Below, piece after piece: positions 1 through 64,000 of a stretch of DNA of 64,000 nt. Below the pieces are notes generated by a model that made no database searches, had not been told where the DNA came from, and worked only from the letters and a program-made list of their open reading frames with translations. The number at the start of each line of letters is the position of its first letter. The stretch's first letter is position 1. The DNA is from Coniochaeta sp. PMI_546. Taxonomy: Eukaryota; Ascomycota; Sordariomycetes; Coniochaetales; Coniochaetaceae. The translations under genes were made by a program, and so were the position numbers. The stretch is from the NCBI GenBank assembly GCA_021432605.1, contig MU271143.1, positions 319,277 through 383,276 of the forward strand, given 5' to 3'.

Positions 1-631
1 GCGGCTACGGTCGTAGACGAAGTGATAGGTGAAATGGACGGTGCGTAGCTGCCAGAGAAACACGAGCAAGCACTCGAAACAGCCGATGCGCCGGGTTTCA
101 GGTCCTTGATGCAGGCTAGGGATGTGGCCGGAGCCCGCTTGTAAGGGACAGCATCACAATTGCCTGGGGGACTTTGGTTAGTGATGGTACTCGTTCTCTT
201 CACCTTCTCAGTGACGGTGATTGTTGTAGTAGGGGCTTGTATTGTAGTCGTTAGACTAGAGGCGGTGATCGTGCTGATGCTGGTCTCGGACACGGTGCTT
301 ATACTAGTCGCTGTTGAGAACGCAGTCGAAGTTGCTGAAACTGAGCTGTGATGTGTCTGTCAATACTGTTTGTGTTCATGTCCATTTCCGTCTATCAAGA
401 CTGGCGAGACATATTGACTTACGCGGTCGGCGACACAGTCACCCAGACTGTTGGAACCGTAGGGAAGATGCCGACCGAGGAGCTACAGAATGGGACTGCC
501 AAGCTCGGCGTGCCGATCAGGCATCTCAAGAGGTTGTCGTGGGGGCATACTCTCTTCTCGAGGCCGAGGTGCTCAGGAAGAGCAGATACCACGGTGATGC
601 CTGCAAGAGCGATCGGGAGGGCCTTCATCAT
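1..631 (-). CDS. Secreted Thr/Ser-rich cell-surface protein (partial, runs off left edge)
   Basis: The model has exon 1 at 423-631 and exon 2 from 345 to beyond base 1. The start ATG at 631 opens a hydrophobic signal peptide (MMKALPIALAGITVVSA), followed within ten residues by a Lys-Arg site. The intron (346-422, 77 bp) has a GTAAGT donor and a CACAG acceptor; this acceptor is the only one that keeps frame. Exon 2 is a Thr/Ser/Ile/Val-rich stretch of the kind that is heavily O-mannosylated. It is followed by a short cysteine motif (VSSACSCFSG) and another Ser/Thr tract that is still open at the edge. The neighbouring gene at 1481-3558 has the same order (signal peptide, SSACSC motif, Thr-rich tail), so the two are probably tandem paralogs. 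I infer a wall-associated or adhesin-like role. No catalytic domain is visible and the C-terminus is missing. Confidence 0.6.
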
Positions 632-1480
632 GATTTGGGATTTGATTCAGCAGAGTATTCAACGAGTTCAAGCCAGAGATACCTTGGACTTTCTCACGAT
701 GTCCTGTGACTAAAGGACTGAACACCCGGCGAATGACGTTCTGCCATCCGACACTATTTACGCTAGTTTCCCGATTCGGCAACTGGCGCATTGTGATTGG
801 TGAACAATATCGTCTCCGGCCTGTGGGGTCGCTCGAATCGATATTAGGTGCTAGTGAGGACACTATTTGGCGCTGCAGCCTGCAGTTCGAATGGTCAGGC
901 AGCTAAAGCAAACTGTGTTGAGGCGGTCTCTCCGAAAGCCCGCTCGGCCGAACGATCGAAGAAGAGCCCGTTGTTGAGGATGGGAAGGAGGCGATTCCGG
1001 TCGAGGGAAGTCGAATGCGGAGAGTGCACTGCTTGCTCCTGCCTGCCTTCGGCTGCTTATGAAGCAAGATCTGGAGACACCGCGGTACTTATTGGACGCT
1101 CACGTGACAATCACACCTCAATCCCAGGGCATCGAAAACTTCGGATGTAAGTGCGTACGATGGTCATCGCATTGACTTGAAAGGATTGAACCTGAAGAAG
1201 TAATACCATCAGGCAGGCATCCTTAACGAACTGACGTATATTATGTGAATCGAAAAATAAATAATAGAATATTAAGCCAATTCGTCAAGTGTCAGTCACA
1301 TCATCGCTGTTGACCTAAATGGTTGCCCAACCTGTCATGCCCAAATCGCCTTCTATCCCAATCCGCCCGTCGTCCAATCGCCTGTTTATCCTAAACATCT
1401 AAAATCGCATATGATAATGAGTGTGAAAGAAGGCGGGGATTTTTCTTCCCCCGCTAGAAAGGAGCTCAAAGTAGCGTCTC
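632..1480. other. Intergenic, no gene seen
   Basis: This holds the upstream region of the partial gene and the downstream region of the next one, with a short AT-rich patch near 1240-1280. No open frame here has protein-like composition. Confidence 0.5.
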
Positions 1481-3558
1481 TTAACCAACAGTGACGAAGT
1501 CAAGATAGCCTCTGATGCCGGAAACAATGGTGGAACAATAGATCTCAGCGCTGATCGTAGCACTTGTGCCAGTGACGGGGCCCGTGACTTCATAAGCCAC
1601 ATATTCAGAACTGAGAGAAATCGTGCTGGAGCATGTAGTGCCAATGCACAGCCTGAGGAAGCATCCATTGGATGCGTTATCTTCAGCCCAAGCTGTGAGG
1701 GTGAGAGACGAGGTGCCAGGGCATAGCGTGATGGTCTGCGCAAGTTTGTTGCGGCTGGAGCTTGTACCAGCAGTCACACGAACCTGGTGGCTTCCCTGTA
1801 CAGGAGCGTAACCACCTGTGTCGGTACCGATGACGGCAACGGCGCCTCCGGAACCTGTGGTGACCGTCCAGTCAGGAACGCCGGTGCCTGTCGACTCGAA
1901 GCCATAGTTCTTGACATAGTTGCATGCAGCCGTGGCACTTTCAAACAAATATTAGCACAGTGAAAATAGTACGAGCGAGGACGGTTACTTACGTTGCCGT
2001 AGCGGTTGACGTGCCCGTGACCGTGACGCTGGCAGTCGCGGTATTCGTGATCGTGGCGGACGACGTCTGGGTATTTGTGACCGTGGCGGACGACGTCTGG
2101 GTATTCGTGACCGTGGCGGACCCCGTCGACGTTGAGCTTGTCGTAGTCGTGGTGCTTTCAGTGAAGCTATCGGTCTCTGTTACGCTCGTCGTGAAGCTGG
2201 AAGTCTCCGTTGTAGACGTAGAGAAAGTGCTCGTCTCGCTGACAGTGAAGCTATCAGTCTCCGTGGTAGAGGTCGTGAAGCTAGAGGTCTCGGTAGTAGA
2301 CGTCGTAAAGCTAGACGTGGCAGTCTCGCTTGTGGTGAAACTATCAGTCTCCGTGGTACTCTCGGTGAAGCTGGACGTTGCGGTCTCGCTTGTAGTAAAG
2401 CTAGAGGTTTCCGTAGTGCTCTCGGTAAAGCTAGATGTTGCGGTCTCGCTTGTGGTGAAGCTGGAGGTCTCCGTAGTACTTGTCGTGAAGCTAGAAGTCT
2501 CTGTAGTACTCTCGGTGAAGCTGGAAGTTGCGGTCTCGCTTGTAGTGAAGCTGTCAGTTTCCGTTGTGCTCTCGGTAAAGCTAGACGTGGCAGTCTCGCT
2601 TGTGGTGAAGCTGGAAGTTGCGGTCTCGCTTGTAGTAAAGCTAGATGTTTCCGTTGTGCTCTCAGTGAAGCTGGAAGTTGCGGTCTCGCTTGTGGTAAAG
2701 CTAGAGGTCTCCGTAGTGCTCTCAGTGAAGCTAGAGGTCGCGGTCTCGCTAGTAGTGAAGCTGTCAGTTTCCGTAGTGCTCTCGGTGAAGCTAGAGGTTG
2801 CTGTCTCGCTCGTAGTAAAGCTGGAGGTCTCCGTAGTACTCTCAGTAAAGCTGGAGGTCGCGGTCTCGCTTGTGGTAAAGCTGTCCGTCTCCGTAGTGCT
2901 CTCTGTAAAGCTGGAGGTCTCCGTGGTACTTGTAGTGAAGCTGGAGGTTGCGGTCTCGCTTGTGGTAAAACTATCAGTCTCTGTTGTGCTTGTTGTCGAC
3001 GTTTCAGCTATCTTGGGTTAGTTACAACTGTTCAAATGCAGTGGTTGTGGAAATTAAGGGCAGCTCACTGGTCGTGGTCGTAGTTGTGGTCGAGGTGGTC
3101 GACGAACTGGTGTCGATCCGTGTCTCCGAAGCAGTCAGAGTATTGGTTATTGTTGCTGAGACGGTTGCGGTATCCGACTCGGTGGCGAGAATCGTGACAG
3201 TAGAGGACACGGAGACGGTTACGGTGTTTGTCAGGGTCACCGAAGCGGTGCTGGACTGAGTCGGGGGGACGGTTGGCGTGGAAGATGACGTCGTGGAGGA
3301 CGAAGTTGTCGTGGTAGGGGGAGCTCCGGTATTGATGCAGCTGCAGGCAGATGAGATGCGGGCAGCATCGCTACTACAGGCCGAGGCAAAGGTAGGGAGA
3401 GGTCCCGCAAAAAGGCTTGTCGTGAAGCTACTACAGAACGCGCTCGCCGAGGATGTCTTCGCAGTGTTCTGCAGACCACGGGCACAGTTATCCGCACAGG
3501 CTGCCCAGACAGGTGAGGCTCCGATGAGGCCCACGAGGGCGAGGGCGTTGAAACGCAT
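1481..3558 (-). CDS. Secreted repeat-rich adhesin-like protein with C-terminal CBM-like domain
   Basis: Exons are 3069-3558, 1993-3007 and 1481-1937, giving 653 aa with frame kept at both junctions (donors GTGAGC and GTAAGT; a CTAAC branch point precedes the first acceptor). The ATG at 3558 gives a clean signal peptide (MRFNALALVGLIGASPVWA). A cysteine-containing domain (residues about 20-95) ends in ISSACSCIN. Residues about 100-500 are Thr/Ser-rich, and their core is about 28 copies of a 10-residue repeat of the form SFTxSxTxTx. The last 150 residues (from NYVKNYGFES) form a compact beta-rich domain resembling the CBM_4_9/CenC carbohydrate-binding fold. A signal peptide, an O-glycosylated stalk and a sugar-binding head suggest a wall adhesin. 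No GPI signal is seen. Binding specificity cannot be read from sequence. Confidence 0.75.
2150..2998. repeat. 30-bp coding minisatellite, about 28 copies
   Basis: Tandem 30-bp units lie inside exon 2 of the adhesin-like gene. Each encodes ten residues of the SFTxSxTxTx type. Variants (TETDSF, TATSSF, TETSSF) alternate irregularly, sometimes as 60-bp pairs. All units keep frame, so copy-number change would lengthen or shorten the stalk without breaking the protein. Confidence 0.9.
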
Positions 3559-6289
3559 CTTCAATGTCCCAGCGTATGAAGTTACCAAGGAATGAGTGAC
3601 AAGAAGGGGTTGCTAAAGAGCGTCCTTGAGATATCCCGCTGCCCGAACAATATTGGAGGCAGAGACAGAAAGCTTGAGCTGAGTCCCCTGGAGAGCGGCG
3701 AGAGCTATTATATGCCGAGCTCACTACATCCAATTCCCCTCGAGGTCCTCAATCGAAAAGCATTGCGGGTATGCCGCGCCTAGAACACTCGCTCTCTGCA
3801 GTCATCCACCGCCAGCTGCAATGCACCGAGCTCCAATGGGCCGGAACTAGCGAATGTGGAAATGTGGTGAAGGCACAGTATTGGAGGCATTGTGAGCCGA
3901 TGGTCGCGCTGCTTGCCTCTGGCGGGACATGTGGCGTCGACGGACAAGGCGCCATTCCAATAACAGAATTGATAGTGACAAGCATCATCAAAGACGATGT
4001 TTGTGGAAAGTATGGTGCTGGCTTATGCAAGGACCGGGAGGTTTGCTCGTGCTCGGCTTGTTTTCCCAATATCTCGAAGCTTGGCAGACTAGTCGGGAGC
4101 TGACATGGCTGAATGGGGAAATATTTGTGATGCGATGTCAGGATCGTAGGACAGGGGACCCTCCGCATGTGACGGTCCCTTGCAGTCGTATCCAACGAGG
4201 GTGCCCCAGATTTCCAAGCATTCGGGATTGTAGCTTCGCAGTGTACTTGACAACTGGCCCAAAATAGGTTCAGCAAGAAACCACCCTACTGCACTACACG
4301 TACATGGTGCTGGTAGTACTTGGATAATCGACTGCACAGCAATGCGCTTCGGCTGTAGCTGTTTGCCAAAGAACGCGACCCAGATTACTTTCCTCTCGTC
4401 AATTGAACAGGCGCAAGGTCGCAGCGAAGCCCTCTTCTGCAGAAAAGGAAAGAAAACCAAAAAAAGGGCTTGAATCGCCGCCCGCAAAGTTCTCGTCAGG
4501 TTGTCAGGTACCGAGATTGAACAGGCGTGGATTGCATTGAACATTGAGTGAAAGATTGTGCAACTATCGAGCGCCACCAGCCTCAAGCGGCTGGCAGCTC
4601 GACAAACTTGGCCGTCTGATTCGTCGAGACGCGAAGAGCGGAACACGTGGGCCCGTGCACGTCTCTGGACTCCTGAGTCGCATCATCTCGCTCAGCGCGT
4701 GGAAAACAGACTATTGACAGAGCCAGCCGAGTTTGTTGTCAGGCTCGTCGGCTGCATCCTGCCCCAGACGGTGGGTTTTGTTGGACGTCATGATCTGTTC
4801 ATGGTGCTCCCCTGTCGTTGCAAAAAAAAAATCCGAATGAGGTGATGTTGGGGACGCGGGGCAGCGGCGGTCCAGACCTCGGACTTTTGCTGATGGCTGA
4901 CAAAGGGTTCAGTCTAGAAAATGGGCCCTGGTAGCAGCTGGGACGGACCGAAATGAGACACGAAATACATTCCATGCGCATACGATGCAAGGCCATGTCG
5001 CAAGACCTACGAATGTGCTGTATGTATATCACAGTACGTGGAGGCAATGGGCATCAGATTCCTTCTGGTTTACTTAAATGACGGCGAGCTCAACCACAGT
5101 AAGTTTTCAGATCTCGAGCATCTTCCCGAACTGTATGTTTTCTACGCAGGTTGAACAGGGTGTCCCCCGTGGGTGTTCATATCACACGTTTGGTACCCTA
5201 GTCTTGCAGCGGACGGAAAGTTGTTTTGTCCCAGTTTGCCCTACACACCTCTGTACTATCGGCAGTCACTCGGCATGATATTGTAGGCCGGTGTCGTTGT
5301 CTTGCTAGTGCTCTGCTGTGATAAATGTGTGATCGCGACTGGTGTGATCGCGGCGATGGCTCTCCCGTGTTCCAGCTGCCCGTTGCCGGCTTCAGGGTTT
5401 ATTTGATCTTTGCGATAAGAAAAGAGAAGTGGTAAAGTTCCCTAAGACTCTGTGCCAGCGTCTTTCTGCTTGACTGGGCTATGTTCGCGCCGGGCGTCCG
5501 TGTTGATGGCATTTCCTTTGTCCCTACTTTGCGGGCTTCCGGAAAGATGGAATCGACTCCAGATCCGGTCAAGAACATCCGAATTATCTTAATTCAACTT
5601 ATCAAACACTTCACTTCGTTGTGCCCCAAGGTTGTGATTTCTCGAAAAAAAACCTTGCAAGATCCCTGGAGCTATGAAGAGTAGGATGCCAACAGACAAC
5701 CCAGTCTCCGGCTCCATCGCTACCGTTTGCTACAATCCAGCGGTGCGACACCGCGGCTAAGTTGGTGTTGTGTGTGTATCGCAGATCGAGAGACTTGGGC
5801 AGCCAAAAGCAGTTAAGGAAACATTTGCCCGTTGACATTGTGGTGGTTAGTTGCTAGGCCGCCCCAGAACGGGCTGCATGACGCAAGATGGAAATGTAAG
5901 CAATCACCCATAGCTGGCAAGAGTTGTCTCTCTATAATCACGGTGCTGAGATTCATCACCAAAGAAATAAGAGGAGATGGAATGAAAAGGGTAATCGAAA
6001 GAGGAAATGCTTTGCAGAGCTCACCAAATGGTGCTAGTTTTCACCACATCCTGCCGCGATCACCCCTCCGATAGCTGACCCAGAAAACTGCGACTGTCCA
6101 GTTGTGGTTGAATTAAGATTAACCGGAAGTTACCGAGTTAGGTACTTGGGTACTTTACCGTACATTCTTCAGACGCGGAGTAGCTGTAAGCTGACGACAT
6201 TGCGAGGCTGAACCCCGCGTTCCACCTCAACTTTAACTCAGCCCGTCGTCGCTGATGACCAGCAAAGCCTTTACAGATGACTGAAACTG
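3559..6289. other. Long intergenic stretch, no supported gene
   Basis: About 2.7 kb. Several open frames of 60-185 codons occur on both strands, but none has a recognisable domain or signal peptide and they overlap each other antisense. The right part is presumably upstream DNA of the F-box gene. Confidence 0.45.
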
Positions 6290-7831
6290 ATGGCAAATAT
6301 GGCTTGGCCAACAACGACAATCGAGACGCTTCCTCCGGAGCTTATATTTCACATCTTCTTCTTCCTTGACCGTCCAGCTCCATCCGATGTTCGGCTGCGC
6401 GACCAGCCTAGCCCGTCGATGCTCTCATCGTCCGATGCGCCTCTGAAGTCAGTATCGTGTGTTAGCAAACGATGGCGAGCCATCGTGCTGCCCGTCCTCT
6501 TCCGGCACATTCTTTGGGCTTTTGACCGTTGGGATCTTGTCTTTCCAGAAGCGGGAAATGCAACCTTGGACGCCGCCGGGAATCCCACAACGTTACCGCT
6601 GCTTACCTTTATCCGTGAAAACTGTCTCGGGCGGTGTGTCGAGAGTCTCACCCTGGTCGTAAGCGATCGGATGTACGGACAATATCGTCTTGCGGAAGCC
6701 GGAAATGCTGCTCATAGTGGGGCAAGCTCGTCGCGGGACGCCGACCTGCATCTCGACGACGACATGAGATCGCTGCTTACGGATGCGAGGGCAAGGTCCG
6801 GTTGGACCTCACGCTGGAGGCAGCACTCGGCTCGCAGCGAGGACTCAAACTGGTTGTGGGAGCTCCTGTTTCGGGCGATGGATCCCAAGAGGTTCACCAT
6901 CATTGCTTTGCCGCGAATGCTTGCAAGTCTGCTCTCTCGAATGTTGTTCCTCGGCGACGCCTGGAGCTTCAGGGACCAGTGCCATATACTGTCGCTGGAC
7001 AGACGCACGCCTGAATCACTAGAAAAGTGGAAGCCAGCCAAGCCTCAACCGGACTCGGACGCTGAACGAGCCGACGGCCAGGACGAGGCATCAGCCGGTC
7101 CATCAGAGCAGTGGGGCGATCCCACCAAACCTATCAAGACAGTCCTCTTCACCATTCGACCGTGGACATCAATTCTACTCAACGAAGGGTCGTCAACTCG
7201 GGTCTACAAGACTTATGAGTTCTTCCTCAAACGCCCACCCTCGATATTGGGCTCACTCCTGGGCTGCGAAGAGGCTCCGAATGACGAGCCGCTCATCCCG
7301 CCATCAGTCCGCTCCCTGTCATACGTCGCAATATTTCCTCTGTCGTCACACTTCAACAGTCTGGTAAATCACCTACCGCAGCTGGATAACCTCTATCTAC
7401 AGCTGGTGCCGAGAAACGATATCCTGGACAACAAGGACGAGATGCGCAATATCCAGGTCAGCGACCTGTGGATGGAACGCAACACATGCTACAGCTTGGT
7501 CATGAGGGCGCTCTTCGGTGCCGAGATGGGTGTCGGATGGGACGACGAAGAATTGGATTCAGAAAACGGATGGAGCAGCCTCAAGGTTTTCGAGAGCGGC
7601 GATGCTGCTGACAAAGAAGCTTGGGACATGGCCGTGGAGTATGTCCGAATGAGCACGACGCCTTGGACAGTCGCCGCAGATGGTGTACTCGTGAAGGGTG
7701 GCCCAACATGTGATACCGAAAGTGCGCATTCGGGATCGGAGTCTCCTGCTGGCAGCTCGGATACCCACGTCAGCCCTGAAGACGACCCACCCACAGGGTT
7801 CGAGCTGTTGTCAGTATCTCCCCTTCCATAA
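6290..7831 (+). CDS. F-box domain protein
   Basis: Single exon, 513 aa. Residues about 10-70 read as an F-box: IETLPPELIFHIFFFLD, then a short insert, then a VSKRWRAIVLPVLFRHI-type second half. F-box proteins bind Skp1 and act as substrate receptors of SCF ubiquitin ligases. The rest has no clear leucine-rich, WD or ankyrin repeats. It carries hydrophobic segments resembling degenerate leucine-rich helices (SLSYVAIFPLSSHFNSLVNH) and an acidic Ser-rich tail. ATGs at 6290 and 6299 are in frame; the second is equally possible. Fungal genomes contain dozens of such single-exon F-box genes, so the substrate cannot be guessed. Confidence 0.8.
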   Translation: MANMAWPTTTIETLPPELIFHIFFFLDRPAPSDVRLRDQPSPSMLSSSDAPLKSVSCVSKRWRAIVLPVLFRHILWAFDRWDLVFPEAGNATLDAAGNPTTLPLLTFIRENCLGRCVESLTLVVSDRMYGQYRLAEAGNAAHSGASSSRDADLHLDDDMRSLLTDARARSGWTSRWRQHSARSEDSNWLWELLFRAMDPKRFTIIALPRMLASLLSRMLFLGDAWSFRDQCHILSLDRRTPESLEKWKPAKPQPDSDAERADGQDEASAGPSEQWGDPTKPIKTVLFTIRPWTSILLNEGSSTRVYKTYEFFLKRPPSILGSLLGCEEAPNDEPLIPPSVRSLSYVAIFPLSSHFNSLVNHLPQLDNLYLQLVPRNDILDNKDEMRNIQVSDLWMERNTCYSLVMRALFGAEMGVGWDDEELDSENGWSSLKVFESGDAADKEAWDMAVEYVRMSTTPWTVAADGVLVKGGPTCDTESAHSGSESPAGSSDTHVSPEDDPPTGFELLSVSPLP

Positions 7832-9576
7832 TCGCAGCACGATTTTGACGTTTAGAGAATCATCTGACACGATACCAAGCAAGGGACAACTAGAGGTACT
7901 AGCGTTCAACGGGAGCGCTGAACTGCCATATTCGGCGGCCGGTCATTACCTCACTTCAGCCGATGAAATATTCCACTTATGACAGGTATATGCCATTGGA
8001 CGATGAGGAAAATCTACCCTTCCGAGTATCCGTGTGTGCTGTGTTTTAGTCCCTGGCCACCGGTTACATGTCCAACCTCAGGGCTAAACTTAACTTATGC
8101 AAGCATCTTGTCCTGACACTATCCGGCATTGGTCTCTGACTATGTCACCATCGCAGTGACACGGGAAGCAATCGCCGCATTGGGATGGTTCCTATGCACT
8201 CGATGGTATGCAGTGCCCAGCACTAGTCGTCAACCTGAACTTTTCACCTAAGGGTGGTTTATCCTTCTTGTCAAGACCACGAGCGAGAATGTACACCAGT
8301 CAACAGAGGGCAACCTCTGTGAAGTCTACCTAGTCGGTACTGAGCAGCAGAATCCAGAGAAGGCAACCAGGGAGGATGTTGTGGTAAACTTGTCACCCGC
8401 GAAGTCTCTTAAAGCAATGTTTAAGGGCTCGTCGATACCTGGGCCAGAGACACGTTATTCATTAGAATGGGCTTTCCAAGCTCGGCTAGGGATGATTTCG
8501 ATAGTGCTGCCGACGACAACGATGGCCTCGTCGAACACCACGAGGGCAAATAGATGACGAGAACATGATATCGTCGTGGTGCTGAACGAGGAATAGGATA
8601 TAGCGACATGCGAAAACATCCTTAGCAGGCTAGCATCAGTAGTATCAACGTCACTTTTTACAAAGATGAATGGGATGTTATCGGACCAGATCTGCGCATA
8701 CGTCGAGCGCGAGTTGAGTATCTAGCGTGGGTCCGCATGAAGTTGAAGTGCCAGACCATCAAGTCTTCTCGTCATGGCAGTATGGTTACCAAGAGTGGTG
8801 TCTTCGGTACATCCTGACTGTTCAGAGCCAAGGCTATTGTTTCGCACGGCGTGCCAAGTCCGGGATGGGAAGCCGCCTTTCATATAGCCAACATTGACAC
8901 ACAGAAACCGTAAACATTGGGGTCCTTATTTCTGCCCCCAAAGTAGGTATGAAAGCAGCCGGGAGTCGGAGACAGAGAATGTCGCTCAGAGCCACAACAA
9001 AGATATGTGAAAGGTAATGGCTCTATCGCACTGTGTAACGTACGTCTTGGAAGAACCTCGTCACTCGTACATAGCTCTTAATCGCATAGATACGCCGCCC
9101 TATCTGGACGACCTTCTCCGTTGCGGTGCCATCTGGCACCTTTAGCGTTTTTCATGGGTTCCTGTTTACACATATTGAAAAACGTCCCACAGGATCATGC
9201 ACAAGTGATGATAGTATGGATGGGTTGTGCTGGTATTGTTCCCTTAGATGTCCTGAGGTATGCGTAGCCGTTGGATAATCGTCCCATTTCGATGTAGGTC
9301 ATACACGTACCACCAAATCCTGTTTCTAGATGCCCAGATGCCTCTATGTATGATATGATATCCTCTTGAACTCCGCCCGCCCGAGAACCTTCCTGATAAA
9401 ACAATCCACTGCGCGCAGGCAGACCAATGTGTAGATCCGGCCGCATCCAGCCTGATATATGATACAATGCGTTGTGCATTCGCTTCCACTTCCAGCTTAC
9501 TAATCGGCCTTTGCCTTTCTCTCGATTCCTTCCCTGACCACACGCCCATCGATCTGTCCAAAGGTCGCTCAGGACG
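7832..9576. other. Intergenic, no gene seen
   Basis: This holds the 3' regions of the convergent F-box and transporter genes. Only short, composition-poor open frames occur and no repeat or RNA gene was recognised. Confidence 0.5.
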
Positions 9577-10953
9577 TCAGTCAATATCTTTATCGCTTTC
9601 GTCATCATCCGGCGATATATCCACCTCCCTCTTCCTACTCTCCTCGGCCATCTCGCGCCAGGTACTCCAACTCAGCATTGCGAAAGCGGCAATGATCAAG
9701 CAACCGCCCACGACAGCCGCTGCACTTAGCGGCTGCCCCGTCCATATCCAGTCCACAATGGCAACGAGGAAAATGGTCAGCAGCGCTGCGACACTACTAA
9801 GCACGGGACTGGTCAAGCTGATCAGGACGAGGAAGCAGCCAGCAAACGTAGCGTTCATGACCACACTCAGAAAGAGCAACCATGCTGTGTAGCCTGTTGG
9901 CAGCTCGAACGTCTCCCATCCGAGCAGATGGAGAATTGGAAGCGGAATCCATAACACCAGCAGAGTGAACGCGCCGACAAGGCTGCCAAACGCATTTGCG
10001 AATATCATGCCACGTCCCGCCGAAGTACCCTCCGGCGGGCAGGCAAAGCGCTTGTACAGCACTTCGTATAGACCGTATAGCACTGACCCTACGCCTATGA
10101 TCACGTTGCCGAGGAAGCGCGTTCCGCTATCGAGCTCCTGCCGCACCGACGGTCCATCGGAGCCCGGCGTCTGAGGAGGCGGCGGCGCCTTCGAACCACC
10201 GTCACCGTACGCAACGATCAGGACTCCCGCTATCGCAACCGCGACCGCGACACTCTTATCCAGCCGTAGCTTCTCCTTCAAGAGCGGCACGCTGAAGGCG
10301 TACGCAAAGAACGCAGAGCAGTTGTATATCGCCGTGAGATCGCTCGGGGTCGTCTTATTCACAGCCACATACCAGCTCAGCCCCGCAACCGTGAGCGCCA
10401 TCGTGACACCAGCCGTGGTCCGAATCATGTACGGCCACGGACTCCCCCTCCCGCGCGGCGGGTCGAGCGTCTGGCCCTCGACCATCTGCGCCGTCGTCCG
10501 CAGCAACCACACGTGTCTCCGCCAGAATGTGTGCCACGGCATGTCGCGCTTCTGCAACCGCAACACGCCCAGCTGCACGGGCCAGAGCAGGACCCAGCTG
10601 CCGTGCGTGAGGTACAGCATGCAGTAGGCCTTGTCCCAGCCGAGGTCGTGCTGGACGTATGCCGCCAGCTCGGTCTGCACTGTGAAAGCGACAAGGCTGA
10701 CGGCCAGGAAGATGGCAGCGTAGGTGTACTTCTTGCGGGCGGCGAGCCGCGCTGTGTTTGTTGCTGGCGAGCGGCTACGCATCGTGCTGCGGCGGGAGAA
10801 GGTCGGTCGGTTGGCTACGGTTGCGACTTGCGCTGTGGAGGACGGTAGGGGACTGCGTGGCCTATAGCCTAGTCGACCGCGTTCTTCGTCATCCGTAGCG
10901 GCATGGTCGGCAAGCAGTGGCGTGCCTGATCGGTGGTCGGACGTGCGGAACAT
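9577..10953 (-). CDS. Multi-pass membrane transporter, EamA/DMT superfamily (SLC35F-like)
   Basis: Single exon, 458 aa, ATG at 10953. An Arg/Ser-rich cytosolic N-terminus of about 75 residues is followed by about ten hydrophobic segments arranged as two halves, as in drug/metabolite transporters. Recognisable stretches are the LTAIYNCSAFFAYAFSVPLL segment with the following KEKLRLDKSVAVAVAIAGV, which match the EamA pattern where a helix ends before a basic loop. Total length and layout fit the fungal group related to yeast vacuolar-membrane protein YML018C and Thi74. Substrate is unknown; the family includes nucleotide-sugar and thiamine-related carriers. The C-terminal tail is acidic. Confidence 0.75.
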   Translation of the reverse strand: MFRTSDHRSGTPLLADHAATDDEERGRLGYRPRSPLPSSTAQVATVANRPTFSRRSTMRSRSPATNTARLAARKKYTYAAIFLAVSLVAFTVQTELAAYVQHDLGWDKAYCMLYLTHGSWVLLWPVQLGVLRLQKRDMPWHTFWRRHVWLLRTTAQMVEGQTLDPPRGRGSPWPYMIRTTAGVTMALTVAGLSWYVAVNKTTPSDLTAIYNCSAFFAYAFSVPLLKEKLRLDKSVAVAVAIAGVLIVAYGDGGSKAPPPPQTPGSDGPSVRQELDSGTRFLGNVIIGVGSVLYGLYEVLYKRFACPPEGTSAGRGMIFANAFGSLVGAFTLLVLWIPLPILHLLGWETFELPTGYTAWLLFLSVVMNATFAGCFLVLISLTSPVLSSVAALLTIFLVAIVDWIWTGQPLSAAAVVGGCLIIAAFAMLSWSTWREMAEESRKREVDISPDDDESDKDID

Positions 10954-11540
10954 GGCTTTAGCTAGACGGGGGTAGTCGGCGGGAGCGAGGAATCACGGTC
11001 GGGGAGATGTCCGGGCCGGTTGGCATCTGGACGATAGTACTGGTATAAATCGAGAAATGACAAGATTGAATGCTGAAGGAGGTATGGCCACGGCGAAGGA
11101 GACGTAACGGAAAGACACCTGAAAAAAGGGAGAGAAATGATCAAAGATAGCTTCGTAATAGTGGCGGAACCATCTCTATCCGTCCACTCGGCGGCGCAGT
11201 GTTATGACTCTCTGCAGATGACGACGCGAGCGAGGACTGCAACACGCATGTAGCTGGATGCAACCAGTCTGTAATTGAAGGTCGTTAGATGGATGACCTG
11301 GATCACAAGCCAGCGCGATATTCAGGGTCCAGGGCTTGGCGTCGTGTCCTTCGGATCCACCTCCGGATTATCTTACGCGGCCAAAATCACGTTGAGTTGG
11401 TCAAACCAGTGATCTGGTTTCCTTAGACTGGGTTGGATATCTATATCAGATCGAAATATCCCTTAAGTCTTTTGCCAAAATATATCAAAGGCTATCCGAA
11501 CAGATTGGATCTAAATGGCCCAGGGAGCAAAATGAGAACT
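10954..11540. other. Intergenic upstream region of the transporter
   Basis: Presumed promoter and 5' leader of the minus-strand transporter gene. No further gene or repeat is visible before the tRNA. Confidence 0.4.
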
Positions 11541-11621
11541 CGACAACGACAGGATTCGAACCTGTGCGGCCGAAGCCATATGATTTCTAGTCATACCCAT
11601 TAACCACTCTGGCACGTTGCC
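11541..11621 (-). tRNA. tRNA-Ser (anticodon AGA)
   Basis: The minus strand folds as an 81-nt type II tRNA. The acceptor arms GGCAACG and CGTTGTC pair over 7 bp (one G-T). The anticodon stem TATGA/TCATA encloses loop CTAGAAA, giving anticodon AGA. A long variable arm (TGGCTTCGGCCGCA region), the T-arm GGTTCGAATCC and discriminator G are all typical of tRNA-Ser. No intron is present. A TTTT run lies just downstream at 11532-11529, as expected for RNA polymerase III termination. It decodes UCU and, after A34-to-I editing, UCC/UCA. Confidence 0.96.
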
Positions 11622-11756
11622 GGATTTGTCATAAGTTACGTAACTTGTTCTACGGATTATATAGGAGCAACATCGGACGGGACTCCAATTTTGTGGCACA
11701 TTGCTTTGCTCCCTCCCATCACTATACCCCGGACGAACACGGGTTTCAAGCCTAAC

Positions 11757-12977
11757 TTAAGGTACGATTCTATTCTCAATCGATGTCTGCGCATGGCTTG
11801 TTGTGTCCGTCTGCTCAACACTAGACAACTGCGCAGATGTAGCTGTACTATCATCTGCAACTTGACCCATCTCATGCTCTTCTACATCAGTCACCCGCTG
11901 TCTCTTCGGGCAGGATTCATCATTGTCTGCAGGAATGAGATCAGTAACTGAAATTTTACGAAGGATTGGCAGCGCTTACCTTTCTTGTGCGCGTTGATCG
12001 CTTGATGTGCATCCTCCTCGGATCCCAGGAATATGCGATAGACAACATGGATGAGCTGGCCGGCTGCAAGCATAAATGGCACAAGCTGACCGACTGAATC
12101 CAGACGGTCTAAACCCCGTACCTCATTCCAGTGGATGAGCAATTCCATCGGCGTGACTGTGAATGCGAGCGCAAGGGCAGCAATGAATAGTAACCCTACA
12201 AACTTGAGGGTTCGATATAATCGAGGGTATTCCTCAGCAAATTCCGTAAACAGACTGGGCTTCTTGTCGGGCTGCGGTCGTTGCGCTTGACGGTGTCTTC
12301 CAGCATGCTCCTCAGTCTGCTGCCCCATGCGAAGACGCCGCCGAGCATTCCGTATATTGGATATGGCGATGGCAGCAGCTATGTGGTTGGTCAGTATAGT
12401 CGTGAGACCTTGCTAATAAATAAAGGTTCTTACACAACCCGAGCATGGCCGCCCCGACTAAACCGATAATGGTCACGATGACAAGTGCAAAGGTCCAGCC
12501 GACTTTGCTCACTGTTCTATACCACCCACGGACGTTGACCTTGCTCCAGAAGAAACCGTACTCGTCACAGGGACCTTGCGGGAAAGAGTCGATCCCGACA
12601 TACCAAAACCACACGGAGTATGATATGTACGCCGGAAATATCAGGAATGCAAGTACCATGCGCAGTGCGCCAGTCACTGTCAGGTTGCGTGTCAACGTGC
12701 TGCTGACTCCAATGACCTGGTATACGATCAGCCAACCGACGAGGGCCACCTCGGGGGCGTGCAGTGTCCTTGCCACGCTCTCTCGTACGAGCGCGATGAA
12801 GATGGCGAGCAGGAAGACAAACGCGGAGCCCTGCAGGTATGCGGACTCTTTTGGAAGGAAACCACCGGCCAAGATGAAGGACACGATCTGCATATAGATG
12901 CCGACCCGGACCCCCAGGCCGAAGAGGTCTGGATTGCCGTCGAACCCGCAGATACTGCCCTGCTCGGATCCGTTCAT
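11757..12977 (-). CDS. Seven-helix-like fungal membrane protein of unknown function, copy A
   Basis: Exons are 12434-12977, 11980-12378 and 11757-11926, giving 370 aa. Both introns (55 and 53 bp) have good donors (GTAAGA, GTAAGC) and acceptors (CATAG, CTGCAG), and the frame closes exactly. About seven hydrophobic segments are present. The N-terminus carries the signature CGFDGNPDLFGLGVRVGIYMQ, and a conserved WFWYVGIDSFPQGPCDEYGFF segment follows the fourth helix. Exon 3 adds a hydrophilic acidic tail. The gene at 13372 encodes a related protein in head-to-head orientation. This family is common in filamentous ascomycetes, but I know of no established function. Confidence 0.8.
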
Positions 12978-13371
12978 CGCTGGGGAATTGCCAGAAACAT
13001 CACCCTGGCAGAAGTTGAGCAGATTCCAGCGAGTTATAACAGAACTAAATAGCTTCGATTTTTCGCTCGTCCCTCCTTTCTCGAAATCAACCTAATATGG
13101 CTGTGAAGTCTTGGCATGCTAAAACTATCGCATTTTGGCCTCAGCTGCTCTGCAAGTGACCAATAGCATAGGCGGAAGAGCCAACCCATGGTCAATACTG
13201 CAACATTATCTCGATGGCTTTAACTGTTTAGGGTATCTGTCTGTGCGACGGGCAGACTCGACCCTCACAACACGCGAGAAGGCGAAGTTCAAATAGCAGC
13301 AGCAGGCATGTCTCTGCAAAAATATCCTCGAAACCCCGAAATACTGAATACCTTCTCTTCATCAGAGCATA
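12978..13371. promoter_or_regulatory. 394-bp divergent promoter between the two membrane-protein paralogs
   Basis: The two paralogous genes start at its two ends and point outwards, so this interval must hold both core promoters. I saw no unambiguous TATA pair. The assignment rests on the gene layout only. Confidence 0.5.
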
Positions 13372-14220
13372 ATGGATGCTGCTAGTTGCGAAGTAGAAGG
13401 CAACAGCGACCTCTACGGCCGCGGTATCCGCCTGGGCTTCTACATCCAGTGGGTATCGACGCTCCTTATCACTCTGTTCAAGCACGAAGACGAATCCCTC
13501 TATCGCGTTGTCAACCTCGTCCTTCAACTCGCTGTGTTTGCGAGCCTTCTATTTCTGACTGTGGAAAACGCCATCTACGCCTTCGAGGTCATGATAGCGT
13601 TCTGGCTCCTCTTCGGGGCTCTCTCTAGCCTTACCGGCGATGGTATCAGTCCCCTGGGTACACTCTCCGGCTTCGCGCGCATCGTCATGTATGCCGCTCT
13701 TTCCGGCTATGGAGTCTGGTTCTGGTTCCTTGGCGGAGTGGACTCGTTGCCTGCGACTCCATGTGACCCTGTCGTCTTCTTTGGCGGAGTCTCTCCTCAT
13801 GGTGGATTCCAGATCTTTGGGAAGATTGTCACAGTCGTAGGGTCGTTTGTCTGCGGATCGCTTCTGCTTTGGATCGCTGGCCTATTTCTGAGGAGGATTC
13901 ATCGTTCCATATCTGGACAACCGGCGAAGAACAACCTCACAGCTAGAGAGAAACGGCAACCCATGTCATCGCACCGACCCAAGACTGAAGTCTCGCTTCT
14001 GGTACTCTCGGTCTTCGTCATCATATTTTCTATTGTCTCTGTCGAGAAACTCATCCAGGATAACAGAGTTGTTGGTGTGGATGCCGCCTTCCAGGCGGGA
14101 CAGCTGATTCCTCTGCTCGTAGGAGTGATTGGATTGTTCAACACTCTACTGTCTATCCTCGTCAGAAAGTCCGTGTTTAAACCACGATGTTGGGTCCTGT
14201 TCGGATACCATCTTACCTGA
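13372..14220 (+). CDS. Seven-helix-like fungal membrane protein of unknown function, copy B
   Basis: Intronless, 282 aa. It aligns by eye with copy A: N-terminal CEVEGNSDLYGRGIRLGFYIQW matches CGFDGNPDLFGLGVRVGIYMQ, and GVWFWFLGGVDSLPATPCD matches SVWFWYVGIDSFPQGPCD. It is shorter, lacking most of the hydrophilic tail and both introns of copy A. Six to seven membrane segments are visible. An inverted duplication that then diverged is the simplest explanation; loss of introns in this copy would fit a retro-copied or simplified duplicate, but that is inference. Function unknown. Confidence 0.75.
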   Translation: MDAASCEVEGNSDLYGRGIRLGFYIQWVSTLLITLFKHEDESLYRVVNLVLQLAVFASLLFLTVENAIYAFEVMIAFWLLFGALSSLTGDGISPLGTLSGFARIVMYAALSGYGVWFWFLGGVDSLPATPCDPVVFFGGVSPHGGFQIFGKIVTVVGSFVCGSLLLWIAGLFLRRIHRSISGQPAKNNLTAREKRQPMSSHRPKTEVSLLVLSVFVIIFSIVSVEKLIQDNRVVGVDAAFQAGQLIPLLVGVIGLFNTLLSILVRKSVFKPRCWVLFGYHLT

Positions 14221-15025
14221 CGATACCGGGGGTGATGATGCCATGCCTTGAGATGGAATAGCGACAAACTACAGGTTTTGGCTAAGAAACCCCAAGAGGT
14301 CGTCGTGCCGCTACTTCCGGATTGTTCGTGTTCCAAGTGGTTGTTCTTGTCAAGATATCCTTGTTCCGGTCAATAGCTCGTGTGTAGCCGTGTTGTCAGT
14401 CGGCACAAGAATGACGCCTCAAAAGCTGAAATCCAGTGTCAGCATGTGGAGGTGGTGCAAGATGACGCGATAGCTATCGCGTTGAGGTGTGTCCCCGGAC
14501 ACTCTCGCAGAAACGCGATAATCGACAGAAAACGGACAACGCCCGAGATCCGATGGGCCAATCACCTCGACATCAATTAATTGATCCTGCGTTGCATGAG
14601 ATATGTGGTTGTCTGATCCTCACTGGTTAACACTTCAACATGACAACGGTTCTCTCGGTCAGCATGCGTGCATGCTATCTCCGCTGCCAGGAATCATCTA
14701 CTTGAAAGTCACTTGGCGTCGATAAGCCTGCGCCAAAACCACATCTGCTATGTCTCGTCGCTTTTTCGCACGATCTGTTGACGTGAAGTGCGGAGGTTCG
14801 CACACCATCCGTTAGGGGCATGGAGCTTTTGATCGCGGCCATAGTAGACTGGGAAACTCTTCGGGGGGCCGAGCGAGACTCATCAAGTATAAGTATACGC
14901 AAGACCTCTCCGAATGTCAAGTCATGAGGTCCAAGGGTCACCATCTGTCATCGCCAAGTTGAACAAATCTGCAACCAGAACATCAACCACACCTCTACTC
15001 AGAAGCCCAGCTAACTCACGACAAC
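14221..15025. promoter_or_regulatory. Upstream region of the dioxygenase with three palindromes
   Basis: No gene is seen. The interval contains an 18-bp perfect palindrome at 14465-14482 (ACGCGATAGCTATCGCGT), a 14-bp perfect palindrome at 14572-14585 (ATCAATTAATTGAT) and an AGCATGC-GT-GCATGCT inverted repeat at 14661-14676. ACGCGATA recurs at 14513-14520. Presumed promoter of the plus-strand dioxygenase starting at 15026. Confidence 0.4.
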
Positions 15026-16196
15026 ATGGCGCCTCCAGCAGCAGATGTTGACCTCCAGACGCAATCTCCTGTCTTTTCGGTCCCCTCAAAGGGAACCCAG
15101 AGCTCTACTACCGCCTCACGCCTGTCCGGGCCCCTGACTTACTCAGGATCGCTGGACTCGTACGACCACTTCGACGTTACAAATGTCATCGGCCGCGAGT
15201 TCCCCAACCTGCAGCTCAGCGACATCCTCCATGACGAGACAAAGATCCGCGACTTAGCCATCTTAGGTATGTAACAACAGCTTCTGTCACACTGCCAAGG
15301 CACCAACACTGACGTTTTAAACAGTCTCACAGCGCGGAGTCGTGTTTTTCCGCAACCAGGACCTGAACATTGACGACCAGAAGCTGTTGGGGCAGCGCCT
15401 AGGCGAGCTCACCGGCAAGCCCGAGTCCTCCAAGCTGCACCGCCACGCCCTCTCCAACAGCAAGCGAGGCATCGCCGTCGACGAGAACGGCAAGCTCGAC
15501 GACGAGGTCTCGGTCATCTCGTCCGAGCAGAACCGCAAGTTCTACGAGGACCGGTTCTCGCACAGGTCCAAGCGCCTGGCCAGCGAGGGGTGGCATGCCG
15601 ACATCACCTTCGAGCGCATCCCGTCCGACTACGCCATCCTCAAGATCGTCCAGCCTCCCCAGGACGCCGGCGGAGACACCCTCTGGGCGTCCGGCTACGA
15701 GGCCTACGACCGGCTATCCCCGACCTTCCAGAAGGTGGCCGAGAGCCTTACGGCGACGCACTACCAGCCCAACTTCGTCAAGGTCAAGGAAGCCTTCGGC
15801 GAGGACCTGATCGACGACTACCGCGGCTCGCCGGAGAACACCGGTCTGGACTTCAAGGCCGAGCACCCCGTCATCCGCACCAACCCGGTCACCGGGTGGA
15901 AGTCCCTGTTCGGCGCGGCGCACCAGGTCGCCGCGGGCTGGTACAACGGCGTCACCGAGCGCGAGAGCGACATCCTCAAGGCCTACTTCAAGCAGATCAT
16001 TGCCGAGAACCACGACCTGCAGGTCCGGTTCCGCTGGAACAAGAACGACCTGGCAATCTGGGACAACCGCTCCGTGTTCCACACGGCCACCAACGACTAT
16101 GCTGGCAAGCGCCAGGGCAACCGCGTCGTCTCGTTGGGCGAGAAGCCGTTCTTTGACCCGCAGTCCAAGTCCAGGCGTGAGGCACTGGGTCAGTAA
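15026..16196 (+). CDS. Fe(II)/2-oxoglutarate-dependent TauD/TfdA-like dioxygenase
   Basis: Exons are 15026-15266 and 15325-16196, giving 370 aa. The 58-bp intron has a GTATGT donor and AACAG acceptor and splits a Val codon. The iron-binding facial triad is visible as WHAD (H171, D173) and a distal His in RSVFHTATNDYAG (H333). The basic residues that follow (R343/R347) are placed to bind 2-oxoglutarate. Length and motifs match the fungal TauD group, whose members oxidise taurine, other sulfonates or similar small acids to release sulfite or an aldehyde. The sequence does not settle the substrate. The cytosolic location is inferred from the absence of a signal peptide. It converges on the aldo-keto reductase gene, with only 160 bp between stop codons. 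Confidence 0.9.
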
Positions 16197-16356
16197 TGAT
16201 GTTTTTATCAATTATCAGGTAATTATTGTCAGCTCGTGGAACTCCCGCAGCACAGGGTTCGCACATTACGATGAGAGGCATGTCAAATAGCTGAAGGAAT
16301 CAACGAGATCATGAATTGAATGCATTCATTTTTGAGCTTTGCTCACAGAGCGCACT

Positions 16357-17474
16357 TTATTTTGACCCCTTTCCGAACAACGCCTCGCGAGTATCATACC
16401 CATACTTCAGATCCAAATGCCAATAATTGACCGTCTCCGCCTTGGCAATCTGCCACGCCTCATCAATAGCCTTGACCACCTCCTCCGGCAAAGGGCCCTT
16501 CTCCAGATGAGTCAAATTTTCCTCCAGCTGCGCCGCGCTCGACACGCCAATAATGATGCCGTCATTCCCATCCTTGATCTTCAGCGCGGAGTGGTGGACC
16601 GTCCACCTCAGCGCGGTCTCGATCATGGTCAGCCCGCTCTTCTCGACCGCCTTCTCGATCGTCTGCAGCGCCTTGAAGGTGCTCTCCTTGAAGTACCGGT
16701 TCCGGTACATCTTGCCCGTGTGGCTCTTGTCGCTGAACCGCCCCTCGGCGGGGACCATGTCGGTGCTCTTGATCTTGCCGCTGAACAGGCCGCCGGCGAT
16801 GGGGTTGTAGACCACGATGTCGATGCCGTACCGGCGGCAGGCGGGGATCAGCTCGGGCTCGATGCTGCGCGTGATGCAGTTGTACATGGCCTGGTAGACC
16901 GTGGGCCGCACCCAGCCGTTGTACTTGCAGGTGAGCACGATCTCGGCCACCTCGAAGGCGGTGAAGTTGCTGATGCCCAGGTTGACGAACTTGCCCTGCT
17001 TGTGGAGCTTGTCGAGGGCGGAGAGGGTCTCGGCGAAGGGGGTCGCGCGGTCCTGCACGGGATGTCCATGGTTAGAGGGAATTGCCTGTCTGAGGGGGCG
17101 TGAGCGGTAATACTTACTGCTGCGTGGAGATAGACCAGATCGACAGAGTCAGTCCCCAGCTCCTTCAGACTCGTCTCGAACGACTCAATGACTTTGTCGT
17201 GCTGGTTTAGACCGGGCTGGGAGGGGTAGTGGATCTTGGTGGCCAGGGTGAGACCTCTCTCCTTCCACTTGGCCTCTCTCGTGAAAGCCTCCTGCTGCTT
17301 GCCGACATACACGCGCGCGGTGTCGACCTCGTTGTAGCCGCGCGACTGGAAGATGTCGAGCACCTTGTTGAACTCGTTGATGTCCGTCACACGGGCACCG
17401 TCTGATTCGTTGGGTCCGAAGGTCATGAGACCCAGGATGATCCGGTTCGTGGGGCGGCTGGCGATGAGAGGCAT
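16357..17474 (-). CDS. Aldo-keto reductase, AKR7 (aflatoxin-aldehyde-reductase-like) family
   Basis: Exons are 17118-17474 and 16357-17052, giving 350 aa. The 65-bp intron (GTAAGT...TGCAG) is phase 0. The catalytic tetrad is intact: D51 and Y56 (VDTARVYVG), K80 (LATKIHYP) and H117 (LVYLHAAD). The C-terminal half has the NADPH-binding GISNF...YNPIAGGLFSGK and IIIGVSS segments. AKR7-type enzymes reduce aldehydes and dialdehydes with NADPH in the cytosol. Next to a dioxygenase that could generate an aldehyde this is suggestive, but the two genes are convergent rather than co-transcribed. Confidence 0.9.
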
Positions 17475-17990
17475 GATGGGCGGTATTCCTGAGGTAAACA
17501 GGTCAAACAGAAGAAGAGGAACAGAATTTGGTCGTCAGGAGAGAGCAATTGCAAGTGGAGGGATGGGCTTAAGTAGCTCAAGTAGCTTCACTACTTATCT
17601 CCGATCGGACTTGTCTTGATGGTATTTCCGTGCCTGTCGCGGTTTTAAGGACTCAACATGCAAGCAAAGTACCTTATTACATTAACCTTACCTCCAAGCT
17701 GGGTGGGTGTCAGTAATCAATTCGTCTGAAGCTCGTTGATATTAATCCCATCAATGAGGGGTACATATCTCGACAGTGTGGGGTAAATCCTGGTGAGGTC
17801 ATCGCGGAATTCTCGCCGATCATAACGCAATACAGTCCCCATCGCGTCGGCCCGGCTTACCGTAAGCAGCAGCTGAGTCAGCCCGGCACGGACCGGCTAC
17901 CTGCCGACTTACAACGTCGCCAGTCACATCAACGACAGGCGTTGAGAAGACTCACTGCTGAACAACAAGAAGCTGTGATATCAACCGAGT
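17475..17990. other. Intergenic upstream region of the aldo-keto reductase
   Basis: Presumed promoter of the minus-strand reductase. No gene is visible; short open frames only. Confidence 0.4.
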
Positions 17991-18052
17991 ATATGAACAT
18001 TTCTTCCTCACAAGACCAGACAAGCTGGACTTTGTAATGAAAAAAAGATAGA

Positions 18053-18240
18053 ATCTGGCAAGCCAGTGGAGGTTTGAAAAATTGGTTGCTCTGACCCGAA
18101 GATCGAGAGACTTAGCTCAGATGAGTGTTGGCTCAAATGAGCTTCTGAGGGTCTGGCGAACCAGAAGAGGGTTTGAAAAAAATTGGTACTTTCGCTAAGA
18201 TCAACTGGGTGGTTGGTTACTCTCCCAGAAGATCAAGATG
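18053..18240. repeat. Diverged direct repeat, period about 100 bp
   Basis: The segment from 18053 (TCTGGCAAGCCAGTGGAGG, then TTTGAAAAATTGG) recurs from 18152 (TCTGGCGAACCAGAAGAGGG, then TTTGAAAAAAATTGG). Its distal part (GGTTGCTCTGACCCGAAGAT) recurs again near 18212 (GGTTACTCTCCCAGAAGAT). Copies differ by scattered substitutions and small indels. Confidence 0.7.
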
Positions 18241-18270
18241 AAAGATTTTGGACGGCGACTCCCAAAAGCG

Positions 18271-18448
18271 TGCCACCTTTCCCTTCGGACATCGTAGTCT
18301 CTTGCGTGCCTGGCCAGTTAGCTGTCCCGAAGACGTACCTCAGTTGTCGAGTCCCATCTCTCCGTGATTTCCCCCTCTTGCAGGCGCCTCGCTGGCTCTC
18401 CCAATTTGCACCACCTTCCCTCGGGCATCGTAGCCTCTTGCGCACCTG
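18271..18448. repeat. Diverged direct repeat, offset about 138 bp
   Basis: About 41 bp at 18271-18312 (key part CATCGTAGTCTCTTGCGTGCC) and 18408-18448 (CATCGTAGCCTCTTGCGCACC) match with a few substitutions. Both copies begin CCACCTT(T)CCCT and are followed by a GTTAG...CCCGAAG segment, so the duplicated unit may be longer than the core. Confidence 0.7.
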
Positions 18449-20072
18449 CGCCATATGTCCGTTAGAGTTCCCCGAAGGTCACCCCCGATGACCCGCTGTG
18501 TGTCGTACCAGAGAGAAAGCCACGGGCCTCAAAGCAATCTCCCGGCTTGCCGTGAAGAGATTGGTCCCTTGTGGGTTGCCATCCCCGACCTTGATCTCGT
18601 TGGGACCTGACCTTCATCATCCCCGATTGCCTCCCGTTCCACCCTCCCGGGGTCCGGTGGTCCGAGAGGCATTAATGCTTTCGCGGCGGTGAGTCAGCTG
18701 CGGTAAGCATAGCTAAGAAATGATGAGCAAGACTGCAAGACAGGATGACGAGATGGGCAGAAGACTTACCAAACGTCGATGGTCGCGACGCTGTCGGAAG
18801 GCACAGTTGGAAAGCTCACCAACCCAGCCTCAAAGAGAGTGTCTCAAAGAGGGTGGGCGGCTACGAAACCTCAAGGGTTTTGGCTGAGGGGATCGCGGGT
18901 CACCACTCATGTATCCCTATCTTCAGGTGCGACCTGGTTCCACCCACCCATTCCTCCATTCCATCCGTTGCCGGGTGCGATCAGTGTCGGATCGCGAATA
19001 CCATTGCTGATTGCCGATAGGGATTGCTGAGACTGATTCTTGTCAGAACTCCGCTCACAATGATCCAAGTGAAGAACAAAGAACATGGAGGAAAGAAATG
19101 TCATACAGGCTGACTGATGAGAATCTGCAAGTTAGACGACGAGATGATGGCCCAAGGTGATGAGAGTAGAGGGAAAAGGTGATGGCAGTAAAGCTGGTTG
19201 GAAATGAAGGTGGGTGATGAAAGCGGAAGATGAAGAGTGGGAGGTGGTGAGAATTGCAAGTTGCCAAGTAAAGAAGGGAAAGAGTGGAAGATGGCTTGAG
19301 AGATAATTAATTAAAGTGAGAGGAAAGAAAGTTCACAAACAGATGAGAAAAAGAAACCAAGGCCAAACCACGGGAGTCGAGCCACAAATGGAAAATATGG
19401 GAGCAACGCGTAGCAGGTGAAAACGGGGTGAAAACGAAGACGCGAAGATTTTGAAAAGGCAACAAAGAACGAAATATTTACCTGGAAAGCTGAAGACCGG
19501 AGAGGGTGGCTGACTTGATGGTGTCAGCGAAGAGTTCGTTGTTTCTCAGACAGCTTGGGATCAAGAAAAGAAGGTAGAGGAATGGAAACACGAAAGACCG
19601 AATATGGGAAGATGGGAATATCTGCTTGGCAAGTTGAGGTCAGTAGGTAGCGCCAAACCTGTTAGATTTCTATTCTTCAACAAGAGAGGAGAGTGAACTA
19701 CCGTCACTTGGGATGGATTTTGCTCGTTCTCTGAGGCTGTAGAATTGAGGCCGAAAGGTGTTTGGAAGTTATCACCGTAGGAAAATAGTGATCTGGGAAA
19801 GGAAAGAAATCTTGAGCTTACCGGAGAGATGAGTAAAGCTGTGTTCAGACGATGAACATAATGAGAACTTGAAATACCTAGACGAATGATCAGATCAGTA
19901 TGGTGATTTGGGTGACCAGTGGTAGAATGAGCTTGGCTACGATGCTGTCAGAGATATTCGCGCCTCCTCATTGCCAGAAAGCTCCAAGGATAATCAGACC
20001 TGTTCATCATCAAGACACCTGGAATAGAACGTACTATGAAAATGAAGCAGTGGAGTAGCTACCTTACCTGGT

Positions 20073-20288
20073 GATGCTGGTGATGCTGGTGATGCTGGTG
20101 ATGCTGGTGATGCTGGTGATGCTGGTGATGCTGGTGATGCTGGNNNNNNNNNNNNNNNNNNNNNNNNNNNNNNNNNNNNNNNNNNNNNNNNNNNNNNNNN
20201 NNNNNNNNNNNNNCTGGTGATGCTGGTGATGCTGGTGATGCTGGTGATGCTGGTGATGCTGGTGATGCTGGTGATGCTGGTGATGCTG
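20073..20288. repeat. 9-bp microsatellite (TGATGCTGG)n with embedded assembly gap
   Basis: Perfect TGATGCTGG units run on both sides of the gap, about eight copies left and eight right. The true array length is unknown. In the minus frame it reads as Ser-Ile-Thr or Pro-Ala-Ser triplets, which is a by-product of the 9-bp period and not evidence for a protein. Confidence 0.95.
20144..20213. other. Assembly gap (70 N)
   Basis: Seventy undetermined bases interrupt the microsatellite. The gap was most likely caused by repeat collapse. Confidence 0.99.
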
Positions 20289-20367
20289 GAAAGTGAGAAG
20301 GTGGGAAGACTGGAAGATTGGAAGGTTGAAAAGAAAAGAAAAAAAATTTGAAGAAGGGTAGTGGAAG

Positions 20368-20375
20368 TATTTATA
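20368..20375 (-). promoter_or_regulatory. TATA box (TATAAATA)
   Basis: TATAAATA on the minus strand lies just upstream of a CT-rich tract (20360-20285), the typical order of TATA box and initiation region in filamentous fungi. It would drive the candidate transcript across 20.3-18 kb. Confidence 0.5.
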
Positions 20376-20489
20376 CGAAACGGGAAGAGGTTGAAAGCTG
20401 GAGTTCCTCGAGGGTGACTGTCTGCTACTTCACTTGACCAGCTAAGAACTCGGTGTGGTACACCTAGCAGAACTTCACTTGCCACTCCT

Positions 20490-21080
20490 CACACCCAATT
20501 TGCCTGAAGATAGTGAATGAATGAGAGTCTTGCATTGAGTTTTATGAAGTTTATTCACTCAAATAATTCATGGTACGCGTGACTATGATACATACGCATG
20601 AGGTATCCCAGGCTTTAGAATATAATGTACGTATCCTAATGATAAACACACCATGCACGTAATAAAATCAGCATTCACGGGGCTCAGCCCTCTCAAGACC
20701 GTATTTAGAGACACTGTTGAGTATCTTCAGTAAGTAAAACATGAATGGTGGAAGCAGGCCCTTGGATGGCATCTGTCAGGTGGAACGACGCGGTAGAATT
20801 TGTAACACTGGAGACACAGGACCAGCATCGGGCACAGGATTAAACTACCGAGGTCTTAGCTATGTTAAGAGAGAACCGCATGCAGTGAGAATACGTGTGT
20901 TCTAGTACACTACTACGCTGTTTCTGGGACATGATCTGTGACACAATACTGACTACGGCTGGACGCCTACGCTCGTCTCACTCCTCCGTATCCTGCCTCC
21001 CCCTCAATATTAGCCTACCATATTCCCATCGAAATGCGAACTCTTCTCATTGATGTTGATACACAGTCCATCCCCAAGAA
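20490..21080. other. Intergenic, no gene seen
   Basis: AT-richer sequence between the putative promoter at 20.4 kb and the 3' end of the ankyrin gene. No feature recognised. Confidence 0.45.
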
Positions 21081-22742
21081 TCACCAAGTCACCCTGTCCA
21101 AGAACGCCTGAGACACTTCCGCACCCCCATCCAGAAGGATAGGAATCAGGGGACTTGTCCACACCTCCCCTACCCGCGTCGGTCTCTTCCCAACGATAGC
21201 GGAGAGTCTCTCGTAGTCGTGACCTGCGCAGTATCCTCCCCTCCCATCCAACAGCGCCATCATGAGCGGCGACGTGTGTGTCATGCCGGGACCGCAGGTG
21301 TTGACATCAGCGCCCGCCAGGACTAGCATCCTGACGAGTTGCATATCCAAAGAACTTGCCGGTGTGGTGCTCCTCCATGGGCTCTTGAGACACAGAGCTA
21401 GTGGTGAGATGTCCCGCTCGTCGGCTAGGTTGGGGTCAGCGCCGTGGCGAAGTAATTCTTGGACGATGTAGACTCTGTCGGGGAGGTATCGGAGTTTCAA
21501 GGCCAGCGTCAGCGGTCTGGTCCCTAGGATGCTGGCTAGGTTGGGGTCCGCCTTGGCAGAGAGCAGTGTGTGGAATATGTCGAGCATGGACGGGAAGAAG
21601 TGCAAGTTGGTGGGGTATCTGTGGCGGAGGATCGCCTCGGATAGGGCGGTGACGAAGAACTGAACGTTTCCGCGCGGATTGAACGCTGTCTCTACCACAT
21701 TCGGGGCCGCTCCTCTTAGCAGAAGGGCAATGACGCAATCATTCCTGCCTTGTTGAACTGCGTAGAAAAGCGGCGACAGGCTGTTTGGGTGACTATGGCC
21801 CGGGTCGACGCCTTTGGAGACGAGGTAGTGAATAGCCGGCACGTTGCCAGTCAAGATTGCCTTCCCCAGAGGCGTGAAGCCCATCCCCCTCTCCGATCCG
21901 AAGCTTGGATCAGCGCCGTGTTCTAAGAGGAACTCGACAAGAGGCTTCATGTTTCTGTCCACGGCCCACTCCAAGGGTGACCACCCCCTGCGTCCGAAGC
22001 CGTCTGTCTTGGCGCCCCTCGATACTAGATCGAAAATGAGCTGTGCGGCGTCGTCATCCGTCAGGCGGCAGTCCAGGAGAGCGTCGAGCACCACAGTCAG
22101 TGCGATAGGGTCGTTGTTTCGCGTTCTCAGGCTATCAGGTAGCTTACAGGTCGGATCAGCCCCCGCCTTGAGCAGGTTGGTGATATTCGCGACGTAGTGC
22201 GGTCGGCTGGAGCTTTTCCAAGTATCGTGTTTGTCGAGTGCTCCCAGTGCGTACGCAAGAGGAGTTAATCCGGTCTGTCCCATACCATCCACATCCACCT
22301 TCTTCTCAAGCAGATAGCTTAATGCATCAGAACATCCTTTGCGTGCTGCGACGGCCAGACCCGTCTGGCCCCAATAAATCACAGCATTCGGGTCCGAGGG
22401 CACTTCGTAGTAGAGTGCTCGATCGATGACAGGGAGTTTATTGAGCTGCCGTGACGCACAGGCGTAGTACATGGCCGGATGGTGACCGACTTTGCTCCAT
22501 CTGGTGAACAGGTAACGCTGGAGATGAAAAGTCAGGTACCGACATGTTCGCGATAACGCGCTGTGTGCCTTGGGTCCGAGGAAGTCGACGATAAGTAAGA
22601 GCAGCTCCCGGGGTAGAAGGAGAATATTGAATGTTCCTGGTGTTGCTTGGAATTCTGGGTCATTCAGTCGCGGTGCGATGGCATCCCAACAGATGCCAGG
22701 GAGATAAAGATGGCGGTAGCGGGATGCTATCGTGCTGTTCAT
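21081..22742 (-). CDS. F-box/ankyrin-repeat protein, copy 1
   Basis: Single exon. The ATG at 22742 gives 553 aa; an in-frame ATG at 22886 could add 48 residues, and the codon at 22910 is GTG. An F-box-like segment (LLLPRELLLLIVDFLG...LSRTCRYLTFHLQRYLF) lies at residues about 37-80. It is followed by at least seven ankyrin repeats with typical TPL/SPL starts and GADPS/GADPN ends, such as SPLEWAVDRNMKPLVEFLL and TPLGKAILTGNVPAIHYLV. The F-box would recruit Skp1 and the ankyrins would hold a substrate. The gene at 23965 is a paralog (shared GA(A/T)PNVVET and QRYLF segments). Such genes expand in filamentous fungi and rarely have assigned substrates. Confidence 0.85.
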   Translation of the reverse strand: MNSTIASRYRHLYLPGICWDAIAPRLNDPEFQATPGTFNILLLPRELLLLIVDFLGPKAHSALSRTCRYLTFHLQRYLFTRWSKVGHHPAMYYACASRQLNKLPVIDRALYYEVPSDPNAVIYWGQTGLAVAARKGCSDALSYLLEKKVDVDGMGQTGLTPLAYALGALDKHDTWKSSSRPHYVANITNLLKAGADPTCKLPDSLRTRNNDPIALTVVLDALLDCRLTDDDAAQLIFDLVSRGAKTDGFGRRGWSPLEWAVDRNMKPLVEFLLEHGADPSFGSERGMGFTPLGKAILTGNVPAIHYLVSKGVDPGHSHPNSLSPLFYAVQQGRNDCVIALLLRGAAPNVVETAFNPRGNVQFFVTALSEAILRHRYPTNLHFFPSMLDIFHTLLSAKADPNLASILGTRPLTLALKLRYLPDRVYIVQELLRHGADPNLADERDISPLALCLKSPWRSTTPASSLDMQLVRMLVLAGADVNTCGPGMTHTSPLMMALLDGRGGYCAGHDYERLSAIVGKRPTRVGEVWTSPLIPILLDGGAEVSQAFLDRVTW

Positions 22743-23964
22743 CTCTTTGGCTTGAAGGTAGAGGCATTCGATTTGCCGCGGTGATGGAGGAGACGGAGCT
22801 GAATATATAGCTGGAGAGGTGCGCGATGTGAACTTGAACTCCGAGGAGGCGAAACGTGATAATCGGATGCCAGAAGTTGCCCACATCGGCAAAGAAACGC
22901 ATGCGGGCACAAGTGAGATGAGCTGCGATACTTCACTCCTGGTAACTTCATACTGGTAACAAATTGGAGTCCATCATTTTTGTGAGACGGCATATTGACA
23001 TGTCACCGCAAGACCCTTCTTTGAACGGGCACACGAGTGACTTCCGACCCTTTGCAGCAGGATAATTAGCTTACTTCGCACGCAGTTTCCTCGCCTAGCA
23101 GGTACCTAATCAAGGTCACCACGCAACATTTTCGACCACGGTGCTTGGACCTGAAAACGGGTGTCAGCAATGAGGGCAACTGGAGTCTATGTGTATGCTA
23201 CGAAAGCTCAATCTTGCGACTGGTGTTCTGCGATTATCGCGCAATAAAGTTCGTCGAATAACTCTTGTCGATAATTCATGTATAATGCATGTGCTAGCGC
23301 AGAACCTTGCCTTCAATCACCTGAATAGTTGGGACATGGCCGTTGGTTTGTAAATAGAACGTCCGCCCTGCTACAAACCCAGGATACGGTACAAATGAAA
23401 CATTCCATCCTGACTGAGAGCTCCTATTGCTGACGCATAGAGATTCCATACTCTTCACATTACCCGTCATATAGCACATTCTTTATCAATCTTTATCAAG
23501 GATCACTGCGCCCTGTGGAAACGTCACCAAGATAGTCTAGTTGAAGTCAGTGGACAGATCAGCCCTCTGTCATCGTTCCAGCAGAGCTCCCGTTCAAGGC
23601 CTGTGATTTCATGAGCCCAGATCATCATGATAATAATCTACCTCAAATCGAGATGCTAGGACCTGGTCATCATCCGGGTCTGAAGGTGGGAACATCCACC
23701 ACTACTTGATGGTGAGCAGTTGTCAGGCATGAGGGTAAGAAAGGTAGCGGAAGGGATGAATATATCCTCATCAATATAGGTGTGACTTGGGCTGTGCGGT
23801 AAGATCATATGGGCTGGAGCTAGGACACGATACTGAAGTGCGAGAGTAGTCGAGTGGAGGATTAGTATTACATTGCACGCTGATATCCAAATGAAAAGCA
23901 AATCAGGAATTCGTATTGGTTCTATCAAGTCGTCCACGTCTCCAAAGAGTAGGACTGCTCTTTC
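22743..23964. other. Intergenic between the two ankyrin genes
   Basis: Upstream DNA of copy 1 and downstream DNA of copy 2. Small open frames occur (for example at 23294-23479 and 23656-23937, minus) without recognisable features. Confidence 0.45.
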
Positions 23965-25350
23965 CTAGGCTATCCCCTCATCGGCTACACTCTCCAATAA
24001 AGCTATCAACTGTGATAGTATGTCTCTTCGCGGACCCCGGCCTTCAAGGCTCCCGGTTGACCCTCGCCAGCTCTGTGCCTTGACACATTCCTCGATCAAG
24101 CTCAAATCCGAACGACTAATCTGTGCGCCAGCTTTCAGCAGAATGGGGAACATACCACTCTTCCACTCCTTCTCGTCGTCCAGAACATCACAGAGAGAAA
24201 CCCTGTCACCTGGACATATTCTCATGTGCTGCATCTGCGCGGTTTTCTTTTCGTAGAGTTCAGCAAGAAGGCCATAATCATGGGTCTGGTCATGGAGTGA
24301 GCAGCGAAATAAGAATGTCAGTGTTAATAACGTCCAGCTGTCGTTGTAGGGATCTTTGGCATTGACATCAGCTCCAGCCCGAATCATCATGTCCACCAGA
24401 TACTGTCGCACCTTCTGCGGAAGATCGTCGATTCCCCAGTATCCACCCGCCACCATGAAAAAAATTGAACGTCGGGCAAACGACTCAGAGTAGTTGGGAT
24501 CAGCTCCGCGGTTGAGCAACGTTTTGATGATTCGAATGGACGTTCTTGTTCGGGTTCCTATGCCTATCAATGCCATCTTCAATGGAGTGTAGGAACATCC
24601 GTCTGCCAAGTTCGGATCTGCAGCAAAGTCAAAGAGGTGGTTGAGTATCTTTATTCTCGGGGCAGGGTCGCTGTGCCGATCAATGGCGCCGGACCTGTCA
24701 CGTCGGCGGCTTGCGTTCTGCAACTCTTGCACAGCTTCAACAAGAGCAGTACGGTGGTATGAATACGGTAAATGGTCGTTCCTCGTCTCGACAACATTGG
24801 GCGTCGCACCGCGCTTGAGCATGACAAGAACCACTTCTTCACAGCCCGTTCTGATTGCGAATAACAGTGGACTAACGGTACAGCTGGGGCCATGAACTCG
24901 GCTTGCTCCGCGGGACATCAGATAGTCTACGGCTGGGGCGTTACTGCCATCAATGGCTGCGCCCAACGCGGATAACGACATCATATGTCGACCAGAGGAG
25001 TCAGGCCCGGCGAAGCAGTGGCAGGGATCCCATCTCAATCTCCCGACAGGCTTGTGGTCGATGATATTGTCGACTGTAGGCGGAAAACCAAACTCAAGAG
25101 AGCGTCGGATTATCTGGACGTTGCCTGTCTTACATCCGTATCGGATGGCTCCGAAGTGATCATTCGAGGATCTTTGGAAGAGATATCTTTGGAGGGCGGC
25201 GATGAGGGTCCGGCATGTTCTTGAGAGCTTATCATGGTCAGACACTGTGCTGAAATCGCAGATCGCAAGGAACATCTCGGCTGGCAAGCGGAAGATTAGG
25301 CTAGTCTGTGCCACTCTTGTGTTGTTCGTAGGAAGAGCAGGAGGAGGCAT
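23965..25350 (-). CDS. F-box/ankyrin-repeat protein, copy 2
   Basis: Single exon, 461 aa, ATG at 25350. An F-box-like start (IFRLPAEMFLAICDFSTVSD...LSRTCRTLIAALQRYLFQ) occupies residues about 18-60. Ankyrin repeats follow, including SALGAAIDGSNAPAVDYLM, SPLLFAIRTGCEEVVLVML, TPLKMALIGIGTRTRTSIR and DMMIRAGADVN. It is shorter than copy 1 and lacks some of the middle repeats. It probably arose by tandem duplication, since both lie on the same strand 1.2 kb apart. Role inferred as an SCF-type adaptor. Confidence 0.85.
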   Translation of the reverse strand: MPPPALPTNNTRVAQTSLIFRLPAEMFLAICDFSTVSDHDKLSRTCRTLIAALQRYLFQRSSNDHFGAIRYGCKTGNVQIIRRSLEFGFPPTVDNIIDHKPVGRLRWDPCHCFAGPDSSGRHMMSLSALGAAIDGSNAPAVDYLMSRGASRVHGPSCTVSPLLFAIRTGCEEVVLVMLKRGATPNVVETRNDHLPYSYHRTALVEAVQELQNASRRRDRSGAIDRHSDPAPRIKILNHLFDFAADPNLADGCSYTPLKMALIGIGTRTRTSIRIIKTLLNRGADPNYSESFARRSIFFMVAGGYWGIDDLPQKVRQYLVDMMIRAGADVNAKDPYNDSWTLLTLTFLFRCSLHDQTHDYGLLAELYEKKTAQMQHMRICPGDRVSLCDVLDDEKEWKSGMFPILLKAGAQISRSDLSLIEECVKAQSWRGSTGSLEGRGPRRDILSQLIALLESVADEGIA

Positions 25351-26380
25351 CGTAGCTGTCGATCCAGGGCTGGTCTGCTGCCCAAAGATGTTGACGAAGG
25401 GTGTCTTGGTAGGAATGAGGCGGCCTTCTGATAGGACGTCCGCAACAATGGTGATGTGACGATGTGACCATGAAACGAATGATGTTAGCGAAGCTGGTAA
25501 GCCAGAAGTCGTCAGTAGTGAATCTCAGCCTCGAAATTGCAAAGTTCTTGGGCTGTGAATGAACGAAGTGATAAGATGGCTGTTGGGGAAGATTCTGTTG
25601 AGTTGTCCAACAAGAAACGATCAAATGTTTCGGGCACTTCCAAGTCTTGAAAAGGCAGCTCCAGAATCAGCAGGAGCAGATGAATGCTCATAGGATAGTC
25701 TCTTACCTGGGGGAGCGTGTGTTCTCTGGATTGATCTTGGTCGCGTAAATTCGGCCCGTGGAGGACGACAATCTCAAAGTAAGAGAAAACCGGCGAGGAT
25801 ATGCAACACTGTCTCTTCAAAAACCAGACGTTGTGGTGCGAGAGCAAAGGGACCAGCTCGGAAGAAAGCTGACTCTGGCGGTAAGACCTCCAGAGTTTTG
25901 GAGGAGGAGGAACCTAAGGTAGACGCTCTCTGGAGCTCAGGTCGTTTGAAAGTTAGACGACAGTCAGCAGACCAAAAGTTATTCGTGGGAGAAACGATCG
26001 ACCATTCGAGGAGAGCGCGAGCCTCTTCATCCCGGATGGATTTCCGAGTGGTCACAACGACCGCAGCACGAGATATCAGACTACCCCGATAAAACATGTC
26101 AGGGAAGTCAAGACCCTTTAGAGACGGAAGACGAGATCAACGTAAACTGGTGCTCGACGCTCCATACAATCAAGATGTGAGAACAAAAGCTTCGTCTGAA
26201 CTGTGGCTGAACAAGTGCCGGGTATCTCCTATTCATGCCATCCTATACAGATATAGAGAGAGAAGAAACGCGAGAGAAAACCCTCCTGCCATCGTGGAAT
26301 TCCCATGACATGATCCAATACGAGGTCGTACGAGACACGAAACAAGGGCGATATGTACAAAAACCACGGACACTTCCTAC
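25351..26380. other. Intergenic, no gene seen
   Basis: Upstream region of ankyrin copy 2 and downstream region of the coiled-coil gene. Short open frames on the minus strand (25512-26097) lack recognisable domains. Confidence 0.45.
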
Positions 26381-28489
26381 TTACTCCCTAATAACATCAC
26401 CCCCGAACCCTCCACCCCCACCACCGCCCTCCTCCTTCTTCCCGCTCCCCGCCCCGCCCCAAGCCCACCCGATCCAGCTCGCCCTCTTATTCTCCTTCTC
26501 AGGCGCAGCATTCTCCTGCACCAGCCTGAGCGGCCGCGGCTTGTTCCCCGCAAACGTCGCCCCCTTCTCGGCCCGATCCCTCTCCGACCGCGGCGGGCTC
26601 ATGGACGGCGGCGTCCCCACGTCCCCCACGCTCTCGCCGCTCGTCGAGCTCGTCTCGCCCGGGAAGTTCCCGCTGCTGGCCTGCGGCGTCGTGCCGCCCG
26701 ACAGCGACATCCTGTTGCCGCCGCCGCCCTGGCCCGAGAAGAAGGTCTGCGCCCTGCCCAGCGTGGGGCTGAACTGGCCCCCGTCGCCGGTCGGCCCCTT
26801 GTACAGCGCGTTCACCAGCCCCGAGCCGCCGTTGCCCGTGAACTGCTCGCTCATCGGCCTGTTGCGCCGGACGGAGGTCGATCGGGTCAGGCCGATGGGC
26901 GCGATGGGGATGCTGGGTGCCGTGTCCGGGTTGGTGACTGAGGGGCCGGCTTGGGTTGTGGTGTTGGAGGAGGTTGATGACGGCATGAAGGACATTGGTC
27001 TCGGTCTTGGCTTTCCCGTGCCGACGGCAATGGACTTTGCGCGCTGCAGGAGGGATGGGCCTGCTGCTTGCGGTTGCTGCTTGGCGCCTGGTGGAGGTGG
27101 CAGGTCCTTGTTCACGTCCGGGGACGTCTTTGGCCCGTCGCTCGACTGATCCAAGATGTGCTCGAACTCCTTGTGCTGTAGTAGACGCTCGATGATCCTG
27201 TTGATGTACAGGGTGAGGGCCTTGTTCTGGTCCTTCGCCGTCCGCAGCTCCGCTTCCAGTCGGCGGGTGTCCGTCACCTCCGTATCGCTATCGGCGGCCC
27301 CGGAGAGCTCGTCCGCCAGGCTCGTACCGCCCCCGGCCGCGTCGTTGCCGGCGCTGCCGGACCGTCCTTCCAGAGCGTTGAGAGCGTCCTGGTTGGCCGA
27401 CGTTGAGCCGCCACCACGTCGCGGGCTGGCGCTGCCCCTGTAGGTGAAGTCGCTGGTGGCAAAGTCGCCCTTCAGTGTCCGTTCCTGGAGTAGCAGCTGG
27501 TAGCTCTCGTTGTCCTCCATAAGGCGAGCGTTGGCCATGCGAGCTTCCATCAGAAGACGCTCCACCTCGTGTAGACGTCCGCCGCCCTGGTTCTCGGACT
27601 CGACGAGCTTGATCTGGGCCTCGGCGAGTTCTAGGCGAAGCGACTCGATCAGCTTGTCTTTTTGTAGTAGAAGCTTCGAGTTATTCCGCGAGTCGCTGCG
27701 ATTAAGAGACGACGGCGGTGCGAAGCTGCCGTTGTCGATACTTGGCGAGTTGTTTTGTGCTGCAAGGCAACCAGTCGTCAGTAATCAGAACGCAGAACGA
27801 GTTGTCGCAGCTTAACTGCACGGAGACTTACAATGTCTAGAGGGCCGCAGCTCCTCATCCCCATTCGAGTTCCTCTGAGCAAGACTATCCTTCAGCCTCT
27901 GGATGATCATCTGCATCTCCTCCTCGCGGTTCGCCATGTCCTCCTTCTCCTTGGTCATGGCGCTCCTCTCGGCTTCGTAGATGGCCTCCATCTCGCGCAT
28001 CTGCCTCGCCGCCTCGCGCCGCTCGTTCTGTAAAGCCTCGACCTGCTCCTCGTACTCGTGGCACTTCTCCTCGAGGCGCGCCTGCTCCCCGAGAGCCTCG
28101 TCTAGCCGCACTTGCAGCACATCGGCAGTCTTCTTGTAGGTCTCGGACGTACCCTCCGCCTTCGCTAGGCGCTCCTTCAAGTCGTCCAGCAGTGCGATCG
28201 TCTCGGCGCGAGCGGCTTCCTCTCGCTCCGTATCTGCTGGCGTACTGCCGTTACTGCTGACGCCGTTGCTGAGCGGAGAGTCTCGTCTTTGTTGGGCGGC
28301 TGCGCGGGCCGAGACCGGTGTCCCGGAGCGGATGGAGCGAGAGCGGGTGTGAGTGATCCCGTTGGTGGCTGTGCCTGTGGCGGCTGATGATGGAGTCGTG
28401 GCTCGAGGCGCTCGCGACGGGGACGTGGTTGCGGCGCCTACTGCTGGATCGCGGCCAGCTGCTGGAGGTTTCTTTGCCACAGACGACAT
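26381..28489 (-). CDS. Coiled-coil protein with disordered ends
   Basis: Exons are 27832-28489 and 26381-27759, giving 678 aa. The intron (GTAAGT...TTGCAG, 72 bp) is phase 1 and restores frame. The N-terminus is a basic Ser/Pro/Thr-rich disordered stretch (about 1-85). Residues about 88-300 are a long heptad-rich coiled coil (EREEAARAETIALLDDLKER and onward). A shorter coiled coil at about 370-420 (LEAELRTAKDQNKALTLYIN) is followed by a low-complexity tail ending in KRASWIGWAWGG and a poly-Gly stretch. Fungal homologs of this layout are usually labelled with the uninformative name M-protein-repeat protein. A cytoskeletal or vesicle-tethering role is possible but not shown. Confidence 0.75.
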
Positions 28490-29880
28490 GGTTCTGTCCT
28501 CAGTATCCTCGCACGGGAGGGTATCCTGATCCTTAGTCGTGTGTATCTTGTGTTATTGTAGAGATGTTCTGAAGTGTATGCTCGTCCGGCGATAACAGTA
28601 GGTCGGTAGAGGGAACAGCCTCTGATATCGAAATAATTAGATAGGGGCCTTTGGAAAGAATATGTCCTGATACGGTGTATGTGGGTGGTGGAAACAGCTT
28701 CGTACGTATGCGATGTTGACGGGTAAGGATGTTCGAGAAGTTATTTTAGAACATGTGGCGCTCGAATGGTGTCGATCTCAGCCCATCGGGATTCAGCGTC
28801 TTGTCAAGCGTTGGAGGGCAGCAGACAACATGCAACCTGTACGAAATCGACACGAACTTTGGGAGGACAGAACAACGCGATAAAAGGGGATTGGCTCCGA
28901 GTGGATCACAGCCCCCCAGGGGCTGTTCGCCGGAGGTTTGAACCACTAATAACGACGCGCTAAGATCTTAAGACAGGGCACCCCTGGGGTACCTAAAAGT
29001 CCAGATGGTTGTGGACTGTGGAGATGAAATTCCGAAACCCAAACGTCGAGTCGTACAGTTGAGGGTTCGAATGGATGGATGATAGAAGGAAAGAGGTTGA
29101 TGGATGGTGTGACATTGCGACGACTTAAAAAAATTGAGAAAACGAGGTTAAGTCCTGCTTATATCCAATCCTATCTAGGTTCCCAGTGTCATTGGGTTGA
29201 TCGCGTCACTCGCGTCTTCTGTTTTGCATTGTTTCGATTGCTGAAACGTGGATCTCCTTCCGTGGATGCATTGATATGCGCATCACGGACTTGATGCCTG
29301 GTAAATCAGACCTGGCTGCACTCAGGCCCGTTCGGGAGCTACCCAGTAAAGATATCTGCCTACATGGTATATAAATCAATATTCGTCTCCGTTGAATGAT
29401 GTCCATGTCTCCATCGTGGCCTCTGCGGACATTGATCTCGTAGCCTTCGTTTAGATTACGCCAATCTAGCGATCAATGCGGCTGTCGATTTGAGGCCAGT
29501 AGGACTAGCGTAACTTCGGACATTGCTCATTGATTCCCATTGAGAAACGCGATTTGAGAACAACAATTGCTAATAGGTGAACAGAGGACGGCTGGGTGGT
29601 TGCGTCATAATTCGACGGTCACAGCACCAGACTGCGTCTCACCGGCGAATCAATCATACGTAGAAGAAAAAAAGGCACCGGGTATAATTGGTAGAATGTG
29701 GTGCCGGCGTTACATCTTGTCGTCTAACTACGACTAAAGGCAGGAGTTCTTGCTCCAAGCGTAACTCTCTCGGTAAGGGCTCGACATTTGAGCATGCACC
29801 ATCGCATTGTGACAACCCGTGATACCCTTTTCCGCAATCCGAAGCCTGAACGCCGTTACATGCCATCAAACACCACACAT
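28490..29880. other. Intergenic, no gene seen
   Basis: Upstream region of the coiled-coil gene and 3' region of the eL30 gene. No conserved open frame, repeat or RNA gene recognised. Confidence 0.45.
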
Positions 29881-30690
29881 TTAAGCGGTCTGGTCAGACA
29901 GGATGTCCGAGTCACCAGCATCAATGATGGCCATGGTGGAGCTGTGGCAACAATCAGCATTTGCAATCACGAGATGTAGTGGCTGAGAGCTATTACTTAC
30001 CAGCGGAAGAGCTTTCCAAGAGCAGTGCCAAGCTCGATCTGCGAGATTCACTAGTAAGTAACAAGGACGGGTACCCTCCAAAGTCTGTTAAGACTTCTTC
30101 TCTGGGCGGGTCAGAAGACGTGTTGTCTTCTGACCAAGACACACAAGAATCATTCTCCTAACAGCTTCGCGGTCAAGGGGGGTCGCAACTTACGTTGTTG
30201 CCGTTGAAGTGGTGGACAGAGGTCTTAGCAAGCATGGAGTAGTCTTCAGAAACAGTCAGCATGTGAACTTTGAGCTGTGGTACGCCGGAAAGAGGTTGAT
30301 GTTTGTCCCAGCCATCAACGACTACACAAGCTGTGTAGGTGCAATGTCTTGCCGCTGGAACATCCACCAACTCATCTTCTTGATATCCGACGAGGGCCAA
30401 GATATGTATGCGAGGAGAAGGAACGTACACTCGAGCTCGGACTTGCGCAGAGGAGGGGTGTTGCCGGCAATGAGGATGAGCTTGGCCTTGCCGCTGCGGA
30501 GGCTCTTCAGGGTGGATTTGTAGCCCAGAACAACCTTGCCGGACTTCATCACCAGCGCAAGCTTGCTGTTGATGCTGTGCGCATCGGTCTTGGACCTGGA
30601 GAAAAGATTGTCAGTTATTGTTGAAAACCCGGGTCGAACGCTGCGCCGTAGAGGTGGTAGAGAGTGGGATGCATACTTCTTGGGGGCCAT
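29881..30690 (-). CDS. RPL30: 60S ribosomal protein eL30
   Basis: Five exons: 30677-30690, 30429-30595, 30194-30243, 30001-30038 and 29881-29941. They join to 109 aa, the usual length of the family. The protein reads [20 protein letters not shown], then [19 protein letters not shown], then [20 protein letters not shown] and the C-terminal [15 protein letters not shown]. These match the L7Ae-type fold of eL30, a large-subunit protein. Donors are GTATGC, GTACGT, GTAAGT and GTAAGT, and every junction keeps frame. The segment usually reading TACGK is TALGK here, a Cys-to-Leu change. Intron 3 (30039-30193) contains two inverted repeats. In yeast this protein represses splicing of its own transcript. 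It is divergent to the uL16 gene. Confidence 0.93.
30080..30135 (-). promoter_or_regulatory. Two tandem hairpins inside eL30 intron 3
   Basis: A perfect 6-bp stem with a 4-base loop (AAGTCTGTTAAGACTT, 30080-30095) is followed by a perfect 11-bp stem with a 5-base loop (GGTCAGAAGAC at 30109-30119, GTCTTCTGACC at 30125-30135). Both lie between donor 30193 and acceptor 30039 of the minus-strand gene. A structured intronic element is directly visible; a regulatory role is inferred. Confidence 0.55.
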
Positions 30691-31091
30691 TGTGAAGTTA
30701 GTAACGGACGATCGAGGCCGGCGTGGTTGGCTGTGTTGTGGTATCGAGGTTGTCGTGAAGTCGTCGAGAGAAGAAAGAAGTCCAGACTGCTGTCAATGCA
30801 AAATCGCAAAAGCGTCTGTAGGCTCACAGAAAAAGTTGGCGAATTCCTATTGGCTGGCGGCATCGAGTGGGCAGTTGAGTCACAAACCCTAAGTGCCCCA
30901 CCTTAGTCAGCTGGATCGGTCGAACACTTGTGCCACCTGCTTAGGCGAGTTTTGCCTGCTTTGAAATCAAGGCGAAAGAGCAAAACTACTTTTTAGTAGG
31001 CCGGCTCTCTCACCCAGACCTGCCCACTTTCGACTCCTCATCCAACATTAACACCCTTTCGACGTGATATCATCTCTCGAAATCAGTCAAG
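30691..31091. promoter_or_regulatory. Shared divergent promoter of the eL30 and uL16 genes
   Basis: 401 bp separate the two start codons. It contains AAACCCTAA at 30884-30892, a telobox-like element often found in promoters of translation genes, and a CCAAT motif on the minus strand (ATTGG at 30849-30853). A CT-rich leader precedes the uL16 start. Confidence 0.6.
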
Positions 31092-32115
31092 ATGGCTCGT
31101 CGTCCGGCGCGGTGCTACCGCTATTGCAAGAACAAGGTGAGCATTTTTATTCTGATTCTACGTTAGGGAGAAAATATTCGTCCTCGAGCATATCCAAAGG
31201 ATGGGACCAGGGAGCGAATGTTCTGGGCCATGTCGACAAGGAAGGAAAGACGGAACAGGAGACAGCCACAGAGGGATTCGGAACAGAACAATCGGAAGAT
31301 GGATGGAGGGTTGGTGATCGGAACTGTTACGTTCGATATGGAAATGCTCTTGGAACGGCTCGACTGGACGAACAGGATCTGCGAACGATGCGAAAGTTGA
31401 AGAAGATGCTAACATGTTATTCCACAGCCTTACCCTAAGTCTCGCTTCAACCGTGGTGTCCCCGACCCCAAGATCCGCATCTTCGATCTCGGCCGCAAGC
31501 GCGCTACCGTCGATGACTTCCCTCTCTGCATCCACATGGTGTCGAACGAGTACGAGCAGCTGAGCTCCGAGGCTCTCGAGGCCGCCCGTATTTGCGCCAA
31601 CAAGTACCTCGTCAAGGTTGCCGGAAAGGAAGGATTCCATCTCCGCGTCCGCGTCCACCCCTTCCACGTCGTCCGTATCAACAAGATGTTGTCTTGCGCC
31701 GGTGCCGATAGACTGCAGACTGGTATGCGTGGTGCCTGGGGTAAGCCCAACGGCTCTGTTGCCCGTGTCAACATTGGCCAGATCATCATGAGCGTCCGCA
31801 CTCGTGACTCCAGTAAGTTCATGCCAGGCTCTGCTGTGATGCGACATACGAAGCCAGAGTGACTAACGACCGCGTCTAGACAAGGCTACCGCTCTCGAGG
31901 CCCTCCGCCGCTCCCAGTACAAGTTCCCCGGCAGGCAAAAGATCATCATCTCCAAGAACTGGGGCTTCACTCCCCTCCGTCGCGAGGAGTACCTGGAGAA
32001 GAAGGCTGCCGGTGCCATCCTGGTGGACGGTGCCTACGTGCAGTTCCTCAGCAACCACGGCAAGCTCGAGCAGAACATGAAGCGCTTCCCCGAGGCTTTT
32101 GCTCAGGAGGCGTAA
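31092..32115 (+). CDS. RPL10: 60S ribosomal protein uL16 (L10)
   Basis: Exons are 31092-31136, 31428-31812 and 31880-32115, giving 221 aa. The sequence begins [20 protein letters not shown] and includes the conserved [17 protein letters not shown] and [16 protein letters not shown] segments, the latter being the functionally important loop near the peptidyl-transferase centre. Intron 1 is long for this gene set (291 bp) and has a TGCTAACA branch site. Intron 2 (67 bp) splits an Asn codon. It is a core large-subunit protein, needed for 60S maturation and subunit joining. Confidence 0.96.
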
Positions 32116-33721
32116 GCAAGTGGTCGTGTTGGGTTGTGCATCATGGTATTTTGGCTTCTGGGTGGCGCAAAACGGTTCTTTATTAGGACTGTGTGGTCAA
32201 GGGCCTGTTTGTAAACATGGTTCGTCTTTTGCACAGTCAATACAAACCTGTTGATCCCACGCGGTGAATCTTCCCATACCTGCAGTATGATGTTATTTCC
32301 TACGGGGACTATGTCCCTTGTTGTAGGCTATGGTGTTCCTCGCGACGATCCACATCGCAATTCCGTGGTAAGTGTGTTCATTGGTTCTGGGCGATGACAC
32401 ATTTGTGATCCCTATTTAGACTTTCCAGCCCTGATGTCTGCAAGCCTTGCAAGATGTCGGTGTGTTTTACGATAAAGTGCAACTGGCAAACTGTTCGGCG
32501 GTTCCCCCGGCGTGATTACGGAGCACTTACCTCCGAAGTATACTCGGCATCAAGATACGGCGACTGCATACCCAAAACTGACTACTTGACGCTGCTCTCG
32601 GAGCCTCAGGGCGTAGGCTCGCGCTCTCTAATTTCTCCTCGGTTGACGTAAAGTCAGCCAACGTGAGACGTAGTGCGAAGAATACTGGTAGTTTGGCCAG
32701 TGGTCACGCCGGTTCGGGAATCCTCCTACCCCACCAAGAGGTTGGGTGGTGGGGGTGCTTATCAGCTGGATTCATCGTCGTCATTCATTGCTCACTGATC
32801 AGCGTTGGGGGGAGGAGAGAGAACGACTGTACGGATGCGGAGCTTGCCAGGTAATAGACCATAGGTTTCGACTCGTGAGTTAGAACCCATGAAACCGTGC
32901 CATATGATACGAACAGTGACAGGTGCTGCCGAGGGCATTTGAAGATGGCGTGTTTTGAACGCCGACATGGTTGATTGCACCAGTTGGACAATGATGTCGA
33001 GCTGACTGCGGTCTCGGGACTGGATTGGACGAGAGCTAGCCTAAGCTTTGTGGCACACGATCGCTGGGCAGTCAAGAGCCCAACAGGTACCCCGGTACAT
33101 CTCTCCCTCCCGCCGGCTGTCCCGCCCAACAACTTCGAGCCTCAGTCTGTCTAGGAGAGAGTTTATCACTGCATCAACATACCTCATCTTGTTCTGTTTG
33201 ATACTCGACCGTCTTGTCGTGCTGGTTATGCCATATCGCATTCGTTTTCCTATGCTCAGTTCAATGACTCTCAGTACCTTATCGCTTGCTATCTTATCAT
33301 AATCAGCGACATCCTATCGACGACGGCCTCTCCCCCCCCTAAGAGTCGACATAAGCATGCAACAAACATCTACTGAATGATACAGTCATCAACCTTGCCA
33401 CGGCTGCTTATACACGCAAGACTCCCAAAGAAACATCACGGCATTCTTGGCTACGGGTATCGAAGTCTACCATCGACCACAGCCACCTGTGACCGGAACC
33501 ACCAGGGCCGATCACGAGACAGGCCAGGCTGTTGTGTCCTCCTGGTCAACATAGAGCCGCTTGTGAACAGCGACCTCTGCGACGCAGACCGTCGTTTCTC
33601 GACCATCTAGCAATATTGGATCATATCTATATTCCAATCAACGACTCGCTCTGTCGAAGCCAAACGTGGGCATCCTTAGACACACCGTAACCCCGCACAA
33701 CCTTGAGCCAGCATTGACACG
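32116..33721. other. Intergenic, no gene seen
   Basis: The uL16 3' region, then about 1 kb upstream of the next plus-strand gene with CT-rich patches and a TCCCCCCCCTAAG run near 33335. No coding frame recognised. Confidence 0.45.
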
Positions 33722-35518
33722 ATGGCCTTCCACCAACCCACGCGACCGGCCCTACAAAGGGTAACTCGGCTCGACACCACTGAAAGACACTCTGAAGACC
33801 TTGCACCGCAGGCCTTTCGGGAAATCGAAGCGTCACAAACCTGGGTCCTATTCTCACCTCCCACCGATGCCGGCACAACAGCGTCGTACCTCAGCTCCGT
33901 TCAAGAATCACAACCGACGCTTGGGCGGTCGAGAGTTAGCGATGTTGGCAGCCTCAATACCGCTGCTCGCTCCGATGTCATATCGGGCCATTATAATTTA
34001 GGGACGCACTCGGTATTCGAGGATAGTATAGCGGAGGAGGATGCCGAGCTCGACAGCCTGGATAGCCATCTTCCTGACTTCCGATCCCTTCCCAGTCCTT
34101 ACGGCCAGCTGTCAAGCCAACAACAACCCTTGCCTCACACCGTGCCGGTATTGCCTGGGCATGACGGACTGGGCTCGTTCCTAATAGAGACACAGGCCAT
34201 TGCATCGGACGTCCAAGAACAGTTGTATGCGTTCGAGCAATTCAATCCCCGGCGTGTCAAGCGGAGACGAGAGAGTTTTGATCTAGCTCAACTGGCTCTT
34301 GAGCGAGAGGATGCACAAGAGGCCGACCGCAATCGAAGAATTGAGGCTTGGCGGTTGGAGCACAGTCAGTTCCTGCTAGAAGAGATCCGAAAGGAAACAA
34401 GGCGGAGAAGACAATCCGAAGCATCGGTGCACAAGCACCGGTCGGAGTGGAATGCCGCCGAAGATATCGCTACCATGAGCACGGTGGACGGAGTCCCGCA
34501 AGATACTCAGGCAGGGGCCAATTCTTGGCACGATCACGATATCGGAGATGCAACCAACGGCCAACAAGGGCTCTGGAGTCGCATTACGCGCAAGGTGATC
34601 CGTGACCTCATGGGCATCGATGACAGGCTTCTCTCTGTGCTCTTTGGAGAGGCCATTCCAGATGAAGCCGATCTCTCATCGACGCCTAAGGCATCAGCCA
34701 TGGGCGGCACCCCCACGGCCGCGCCCTATGAGGCGGAGTCATCCGATGACTCGACCTGGCAACTGCACCTCTTGGAGAGGGTGGCGAGAGAACTAGGCTT
34801 GCTGGTCAACCACTTGTCGAGCCACCCTGGCGCCTTTTCAACCTATGTGCAGATGCAGCACATGCCCCTTCCTTATGCCGGACTACCGGTCATCCCGGAG
34901 ACGGCGGCTGACATAAACGAGGCTGCGGAAAAGAAGGCGGACGACAGTGTGCCGTTCATGCCACAATTTCAGCCTACCATTCCGAGAACGACTCAGCCCA
35001 TCGCCATACCGGGTGCACACTCGGCAGGCTTGCCCGTAGACCCGTTGCAATCCATTTTAGGTGACGGTAGCAGCTCAAGCCAAACATTCACACAGCAAGA
35101 GTGGGAGCAAGATTTGGACATCAGATTGGTTTTCCGCTACCTCCGTTCGCGGTTTACATCTGGGCGCTCATCATCAACGACATTCACGTCAGGTACCTCG
35201 CACTTAGCAACATCAAGTACCCAAGACGCAGCAGCCAAGGCCGCTCGGGTCCGGCAACACCACCCTCTTGTTTCGCACGCGCACCAGCGGCCTCGTGCGG
35301 CCGAGCGGCGAACCTTCAAAGCGACTGTACCGTCGAGTCCTGTGGCTCTGAGACATGCTTCCGGTAGCTGCGCGAGCCAGAGCACCAGACGGTCTGCCAG
35401 ACGGAGCTCGATCTCGTCGAGGCACTCGTCCAGGCACTACTGGGATATCGGTGGATCGATGGGGACCGGCAGCATGATAGCTAGTACCGGCCCGATGGGC
35501 ACCTGGGGAGAGGTGTAA
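33722..35518 (+). CDS. Conserved fungal protein of unknown function
   Basis: Single exon, 598 aa. Not recognised as a named family. Visible parts: a Ser/Pro/acidic N-terminal region; a charged helical segment at about 175-250 (RRVKRRRESFDLAQLALERE, then AWRLEHSQFLLEEIRKETR), likely coiled coil with a basic nuclear-localisation-like patch; a more ordered middle block (LWSRITRKVIRDLMGIDDRL); and a Ser/Arg-rich tail ending in a glycine-rich GGSMGTGSMIASTGPMG segment. No membrane helix or signal peptide. A nuclear or cytosolic scaffold role is plausible but unproven. The next gene, also plus strand, is likewise large and disordered. Confidence 0.7.
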   Translation: MAFHQPTRPALQRVTRLDTTERHSEDLAPQAFREIEASQTWVLFSPPTDAGTTASYLSSVQESQPTLGRSRVSDVGSLNTAARSDVISGHYNLGTHSVFEDSIAEEDAELDSLDSHLPDFRSLPSPYGQLSSQQQPLPHTVPVLPGHDGLGSFLIETQAIASDVQEQLYAFEQFNPRRVKRRRESFDLAQLALEREDAQEADRNRRIEAWRLEHSQFLLEEIRKETRRRRQSEASVHKHRSEWNAAEDIATMSTVDGVPQDTQAGANSWHDHDIGDATNGQQGLWSRITRKVIRDLMGIDDRLLSVLFGEAIPDEADLSSTPKASAMGGTPTAAPYEAESSDDSTWQLHLLERVARELGLLVNHLSSHPGAFSTYVQMQHMPLPYAGLPVIPETAADINEAAEKKADDSVPFMPQFQPTIPRTTQPIAIPGAHSAGLPVDPLQSILGDGSSSSQTFTQQEWEQDLDIRLVFRYLRSRFTSGRSSSTTFTSGTSHLATSSTQDAAAKAARVRQHHPLVSHAHQRPRAAERRTFKATVPSSPVALRHASGSCASQSTRRSARRSSISSRHSSRHYWDIGGSMGTGSMIASTGPMGTWGEV

Positions 35519-37302
35519 GATTATATTCATTGTGTTGTCTGTGGAACAGGGTCCCGCCCGTCGCTTTGTACTGTACGACCTGTGTGCCAGCATTATACAT
35601 GGGGCATAGCATGCATATGGGCAGGTAATGATGGATTTGCATGTGTTTATGGCACTATATCTACGCTTAATCTATGAGCTCACGCTTCTCCTTTTTCTCT
35701 CTTCCCGTCCTCGCCTGCTCAGTTACTACATATCGATACTCATGAGAAGTCCAACATGCCAGTTGCTTACTGAAATACTTTGCCTGATGATGCGATCTCG
35801 TCGAGTCGTTTCGTCAGCCTCGCTGGAGCCTCCTCGGCCGGACTCTTGGACTTTTCACAGCCAGTCATGTCTCATTCACGGCTTACTGAACTGCCGCCCC
35901 GAATTGAATATCGGAGTTGGGCCGAATATGCACAACTTCCTACCGTGTCGGCGCTTTTCACTATTTCCAACACAGCTTGTTCTTTTTTGAGCCTAAATTT
36001 CGCCATAGCGAACGGCTGTGGCTGATATTTCTCTACTCCTGGGGTCCTTGCCTCTGAATCCTGGAGAGATGTAACATCAGCTCGCCTGGGAGACGCGAGA
36101 TTGGGCGAGGGCCGCGTCGCGGTCACCTAGACAGGGGTCTTAAGTGCCTCGTGCCCAATGAGACGATGACAGCTTCTCTTGGCTGAGTGAAACAGACAGG
36201 GGGTTGTCGCCCACACAGCGGGTTCCTCACGGCGGCCACCAGTAACGACGCGTTAAACCAGTTTAGGACTCCATCCTCTTGCTTCTTTTTGTTGATTCTT
36301 CAAACAACCCGACGTGGGCATGGCGCTGCAGGCCTGCCTGAGGAACGTTGGGAAGACGCCTTTCCTGGTATCGGAATAACAACCTACCCCCTGCCTACGG
36401 GTTTGGACGGACTGCTGCTGCACCGTCGAGTCATCGTGGTTTGGTTACGAGCAATCTATCGGTTCCCGTCCCCACACTTTGTTCTCCGGCATCAGCTAGA
36501 CTGCATCATATCTATCACTGTCCCGTCGAACTCAAGATATCTGCGCTCTCGTGATCTGTGCAGTGCACTGTGATGCCTCTACTTACACACCACCCTCTCC
36601 ACTTCCCGACTTCCCGTTACTCGCTGGCGTTGTAATCTACAGGGGTCCAGTGGTCTGAGGGCGTCCTTCGAGCTTCCTTTCCCCTCACAACGGCGTACGC
36701 CCAGGAGGTGGTTTGCCAAGTTCCTTTCCCACCTCTATCGGACGCCAGCTACGCCTCACTTTTTTGCCTGCACGACACTTCCTGACATTCCACCCCAGAC
36801 TTCCGCTTCAGGTGCCATCGACGGGCGCCTTTTTTGTCGAAAGCCTTTTTTTTTTCACGGTGTCGGACCCCAAATGAGATTGCGCAAGCCTCAATTACTG
36901 GTTCGTACAGCTTTCTATATAAAGGACGCATCTGCCAGGCGTCGTTCCCCGCCCCTCTTGCGTTCGTGACCGTCCACCGGTGGCTATGTGACTTTTTGAT
37001 CTCGTCGCATATGTATGCCTCAGGTCTGCTTCTGCTTGCGCAATGTGCTGTCGCGGCGCATGGTGTTCATGACTTACACTAAATTTACTGCAGCAAACAT
37101 GTACTAGAATGACGCGCTCCTGATGCCGCCTGGTTCGCCTGCTTGGGTTGCCTCGCGATCTTCTGCAACCGCACTCGCTTGCCTGGGATTGCTTCTCTTT
37201 GCGACATCAAGCTCGGGAACCTAACTCGACTCGAGACCGACGTCAGGTTGGATAACTGCGATTGACCCCTCGCCGACGTCAAATGCGCCTCTGCGATCAT
37301 CA
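35519..37302. other. Long upstream region with CT-rich tracts
   Basis: 1.8 kb without a supported gene. The right half is pyrimidine-rich and includes a TATATAAAGG element near 36914, which suits a long 5' leader and promoter for the gene starting at 37303. Confidence 0.5.
36914..36923 (+). promoter_or_regulatory. TATA-like element (TATATAAAGG)
   Basis: It lies about 380 bp upstream of the ATG at 37303, within a pyrimidine-rich region. Confidence 0.35.
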
Positions 37303-40300
37303 ATGGCCGCTACACCGTTCGACGCCGCGCTCCCGAGCAATTCCTTTCTCTTCGATATATATGCCGATGGCCAGCCTGCGCCAGTCCAGCCGAAACTCCC
37401 CTGCGGACCATGCAACTTCGCCGACACAACTCCCGGCGCCAATGGCGCCAAGTGTGGCTGCCGTCGTTTTTGGAGCAGACATGGTGCTGTGCGGGGTCCT
37501 TTGGCAACTAATATCGACTCCGACCAGATTGGCTGGTGCATGTGTTCTCATCATGCCTGCTACCACGATGACTTCGCGCCAGGACAAGTACCGTTGTCCG
37601 TGGTGGACGTATTTGCTGGGCAGGAGAACGAGCGTCCCAGGACCAATCGGGAACCTCTAAGTCCCGTCCAGGACATGCCTTCTTTCCAAGTCCCAAGTAA
37701 TCTAGCCGCATCCATGGATCTGAATCTTCTGGACATCCCGGCTTCATTCCCTTATACCAATCAGGAAGTGGCTGATCCGGCGGCTGCCATCAGTCATAGC
37801 CATGGACAAGACAGTTCGATGCCCGATACGTTGAACTGGGGCACTTTTCTTGCCTCTCAGCCCGGACAGGATGGTAGCTTCCCACCCATTCCACCGCAGT
37901 GCTTGATGCCTTCGAGGCCTCCATCTACTGCGTCATCCAGCCAGGCTAGGTACCTTCGACCCTTCGCGGGCAAGGGTTTACAGACACTTAGTGGTGCATC
38001 TGGAGCCAAAGCGCGCGAACCGTTGCTGGATCGCATCACAGAGACTTCTGTCCCTCCCGAGGCTGCCGGAGTTTCTGGATCCGATACAGCTCAGGTATCT
38101 GACGTAGTCGAGGATGCGCGATCGTCAGCTACCATCACAGGGGTAAGCAGAGATGCTTTCCAGCATCTGTCCAAGACTGTTCAGGGCCATGAGCAGCGAC
38201 TGGACAGGCTGGAAAACTCTTCATTCTCCGTTGCCGGTCACGAGGACTGCCAGGAAAAGCATGACCACGCTGATCTCCGCGTCACGGAGCTGGAGTCCCG
38301 GGTTGAGGAAGTCGAGAAGATTCTGAACAATGATGTGAGCAGTATTGGCAGCGGCCGTCGAACTCTGCGGCGCGATCCATGTGGTGATGACGCCACAGCC
38401 AGCGTCGCGTCTGTGTCGACGACGGCAGCCGGCGCTTCAGAGATGTACAGTCAACTGCAAGCGCTGCAGGCACAGGTCAGCCACCTGCAGTCGGCGTCTG
38501 CACCATCGTACAACAACCCATGGGAAGTTGAGGTGGTGTTCCTTCCATTTCCTCTGAAGGGCATTTGGATAGAAGCGCGCGACATTCAGACCACAACACA
38601 GCCAGGAGCCGCGGGCAGAACGAGCGAGGAATGGACCCAGATGCCTAACACCGCCAGCCGAGCTGCGCCTGAAGCTTTGCCGCTGGGTACGGGCCCAGCG
38701 TATGGAGACTTCCATGGCGCGGATTGGTTGCTGCCTCGAGCATGTGCACCCGGCGGAATGGTGGATAAGCGGCTTCGCAGCCGCGGTTTGGTCAAGACTG
38801 TCGCTGTTAGAGGCCCAGATGCTCGTAGCATCCAAGTCGCCATCAACACTGCATTCGCCGATGTCTTGCGCGTGGGCGCCTCGGACATGGCTCCTCGGGC
38901 CCTAACTCATCGCCTAGCCCATAAATTCGACCCGCCACCACTCGGCCTACAGCAGGCTTGGGTGCCTCTGCGCAAGATACACAAGGACTCGCGCCTACGG
39001 TTCCTGGCGCCGGCCGAGCTGGTTACGCCAAGTCTGTGGGACTATGCATTCCTAACCTCCAGCGTGGTCATGCGGGCGAGCGGGATGCAGCGTCTATATA
39101 TCACGCAGCGCGAGGCGTATCTTCAGGACCACCCCATCGGATACCAGGCTTTCGAGTCCTGTTGGACCTGGCAGAAGCTGCGCACTCTGACAAGGGTGTA
39201 CCCCGACTCCCAAAGCAGCAGCAACGGCGACGTGCCGGAAGCAGATGCGATGGAAGCGTGCTGGACCTGGAACGACCGACTCGACGAGCCTCCGTCTTCG
39301 CATCCCTCGTCGACAAATCCTCGACCAGCCCAGCCAAACCGATCATGGGGCCGGCGATCATCCACCTCACCGTCTCAGCAGTACTTCACAGGGATTCAAT
39401 CTCCCATCCTCTCGAACAGCCCAGCAGCGATACGGGCACAGTCTCCACTCACTCTCAAGGACCGAAAAGGACCACGGCCAGAACACATCCGCACCAACTC
39501 CCTACCACCAGCAGCAACAGCAGCCTTCTCTCCTTCCCTGAGCAAACGCCGCGTCTCATCCCACGCCACCAACCCATACGAGCGTCGTCCCTCACCCCTA
39601 ATCCAGCGAGCCAGCCCCCGCCTCCACGGTGCCAACCCCACAACAGCCACCTCCGCCTTCGTCAAGCGACGCACCACGCGGTCCCCGAGCTTCGTCCCCC
39701 GCAACACCCCCCGCTGGAGCCAGGCGCGCATGTCCCGCAGTCCCAGCCTGGCCCCCTTCGGCGCGCAGCCCTTCGACAACGACCGGACCGAGCGGCTCCC
39801 GACGCCCTTCTGCTACGCGACGCCGTACAGCAACGCCCCGGCCTCGAACGGCTACAACCGCGCCAACAGCCGGGGCCCCGCGGTCCAGCCCAACCCTTAC
39901 TATGCCGATGACGACGACGAAGGGGACGAGGACATGGCCGACGACGACGATGACAGGGGAAGCTCCACGGACCCGTACGACAGCGAGGTGACGAACGAAC
40001 TCTCCCCCCGTGGCCTGGCGGCCCGCCGCGACATGGATGACGACGGGGACATTGACATCGACGTCTATGAAGACGAGCTCGACGATCTAGATACCGAAGA
40101 CGAGGGCCAGTGGCAGCGGAGCAACACCGCCACGCGGCACCTGGCGCAGCAGGACCACGCTCACGGGCAGGTGACGACGTTGCCGGAGGATGAGCCCTGG
40201 CCGGGGATCGAGGACATGTCTGACGGGGAGAACGTGGATCCGGACCTGCTGCTGGGGGAGAGTGATGAGGAAGCAGAGGTCGAGGTCGAGATTGGGGATG

Positions 40301-40497
40301 TGAGCATGCGAGGGGATGGGGGAAGGGAGAGGGAGGGCAGCAGTCAGCCGAGCGAGTACCCCAGTACGCAGCGGGCTTGGCATGTCACGCCCGAGACTGG
40401 GGGCCAGGGACGACGGGCGGAGGAGAGGGGGGTTGATAGCGGGGTTGGGTTTCGGATTCATGAGGATCTGGAGGGTGATGAGGGCCAGACGCAATAG
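37303..40497 (+). CDS. Large fungal protein with N-terminal Cys/His cluster, coiled coil and acidic tail; unknown function
   Basis: Single exon, 1064 aa. The N-terminus has a Cys/His cluster that could bind zinc: C34, C37, C51, C53, C79, C81, H83, H84, C86, H88 (CGPCNF, CGCRRFW, WCMCSHHACYHDDF). A coiled coil lies at about 285-345 (LSKTVQGHEQRLDRLENSSF and onward). A well-ordered central domain at about 405-650 contains VEVVFLPFPLKGIWIEARDI and CAPGGMVDKRLRSRGLVKTV. The C-terminal 400 residues are Ser/Pro/Arg-rich with long Asp/Glu runs (DDDDEGDEDMADDDDD). I do not recognise a named family. The acidic runs and the Cys cluster would suit a nuclear chromatin or transcription factor, which is inference. 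Confidence 0.75.
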   Translation: MAATPFDAALPSNSFLFDIYADGQPAPVQPKLPCGPCNFADTTPGANGAKCGCRRFWSRHGAVRGPLATNIDSDQIGWCMCSHHACYHDDFAPGQVPLSVVDVFAGQENERPRTNREPLSPVQDMPSFQVPSNLAASMDLNLLDIPASFPYTNQEVADPAAAISHSHGQDSSMPDTLNWGTFLASQPGQDGSFPPIPPQCLMPSRPPSTASSSQARYLRPFAGKGLQTLSGASGAKAREPLLDRITETSVPPEAAGVSGSDTAQVSDVVEDARSSATITGVSRDAFQHLSKTVQGHEQRLDRLENSSFSVAGHEDCQEKHDHADLRVTELESRVEEVEKILNNDVSSIGSGRRTLRRDPCGDDATASVASVSTTAAGASEMYSQLQALQAQVSHLQSASAPSYNNPWEVEVVFLPFPLKGIWIEARDIQTTTQPGAAGRTSEEWTQMPNTASRAAPEALPLGTGPAYGDFHGADWLLPRACAPGGMVDKRLRSRGLVKTVAVRGPDARSIQVAINTAFADVLRVGASDMAPRALTHRLAHKFDPPPLGLQQAWVPLRKIHKDSRLRFLAPAELVTPSLWDYAFLTSSVVMRASGMQRLYITQREAYLQDHPIGYQAFESCWTWQKLRTLTRVYPDSQSSSNGDVPEADAMEACWTWNDRLDEPPSSHPSSTNPRPAQPNRSWGRRSSTSPSQQYFTGIQSPILSNSPAAIRAQSPLTLKDRKGPRPEHIRTNSLPPAATAAFSPSLSKRRVSSHATNPYERRPSPLIQRASPRLHGANPTTATSAFVKRRTTRSPSFVPRNTPRWSQARMSRSPSLAPFGAQPFDNDRTERLPTPFCYATPYSNAPASNGYNRANSRGPAVQPNPYYADDDDEGDEDMADDDDDRGSSTDPYDSEVTNELSPRGLAARRDMDDDGDIDIDVYEDELDDLDTEDEGQWQRSNTATRHLAQQDHAHGQVTTLPEDEPWPGIEDMSDGENVDPDLLLGESDEEAEVEVEIGDVSMRGDGGREREGSSQPSEYPSTQRAWHVTPETGGQGRRAEERGVDSGVGFRIHEDLEGDEGQTQ

Positions 40498-40857
40498 GCT
40501 TGAGCCCCCGGATGATGTATGACTGGACGAAGATGCAATGTGGTGTTCTCTTTTGTTTGTGTTCTGATGGGCTATCTCCCATATATTATACCATATAGCG
40601 AGCGGGGTGGAGCGAAAGGAGTCCGGACGATCTAGTTTTTATCTTTTCACGGATGTGAGTCCGTGGTTGAGGGTCGAGGACCATGTAGGCAGGCCTAGGA
40701 GCGCCCTGTGTGGAAGATATCTAGATACAATCTCATCACACTGACAATGCTTCTGTATCGTTGTATTCGGTAGTGACATGCACCATATATATTAACGTAA
40801 ACCTGCTGACGACGTGCTGATACACCGAACACGTACATCATACCAACCGCCAGACAA
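40498..40857. other. Convergent 3' regions
   Basis: Short intergenic stretch between two convergent genes. No feature beyond AT-rich 3' sequence. Confidence 0.5.
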
Positions 40858-42145
40858 TTAAGCTTCTATCTCGTCCTCCTTCCACTCCGCCACCTTGGCC
40901 GTTTTCGCGGAGCCACCACCAACTACCCTCCCGCCACTCTTCCTCTTAACCCGGCAGCGCATGCCCACCTCCTCGTCCCAGATAAACCTCCAGATGACGT
41001 ACGTCCAGCTGCGGTGATGCGGCAGGTCAGCATAGAAGTCCTTCGCCATCTCGTGCAGCCTCGGGAGCCTCGTCCACGGAACGGCAGGGAAGTCGTGGTG
41101 CTCGTTGTGGTAGCCGACATTGTACGTCAGCAGGTTGAGGGGGCCGTAGTAGCTGAAGGTCTCCGGGACGGGGATGCTATTGGACGGGTCGCGCGCCTCG
41201 GCCGAGACGGTCTCGTACACGTAGTGCTCGGCGATGAAGTGGCCTGCCAGCGGGTGCAGGGAGCCGGCGAGGAAGGAGGAAAGGAGGAGGTAGAGGAGGG
41301 AGTTCCAGGAGAAGTGTGAGACGACGAGGTAGTCGAATGCCAGCTGGACGACGACGTTGAGGAGGTGTACCCAGGTCATGGGGATGCGATACACGACCAT
41401 TGGCCGCAGGGCGTAGAAGAATATTTGGAAGGTGCAGAAGAAGGCCTTGCCCAGGATCGAGTCTAGGAAGACGGCTTCGAATGCGGTTGGGAGATCGGTG
41501 TCGAGACCATCGACGCCTAGGGATTTGTGATGCGTAAGGTGGTACGGCTGATTGTGCAAGGTTAGTATTCCACCTTGCGAATATTGTGGTAGGACCTGGG
41601 TTTCTACATACCCTGAATGAGGCACTGTAGGGAACAGCAATGGGCAAGTTCGCAAAAATGGCAAACAGCCGGTTCGCTAGACCAGACCGGAAGGCCAGGT
41701 TGTGTGATATCTCGTGGATAGACAGGAAGAGGTTCTGGTTGGCTGTTGCTCCGAACACATATGCCACCGCCCAGAACTTCAAGGACCAGAAGGGAGTGTT
41801 GCGTAACAGGTGTGCCAGCACGATCTGAAGAGTGACGACGCCGAGGACGACATACTTGGTCAATGGTTCGGGGCCGCAGAGCTTGGTGACCTACGACACG
41901 CGAATGATTAGTCAACCAGAACCTTGCGGGTGAGATCCAGGAAGCATACCGACCTCTGGGTGTGACTTGATGATTGCAAGCCGTCTCGTCCGATGCGGTT
42001 CCTCGGTATATGTCCAGAAGAAGTCGCGATATTTGGTCTCGATGGCTTCCTGCTCTGCCGGCGACATGTCGACTGGCTTGCCATTGGCGGAAACATCTTT
42101 CCTCCTTGGCGCAGACTTGGTCACTGTGGTAGTAGAGGGAGCCAT
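40858..42145 (-). CDS. Sphingolipid delta-4 desaturase (DES1 type)
   Basis: Exons are 41954-42145, 41612-41890 and 40858-41547, giving 386 aa. The three histidine boxes of membrane desaturases are intact: HEISH (123-127), HLTHH (160-164) and HNEHH (304-308). Several membrane helices lie between them. The N-terminal FFWTYTEEPHRTRR block followed by HPEVTKLCGPEPLTKYVVLG is diagnostic of dihydroceramide delta-4 desaturase. The enzyme introduces the 4,5-trans double bond into the sphingoid base in the ER, on the route to glucosylceramide. The first intron would start GTCGGT, an unusual donor, because only that junction gives the conserved HPEV-TKLCG reading. The start at 42145 was chosen over an in-frame ATG 90 bp upstream by family length. 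Confidence 0.92.
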
Positions 42146-42591
42146 GTCGACGGTTGAGCAGACGTTTACTGCGCTGTTGTCAAGATGGACGTCGTCTGAA
42201 GGGAACTCGCAGACGTCTGATGTCCACGCCTTCACTTTAAAAGTCGCCTGAAGTGTGAAGGGCCGTGATTGTGGCGGGATGGGGAAGTTTCAGCGGGGTC
42301 AGATCAGGCACGAGCCAATCGTCGGTCGTGTTAGGCCCATGCTCCGCCCAAAGCTTCAGGGGCAGCTCCATCTGAAGCAGGGGTCCCATTTCTGTCGTTC
42401 TAGAAGTGCTCCCATGCCGGTGCCGAAACATCCCACAAAACACGACATTCTCATGTCTGCTTTGAGGGGTCACGATAAACATGACGCGTTATAAGGTCTT
42501 TGATTTCAGCAGGAACCGACTCATTAATATGTTCTGACGACTCTGGAGCAACGAGGCAACAACAACAAATGGTTTCTTAAGTCTAATGTAT
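42146..42591. promoter_or_regulatory. Upstream region of the desaturase
   Basis: 446 bp between two minus-strand genes. It holds the desaturase promoter and the 3' region of the preceding reductase. No clear TATA box was identified. Confidence 0.4.
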
Positions 42592-43753
42592 CTAATCGAA
42601 CCTTAACGCGACAACGGGAGGCTTGTTGTTGAGGATATCATCAATCTCCTTGAGAATCTCGGGCGTCAACTTCTTGTAAGCTGCCACGGCCTGCACGTTC
42701 TCGTACACCTGGGCCGGACTGCTCGCGCCCGTGATGGCCGAGCTGACGTTGGGATTGCTGAGAACCCACGCGAGCGCAAGCACGCTCATCTTGACGCCGA
42801 GCTTCTGCGCAATCGGCTCCAGCTTGTTGACCTGATCGATGATCGCCTGCCACTGCTCCTTGCCCGTCCTCTGCCAGTACCCCTTGACGAAGTCGACCTC
42901 CGTCTGCGCGAACCGTGAGTCATCCGGGATGCCGTTCTTGTACTTGCCAGACAGGATGCCTTGCTTGAGTGGCGAGAAGACAGTCAGGCCTAGCCCGACC
43001 TCCCGATACAGGTGAGCGAACTCGCTCTCCACCTTGACGCGGTCCAGCATGTTGTAGTTGGGCTGCTCCATGACGGGGCCGATAAGTCCAAGCTTGTCAG
43101 CGTACCTCCATGCCTGAGCTATCTCGTCCGCTGCCCACTCCGACGTCCCCCAATACAGCGCCTTGCCGCTGTTAATCAGATGATTAAAGGCGCGGACTGT
43201 CTCCTCCATTGGCGTGTGGCGGTCTGGCCGGTGAGCGTATATCAGATCCACGTAGCTAAGCTGCAGCCGCTCCAGCGATGCGTCCATGCCTTCAATGATG
43301 TGCTTGCGCGAGAGGCCGACGTTGTTGACTTTGTTGTTACCGAAAGCACCTCCCCAGTAGATCTAGGAATCTGCTGTCAGTCATTCGTTGATCTCGCATC
43401 TCCGCAGACTCAAAATGCGCACCTTGGTAGAGATGACAATGTCGTTGCGTTTCCAGCCATACTTCTTGATAGCTTCGCCCATAACTTTTTCAGACTCGCC
43501 CTCTGCATAGCCTTCGGCGCAGTCAAAGAAGTTTACGCCGCTGTTGTATGCAGCTTCCATGCAGGCGAAGGTGCCCTCTTCGACGAGACTGTCAACATGT
43601 GCCGCGGCTTCAACATCATGGATTGCGTCACTCACCTCTGTCAACATGCCCACCGTAGGTAAGCCATCCGCCCAACGATATCGCCGAGACCTTGAGACCA
43701 GACCGGCCTAGGAACCGATACTCCATCTCAGGCAGACCTTCCGGCTTCGACAT
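42592..43753 (-). CDS. Aldo-keto reductase, Kv-channel beta-subunit-like (AKR6) family
   Basis: Exons are 43636-43753, 43423-43577 and 42592-43362, giving 347 aa. Intron 1 (58 bp, GTGAGT donor) has its acceptor at TCGAAG, which restores the family reading [17 protein letters not shown]. Intron 2 (60 bp) is phase 0. The tetrad is D58, Y63 ([18 protein letters not shown]), K91 ([12 protein letters not shown]) and H135 (LIYAHRPD). The ending RFD and the cofactor segment [12 protein letters not shown] are characteristic. These NADPH-dependent oxidoreductases are close to potassium-channel beta subunits, but in fungi most act as soluble aldehyde reductases. No neighbour indicates a specific pathway. 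Confidence 0.9.
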
Positions 43754-46388
43754 TACGTATATCTAACGATTGACCCTTGCTCTGTGCTTTGCTTTTGCGG
43801 GATATTTGCCTGCTGCTCGTCGAGGTTCGAATGGATATCAGGTATGATTCTCCTATTTCCTGTTTCCTGTTGACAAGGGAGTGCCACATATATTTATATG
43901 CCGCCATTGCTGTCTCTTGACGAGAACCCTGCAGGGGCGGGCGATCTGGTCCCGCGGGGCTACAACCTTGCACCCCCCTTCCCCCATTCGACCATTGCCG
44001 CCGCACATTCTACCTCCAAGGCATTCACAACGCCGACCCAAGTTTTGAGACACGCCATGCTGACAAAACATGTCAGTGTCAAGATCCCATTCGCTTCCCC
44101 GTAACCGGGTCTTGGAGCAATGCCGGCCGGCTAATTGCGATTAGTGTTGGCTTCCTTGACTCTACCACCCGCGGGGTCTCACCGTATGCGTCATTCCCAG
44201 ACGAACAAGGGTGTGTTTGCTGCTGCCTCCTTTCCCTCCGGACGCCGAAGGAGAGAAGGCCGGCCCCCGTACTTCGCCTCCATGTGGTCATCCCTGTCCA
44301 AGCCTTCGGCGAGCTGGATTTGTCGATAGCGCCAACTCGGCGGGATCACGGCAACGGCTCCGGCGCCAAGCCTTTTTCGGTCCGTGGACGCAACGTCTTA
44401 GCCCGGCATCGCCAGTGGCGTATCTATCTCGTTTGGCAGAACGGCGACCATCGACGCCTTTGTCCCGAAGCGCCTTTGGCCAGTACTTCGGTTATTGACC
44501 TCGGGTATCAAGTGTGCGGCACCAGAACCCTCTCGGGTATTCGACACACTGGGGAATTTCTGTCTTGAATCGCTCTGTATGGTACCTCTCCTGCAAGTGC
44601 ACGTGAATTCGGCTTCGATGCATGTGGCGTGTTGGGCAGAGGCAGGTCGTCAACTGGCATATCCGGGCTGTTTTCTCATGGGCCAGTCGCTGATTTACCT
44701 GTGATTCTGTTGCTGTTTCTGTCAGTATCTGTGTCTGGTTGCAAGTTTTGGGGGCACGCATTCTTGGAGAGTTGAAGATCTCGTCTCCTTCCAGCGCTTG
44801 CTGGCCCCTGAGTTGATATATGATCAGTCTGAAATTTGTCCTCGGAGTCTGCGAAAAGGCTCTGAGCAAGTTTTGGTATCGTTCAGAGTGAGAACTGTGT
44901 ATGGATGACGAGGAAGGGTAGATACATGCATCTGTCCGGTGAAGCCAGCTGTGACGCCGTGCAGTGTCTCTACTCAACGGATCTGGTATTAGCCCTGGTC
45001 GAGGAAAAGAGTCCACAACCTGCCTGAGGGCCATATGTACTGGTCTCGTCACGTTTATGTCGTTGTTCAAGGTGCCGATGATATCGATGACGGCTGCTCG
45101 TGTCTGGGAGAGGAAGACCATGGGGCAAGTGAGGCAAAGGATTGTTGTGACAAGTGAAACGAAAGCTACGGTCTTTCCTCCTACTTCCGTTCCTCCTTGT
45201 GTGAAGAAGAATCTTCATTTTCGACACGGGCCTGGGGAAAGTGTTCCACTACCGTGGTCTTGAAGTCGTCAGTTCATGGAAGCAATAATCAAGGGGAGCG
45301 TATACGTTGAGGATTTCTTAGCCTTCCTCGACAGCTCTGACCACTTCGAAGATGTGTTGCCTTATCGACGTCTACCTTATCGTTGAAGACCACTGGTGTA
45401 CACCTCACCTTTGCCGCTCACGTCCGTTTTCCTTTTGACAGCGGACAGCACTTTCAAAATCCGACTTCAAGGAAATAGATCCGAAGGCTCCTGCCGGTTC
45501 CAACGAGATTCTGACTTGGGGTGGTCCTTCCTCACAACTGTTCCTCGACACTCTCTCATCTCCCATTAGAGTCATACCCTCTTGCCTTCCTTCCCTGTCC
45601 TTTCACCACTTACGTCTATCCAAGGTACCTTGGAATCCAACCAGGGAACCTTAAGTTCTTCTCTTCTCCTTAACCGAAGCAGATACAATCGTTTCTGAGA
45701 CCCCAAGCGTGAGCGACCAAATCCGTTACCCTTATTCAGGATTACCAGGTAGGTGCCTTACATTAATTTTCGATCGTGTTTTGGTGACGATCCTCGTTTC
45801 ACTTCCGAGTCAACAGATTCTCGCTCGACTAACTCTGAACAGACATCACCAACCCGTCAAGGTATGCCCTCAATCCAAATCATGCATCCATCAGAGGCCA
45901 CCTCATCTTTTGCGTAAAGTCTTGATACTACTTCGCTTCATGTCTACCTCCAGGTTGATCTCGGGGCCAACTGTTTCTCTCATCTTTCTTCCTGAACCGT
46001 CACCATTTCCTTTCCATTTCCTCCTTACCGGTGTACCTTAGGTAGCCAGTGCTTGCTGTAGTACCTTACTGTGGTTAAGCCTATCTAGGTACCTTGACTG
46101 AAGCGAAATCTCTCCGAAGGGTGCACTTGTCATTTCGCCTCCCAAACTTGCAACTCATCTTCATTCTTGGTCTGGTAATCCATTTCAGCAGTCACAACCT
46201 CTGAAACGAGACAGATCTTGCTCTCAAAGTTTTCCCACTTGACATTGCCTTCGCGCTGCACTTCTGCGATCTATCACATCCTCCAATCTTCTTTCCCTCT
46301 ACCAATCTTGTCCCGTGAACCGAGTGCGCTGACATTCTCGATCGAAGCAATCGTACGTCCTGCTGACATCAACTTTCTCCAGTTCGTC
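43754..46388. other. Divergent 2.6-kb intergenic region
   Basis: It separates the Kv-beta-like gene (minus) from the zinc-knuckle gene (plus). A 209-codon minus-strand open frame at 44492-45121 has no recognisable features. The right half (45.3-46.38 kb) is CT-rich and contains at least one apparent leader intron. Confidence 0.5.
45749..45842 (+). other. Probable 5' UTR intron of the zinc-knuckle gene
   Basis: CCAG|GTAGGT donor, CGACTAACTC branch point and TGAACAG acceptor enclose 94 bp about 550 bp upstream of the ATG, in a CT-rich leader without long open frames. Confidence 0.45.
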
Positions 46389-48192
46389 ATGGCCGATTGG
46401 GATACTCCTAGCGCCGCCAACGGCGATCCCTCTTGGGACGTTCCGGCCAACTCTGGCTCTGCTGACGCTACTTGGGGTGCTGACGACGGCGCCAACGATG
46501 CCGGAGCTACGAGCGGCGTTTTCGGTGCTGACACCAATGGTCATGCTACCGAGGGCGGCAGCGGTGGCGGCGGCTGCTTCAACTGTGGCCAGCCTGGGTC
46601 AGTACATTTTCTAGGTAACAAACAATGTGATAAACCCTAACCGTATGCAATTACACAGACACAACAAAGCTGACTGCCCGAACCCGCGCTCTATGGAGGG
46701 TATTGTCTGCCGCGCTTGCAACAAGAATGGTCACATGGCGAAGGATTGCCCTGACAAGCCTCCCATGGCTTGCCGCCGCTGCGGTGAAGAGGGTCACATA
46801 GTCAAAGACTGCCCTAAGCCTGAAATCTGCAAGAATTGCGGTGGAGAGGGTAAGTTCATAGTCTATCCCAGTTAACTGTCTCGCACCTACGCTAAACATC
46901 GCGACAACAGGACATGGTGCTGCTGGTTGCAAGTTTGCCCGCAAAGTCGACCGTAGTCACTTTCCCGACATGACTGCCGAGGCCGCTTGGAACCTCATTG
47001 TCTCCGCTACCAAGGAGCGCGAGCTCGATGATATCAAGGATGCCATTCAAATCTACGTCAAGTCTAGCCCTGACACCACCTACCTTGAGCTTGAGGAAGC
47101 CTTCCGCAGCCAGGACGTTGGCATCTGGCTCATCGCCATTGAGAAACCGTATATGGCTCCCACCTTGACCAACATGGATCTCCAGGGCAACATGGACAAG
47201 AAGTATACGGTCACTTACCGTTTCAGCCCCAAGCCCACTCGTCCTCGTGAGCGCGAGGTCTGGCCTGAGAGCTCCGAGCAGAATCTGGAGCGGCTCGCTG
47301 ATGCTGGTGAGGTTGTCGACCGCGGCATTTCCAAGTGCACCAACTGCAACGAACTCGGACATTCCTCCAAGTTCTGTCCGGAGGAGAAGCGAGAGACAGA
47401 CACCGTCAAAACAGTGAAGTGCTACAACTGCGACGGCGAGGGCCATCGCGTCCGTGATTGTACTGACAAACCTGGTCCCTCCATCATTGGGAATCCTTAC
47501 TAACCATTTATTAGGCCCCATCCCTCGCGTTGACCGTTTCGCTTGCAAGAACTGTGGCAAGGGTGGTCACATCAGCAAGGAGTGTAAGTAAACAACCACA
47601 TCGGGTCCTGTCCCTGTTCCATCCACTAACACATTCGACAGGCCCTGAGCCGCGCTCTGCTGAGGGTGTCGAGTGCCGCAAGTGCAACGAGAGTAAGTGA
47701 AGCTCATTTCCGTACAACACTGGATAGACACTGACGACCTTTAGTCGGTCATTTTTCCAAGGACTGCCCTACTGGTGGCGGCGGAGGAGGTTGCCGCAAT
47801 TGTGGCCAGGAGGGCCACAAGGCTGCAGAGTGCACCGAGCCTCGCGACATGTCCAAGGTGCAGTGCCGCAACTGTGACGAGTACGGCCACACCAGCAAGG
47901 ACTGCTCAAAGCCTCGTGACTGTGAGTCTCACAACTTAAATGGTATATTCTACCGTCAGCTAATGACATTATAGATTCTCGTGTCAAGTGCTCCAACTGT
48001 CAACAAATGGGACATACCAAGGTTCGCTGCAAGAACCCCTTGGTTTCCGAAGAGGGTGCTGGCGACGGCGGTTTCGGCGGTTTCGGCGGCAATGACGGCG
48101 GCGGTGACACTGCGACCACGGGTGACGATGGCGGCTCTGGTTGGCCTGCGGCCCAGGAGAGCACGACCATTGACGCCAACTCTGCTTGGTAA
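46389..48192 (+). CDS. CCHC zinc-knuckle nucleic-acid-binding protein (Gis2/CNBP-like), 11 knuckles
   Basis: Seven exons: 46389-46597, 46659-46849, 46911-47459, 47515-47583, 47642-47692, 47745-47921 and 47975-48192, giving 487 aa with every junction in frame. Eleven CX2CX4HX4C knuckles can be read, starting CFNCGQPGHNKADC and ending CSNCQQMGHTKVRC. Four lie before and seven after an insert of about 150 residues (from FARKVDRSHFPDM to DAGEVVDRG) that contains a helical segment and no knuckle. The N-terminus is Ala/Gly/Asp-rich and the tail Gly-rich. Related proteins bind single-stranded RNA or DNA and influence translation. For intron 3 I chose the GTACTG donor (55 bp) over a later GTCCCT one because it gives the expected RDCP spacing. 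Six introns is high for this window. Confidence 0.9.
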
Positions 48193-49023
48193 ATGAAAAT
48201 GCCGGTGTGGGTGGCACGGCTGATGGTGCTTGTTGCACTTCCGGTTGGCGATTGCATGCTTGCTATCAAGGGTTCATCGGGAGGAGAAAGGTTTCGTTGT
48301 CGTCGACAGGTTTGAGGTTTCGAAAGGCTAAGTGACGTTGACACTACTTGGCGATGATAGTTGCCGCGATTGCGACTACCGTCTCGAGGATTCAACTGAG
48401 ACCATATGGCCACAGACGAAAAAGTGTTTTCATCCGTGGAGACGGTCGCAAGCTTCGTCCTTGTAGCTAGTATGAGGAATATGAAACACATCTGCTTTTA
48501 ACTTGCTGGGCTTATGTTGTGTGTGCAACCGCCCTATGATCTTCGGTTTTGCTGTGGTACACCAGTAGAACTGAATGAAACGGATGATATACGCACATAA
48601 GGAGTGTGTCTTGTGCGGAAGCCAAGGCTCATCTATCTCTCCATCCCGAGGGTGAGCGATTTATCTCTCTCGTCTTCCAGTGCCACGTTAAGCCACCACC
48701 ATACGACTAGTCATCGGCAGGTAACAAACCATGTCCTAAGATCTCCTTCTTACGCAATGCGCCGACTCCCGTCAACCTGGCAGTGGTGTCGGCTCAATGC
48801 TCTCCGGGGGCTTAGCTGAATGTTACTATCCGGTTTGTAACAGCAATTCTTTTGGTATTGGTCTTTTGTCATGTGCGGCGAGATTGATGCGTAGTGTTAT
48901 CTCAAGGGGCTGACCTGCGGTCAATGAGATTAGTACTTGCTTGTAACAGATCTATACCTCCATCTATCGCCTCTACATTACACGAACTCTTGTCTGTCTC
49001 AGTCCCGTACTGTGTAGCAGCCT
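48193..49023. other. Convergent 3' regions
   Basis: No gene seen between the zinc-knuckle gene and the convergent thioesterase-fold gene. Confidence 0.45.
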
Positions 49024-50140
49024 CTAACCCAAAGAAAAGTGCCCCAAAGCGCCGTCCTCGCCACCATCAAACAGCCCGTTCGTCCCGTCCAACGCAGCAA
49101 AGTGCTCAGCGAACTCCATCCCCTTCCTCCTCTCATACTCGACCCTCCTCCAATCCCACTCGCCCTCTTCATCGATCGGGCCCAGCTCCTCCGGCGTACC
49201 AACGCCGCTCTCTCCACCCTTCCAACCGCCAGGCCTTTCGGGGAGCAGCCCATTCTCCCCAATCACGATAGCAGGATGGACCGTAAACCTGCCCAGCTTG
49301 AAGACATACTTGCTGACAGCCGTAGCAATAACCCACTTTCCAAACTCCTCCTCCTTCGCGACCTCCCTCCCCTCAACCTTGACGTTCTTAGGTCTGACCG
49401 GGCCCCTCGCCCGCCCATCCCAAGACGTCGGCTTGACCTTCCCCTTGACCACGAAATGCGTGACGATATACAGCCACTTGCGGTCCCAGCTGAGTATCCT
49501 GCTCCACGTCTCGTACCCCTGGAGCAGTCCGATCTCCTTGCGGAAGGAGCAAAACACCGCGCCGAGCCCGATGCCGAAGCCGCCTCGCACCGCGAAGCCG
49601 TCTTTGTCCAGCACGAGCCGGTTCTTGCCGTTTTCGCCCAGTCTTGGCATGGCCGGGCCCAGGAGGTGTGTGACGAGGTGGCTACGCGACACGTCCAGGT
49701 CGGAGAAGTACGTGCTGTTGGACTTGTGCAGGTTGTAGTCGCTCTCGAGCAGCGAGTTGCGCGTGGAGGTGATGCTGTAGTGGAACAGGGCGCGGGGAGG
49801 TAGGGCGGGCCGGCGGCGGGTGAAGTGGTAGATGAAGGCGTAGAAGATGCGCGTCTGTTTGGGAAACCATTATTATCAGCATACTGAACGCCAAAGATCA
49901 AAGGGGCAGGGAAGGGAAGGGAAAGAGACATACCGTCCATGCAAACGGCAAGCTCTTCCAGTTCGTCACGAGGAAGAACAAGAGCAGGATACGGCTCAGC
50001 CGTCCCGGACCAGTGAGGAAATGCCTGGCCTTTGCGCGCCAGTCGACCTTGGTGGCGCGGTGGCCGAGATAGGCTGCCGCTACGCCGGTGACCGGCACGA
50101 AGACGGGGAAGAAGAGCGAGAGGGTGCCGACGGAGGCCAT
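49024..50140 (-). CDS. THEM6-like membrane-anchored thioesterase-fold protein
   Basis: Exons are 49934-50140 and 49024-49854, giving 345 aa. The 79-bp intron (GTATGT donor, CAAACAG acceptor) is phase 0. An N-terminal membrane anchor (about residues 3-25) and a second hydrophobic stretch near 50-65 precede a hotdog-fold domain. That domain has the family signature DYNLHKSNSTYFSDLDVSRS (108-127), resembling 4-hydroxybenzoyl-CoA-thioesterase-like and THEM6 proteins. The tail beyond about 250 is Gly/Glu-rich. Acyl-CoA thioesterase activity has not been firmly shown for this branch. Its position 1.1 kb from the candidate RiPP genes may be chance, since such proteins are widely conserved. Confidence 0.78.
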
Positions 50141-51286
50141 CTTTGATTGAGTGGGGGGGAAAGCCTCACGGCTCTCTGCGCTGACGGAAGGTTTTCGCGA
50201 CGCGACTTCTCAGCGCGCCGAGGAGGAGGATCAGCAGGACGAGGACCCAGAGATGGACGGTGCGGAGGTAGCAGAAGACGGTGCTGCCGCACTTTGAGAG
50301 GAAGGAATGGCTCGCTAGGGGGGAGAAGGGCATCACATTACTGTGGTAGAGAGAAGCGAGAGTTGGGCGGAGTGTAACGGAGGGTGAGATTTGCGCCGGG
50401 TCCCCGGATTCGGTAATCTCACGGGTTACGGGGCTTACGGCTTACGGCGGGTGGATGACGGGGGGGCTTTTTGGCCTGTGATTTGAAGAGCTCGGGCCAC
50501 TGTTTGGTCGAAATCCGTTGTTTTACGCGAGACCCACTCTCGACTTCATCTCTGCTTTCACGATGTCAGACACAAGTCATGATCGTCTTTCACGCGTCTG
50601 CTACAAAAACAGGCCTGATCCTGGAGCATTGATACTTGTGCCCTCTGATCTCACTGTGGTTACCTCGACCATGTCTACTTTGGTGTAGATTCTGGATGCT
50701 ATGCGAATCTCGACTGTGGTTGCGGTGATGGAATGTCCCACAAAGATATCTCAGGGTTAGGGTCATGCATGAGCCTGTGAGGAACAGTCTGTGGACTGGG
50801 GACGACATACCTATATACCTTACCTAGACATGCAAATATCAATCTAATACTATCAGAAGAGGTGCAGCTCGAACTGGAAACGCCAGGACAGTCCAGCGAG
50901 GCGCTCGTCGCCCACTGATGTGAAGTTTGGCAACAGACTACTCACCGCCTTCCCATGGACCATGCACCACGAGACGAAAGGACAGTCGTGGACAATGATG
51001 GAGCTCGTTTGAATTGCAAGACCTATATCAACTGCTACTCCCTCACGGGAGCATTTTGGCAACTCGAAGTCGGTGTTCCAGAGACTAGCCGAGCAGAAGA
51101 CATCTAGATATTATCCAATCCCTAGCCGGGACATCGAGCCGCTCTGAGAACATCTACTCCTCTCTGAGTGTACACGTGTAAGTTCAGCCAACAAAGACGA
51201 GGCTATGCACACTCCCTCAGCCAAACTTTTGGCCGTCGAGCTTCACCGACTCGTCTCCATTGTGATTGATACCTGGCCACATACGC
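50141..51286. other. Intergenic between the thioesterase-fold gene and the RiPP precursor
   Basis: Upstream region of the minus-strand thioesterase-fold gene and 3' region of the precursor. A 69-codon minus frame at 50853-51062 starts with a non-ATG codon and has no recognised domain. Confidence 0.45.
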
Positions 51287-51495
51287 TCACTTCGACGGAT
51301 AATACTGGACGTCCGCGTCCGCCTCTTCCCGCTTCGATGGATAGTACTGGACATCTGCGTCTGCCTCTTCCCGCTTCGACGGATAGTACTGGACATCTGC
51401 GTCTGCCTCTTCCCTTTTCGACGGATAGTACTGGACATCTGCATCTATTTCATCGCGTTTCGATGGATCGTACTGTAGGTCCGCATCGATATCGT
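51287..51495. repeat. 42-bp coding tandem repeat, five copies
   Basis: Five units of 42 bp, each encoding one core-plus-spacer of the precursor. The three central units differ at only a few positions. The unit farthest from the stop (nearest the signal peptide) is the most diverged, and the unit at the stop codon carries several silent changes. Confidence 0.9.
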
Positions 51496-51648
51496 GAGCC
51501 TCACGGACGGCCTTAGCTGCGAGACAATATAAGTTGGAGGTTCGCATATGAGGTGACTGCCAATGTTCTTACTGTGTGAGGCGACAGGTACTGCTACTGC
51601 ATGAGCAGCCAGCATGGTGATAATGGCTAAGGCCTTGTGCAGCTGCAT
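51287..51648 (-). CDS. Kex2-processed repeat precursor peptide, candidate dikaritin-type RiPP precursor
   Basis: Exons are 51573-51648 and 51287-51516, giving 101 aa. The 56-bp intron has a GTAAGA donor and TCTCGCAG acceptor. The ATG at 51648 opens a signal peptide (MQLHKALAIITMLAAHAVAV); an in-frame ATG 45 bp upstream would bury it and is less likely. The mature part is five tandem 14-residue units of the form EEADADVQYYPSKR. The first is degenerate (DADLQYDPS), the next four contain VQYYPS, and the last ends in Lys then stop. Lys-Arg after units 1-4 is a Kex2 cleavage site. The acidic spacer plus an aromatic core repeated between dibasic sites is the layout of UstA/PhomA/AprA-type precursors. 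The divergent neighbour is a UstYa-family protein. A TATA-like box lies about 115 bp upstream (51760-51765). Confidence 0.85.
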
Positions 51649-52386
51649 GATGAAGTATGCTGTGGTCGGTTTTCGATAATAATGAGCCTTCACAGATCAA
51701 ACCTCTCTTGCGCCTAAGAAGACGTGGCGGAATTTCTAGAACGCCAGGCTCCTACATGACTTATACCCTATCTTGCGTCTTCCTACGGCTGCCTCATTCT
51801 CTCGCTTTTTAGGAAGGTCGATGATGGCCATGAATGACGAGTCTAACACATCAAGTTCATCATGACGTCCTCTTGGCGGTACATACATCCGGCTTTCAAT
51901 TAACAGATGTGGAAGGTCAATCAGATCCTTGCAAGACAAATCCTTCCAATTCATGGTTGAAAGACCCAAGACCACAAATTTGCTCCAATCGACGCATTCG
52001 AGTTTTCGTAGGATCCAGCAGCCAAGACCTTGATACCACCATCGCGCGTGGATACAGCTACATTATCCATTGAATCGGCCCTCCACAATGCGTCGGCCCA
52101 TTGCTTTGCAGTACGTCTGCCTTGTACAGTGTTACCGTCATGAGGGTGGGCAGTGGCAAGATCGGTAGGACTATAGAAAATAGGCAGGTGGTACGAAGTG
52201 GCACGGTGCCAAACAACTGGGTATGCACCGCATTGTCACATCATGCGTGAGTAATGCTCAACCTCACGACGTCCTTGACCTCCATGACGTGCTATTCTCT
52301 AGTGATTCCTCTCAACATCTCTCTACCTACGCCGCCACCTTGGAACTCACTGTCAAGCCATTAGGACCGTTTGTCAACACGAAGCG
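51649..52386. promoter_or_regulatory. Shared divergent promoter of the precursor and UstYa-like genes
   Basis: 738 bp separate the two start codons. A TATAAG element on the minus strand at 51760-51765 suits the precursor. A 73-codon minus frame (ATG at 51954, to 51736) overlaps the interval and is not recognised. The head-to-head layout suggests co-regulation. Confidence 0.5.
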
Positions 52387-53542
52387 ATGTCTTCCGCCAT
52401 GGAACAGCGCAGCTACAGTCCTGTCAGCTTCCACGAGTCGAAGACGAGTTTAGAGTGCGAAAATGCGCAGTTGATCGGGATAAGCACCGCACCCAAGGCT
52501 CGGCGCGAACGGCTGAGGACCGTATGGATGAGCATTTGCGCAGCTGTGTTCTTATCAGGCTACACAGCGTTTGTAGTACTGCTAGCAAGACGAACCGTGG
52601 TAGAAGACCCAACGCATGGAGGCAAGATAATAAAATGTGAGCATGTCGCCGCAGACGGACTGTCTAGGGCAGGAATTGACTTTGCTGTAGCTCTTGCGGC
52701 TGATTATGTTCAGCATGAGATCCGCGAAATCGATTACTTGGACTGGGACCAGAGCTCTGCTTTCTTCGGGAAACCTAGCAAGACAGTGGATAGCAACTGG
52801 CATGAGCTGATAAAATGTAAGTGAATCGAGAGTGCGTAAGGATGACTTGTCGATATATGCTCTGCTAACAAGGTTGCTTGCTCCTCGAAAGATCACAATA
52901 TCGGCCTTCCAGCGTCCTACATGCGAGAGTTAGGTCGCGAGTATCAGGGCGTTCAGTTTCCTGACGGTCGATATTTTGGCTCCTTGATGGTGTACCACCA
53001 CCTACACTGTCTGGTAACATACGCACCCGATACCTGCTGGGATGTCCGAGATCTGATTGTCGAGGTGTACTGCAGAAACACATCTACCATGCCCTCTACC
53101 CTGAATACTATCCTGATGCACGCCCTGAAGCCGGTCACGAAGATGATTTCCAAAAGCACACAGGTAATGAGATCGAGACCGAACAGGTGGCAATCAAATC
53201 ATACTGACTCGGATTTTGCGGTAGAACACTGTCTCGGCGCCCTCAAGGCTTACGTCATGTGTAAGGCGGACGTGACCATCGAGACCATGTTATGGAGCCC
53301 GAAGCACTCGCTTCCTCTGCACAATGTGACGAGCACACACCAGTGCGTCAAGTGGGACTCTATTTTGGACTACGCCAAGGCGAACAACGAAGATGTCTTC
53401 GCAGACGGGATGCTGGTTCATCCGTCTTATGGTACGTGCGCGAAGAACTGCTGGTGATTAGCCTCTACTTGTAGTTTAGTTGCTGACCATCTTGTTACTA
53501 GGACCGGTCTTCAAGGACAGGAAGCCTGTGAACATATTTTAG
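52387..53542 (+). CDS. UstYa-like DUF3328 oxidase (peptide cyclase candidate)
   Basis: Five exons: 52387-52816, 52892-53013, 53076-53163, 53225-53431 and 53502-53542, giving 295 aa with all four junctions in frame. A single membrane anchor lies at about 46-67 (VWMSICAAVFLSGYTAFVV). Both HxxHC motifs that define UstYa-family proteins are present: HHLHC (179-183, context MVYHHLHCL) and HTEHC (212-216), the second only visible after splicing exons 3 and 4. The family segments YYPDARPEAGHEDDF and LKAYVMCKADVTIETMLW are also intact. UstYa/UstYb-type proteins carry out oxidative cyclisation of Kex2-released core peptides in dikaritin biosynthesis. A second in-frame ATG (52399) is possible. No UstYb partner, tyrosinase, methyltransferase or S41 peptidase gene is seen nearby. 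Confidence 0.93.
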
Positions 53543-55384
53543 GTAGACATAGATGCTTCTCAGCTGATTCTCACTGAGTGGAATGTTAGCTTCTGCTAGA
53601 GATCGAGTCCTTACGTGTGGATGCTTCTCCTTCCTGAGAAACTAAGACAGCGAATGTGTCTCTTTGGATGGTGCAAGAATATTTTACTGGCATTATATGG
53701 GTGATTGCGGCTTCATGAGAACCATGTGATAGCCAGAGGGAACTAGGATACCACCTAGATGACAGGTGAATAGTTGCGGATCGGAGCGACTAATCATATA
53801 CTGTGATCATTGAAACGCAGTGTACAGATGCACCCATCTGGACTGCCCGGTTCGGCTGGATTGTATTTCAACATGTCTAGTCATGATCTGTCTTCGTCTT
53901 GACTGCCAGTTTCTTGTCGCGTGGTTGTCCGCCGCGCTCTTATGGTGTGATCCACGACACCAATACTTCACACGGGCGGTCGATTGAGTCGCAATATAAC
54001 GTCTGCTGAGTTGAACTCTCCTTGACTAATATGCTAATAACGTTCGGTTGAGCTCTCTTTGCTGTGATAAATCACTCGAGGCCGTTTTGGCTCGACAGCT
54101 TCTACGCGTACGTATGTCTTCTTCACCTGTTCGGTTTCATGCCTCTTGTGAGCAGAGGGCTTGCCATAGACTGCGCCCAGTTGTGCATCATCCTGCTGTT
54201 CAACTCACTTAATTCTACCTCTTCGCCTCTGCGAGCACACATCTCCGCTTCATAGTCGTCAAGGAGTTCTGCGAGAATCTGCATAGTTTGGTCTCATAGT
54301 CAACCGCTACTACAATGTTGTGGCCTCTTATCTACTAAACTCTATTGTTTTATCTGTGTTGTCTTTCCCGAGTTCCGAAAAGGAAAATGCAGCAACAACG
54401 GCGCTAATCCTATCAAGGCGGCTGCAAACAAATTTGCTTGAAAAGCACCAGTGCCGCCATCTATTTAATATTCTCCTCCCCTCCCAACGCACTCGTCCCT
54501 TACCTTTGTCTAACATCACACTCCTCCACTGCCATCAGAAACCACCACCATCAACGGCCGGTGGCGCAGCGACTCCTCGGCTCATCCACAGTCTGCGAAA
54601 TAAACCCACGCACTTGACCTTCTGCGTCGATCTTGATGGCCTGTCGCTTGACGAGTTCGATTACGATGACTGAGCTCGTGAAACATACATGTCCGCACAG
54701 GCATCATTCTGCCTCCAAACAGTTAAGTCAATCTGACCAGCCTTCTATGAGACATTCAATAACCAGGAAATCAAGCGTCCAGCCGTTCAGAAGATCGATC
54801 GCGTCGGTGTCCTGTGGAGCACTGCCCGGCGGTCGACTCATCTCTGGTGGATGACCGACCAGGGAAGCTGTTAGAGAAAAGGTGCTGATCGAGTGACAAA
54901 ACTGCTTTGCCTGCCCCCGGGCTGCTCGGTTCACCGGGCACCCCGGGGCGGGCTGGTCCACGCCCGGCGCAGTCTTTGGCTCGATAAACATGGATACATG
55001 ACTGATAGATATTTTTTTATAAATTATTTGACACCAGAAGACTCTCTCTCAAATGCTCTCATCACCTGTCCGCCCAAGACTGGCAGGAACTACCGATGTC
55101 ATGCTTTCGAGACTCGCAAGTCTGAGAGATTGGATGCCTGAACGAGCCATCCGACACAGGGAAGGAGCGCCATGCTCGGGAGCGGGGAGGGAACGCAAAA
55201 ATGCTTTCGCCCTCTCGAAGATCCAAAATGCTTTCGCCCTCTCGAAGATCCAAAATGCTTTCGCACTCTCGAGAAACCAGAATTTTCACCTCTCCATTTC
55301 TGCCAGATTCTCCAATCGAGATCCTTCTGACAGCTTCTTCAATTGGACCCGATTGCCGCCATCAGGCCGACCTGATCCTTGACC
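53543..55384. other. Intergenic, no supported gene
   Basis: About 1.8 kb. Open frames at 54064-54255 and 54320-54673 (plus) lack recognisable domains. A three-copy 27-bp tandem repeat lies near the right end. Confidence 0.45.
55198..55278. repeat. 27-bp tandem repeat, three copies
   Basis: Units begin at 55198, 55225 and 55252, each starting AAAATGCTTTCG. The first two are identical and the third differs at a few positions. Each contains an in-frame ATG in one frame (KMLSPSRRS). It lies about 110 bp upstream of the start at 55385. Confidence 0.9.
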
Positions 55385-56761
55385 ATGGACGACGAAGCCC
55401 ACGGTCCTTCGCCGGGCTCAAACGCCCAGCAGCAAGCAACCAGTCAGTTTGTCAAGTATCCAGACACAAACGAGCCAACTAACAAGAGAGCAGACAATAT
55501 GACGCCACTTCAGGTTCCGTTCTATCCAGACTTCAGCGGCATTAAAATGCCTAGAACTGATACCTTCTCCTTCTCCGCCTCTGCTGCAGCTTCGGAACAA
55601 GTTGTCCAGCCAGTGTTCCCATCAGCACCGTCAACGGTCGACAGCCCTAGAGTTGCCGCGCTGCGAAAGAAAATGAGCGACTCTTTCTTGAAGGAGGTTT
55701 CAACCTATTCGATGGAACAAGTTCTTGCCGCCAATAACCTCCAGGAGGCGTTACACCACCAATGGATTATCGCTGTGCCAGACCCAACAGAATGAATATA
55801 CGGTCCGCACGCAAGACCATTGTGTCCTCATCTTGAAGCCAAGGGACCACGAGACATTCGTTGACTTTCTGGACCGGATCCCATCCTCGCACTAAGATAC
55901 GACAAGTCTACGAGATACTATACCGCAAGCCCGACCGTCGCACGAGCGCTGATGTCGATCCAATTTCAGTCCATCCCACACGTGAAGCAAGCATCCCACC
56001 TTTGTGACAATAAGGACTGCGTTCGTATTGGTCACATTGCTCTGGAAACAGAGCCGGTAGCCTGTCAAAGAGCAACATGTTTTCGAGACTTCGTGGCGAA
56101 AGTCCAGGAAATCCTCGACACCGGGATCGACGGCGAAATGGTATTCCAGAGATTTTGCGTCAACAGTGCATATCGGATGAGCCCTTGCGACGTTTCTCTT
56201 TACCGGCCGACCTTCCACTTGATGCAGGATACGTTCATTTTGTCCAAGCGACAACTAATATTGTCGTCGGTCAGTCAGATTCTGGGCAGTGTGATCGGTG
56301 CGAAGCACGTCCAGACGTCCAAGTTCGTCTCTTGGAAGCTAGACGTCGAGTCGGGTAGGGATATTCCCATCCCCGATCTTCTGGTTTCGTTCGAAATACT
56401 GGAAGACAAGACTTGCGTGTTCAACACGGAGAGACTGGTATGCCCCCGAGTCTTCATCAATAACACACCGAGACAAGCCACGGGTGGAAGTATGTTTGAT
56501 GAGATGGTTGAGATGGACAACAAACCAGACTATCGTGAGCCCGATGAGAAGGTTGAGATGGAAAACAAGCGAGACTATCGTGGGCCCGATGAGAAAGTTG
56601 AGATGGAAAACAAGCCAGACTATCGTAGGCCCGATGAGGAGGTTGAGATGGACAACAAGCCGGACTATCGTGGGCAAGCACTTTCCGAGCACTACATCGA
56701 CTCTTCAATGACCCACATGGGTTGTGCCTGTGGTCCGAAGTGCCCACACATGAGGCAGTGA
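55385..56761 (+). pseudogene. His-Me-finger zinc-binding (HNH-like) protein gene, broken or with unresolved introns
   Basis: Two open segments share one frame: 55385-55795 (136 aa, Ser/Pro-rich start then a helical end) and about 55898-56761. Between them that frame has stops, while the next frame is open (QNEYTVRTQDHCVLILKPRD). The second segment has SHLCDNKDCVRIGHIALETE and a following RATC, which match the zinc-binding loop of His-Me-finger endonuclease-like proteins (HLCxNxxC...H...E...R..C). After it come a domain of about 100 residues, four 15-residue repeats and a CACGPKCPHMRQ end. I could not find strong splice sites that join the segments, so this is either a pseudogene with two frame changes or a gene with weak introns. 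Confidence 0.5.
56510..56673. repeat. 45-bp coding tandem repeat, about 3.6 copies
   Basis: Units start at 56510, 56555, 56600 and 56645 and encode EMxNKPDYRxPDEKV-type 15-residue repeats near the C-terminus of the His-Me-finger protein. Frame is kept through all units. Confidence 0.92.
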
Positions 56762-57555
56762 CTGTCATGGATTCGGACGATGATGAGCAGCGGTGAGGTG
56801 GAGCATCATCGGTTGGGGATACCTTTTAAGGAGGCGAAGCACCAGAGTCATGCTACCTAGCCCAGCATCACCGAGGAGCAGTTCACCATAGTGCCAGTAT
56901 GGGGTGTACGCCGAAGCGCTTATGGGCCGAGTCTGACCGCTCGTTGATTTATCTCTGTTCAGCTTGTACGGCCGAAGGAAGCCGAGTGAGTTCGTGGCTC
57001 AGAGACGGACTTCAATCTAGCTCAACGCTGAAGTACCCAATGGAATGACGAGCGAACGAAAGCGCCCATTCGAATGCCCGTGCAAAGACATCTTACAGGT
57101 TGTGGGTATGATGTTCGGGTGACACAATCCTGGAAGGTACATAACCTGAGAGTGGACATCGCAGTGGATAGAATTGAATCGAACAGTCCTCGATGGGCTA
57201 CGGAAAGTCTGGTCAGAGACAAGAAGAAAGCTGCAAGTAAACGCTATTACTTCTGATTCACGGAATGCCATAGGTCGAGAAATCAAAAGGCAATTGCCAA
57301 GATCAGGGTGGCCAACGAAGAAATATTGTGCAGAGGAACGGAGCGTACTCCCCGCTGCTAGTGCTAAAACTGGATTTAGACCTGCCACACAACATAAAAG
57401 CCATAACGTCATTACCGTGTGAAGGTCTGGCTTTAATTCAACGACATCATAAAATCGTGCACACTCCTCGCCCTGCCCGCCATGACTGAACCTCCTCTCA
57501 CAGCTGACTTCTCCCTCCTGTGTTTATCTCATCACGTACCCTAGAGTCAGCAGTG
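56762..57555. other. Intergenic, no gene seen
   Basis: Downstream of the His-Me-finger gene and upstream of the glycine-zipper gene. No feature recognised. Confidence 0.45.
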
Positions 57556-58140
57556 ATGCCGGACACTCCTCCAACAGAGCAGAACAACAGTTCCAAGCCT
57601 CCCAATGAATTCACTCCCGCCATCGAGGCCGCGAAGGCCGCCAAGCGGCTCCAGGATACTGCGGACACCCTGAAAAAGCAAGCTTCGCTCATCAGAGACC
57701 CAGTAGAACGCGAACGTCTCATTCGAGCCGCATACGACAAGGAAGTCCAGGCCCATGGCCAGAGCAAGAAGGCACGCGCCATGGCGAGCGGCTGGGGGCA
57801 GGGTGCCGTGGCGGGAGTCGGCATCGCCAGCGCTGTGGGTATGGGCCTCGGAAACCTTGTTGGCGTCTTGTTGAGCGGTGTGACCGCTGTTCCAGGCGTA
57901 CTTGTCGGCTCTGGTGTCGGTGCTGCACATGGACCGTGGTTCAAGCTTGGTCCTGGAAAGAACGGTGGTAAAAAGGACGATGGGAAGGAGACAGAGGCCA
58001 AATCAACAGAGGAAGATTCGGATGATGAAGAGGCGCATCGCGCGATCGTTGAGGCGGCCAGGCAGGCCGAAGCGGAGGAGGAGGGGTCTGCATCGCCCGA
58101 AAAGGACCAGGAAAACCAGGAGCCACCCCAGAAGGCTTAG
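57556..58140 (+). CDS. Glycine-zipper protein, unknown function
   Basis: Single exon, 194 aa from the ATG at 57556; the frame is open further upstream but without a better ATG. A helical N-terminal half (AIEAAKAAKRLQDTADTLKK) is followed by a glycine-zipper segment at about 80-125 with regularly spaced glycines (GWGQGAVAGVGIASAVGMGL, then VGSGVGAAHG) that could pack in or against a membrane. A highly acidic tail rich in Glu, Asp and Lys completes the protein. Similar small proteins are common in filamentous fungi and have no assigned function. Confidence 0.75.
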   Translation: MPDTPPTEQNNSSKPPNEFTPAIEAAKAAKRLQDTADTLKKQASLIRDPVERERLIRAAYDKEVQAHGQSKKARAMASGWGQGAVAGVGIASAVGMGLGNLVGVLLSGVTAVPGVLVGSGVGAAHGPWFKLGPGKNGGKKDDGKETEAKSTEEDSDDEEAHRAIVEAARQAEAEEEGSASPEKDQENQEPPQKA

Positions 58141-59473
58141 ATTCAGAGCTTTCGCCCCCTATTGAGACCGAATACTTGGGCTGTCCACATGTGTCGGTAT
58201 AAATGAGATTGTTCTTGCATGAAAGGTGGAAATATTCGAGCTCTATCTTCTCAGGTGCTCACCAAAAGTTTTGGAAGTTCGTTGAAGATATATTTGCCAT
58301 TAACAGTCTGTGAGAGGACCATTGTACATGCGCCTGTGAAGCACTTTTCCGCTAAATATCTTGATCAGTCTACAGTTGAGGTGTTCTTGGTCCCTCAACG
58401 GCCTTCCAAGCTTCCCCATTTTCCCAAGGTCACTCAGGGGAACTCATCCCTGCCAAATTGTATCCTCCAAGACTTATCGTCCCAAACTCAATCTCTCAGA
58501 TCAATTTACTTGCTAAACTCTTCATCCTCCAGCAGTTATAGGCGTCGCCTATATTCATTACCGTATCATGTCCCATCGTCTTTGCTTCCTGATTGGCTCT
58601 GGTGTAACTTCTCTCGTTCGACCTTCACCATCTTTCACGAGCGCTCGGACGAGCCAGAGAGACATACACGAGCCCTTCCAGCACTGCGTTCGATAAGAAA
58701 CGTCGACCATGTCCACGTCATGATTTAAAGGCTTTCTCATCGCATTGACAATGATAGCCTTTTCGGTCAGGAATTCTTTCTGACGCTTGATTCAGAAGTT
58801 GCTAGATAGTCTTATCTCTTCTCAATGCTCCTGGCATCGACCTATCGTACCTGTGAAGCGGTGTTCTTGTGGTCCATATAAGCTATTTCAAGTACCACGA
58901 CCATCTAAGAAGTCCTCGCCCAAGATCCTAGAGACTGTTTCAACTGGTAACCAGATTCACTTCGCAGCAAGCTACTAGACTAGTCATCTAGGTAACCAAC
59001 AATGAAAAGCATAGACCTACGTTCTCGTCGCACATGGAGATTGTCTTGCCTCGGAACCTGCTAAACGGCTAAATACAAAACTCTTGAACCCCATAACATG
59101 TGACCACCTCGTATCGTGGCCCTGACCACCTTGAACGCGACTCAACCCGAACGTGACTGAGTGCACAGGGACGCAGGAGGCCATGGGACAAGCTTTTTGC
59201 ACGAACGGTATCGCCCACTACCGAGAAGTTATCCGTACCAATTGAGCAATTTTGTAGTGAATGGATATGTTGCTGGCATACTAATTACTTAACCAGCATA
59301 TATTACCTGCATCTGTTTTGTCACTCTAGCTCCCCTCCGCTTAGCCTGGTTCTTCCTTGCTTGAGCGTGATCACATAGTATTAAATCCACCGTCCGCTCG
59401 AACTGCCTGTCTCATTGCCTGAAGGCCAGAAAACCCCCGAACAGCTACATACGGTTGGTCTCTGAAACATCCG
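58141..59473. other. Convergent 3' regions, no gene seen
   Basis: 1.3 kb between convergent genes. A 169-codon plus frame (58219-58728) has no recognisable features. Confidence 0.45.
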
Positions 59474-60882
59474 CTAAGCTTTAAAAGGATCAGCGGCCGG
59501 GAGGGTTTTGGGAGTATCGCGAGCCCGGCACTTGACGAGGTGCTCGAAGGAGGGAGACCACTCCACGCGGGGGTTGTAGGGCTCGAAGTCAAAGAGGTAG
59601 CCCAGGGTGCGCAGAATCGAGGTGGCCGAGTATGAGACGACTTCGCCGGCCGCGTTGGCGTGCTGCTGCTCGACGTAGCCCTTGCTGACCCAGGGAGAGA
59701 TGAGAAGAGTGGGAATACGGCCTCCGAGACGGTTGAAGTTGAGGGTGTAGTTCTGGCCAGAGGGGGTGGAGGCGGTATAAGTCAGGTTGTCCGGCCTGGG
59801 AGCGAGCGGGGGAGGAACGTGGTCGTGGAAGCCGCCGGTCTCGTCAAAGGTGAGAATGAAGAGGGTCTCTTCCCACTGAGGACCGGAACGGAGGGCTTCA
59901 TATACCTGCTTGATGAGAGCCTCGCCGGCCGAGATCAGACCTGAGGGATGCATCGATGTGGTCCCAACGCCGCAGCACGAGGGGTTCAGGAAGCTGAGCG
60001 AGGTGAGATTACCAGCAGCAGCGTCGACAAAGAACTGTGAAAGGTTCACAACATTACCGCTGAGGCCGGCGTCATAGGTCCACTGAAACCAAGAGGCTTC
60101 GGGTCCAGTACCGCCAGCGGGGTCATGGTAGTTCCTCCACTGGTGACCACGCTCAGTCAGCGACTGGAAGATGGAGGTTTGATTGAATCCTTTGGCCTTG
60201 AACGAGGCATCATTGGAACCATGACCGTATGAGCTGCCAGAAACAAGAGCTAGACGGTTGGGGTCGGTAGGCTACAAGTGGCATCTATTGTCAGTGAAGG
60301 GTTGGCATCAGGGTCAAGTTGGGCACAACTAACGCCGGGAATGGCCGAGTGCCAGTGGTTGAATGTCACAAAGTTCTGAACCAGGGCGGTAAGTACCGGC
60401 ACCTGGTCCTCGGTGTAATAGTTCATCACCTGCTGCGCCAAGGTGGTCCGGTTGACCTTGGAGCCGTAAAGGCGCAGTTGCTCTTGCACGAAACCTTTCT
60501 GGGTTGCCGTCAAGCGCCCAGATGCAATAGCATCGTTGTCGGGCGTGAAGGTACCGTAAAACTCAAGGTTGTTGCCATAGACAGCATGATCAGGGTCATT
60601 GGTGATGGAATCATAGTCGTTGGCGGCGGAGCAAACCTGGCCGGCAGCAGGATTGGTCAGGTTGTAAGGATTGCAGAACGGGCCATTGTGAATGGGATTG
60701 TCGATGCCGGCCAGCGTCTGTCCACCAAGAACGTTGTCCAGAGAGCGGTTTTCCATCTCTAGGATGACCACATTCTTGATACGAGCCTTCAAGTTGGCAA
60801 CGGCGCCGTTGATGGAGCCAGCCGGCGAGGCCTGCGCCGCAGCCGCAAGGGCCAGCAGAGCGTGGAGTGTGGTGCAGTGCAT
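59474..60882 (-). CDS. Secreted phosphoesterase (PlcC/acid phosphatase family)
   Basis: Exons are 60334-60882 and 59474-60271, giving 448 aa. The 62-bp intron (GTTAGT donor, TTGTAG acceptor) is phase 0 and gives the expected AIPGPTDPNRL reading. A signal peptide (MHCTTLHALLALAAAAQA) precedes the metal-binding start IKNVVILEMENRSLDNVLGG, the hallmark ENRS motif of the PF04185 phosphoesterase family. The second half has ILTFDETGGFHDHVPPP and GGRIPTLLISPWVSKGYV, which carry the distal metal ligands. Family members are non-specific phospholipases C and acid phosphatases. In fungi many are secreted, often in response to low phosphate. The substrate cannot be decided here. Confidence 0.9.
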
Positions 60883-62073
60883 CCTGAGCTGGGAGGGGAC
60901 TGTACTGTTGGTAGATGCCTGGATGCTCGGGCCTGTATGCAGGAATCCGAAGCCATCGCGACTTTATACCTGGTTTCGACCACATGGAGACTCCATCTCT
61001 GCTGTTTTGCCGTCTTCCGAGCATATGAGCCCACGTGCTAGAATATGCGCATGTCTGGGTAACCTGGACATCTGGTATTTCATCCGCATACACCCGCTTT
61101 CTGTGCGGCCTTCTTTCCTTGTTTTCTGCATCATGTTGTCGGCATGGACAGGGGAGATTCCCGGTACGCCATTCCTATACCTGAAGGCATCCATGTATTG
61201 CGGGATAATGATAAGCCAAGAAATCTTGGAGGGATCCCCAATAAGAGCTGCTAGTGATTGCACGTACGATCTACTGTGAAGAACGCGGTTATACTAGCAG
61301 TTGACATGCAGTTGACATGCATCAACTTCTAGAAGGTCAACCTTGCTGTACTATGTCGATCCTACATCAAATACAGTTGACGCTATTGGTTCTCTACCCA
61401 CTGTGGGTCGCGGGGACGGGTCTGCAAGGTACGTCGTATACCAATAGTAGGCTTGGCAACGCTCCACGTGTACTGCACCGTTGTATTGCCGTGTGTCTCG
61501 TGCTTGCCAAGGGACGACTCGTTGGACCGTTGACATTTTGTTAAGTCGCTTAGACAGACGCATCCAACCTGGAACATATCAAAGCACGCAGTTGTCCCCG
61601 TCTCCCCGTCTCTACCGTGGTAGCATTTCTATGTCACCTACCGCACTAATTAGTCCAAAACCCTTGTGCCCGGTTATCGGAAACTCGAGAGGGGAGCCGA
61701 CATCCTGCCTGTTCTAGCAATGAGCTGCGGATCTAGACGTCTAATCTAGGCTAACATTGCAATGCGCGCATCTTGCATGCTGACGGCAAGCTTGCCCCTG
61801 CCATGCGACGGTCGGATGGCTTGTCTGATCACAACGTGCCCTCTCTTGAGTCCAGGTAGCCAGTAAGAGTCTACGTCTTGAGCATGCGAAGAAACGGTGA
61901 TCGCTATTGGGGAGCGCAAAGAGAGTAGACTATGGCGACTACCATCCTGAAAAGCGTCGTTATGCCCCCTCGACTTCGGGTTGCAAAATCCGAAAGTCTC
62001 GTGCCCACTTATTTCATTATCTATTGTGAGCGGTCTTGCCTCGAAGCTACTCACAATCAGACTCTGCTTCGAC
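60883..62073. other. Divergent intergenic region
   Basis: Separates the phosphoesterase (minus) from the iron transporter (plus). A short direct repeat (CAGTTGACATG twice, about 61300-61320) is the only structure noted. Confidence 0.45.
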
Positions 62074-63141
62074 ATGTCACGACTATGGAATCCTTTTGCG
62101 GAAAGGCTTGGGCCGTCAGGATCCCGCGACGGAAGTGCCCCAGCCAGCTCTGAGTCCCTCCCTCTCTACTCTGCCGTCGTAGCCAGCGAAGATTGTTCAC
62201 CAGGAATGGCCAACCTCTCGAATAATATGGGCGACGACAATTCGGAGGTCTGTACGAGCTATGCCATGGCAATGTCCGGGCTGGACCGGAGTTCAGTTCC
62301 TCTACAGCCATCCTCCCATACTCGGGGCTTCTTCCGCCTCCCAACTCTGGCCCGTTTTCTCGCCGATTTTACTCTCGGCTTCGCCGACGGACTTACGGTG
62401 CCCTTCGCCTTGACGGCGGGACTATCGTCGCTCGGCCGCACAGACACCGTTATATACGCCGGCATGGCCGAGATCTGCGCGGGGAGCATCAGTATGGGGA
62501 TTGGGGGTTACTTGGCTGCACGCGGCGAGGTGGCGGCTGCTGCGGCGGCTGAAGAGGTTGTCGCCGAGAGCTATGACGCCGAGAATGCTGCTGCCATCGT
62601 TCAGGAAGAAAAAGGCTTGTCCGGTGACGTTGTCGCAAGTTACCTGGATCCGCTCGACCTGCCGCTACAGTTACACGAGATGGTATTACAACACATCCGT
62701 GGCTCCCCTACCATAATTGAGACTTTGTTGGAGACGCAACTAGGGAGTCAATGCAGGGAGCCGAACGAGGACGAGAAATTGCCCTCACCGTTCATGGCTG
62801 GCTTATCTGTCGCAGTCGGGTATCTTTTAGGCGGTCTACTTCCGTTGTTTCCGTACTTGCTGGTGGACCAAGTCAAGGACGGTCTGCTGTGGAGCTTCGT
62901 GGTGTGCGCCGTGGCATTATTTGTTTTTGGTTTCTGCAAAGACTTCGCCTTGATTGGCAACTCACAGTGTAGGGCGGCGGTCCAGGAGGCTAGGGTGAAG
63001 ATGCCGTGGAGGGATATCAGACGCAGCGCGTTGGAAGGCGCGCAAATGGTAGCTCTAGGGAGTGTAGCGGCGCTGGCCGCGGTACTTTGCGTCAGAGCGT
63101 TCGAGGGGATCAAAGTAGATCAGGTTGAGCAGACGTCGTAG
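62074..63141 (+). CDS. VIT1/CCC1-family vacuolar iron/manganese transporter
   Basis: Single exon, 355 aa from the ATG at 62074 (MSRLWNPFAERL), chosen because 31 further upstream residues have unlike composition. A cytosolic Ser-rich N-terminus of about 75 residues is followed by the family signature LGFADGLTVPFALTAGLSSL and GSISMGIGGYLAARGE. A charged cytosolic helical domain (about 145-235) corresponds to the metal-binding loop of VIT1, and three further membrane helices complete the five-helix layout. CCC1 moves Fe(II) or Mn(II) into the vacuole in exchange for protons, protecting against iron excess. In fungi its transcription usually responds to iron through GATA or bZIP regulators. I did not identify their sites here. 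Confidence 0.92.
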   Translation: MSRLWNPFAERLGPSGSRDGSAPASSESLPLYSAVVASEDCSPGMANLSNNMGDDNSEVCTSYAMAMSGLDRSSVPLQPSSHTRGFFRLPTLARFLADFTLGFADGLTVPFALTAGLSSLGRTDTVIYAGMAEICAGSISMGIGGYLAARGEVAAAAAAEEVVAESYDAENAAAIVQEEKGLSGDVVASYLDPLDLPLQLHEMVLQHIRGSPTIIETLLETQLGSQCREPNEDEKLPSPFMAGLSVAVGYLLGGLLPLFPYLLVDQVKDGLLWSFVVCAVALFVFGFCKDFALIGNSQCRAAVQEARVKMPWRDIRRSALEGAQMVALGSVAALAAVLCVRAFEGIKVDQVEQTS

Positions 63142-63771
63142 ACGTCTATGTATAGAGCAACGAGACACAAATCAACACGCTACAGCAGACCAGGATCCGA
63201 GTGACAAACTACTTGATAATGAGAAATTCTGACTTGACAATTAATTTCGAGAATAAGACGGCTCGGGTATTGCTTAGGACAACGACGTCTGTAGCTGCCC
63301 TGTGTGTTTGTTAGATAACTAAGGACCGAGAGTCGGAGGGCGAGCTCAACACCGCATCTCAGCAATGTTAAGCCAGTATGGTGTACAAAGTCCGCCTTCT
63401 TGACTATGGCACAGGAGTGGACCTTGTATGGCGCCTCGCAAACACTTTCACTGAGTACCACTGGCTGCAGTGGCTCTATAGATCAGGGCCGCAGGCCTTT
63501 AGCCGATGACAGATTGAACGTTGCCAGAAGGTATTGCTCCTTACAAATACGAGATGTAACATCTATGGCTCATCCATGACCGGTTTTCATTTGCTTTCCC
63601 ATGAAATGAACATTTAGGTCTTGATAAAGAAATATATTGTAAGACATAAATAAAGACTTTAATTATGTATCTATCACCCCTATTTACTGAATAAGAAAGT
63701 ATCTTTGCTAGCTAGTCATATCCTACACATGTTCTTACAAACCGTTTATCACCTTTTCTCCCTCTGACTCA
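63142..63771. other. Convergent 3' regions
   Basis: AT-rich 3' sequence between convergent genes. Nothing else seen. Confidence 0.5.
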
Positions 63772-64000
63772 TCAAGCTGCTGTAGCATTAACCTGTTGCT
63801 TCTTGACGGAAATACGCCAATCAATCGACACAACACCAAAGATGGAAACTGCAGCCATAGCGACAGAAACAAACCACGTCCTTGTCAGCGCAGCATTGTA
63901 CGCAACCAACACCCCAGGCAAGAGGGCATCATCAACAACATTCTTCAGATCCGTAGCACCTGTCGAGGTCACAACAGAAGGTGGTACGCTGGGCGCTGCC
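63772..64000 (-). CDS. C-terminus of a probable major-facilitator transporter (partial)
   Basis: About 75 residues are visible and the gene continues beyond the right edge. The fragment contains LLPGVLVAYNAALTRTWFVS followed by a last membrane helix (VAMAAVSIFGVVSIDW) and a short basic tail (RISVKKQQ), then stop. This ending matches the last helix of drug:H+ antiporter (DHA2, 14-helix) major-facilitator proteins of filamentous fungi. Substrate unknown. Confidence 0.65.
   Translation of the reverse strand, partial: AAPSVPPSVVTSTGATDLKNVVDDALLPGVLVAYNAALTRTWFVSVAMAAVSIFGVVSIDWRISVKKQQVNATAA

Follow-up and report, generated by a model that had tools for sequence, protein, structure and literature searches.

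A divergent pair of a Kex2-repeat precursor gene and a UstYa-family gene in Coniochaeta sp. PMI_546 as a probable minimal dikaritin-type locus

Can two genes that stand head to head, one for a repeat-bearing peptide precursor and the other for a single UstYa-family oxidase, form a locus for a modified fungal peptide, and of what kind would this peptide be? The question is raised by a pair of genes of Coniochaeta sp. PMI_546, a poplar-root endophyte whose genome assembly comprises 33.5 Mb in 24 contigs. The stretch of DNA that was analysed, referred to below as the window, has a length of 64,000 nucleotides and covers positions 319277-383276 of contig C1. As argued below, the pair very probably makes a small peptide that is secreted and modified by enzymes and that belongs to a kind already known from fungi.

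The precursor gene, as read from the sequence, is located on the minus strand (51648-51287 of the window) and encodes a protein of 101 amino acids. Its exon 1 (51573-51648) holds the start codon and, judging from the reading frame and the GT-AG site, a hydrophobic, signal-peptide-like N-terminus; a predicted GT-AG intron of 56 bases (51517-51572) separates it from exon 2 (51287-51516), which encodes the repeats and ends with the stop codon. In the hydropathy profile, which stands in here for the SignalP prediction used in the survey of KEP genes, the values are high from about residue 5 to residue 22. The C-terminus is built of 14-residue units with Lys-Arg as a spacer. The first of them, HDIDADLQYDPS-KR, has Asp in place of the second Tyr and is not preceded by Lys-Arg; the second is DEIDADVQYYPS-KR, and units 3 to 5 are three copies of EEADADVQYYPS, the last of which closes with Lys and the stop codon, not with Lys-Arg. 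The earlier note had described five Lys-Arg-bounded repeats. Five units are indeed present, four of them ending with VQYYPS, but one is degenerate and lacks this ending, and only three of the five have Lys-Arg on both sides. KEPs are defined by at least three tandem repeats of at least 8 amino acids between dibasic sites, plus an ER signal peptide (PMC7329392), and the precursor has three such repeats. The 42-base array of exon 2 was also detected by Tandem Repeats Finder.

The UstYa gene (52387-53542, plus strand) is divergent from the precursor gene and consists of six exons. One hydrophobic, transmembrane-like segment (residues 45-69, approximately) is encoded by exon 1 (52387-52636), and the first HxxHC motif (HHLHC) by exon 3 (52892-53013). 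The second motif (HTEHC) begins in exon 4 (53076-53163), crosses the next splice and is completed in exon 5 (53225-53431). With exon 2 (52691-52816) and with exon 6 and its stop codon (53502-53542) joined to these, and with the in-frame intron of 54 bases (52637-52690) taken out, the spliced product of 277 amino acids is identical at 277/277 positions to the database protein P0002 of Coniochaeta sp. PMI_546. We consider this intron to be removed, because the product then equals P0002 letter for letter; when it is kept in, the product has 295 amino acids. The match to PF11807 (141.2 bits, cut-off 25) was scored on this 295-residue version, with the one intron retained. In P0002 the two motifs are H161-H164-C165 and H194-H197-C198, in agreement with the earlier description of a DUF3328 protein with both HxxHC motifs. 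Relatives of UstYa in the protein database were 17 proteins, from Coniochaeta sp. 2T2.1, Thozetella sp. PMI_491, Xylariales sp. AK1849, Beauveria, Metarhizium and others. Both motifs were invariant in 12/12 aligned UstYa sequences after 5 of 17 had been dropped as truncated or mis-spliced; in the full set of 17, invariance holds for the first motif only. The predicted structure (mean pLDDT 47.8) was too poor for use, and no solved structure matched the UstYa sequence at E up to 1.

The start codons of the two genes are 738 bases apart, and the region between them (51649-52386) may be a shared promoter. The head-to-head pairing had been claimed before, with limits that proved exact to the base: the stop codon of the precursor ends at position 51287 and that of UstYa at 53542. 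The reported lack of tyrosinase and S41 peptidase also stood, as the genome search gave no match to PF00264 (tyrosinase) or PF03572 (S41 peptidase) within the window; no methyltransferase was found among the 32 window proteins scanned, which represent a part of the window ORFs and include the two proteins of the pair. The profile matches of this set outside the pair look ordinary. They comprise a fatty acid desaturase, a zinc-knuckle protein, zf-His_Me_endon, a phosphoesterase and the VIT1 family, with aldo/keto reductase matches at two places (one about 8 kb from the pair), a thioesterase-like match below the cut-off, and ankyrin-repeat proteins farther away. Elsewhere in the window, a frame that matches the homing-endonuclease zinc loop contains a 45-base tandem repeat in four copies (56498-56675), and a 9-base unit, CTGGTGATG, forms two perfect arrays (20068-20289) of 8.4 copies each, whose starts are 146 bases apart.

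The pairing recurs in the same genome. It has 34 UstYa matches, and merging those within 15 kb of one another gave 18 loci. The KEP scan, with pass criteria that we set ourselves, covered all of these loci: one is the window, and the other 17 are represented by 20 stretches of 10 kb, 13 of which were also searched for direct repeats. At least three similar dibasic-bounded segments were found at six loci (the window, L033, L043, L046, L049 and L050), and looser criteria added at least three more (L031, L032 and L040), in which the unit occurs twice or three times, giving a KEP-like precursor at no fewer than 9 of the 18 UstYa loci. This count leaves out, as low-complexity or irregular, the weak two-copy frames of L034, L037 and L038 (two) and those at L031:8154-8339 and L049:7719-7994; the low-complexity frame of the window and the shadow frames of the arrays in L033, L046, L049 and the window were not counted either. 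Of the eight KEP-like frames outside the window, six are preceded by a frame with a signal-peptide-like start, and in L043 such a start belongs to the frame itself; for L033 the picture was ambiguous. Among the frames listed, the precursor is divergent from the nearest UstYa piece in seven of nine pairs (L031, L032, L033, L046, L049, L050 and the window), the pair of L043 being tandem and that of L040 convergent. If the relative orientations were equally likely, the probability of at least seven divergent pairs of nine would be 0.0013, and that of at least five of the strict six 0.005. In L033 and L049 the divergent partners stand some 2.4 and 3.1 kb from each other, and a further gene may lie between them. 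Since UstYa was the basis on which loci were selected, we had set the criteria ourselves and two pairs are widely spaced, we treat the excess of divergence as a lead and not as a law. No promoter words beyond those in shuffled sequences were common to the seven divergent intergenic regions, and the terms 'bidirectional' and 'divergently' are absent from the text of the main KEP survey (PMC7329392). Paralogs matching P0002 are present in 6 of the 20 stretches, at only 22-41% identity, and therefore the other pairs were not copied recently from the window pair. No second convincing copy of the precursor was found in the genome; the two further matches (E 0.28 and 0.35) are in frames of 793 and 727 amino acids.

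The precursor-like frames of these loci differ in their units. The frame L033:7642-8523, which has a UstYa piece at a distance of about 3 kb, encodes a long protein of KEP-like build whose many di-histidine units (HHQGKK...) recall KEP types G-3 and G-8 of the 2020 survey; Coniochaeta is present in that survey under types G-2 and G-8 (PMC7329392). Near UstYa pieces, L046:6544-6873 is a KEP-like array with IWLW units, and in L049:1451-1789 GIYIGPG units alternate with FDYVGPG units. The region C1:2341-2368 kb (L040-L042), about 2 Mb from the window pair, combines an S41 match of 27.6 bits (cut-off 24) with three tyrosinase loci and five UstYa pieces, and one of its frames is precursor-like, with three units of the YLIAII type. 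By its gene content it looks like a phomopsin/ustiloxin-type cluster, and in principle its enzymes could serve the window pair in trans.

As far as gene content goes, the dikaritin-type RiPP reading of the window pair is well supported, and we hold it to be likely, with good confidence, that the pair is a minimal dikaritin-type (ust-RiPS) locus. The survey lists a UstYa (DUF3328) neighbour for 1758 of 7878 KEP genes from 1461 strains, with the neighbour count highest at the adjacent gene position, and these KEPs have the same architecture as the window pair (PMC7329392). Tyr is reported in 65.6% of the repeats of UstYa-linked KEPs vs 38.2% of the others (PMC7329392), and the Tyr content of the precursor units fits the former. 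Asperipin-2a of Aspergillus flavus is made by four genes (aprA, aprY, aprT and aprR), with one UstYa and no tyrosinase, from a core with adjacent tyrosines in which tyrosine becomes joined to beta carbons by ether links; Aspergillus oryzae has served as expression host for it (PMC6514808). The window pair shares with this pathway the Kex2-bounded repeats, the one UstYa homolog, the lack of tyrosinase and the adjacent core tyrosines, and its signal-peptide-like N-terminus may correspond to the signal peptide of that pathway, but its core is another one, and no aprT-like transporter or aprR-like reductase was recognised beside it among the 32 proteins scanned. With the phomopsin and ustiloxin pathways it has the precursor type and the UstYa family in common, whereas these pathways include tyrosinase and several more genes. 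What the earlier note had said of a dikaritin-type pairing is upheld by the anatomy of the genes, the Pfam match and the recurrence of the pairing in the genome, and the single UstYa and few genes that it had pointed out were seen. However, neither is exceptional, because KEP genes beside UstYa are a surveyed class and asperipin-2a shows the pattern of a single UstYa that lacks tyrosinase, methyltransferase and S41 peptidase beside it.

We propose that the precursor, as its N-terminus suggests, would enter the secretory pathway and be cleaved after each Lys-Arg by Kex2, for which the genome has one candidate, a P-domain gene at C7:898691. Removal of the basic residues by a Kex1-like carboxypeptidase, following the trimming rules described for Kex1 and Ste13 (PMC6339444), would release a 12-residue peptide, with VQYYPS at its end, in four copies. 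A UstYa oxidase, presumably membrane-anchored and with two copper-type HxxHC motifs, would then oxidise the peptide; UstY enzymes are described as having a dicopper site and as catalysing an oxygen-dependent reaction (PMC12186524). Most likely, the oxygen of a tyrosine would become joined to an adjacent side chain, which is the chemistry suggested for AprY of asperipin-2a, and the acidic EEADAD part would be trimmed by host peptidases. VQYYPS may be the core, and the product may be a ring closed through Tyr. The calculated [M+H]+ values are 756.3563 for VQYYPS (754.3406 minus 2H, 752.3250 minus 4H), 871.3832 for DVQYYPS and 1386.5696 for EEADADVQYYPS (1384.5539 minus 2H, 1382.5383 minus 4H).

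A rival reading takes the precursor array for a non-coding or decaying minisatellite that is open by accident. Short tandem repeats are common and the window has other arrays, and the non-synonymous differences that set units 1 and 2 apart (3 to 10 per pair, both from each other and from the rest) would suit such an origin. However, the five variable positions of units 3 to 5 are all synonymous, which occurred in 0.2% of trials when five transitions were placed at random; the array is preceded by a hydrophobic N-terminus joined to it through a GT-AG intron; and signal-peptide-like starts lie upstream of most of the like frames elsewhere in the genome, as described above. On these grounds we rejected the minisatellite, which seems to us scarcely credible. 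As units 1 and 2 differ non-synonymously, the constraint is demonstrated for units 3 to 5 only, and since it spans the EEADAD part as well as VQYYPS, the start of the core cannot be read from the sequence. Of the 950 stop-to-stop ORFs of at least 40 amino acids in the window, the precursor alone has at least three similar dibasic-bounded segments, which speaks against chance; a looser KEP test is passed by three frames, namely the precursor, the shadow frame over the same array and the low-complexity frame at 2183-3007.

The precursor could also give a linear signal peptide that is secreted and resembles a pheromone or hormone, with UstYa as a chance neighbour. About 78% of the surveyed KEP genes (6120/7878) have no UstYa neighbour (PMC7329392), KEPs can act unmodified, as alpha pheromones do, and the EA-DA register after the first Glu, in the way we set it, resembles the Ste13 signature by the published rule (PMC6339444). 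Against this stand the adjacent, divergent UstYa gene and the recurrence of the pairing at half or more of the UstYa loci of the genome. UstYa is reported almost never beside pheromone genes (3/216 fungal pheromones, 0/227 yeast alpha factors; PMC7329392), and the repeat peptides of alpha pheromones bear Cys and Trp (PMC6339444), both of which are absent from every precursor unit. An ascomycete alpha pheromone was rejected for the latter reason, and a linear signal peptide of any sort appears quite improbable. Another reading, which overlaps with the minimal dikaritin-type one, keeps the kind of pathway and assigns to UstYa a different reaction, i.e., desaturation, hydroxylation or halogenation, without a ring. 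A copper-dependent halogenase from a paper cited alongside the UstY literature is said to be a UstYa family member, which would favour this reading. So would the requirement of UstYa homologs for desaturation in phomopsin biosynthesis (PMC10512285). On the other hand, a Tyr-rich core with one UstYa resembles asperipin-2a, for which AprY alone was proposed to perform the sequential macrocyclisation (PMC6514808), and we regard a product with no ring as unlikely, if far less so than a linear signal peptide. Returning to the dikaritin-type reading, ring formation by UstYa is likely rather than certain, because UstYa homologs are also known to desaturate.

The kind of locus is already known, whereas the VQYYPS-type precursor is probably new and unannotated. 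Searches of the protein database brought up nothing that convincingly resembles the precursor: the one match, P0001 (E 0.88), has a different core with similar Lys-Arg-Glu-Glu flanks, and a lengthened probe gave no relative among the best 8000 candidates scored. Therefore, the core looks new. VQYYPS was also absent from the 25 papers listed, of 26 found, in a text search of the literature; the earlier note had likewise not recognised it among known products. Since the precursor was not found in the protein database, an annotation-based survey would probably miss it.

Finally, the divergent pair, with general secretory proteases as its only helpers, might suffice to make a Tyr-Tyr-Pro cross-linked peptide that has not been reported before, and such pairs might be the elementary unit of larger clusters. 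We offer this as a tentative possibility, somewhat doubtful as it stands. If it were true, the larger clusters of Coniochaeta sp. PMI_546 would have grown from divergent precursor-UstYa pairs, of which the at least nine loci, seven of them divergent, with their differing units, would be examples. By 2022, the number of dikaritins described was only five (PMC10512285), against 1758 predicted KEP-UstYa pairs, which makes a compact two-gene locus with a Tyr-rich core a convenient test of whether one UstYa is sufficient for making a cross-linked peptide. With about nine loci that bear different repeat units and are mostly arranged head to head, such peptides may be a sizeable part of the chemistry of this fungus.
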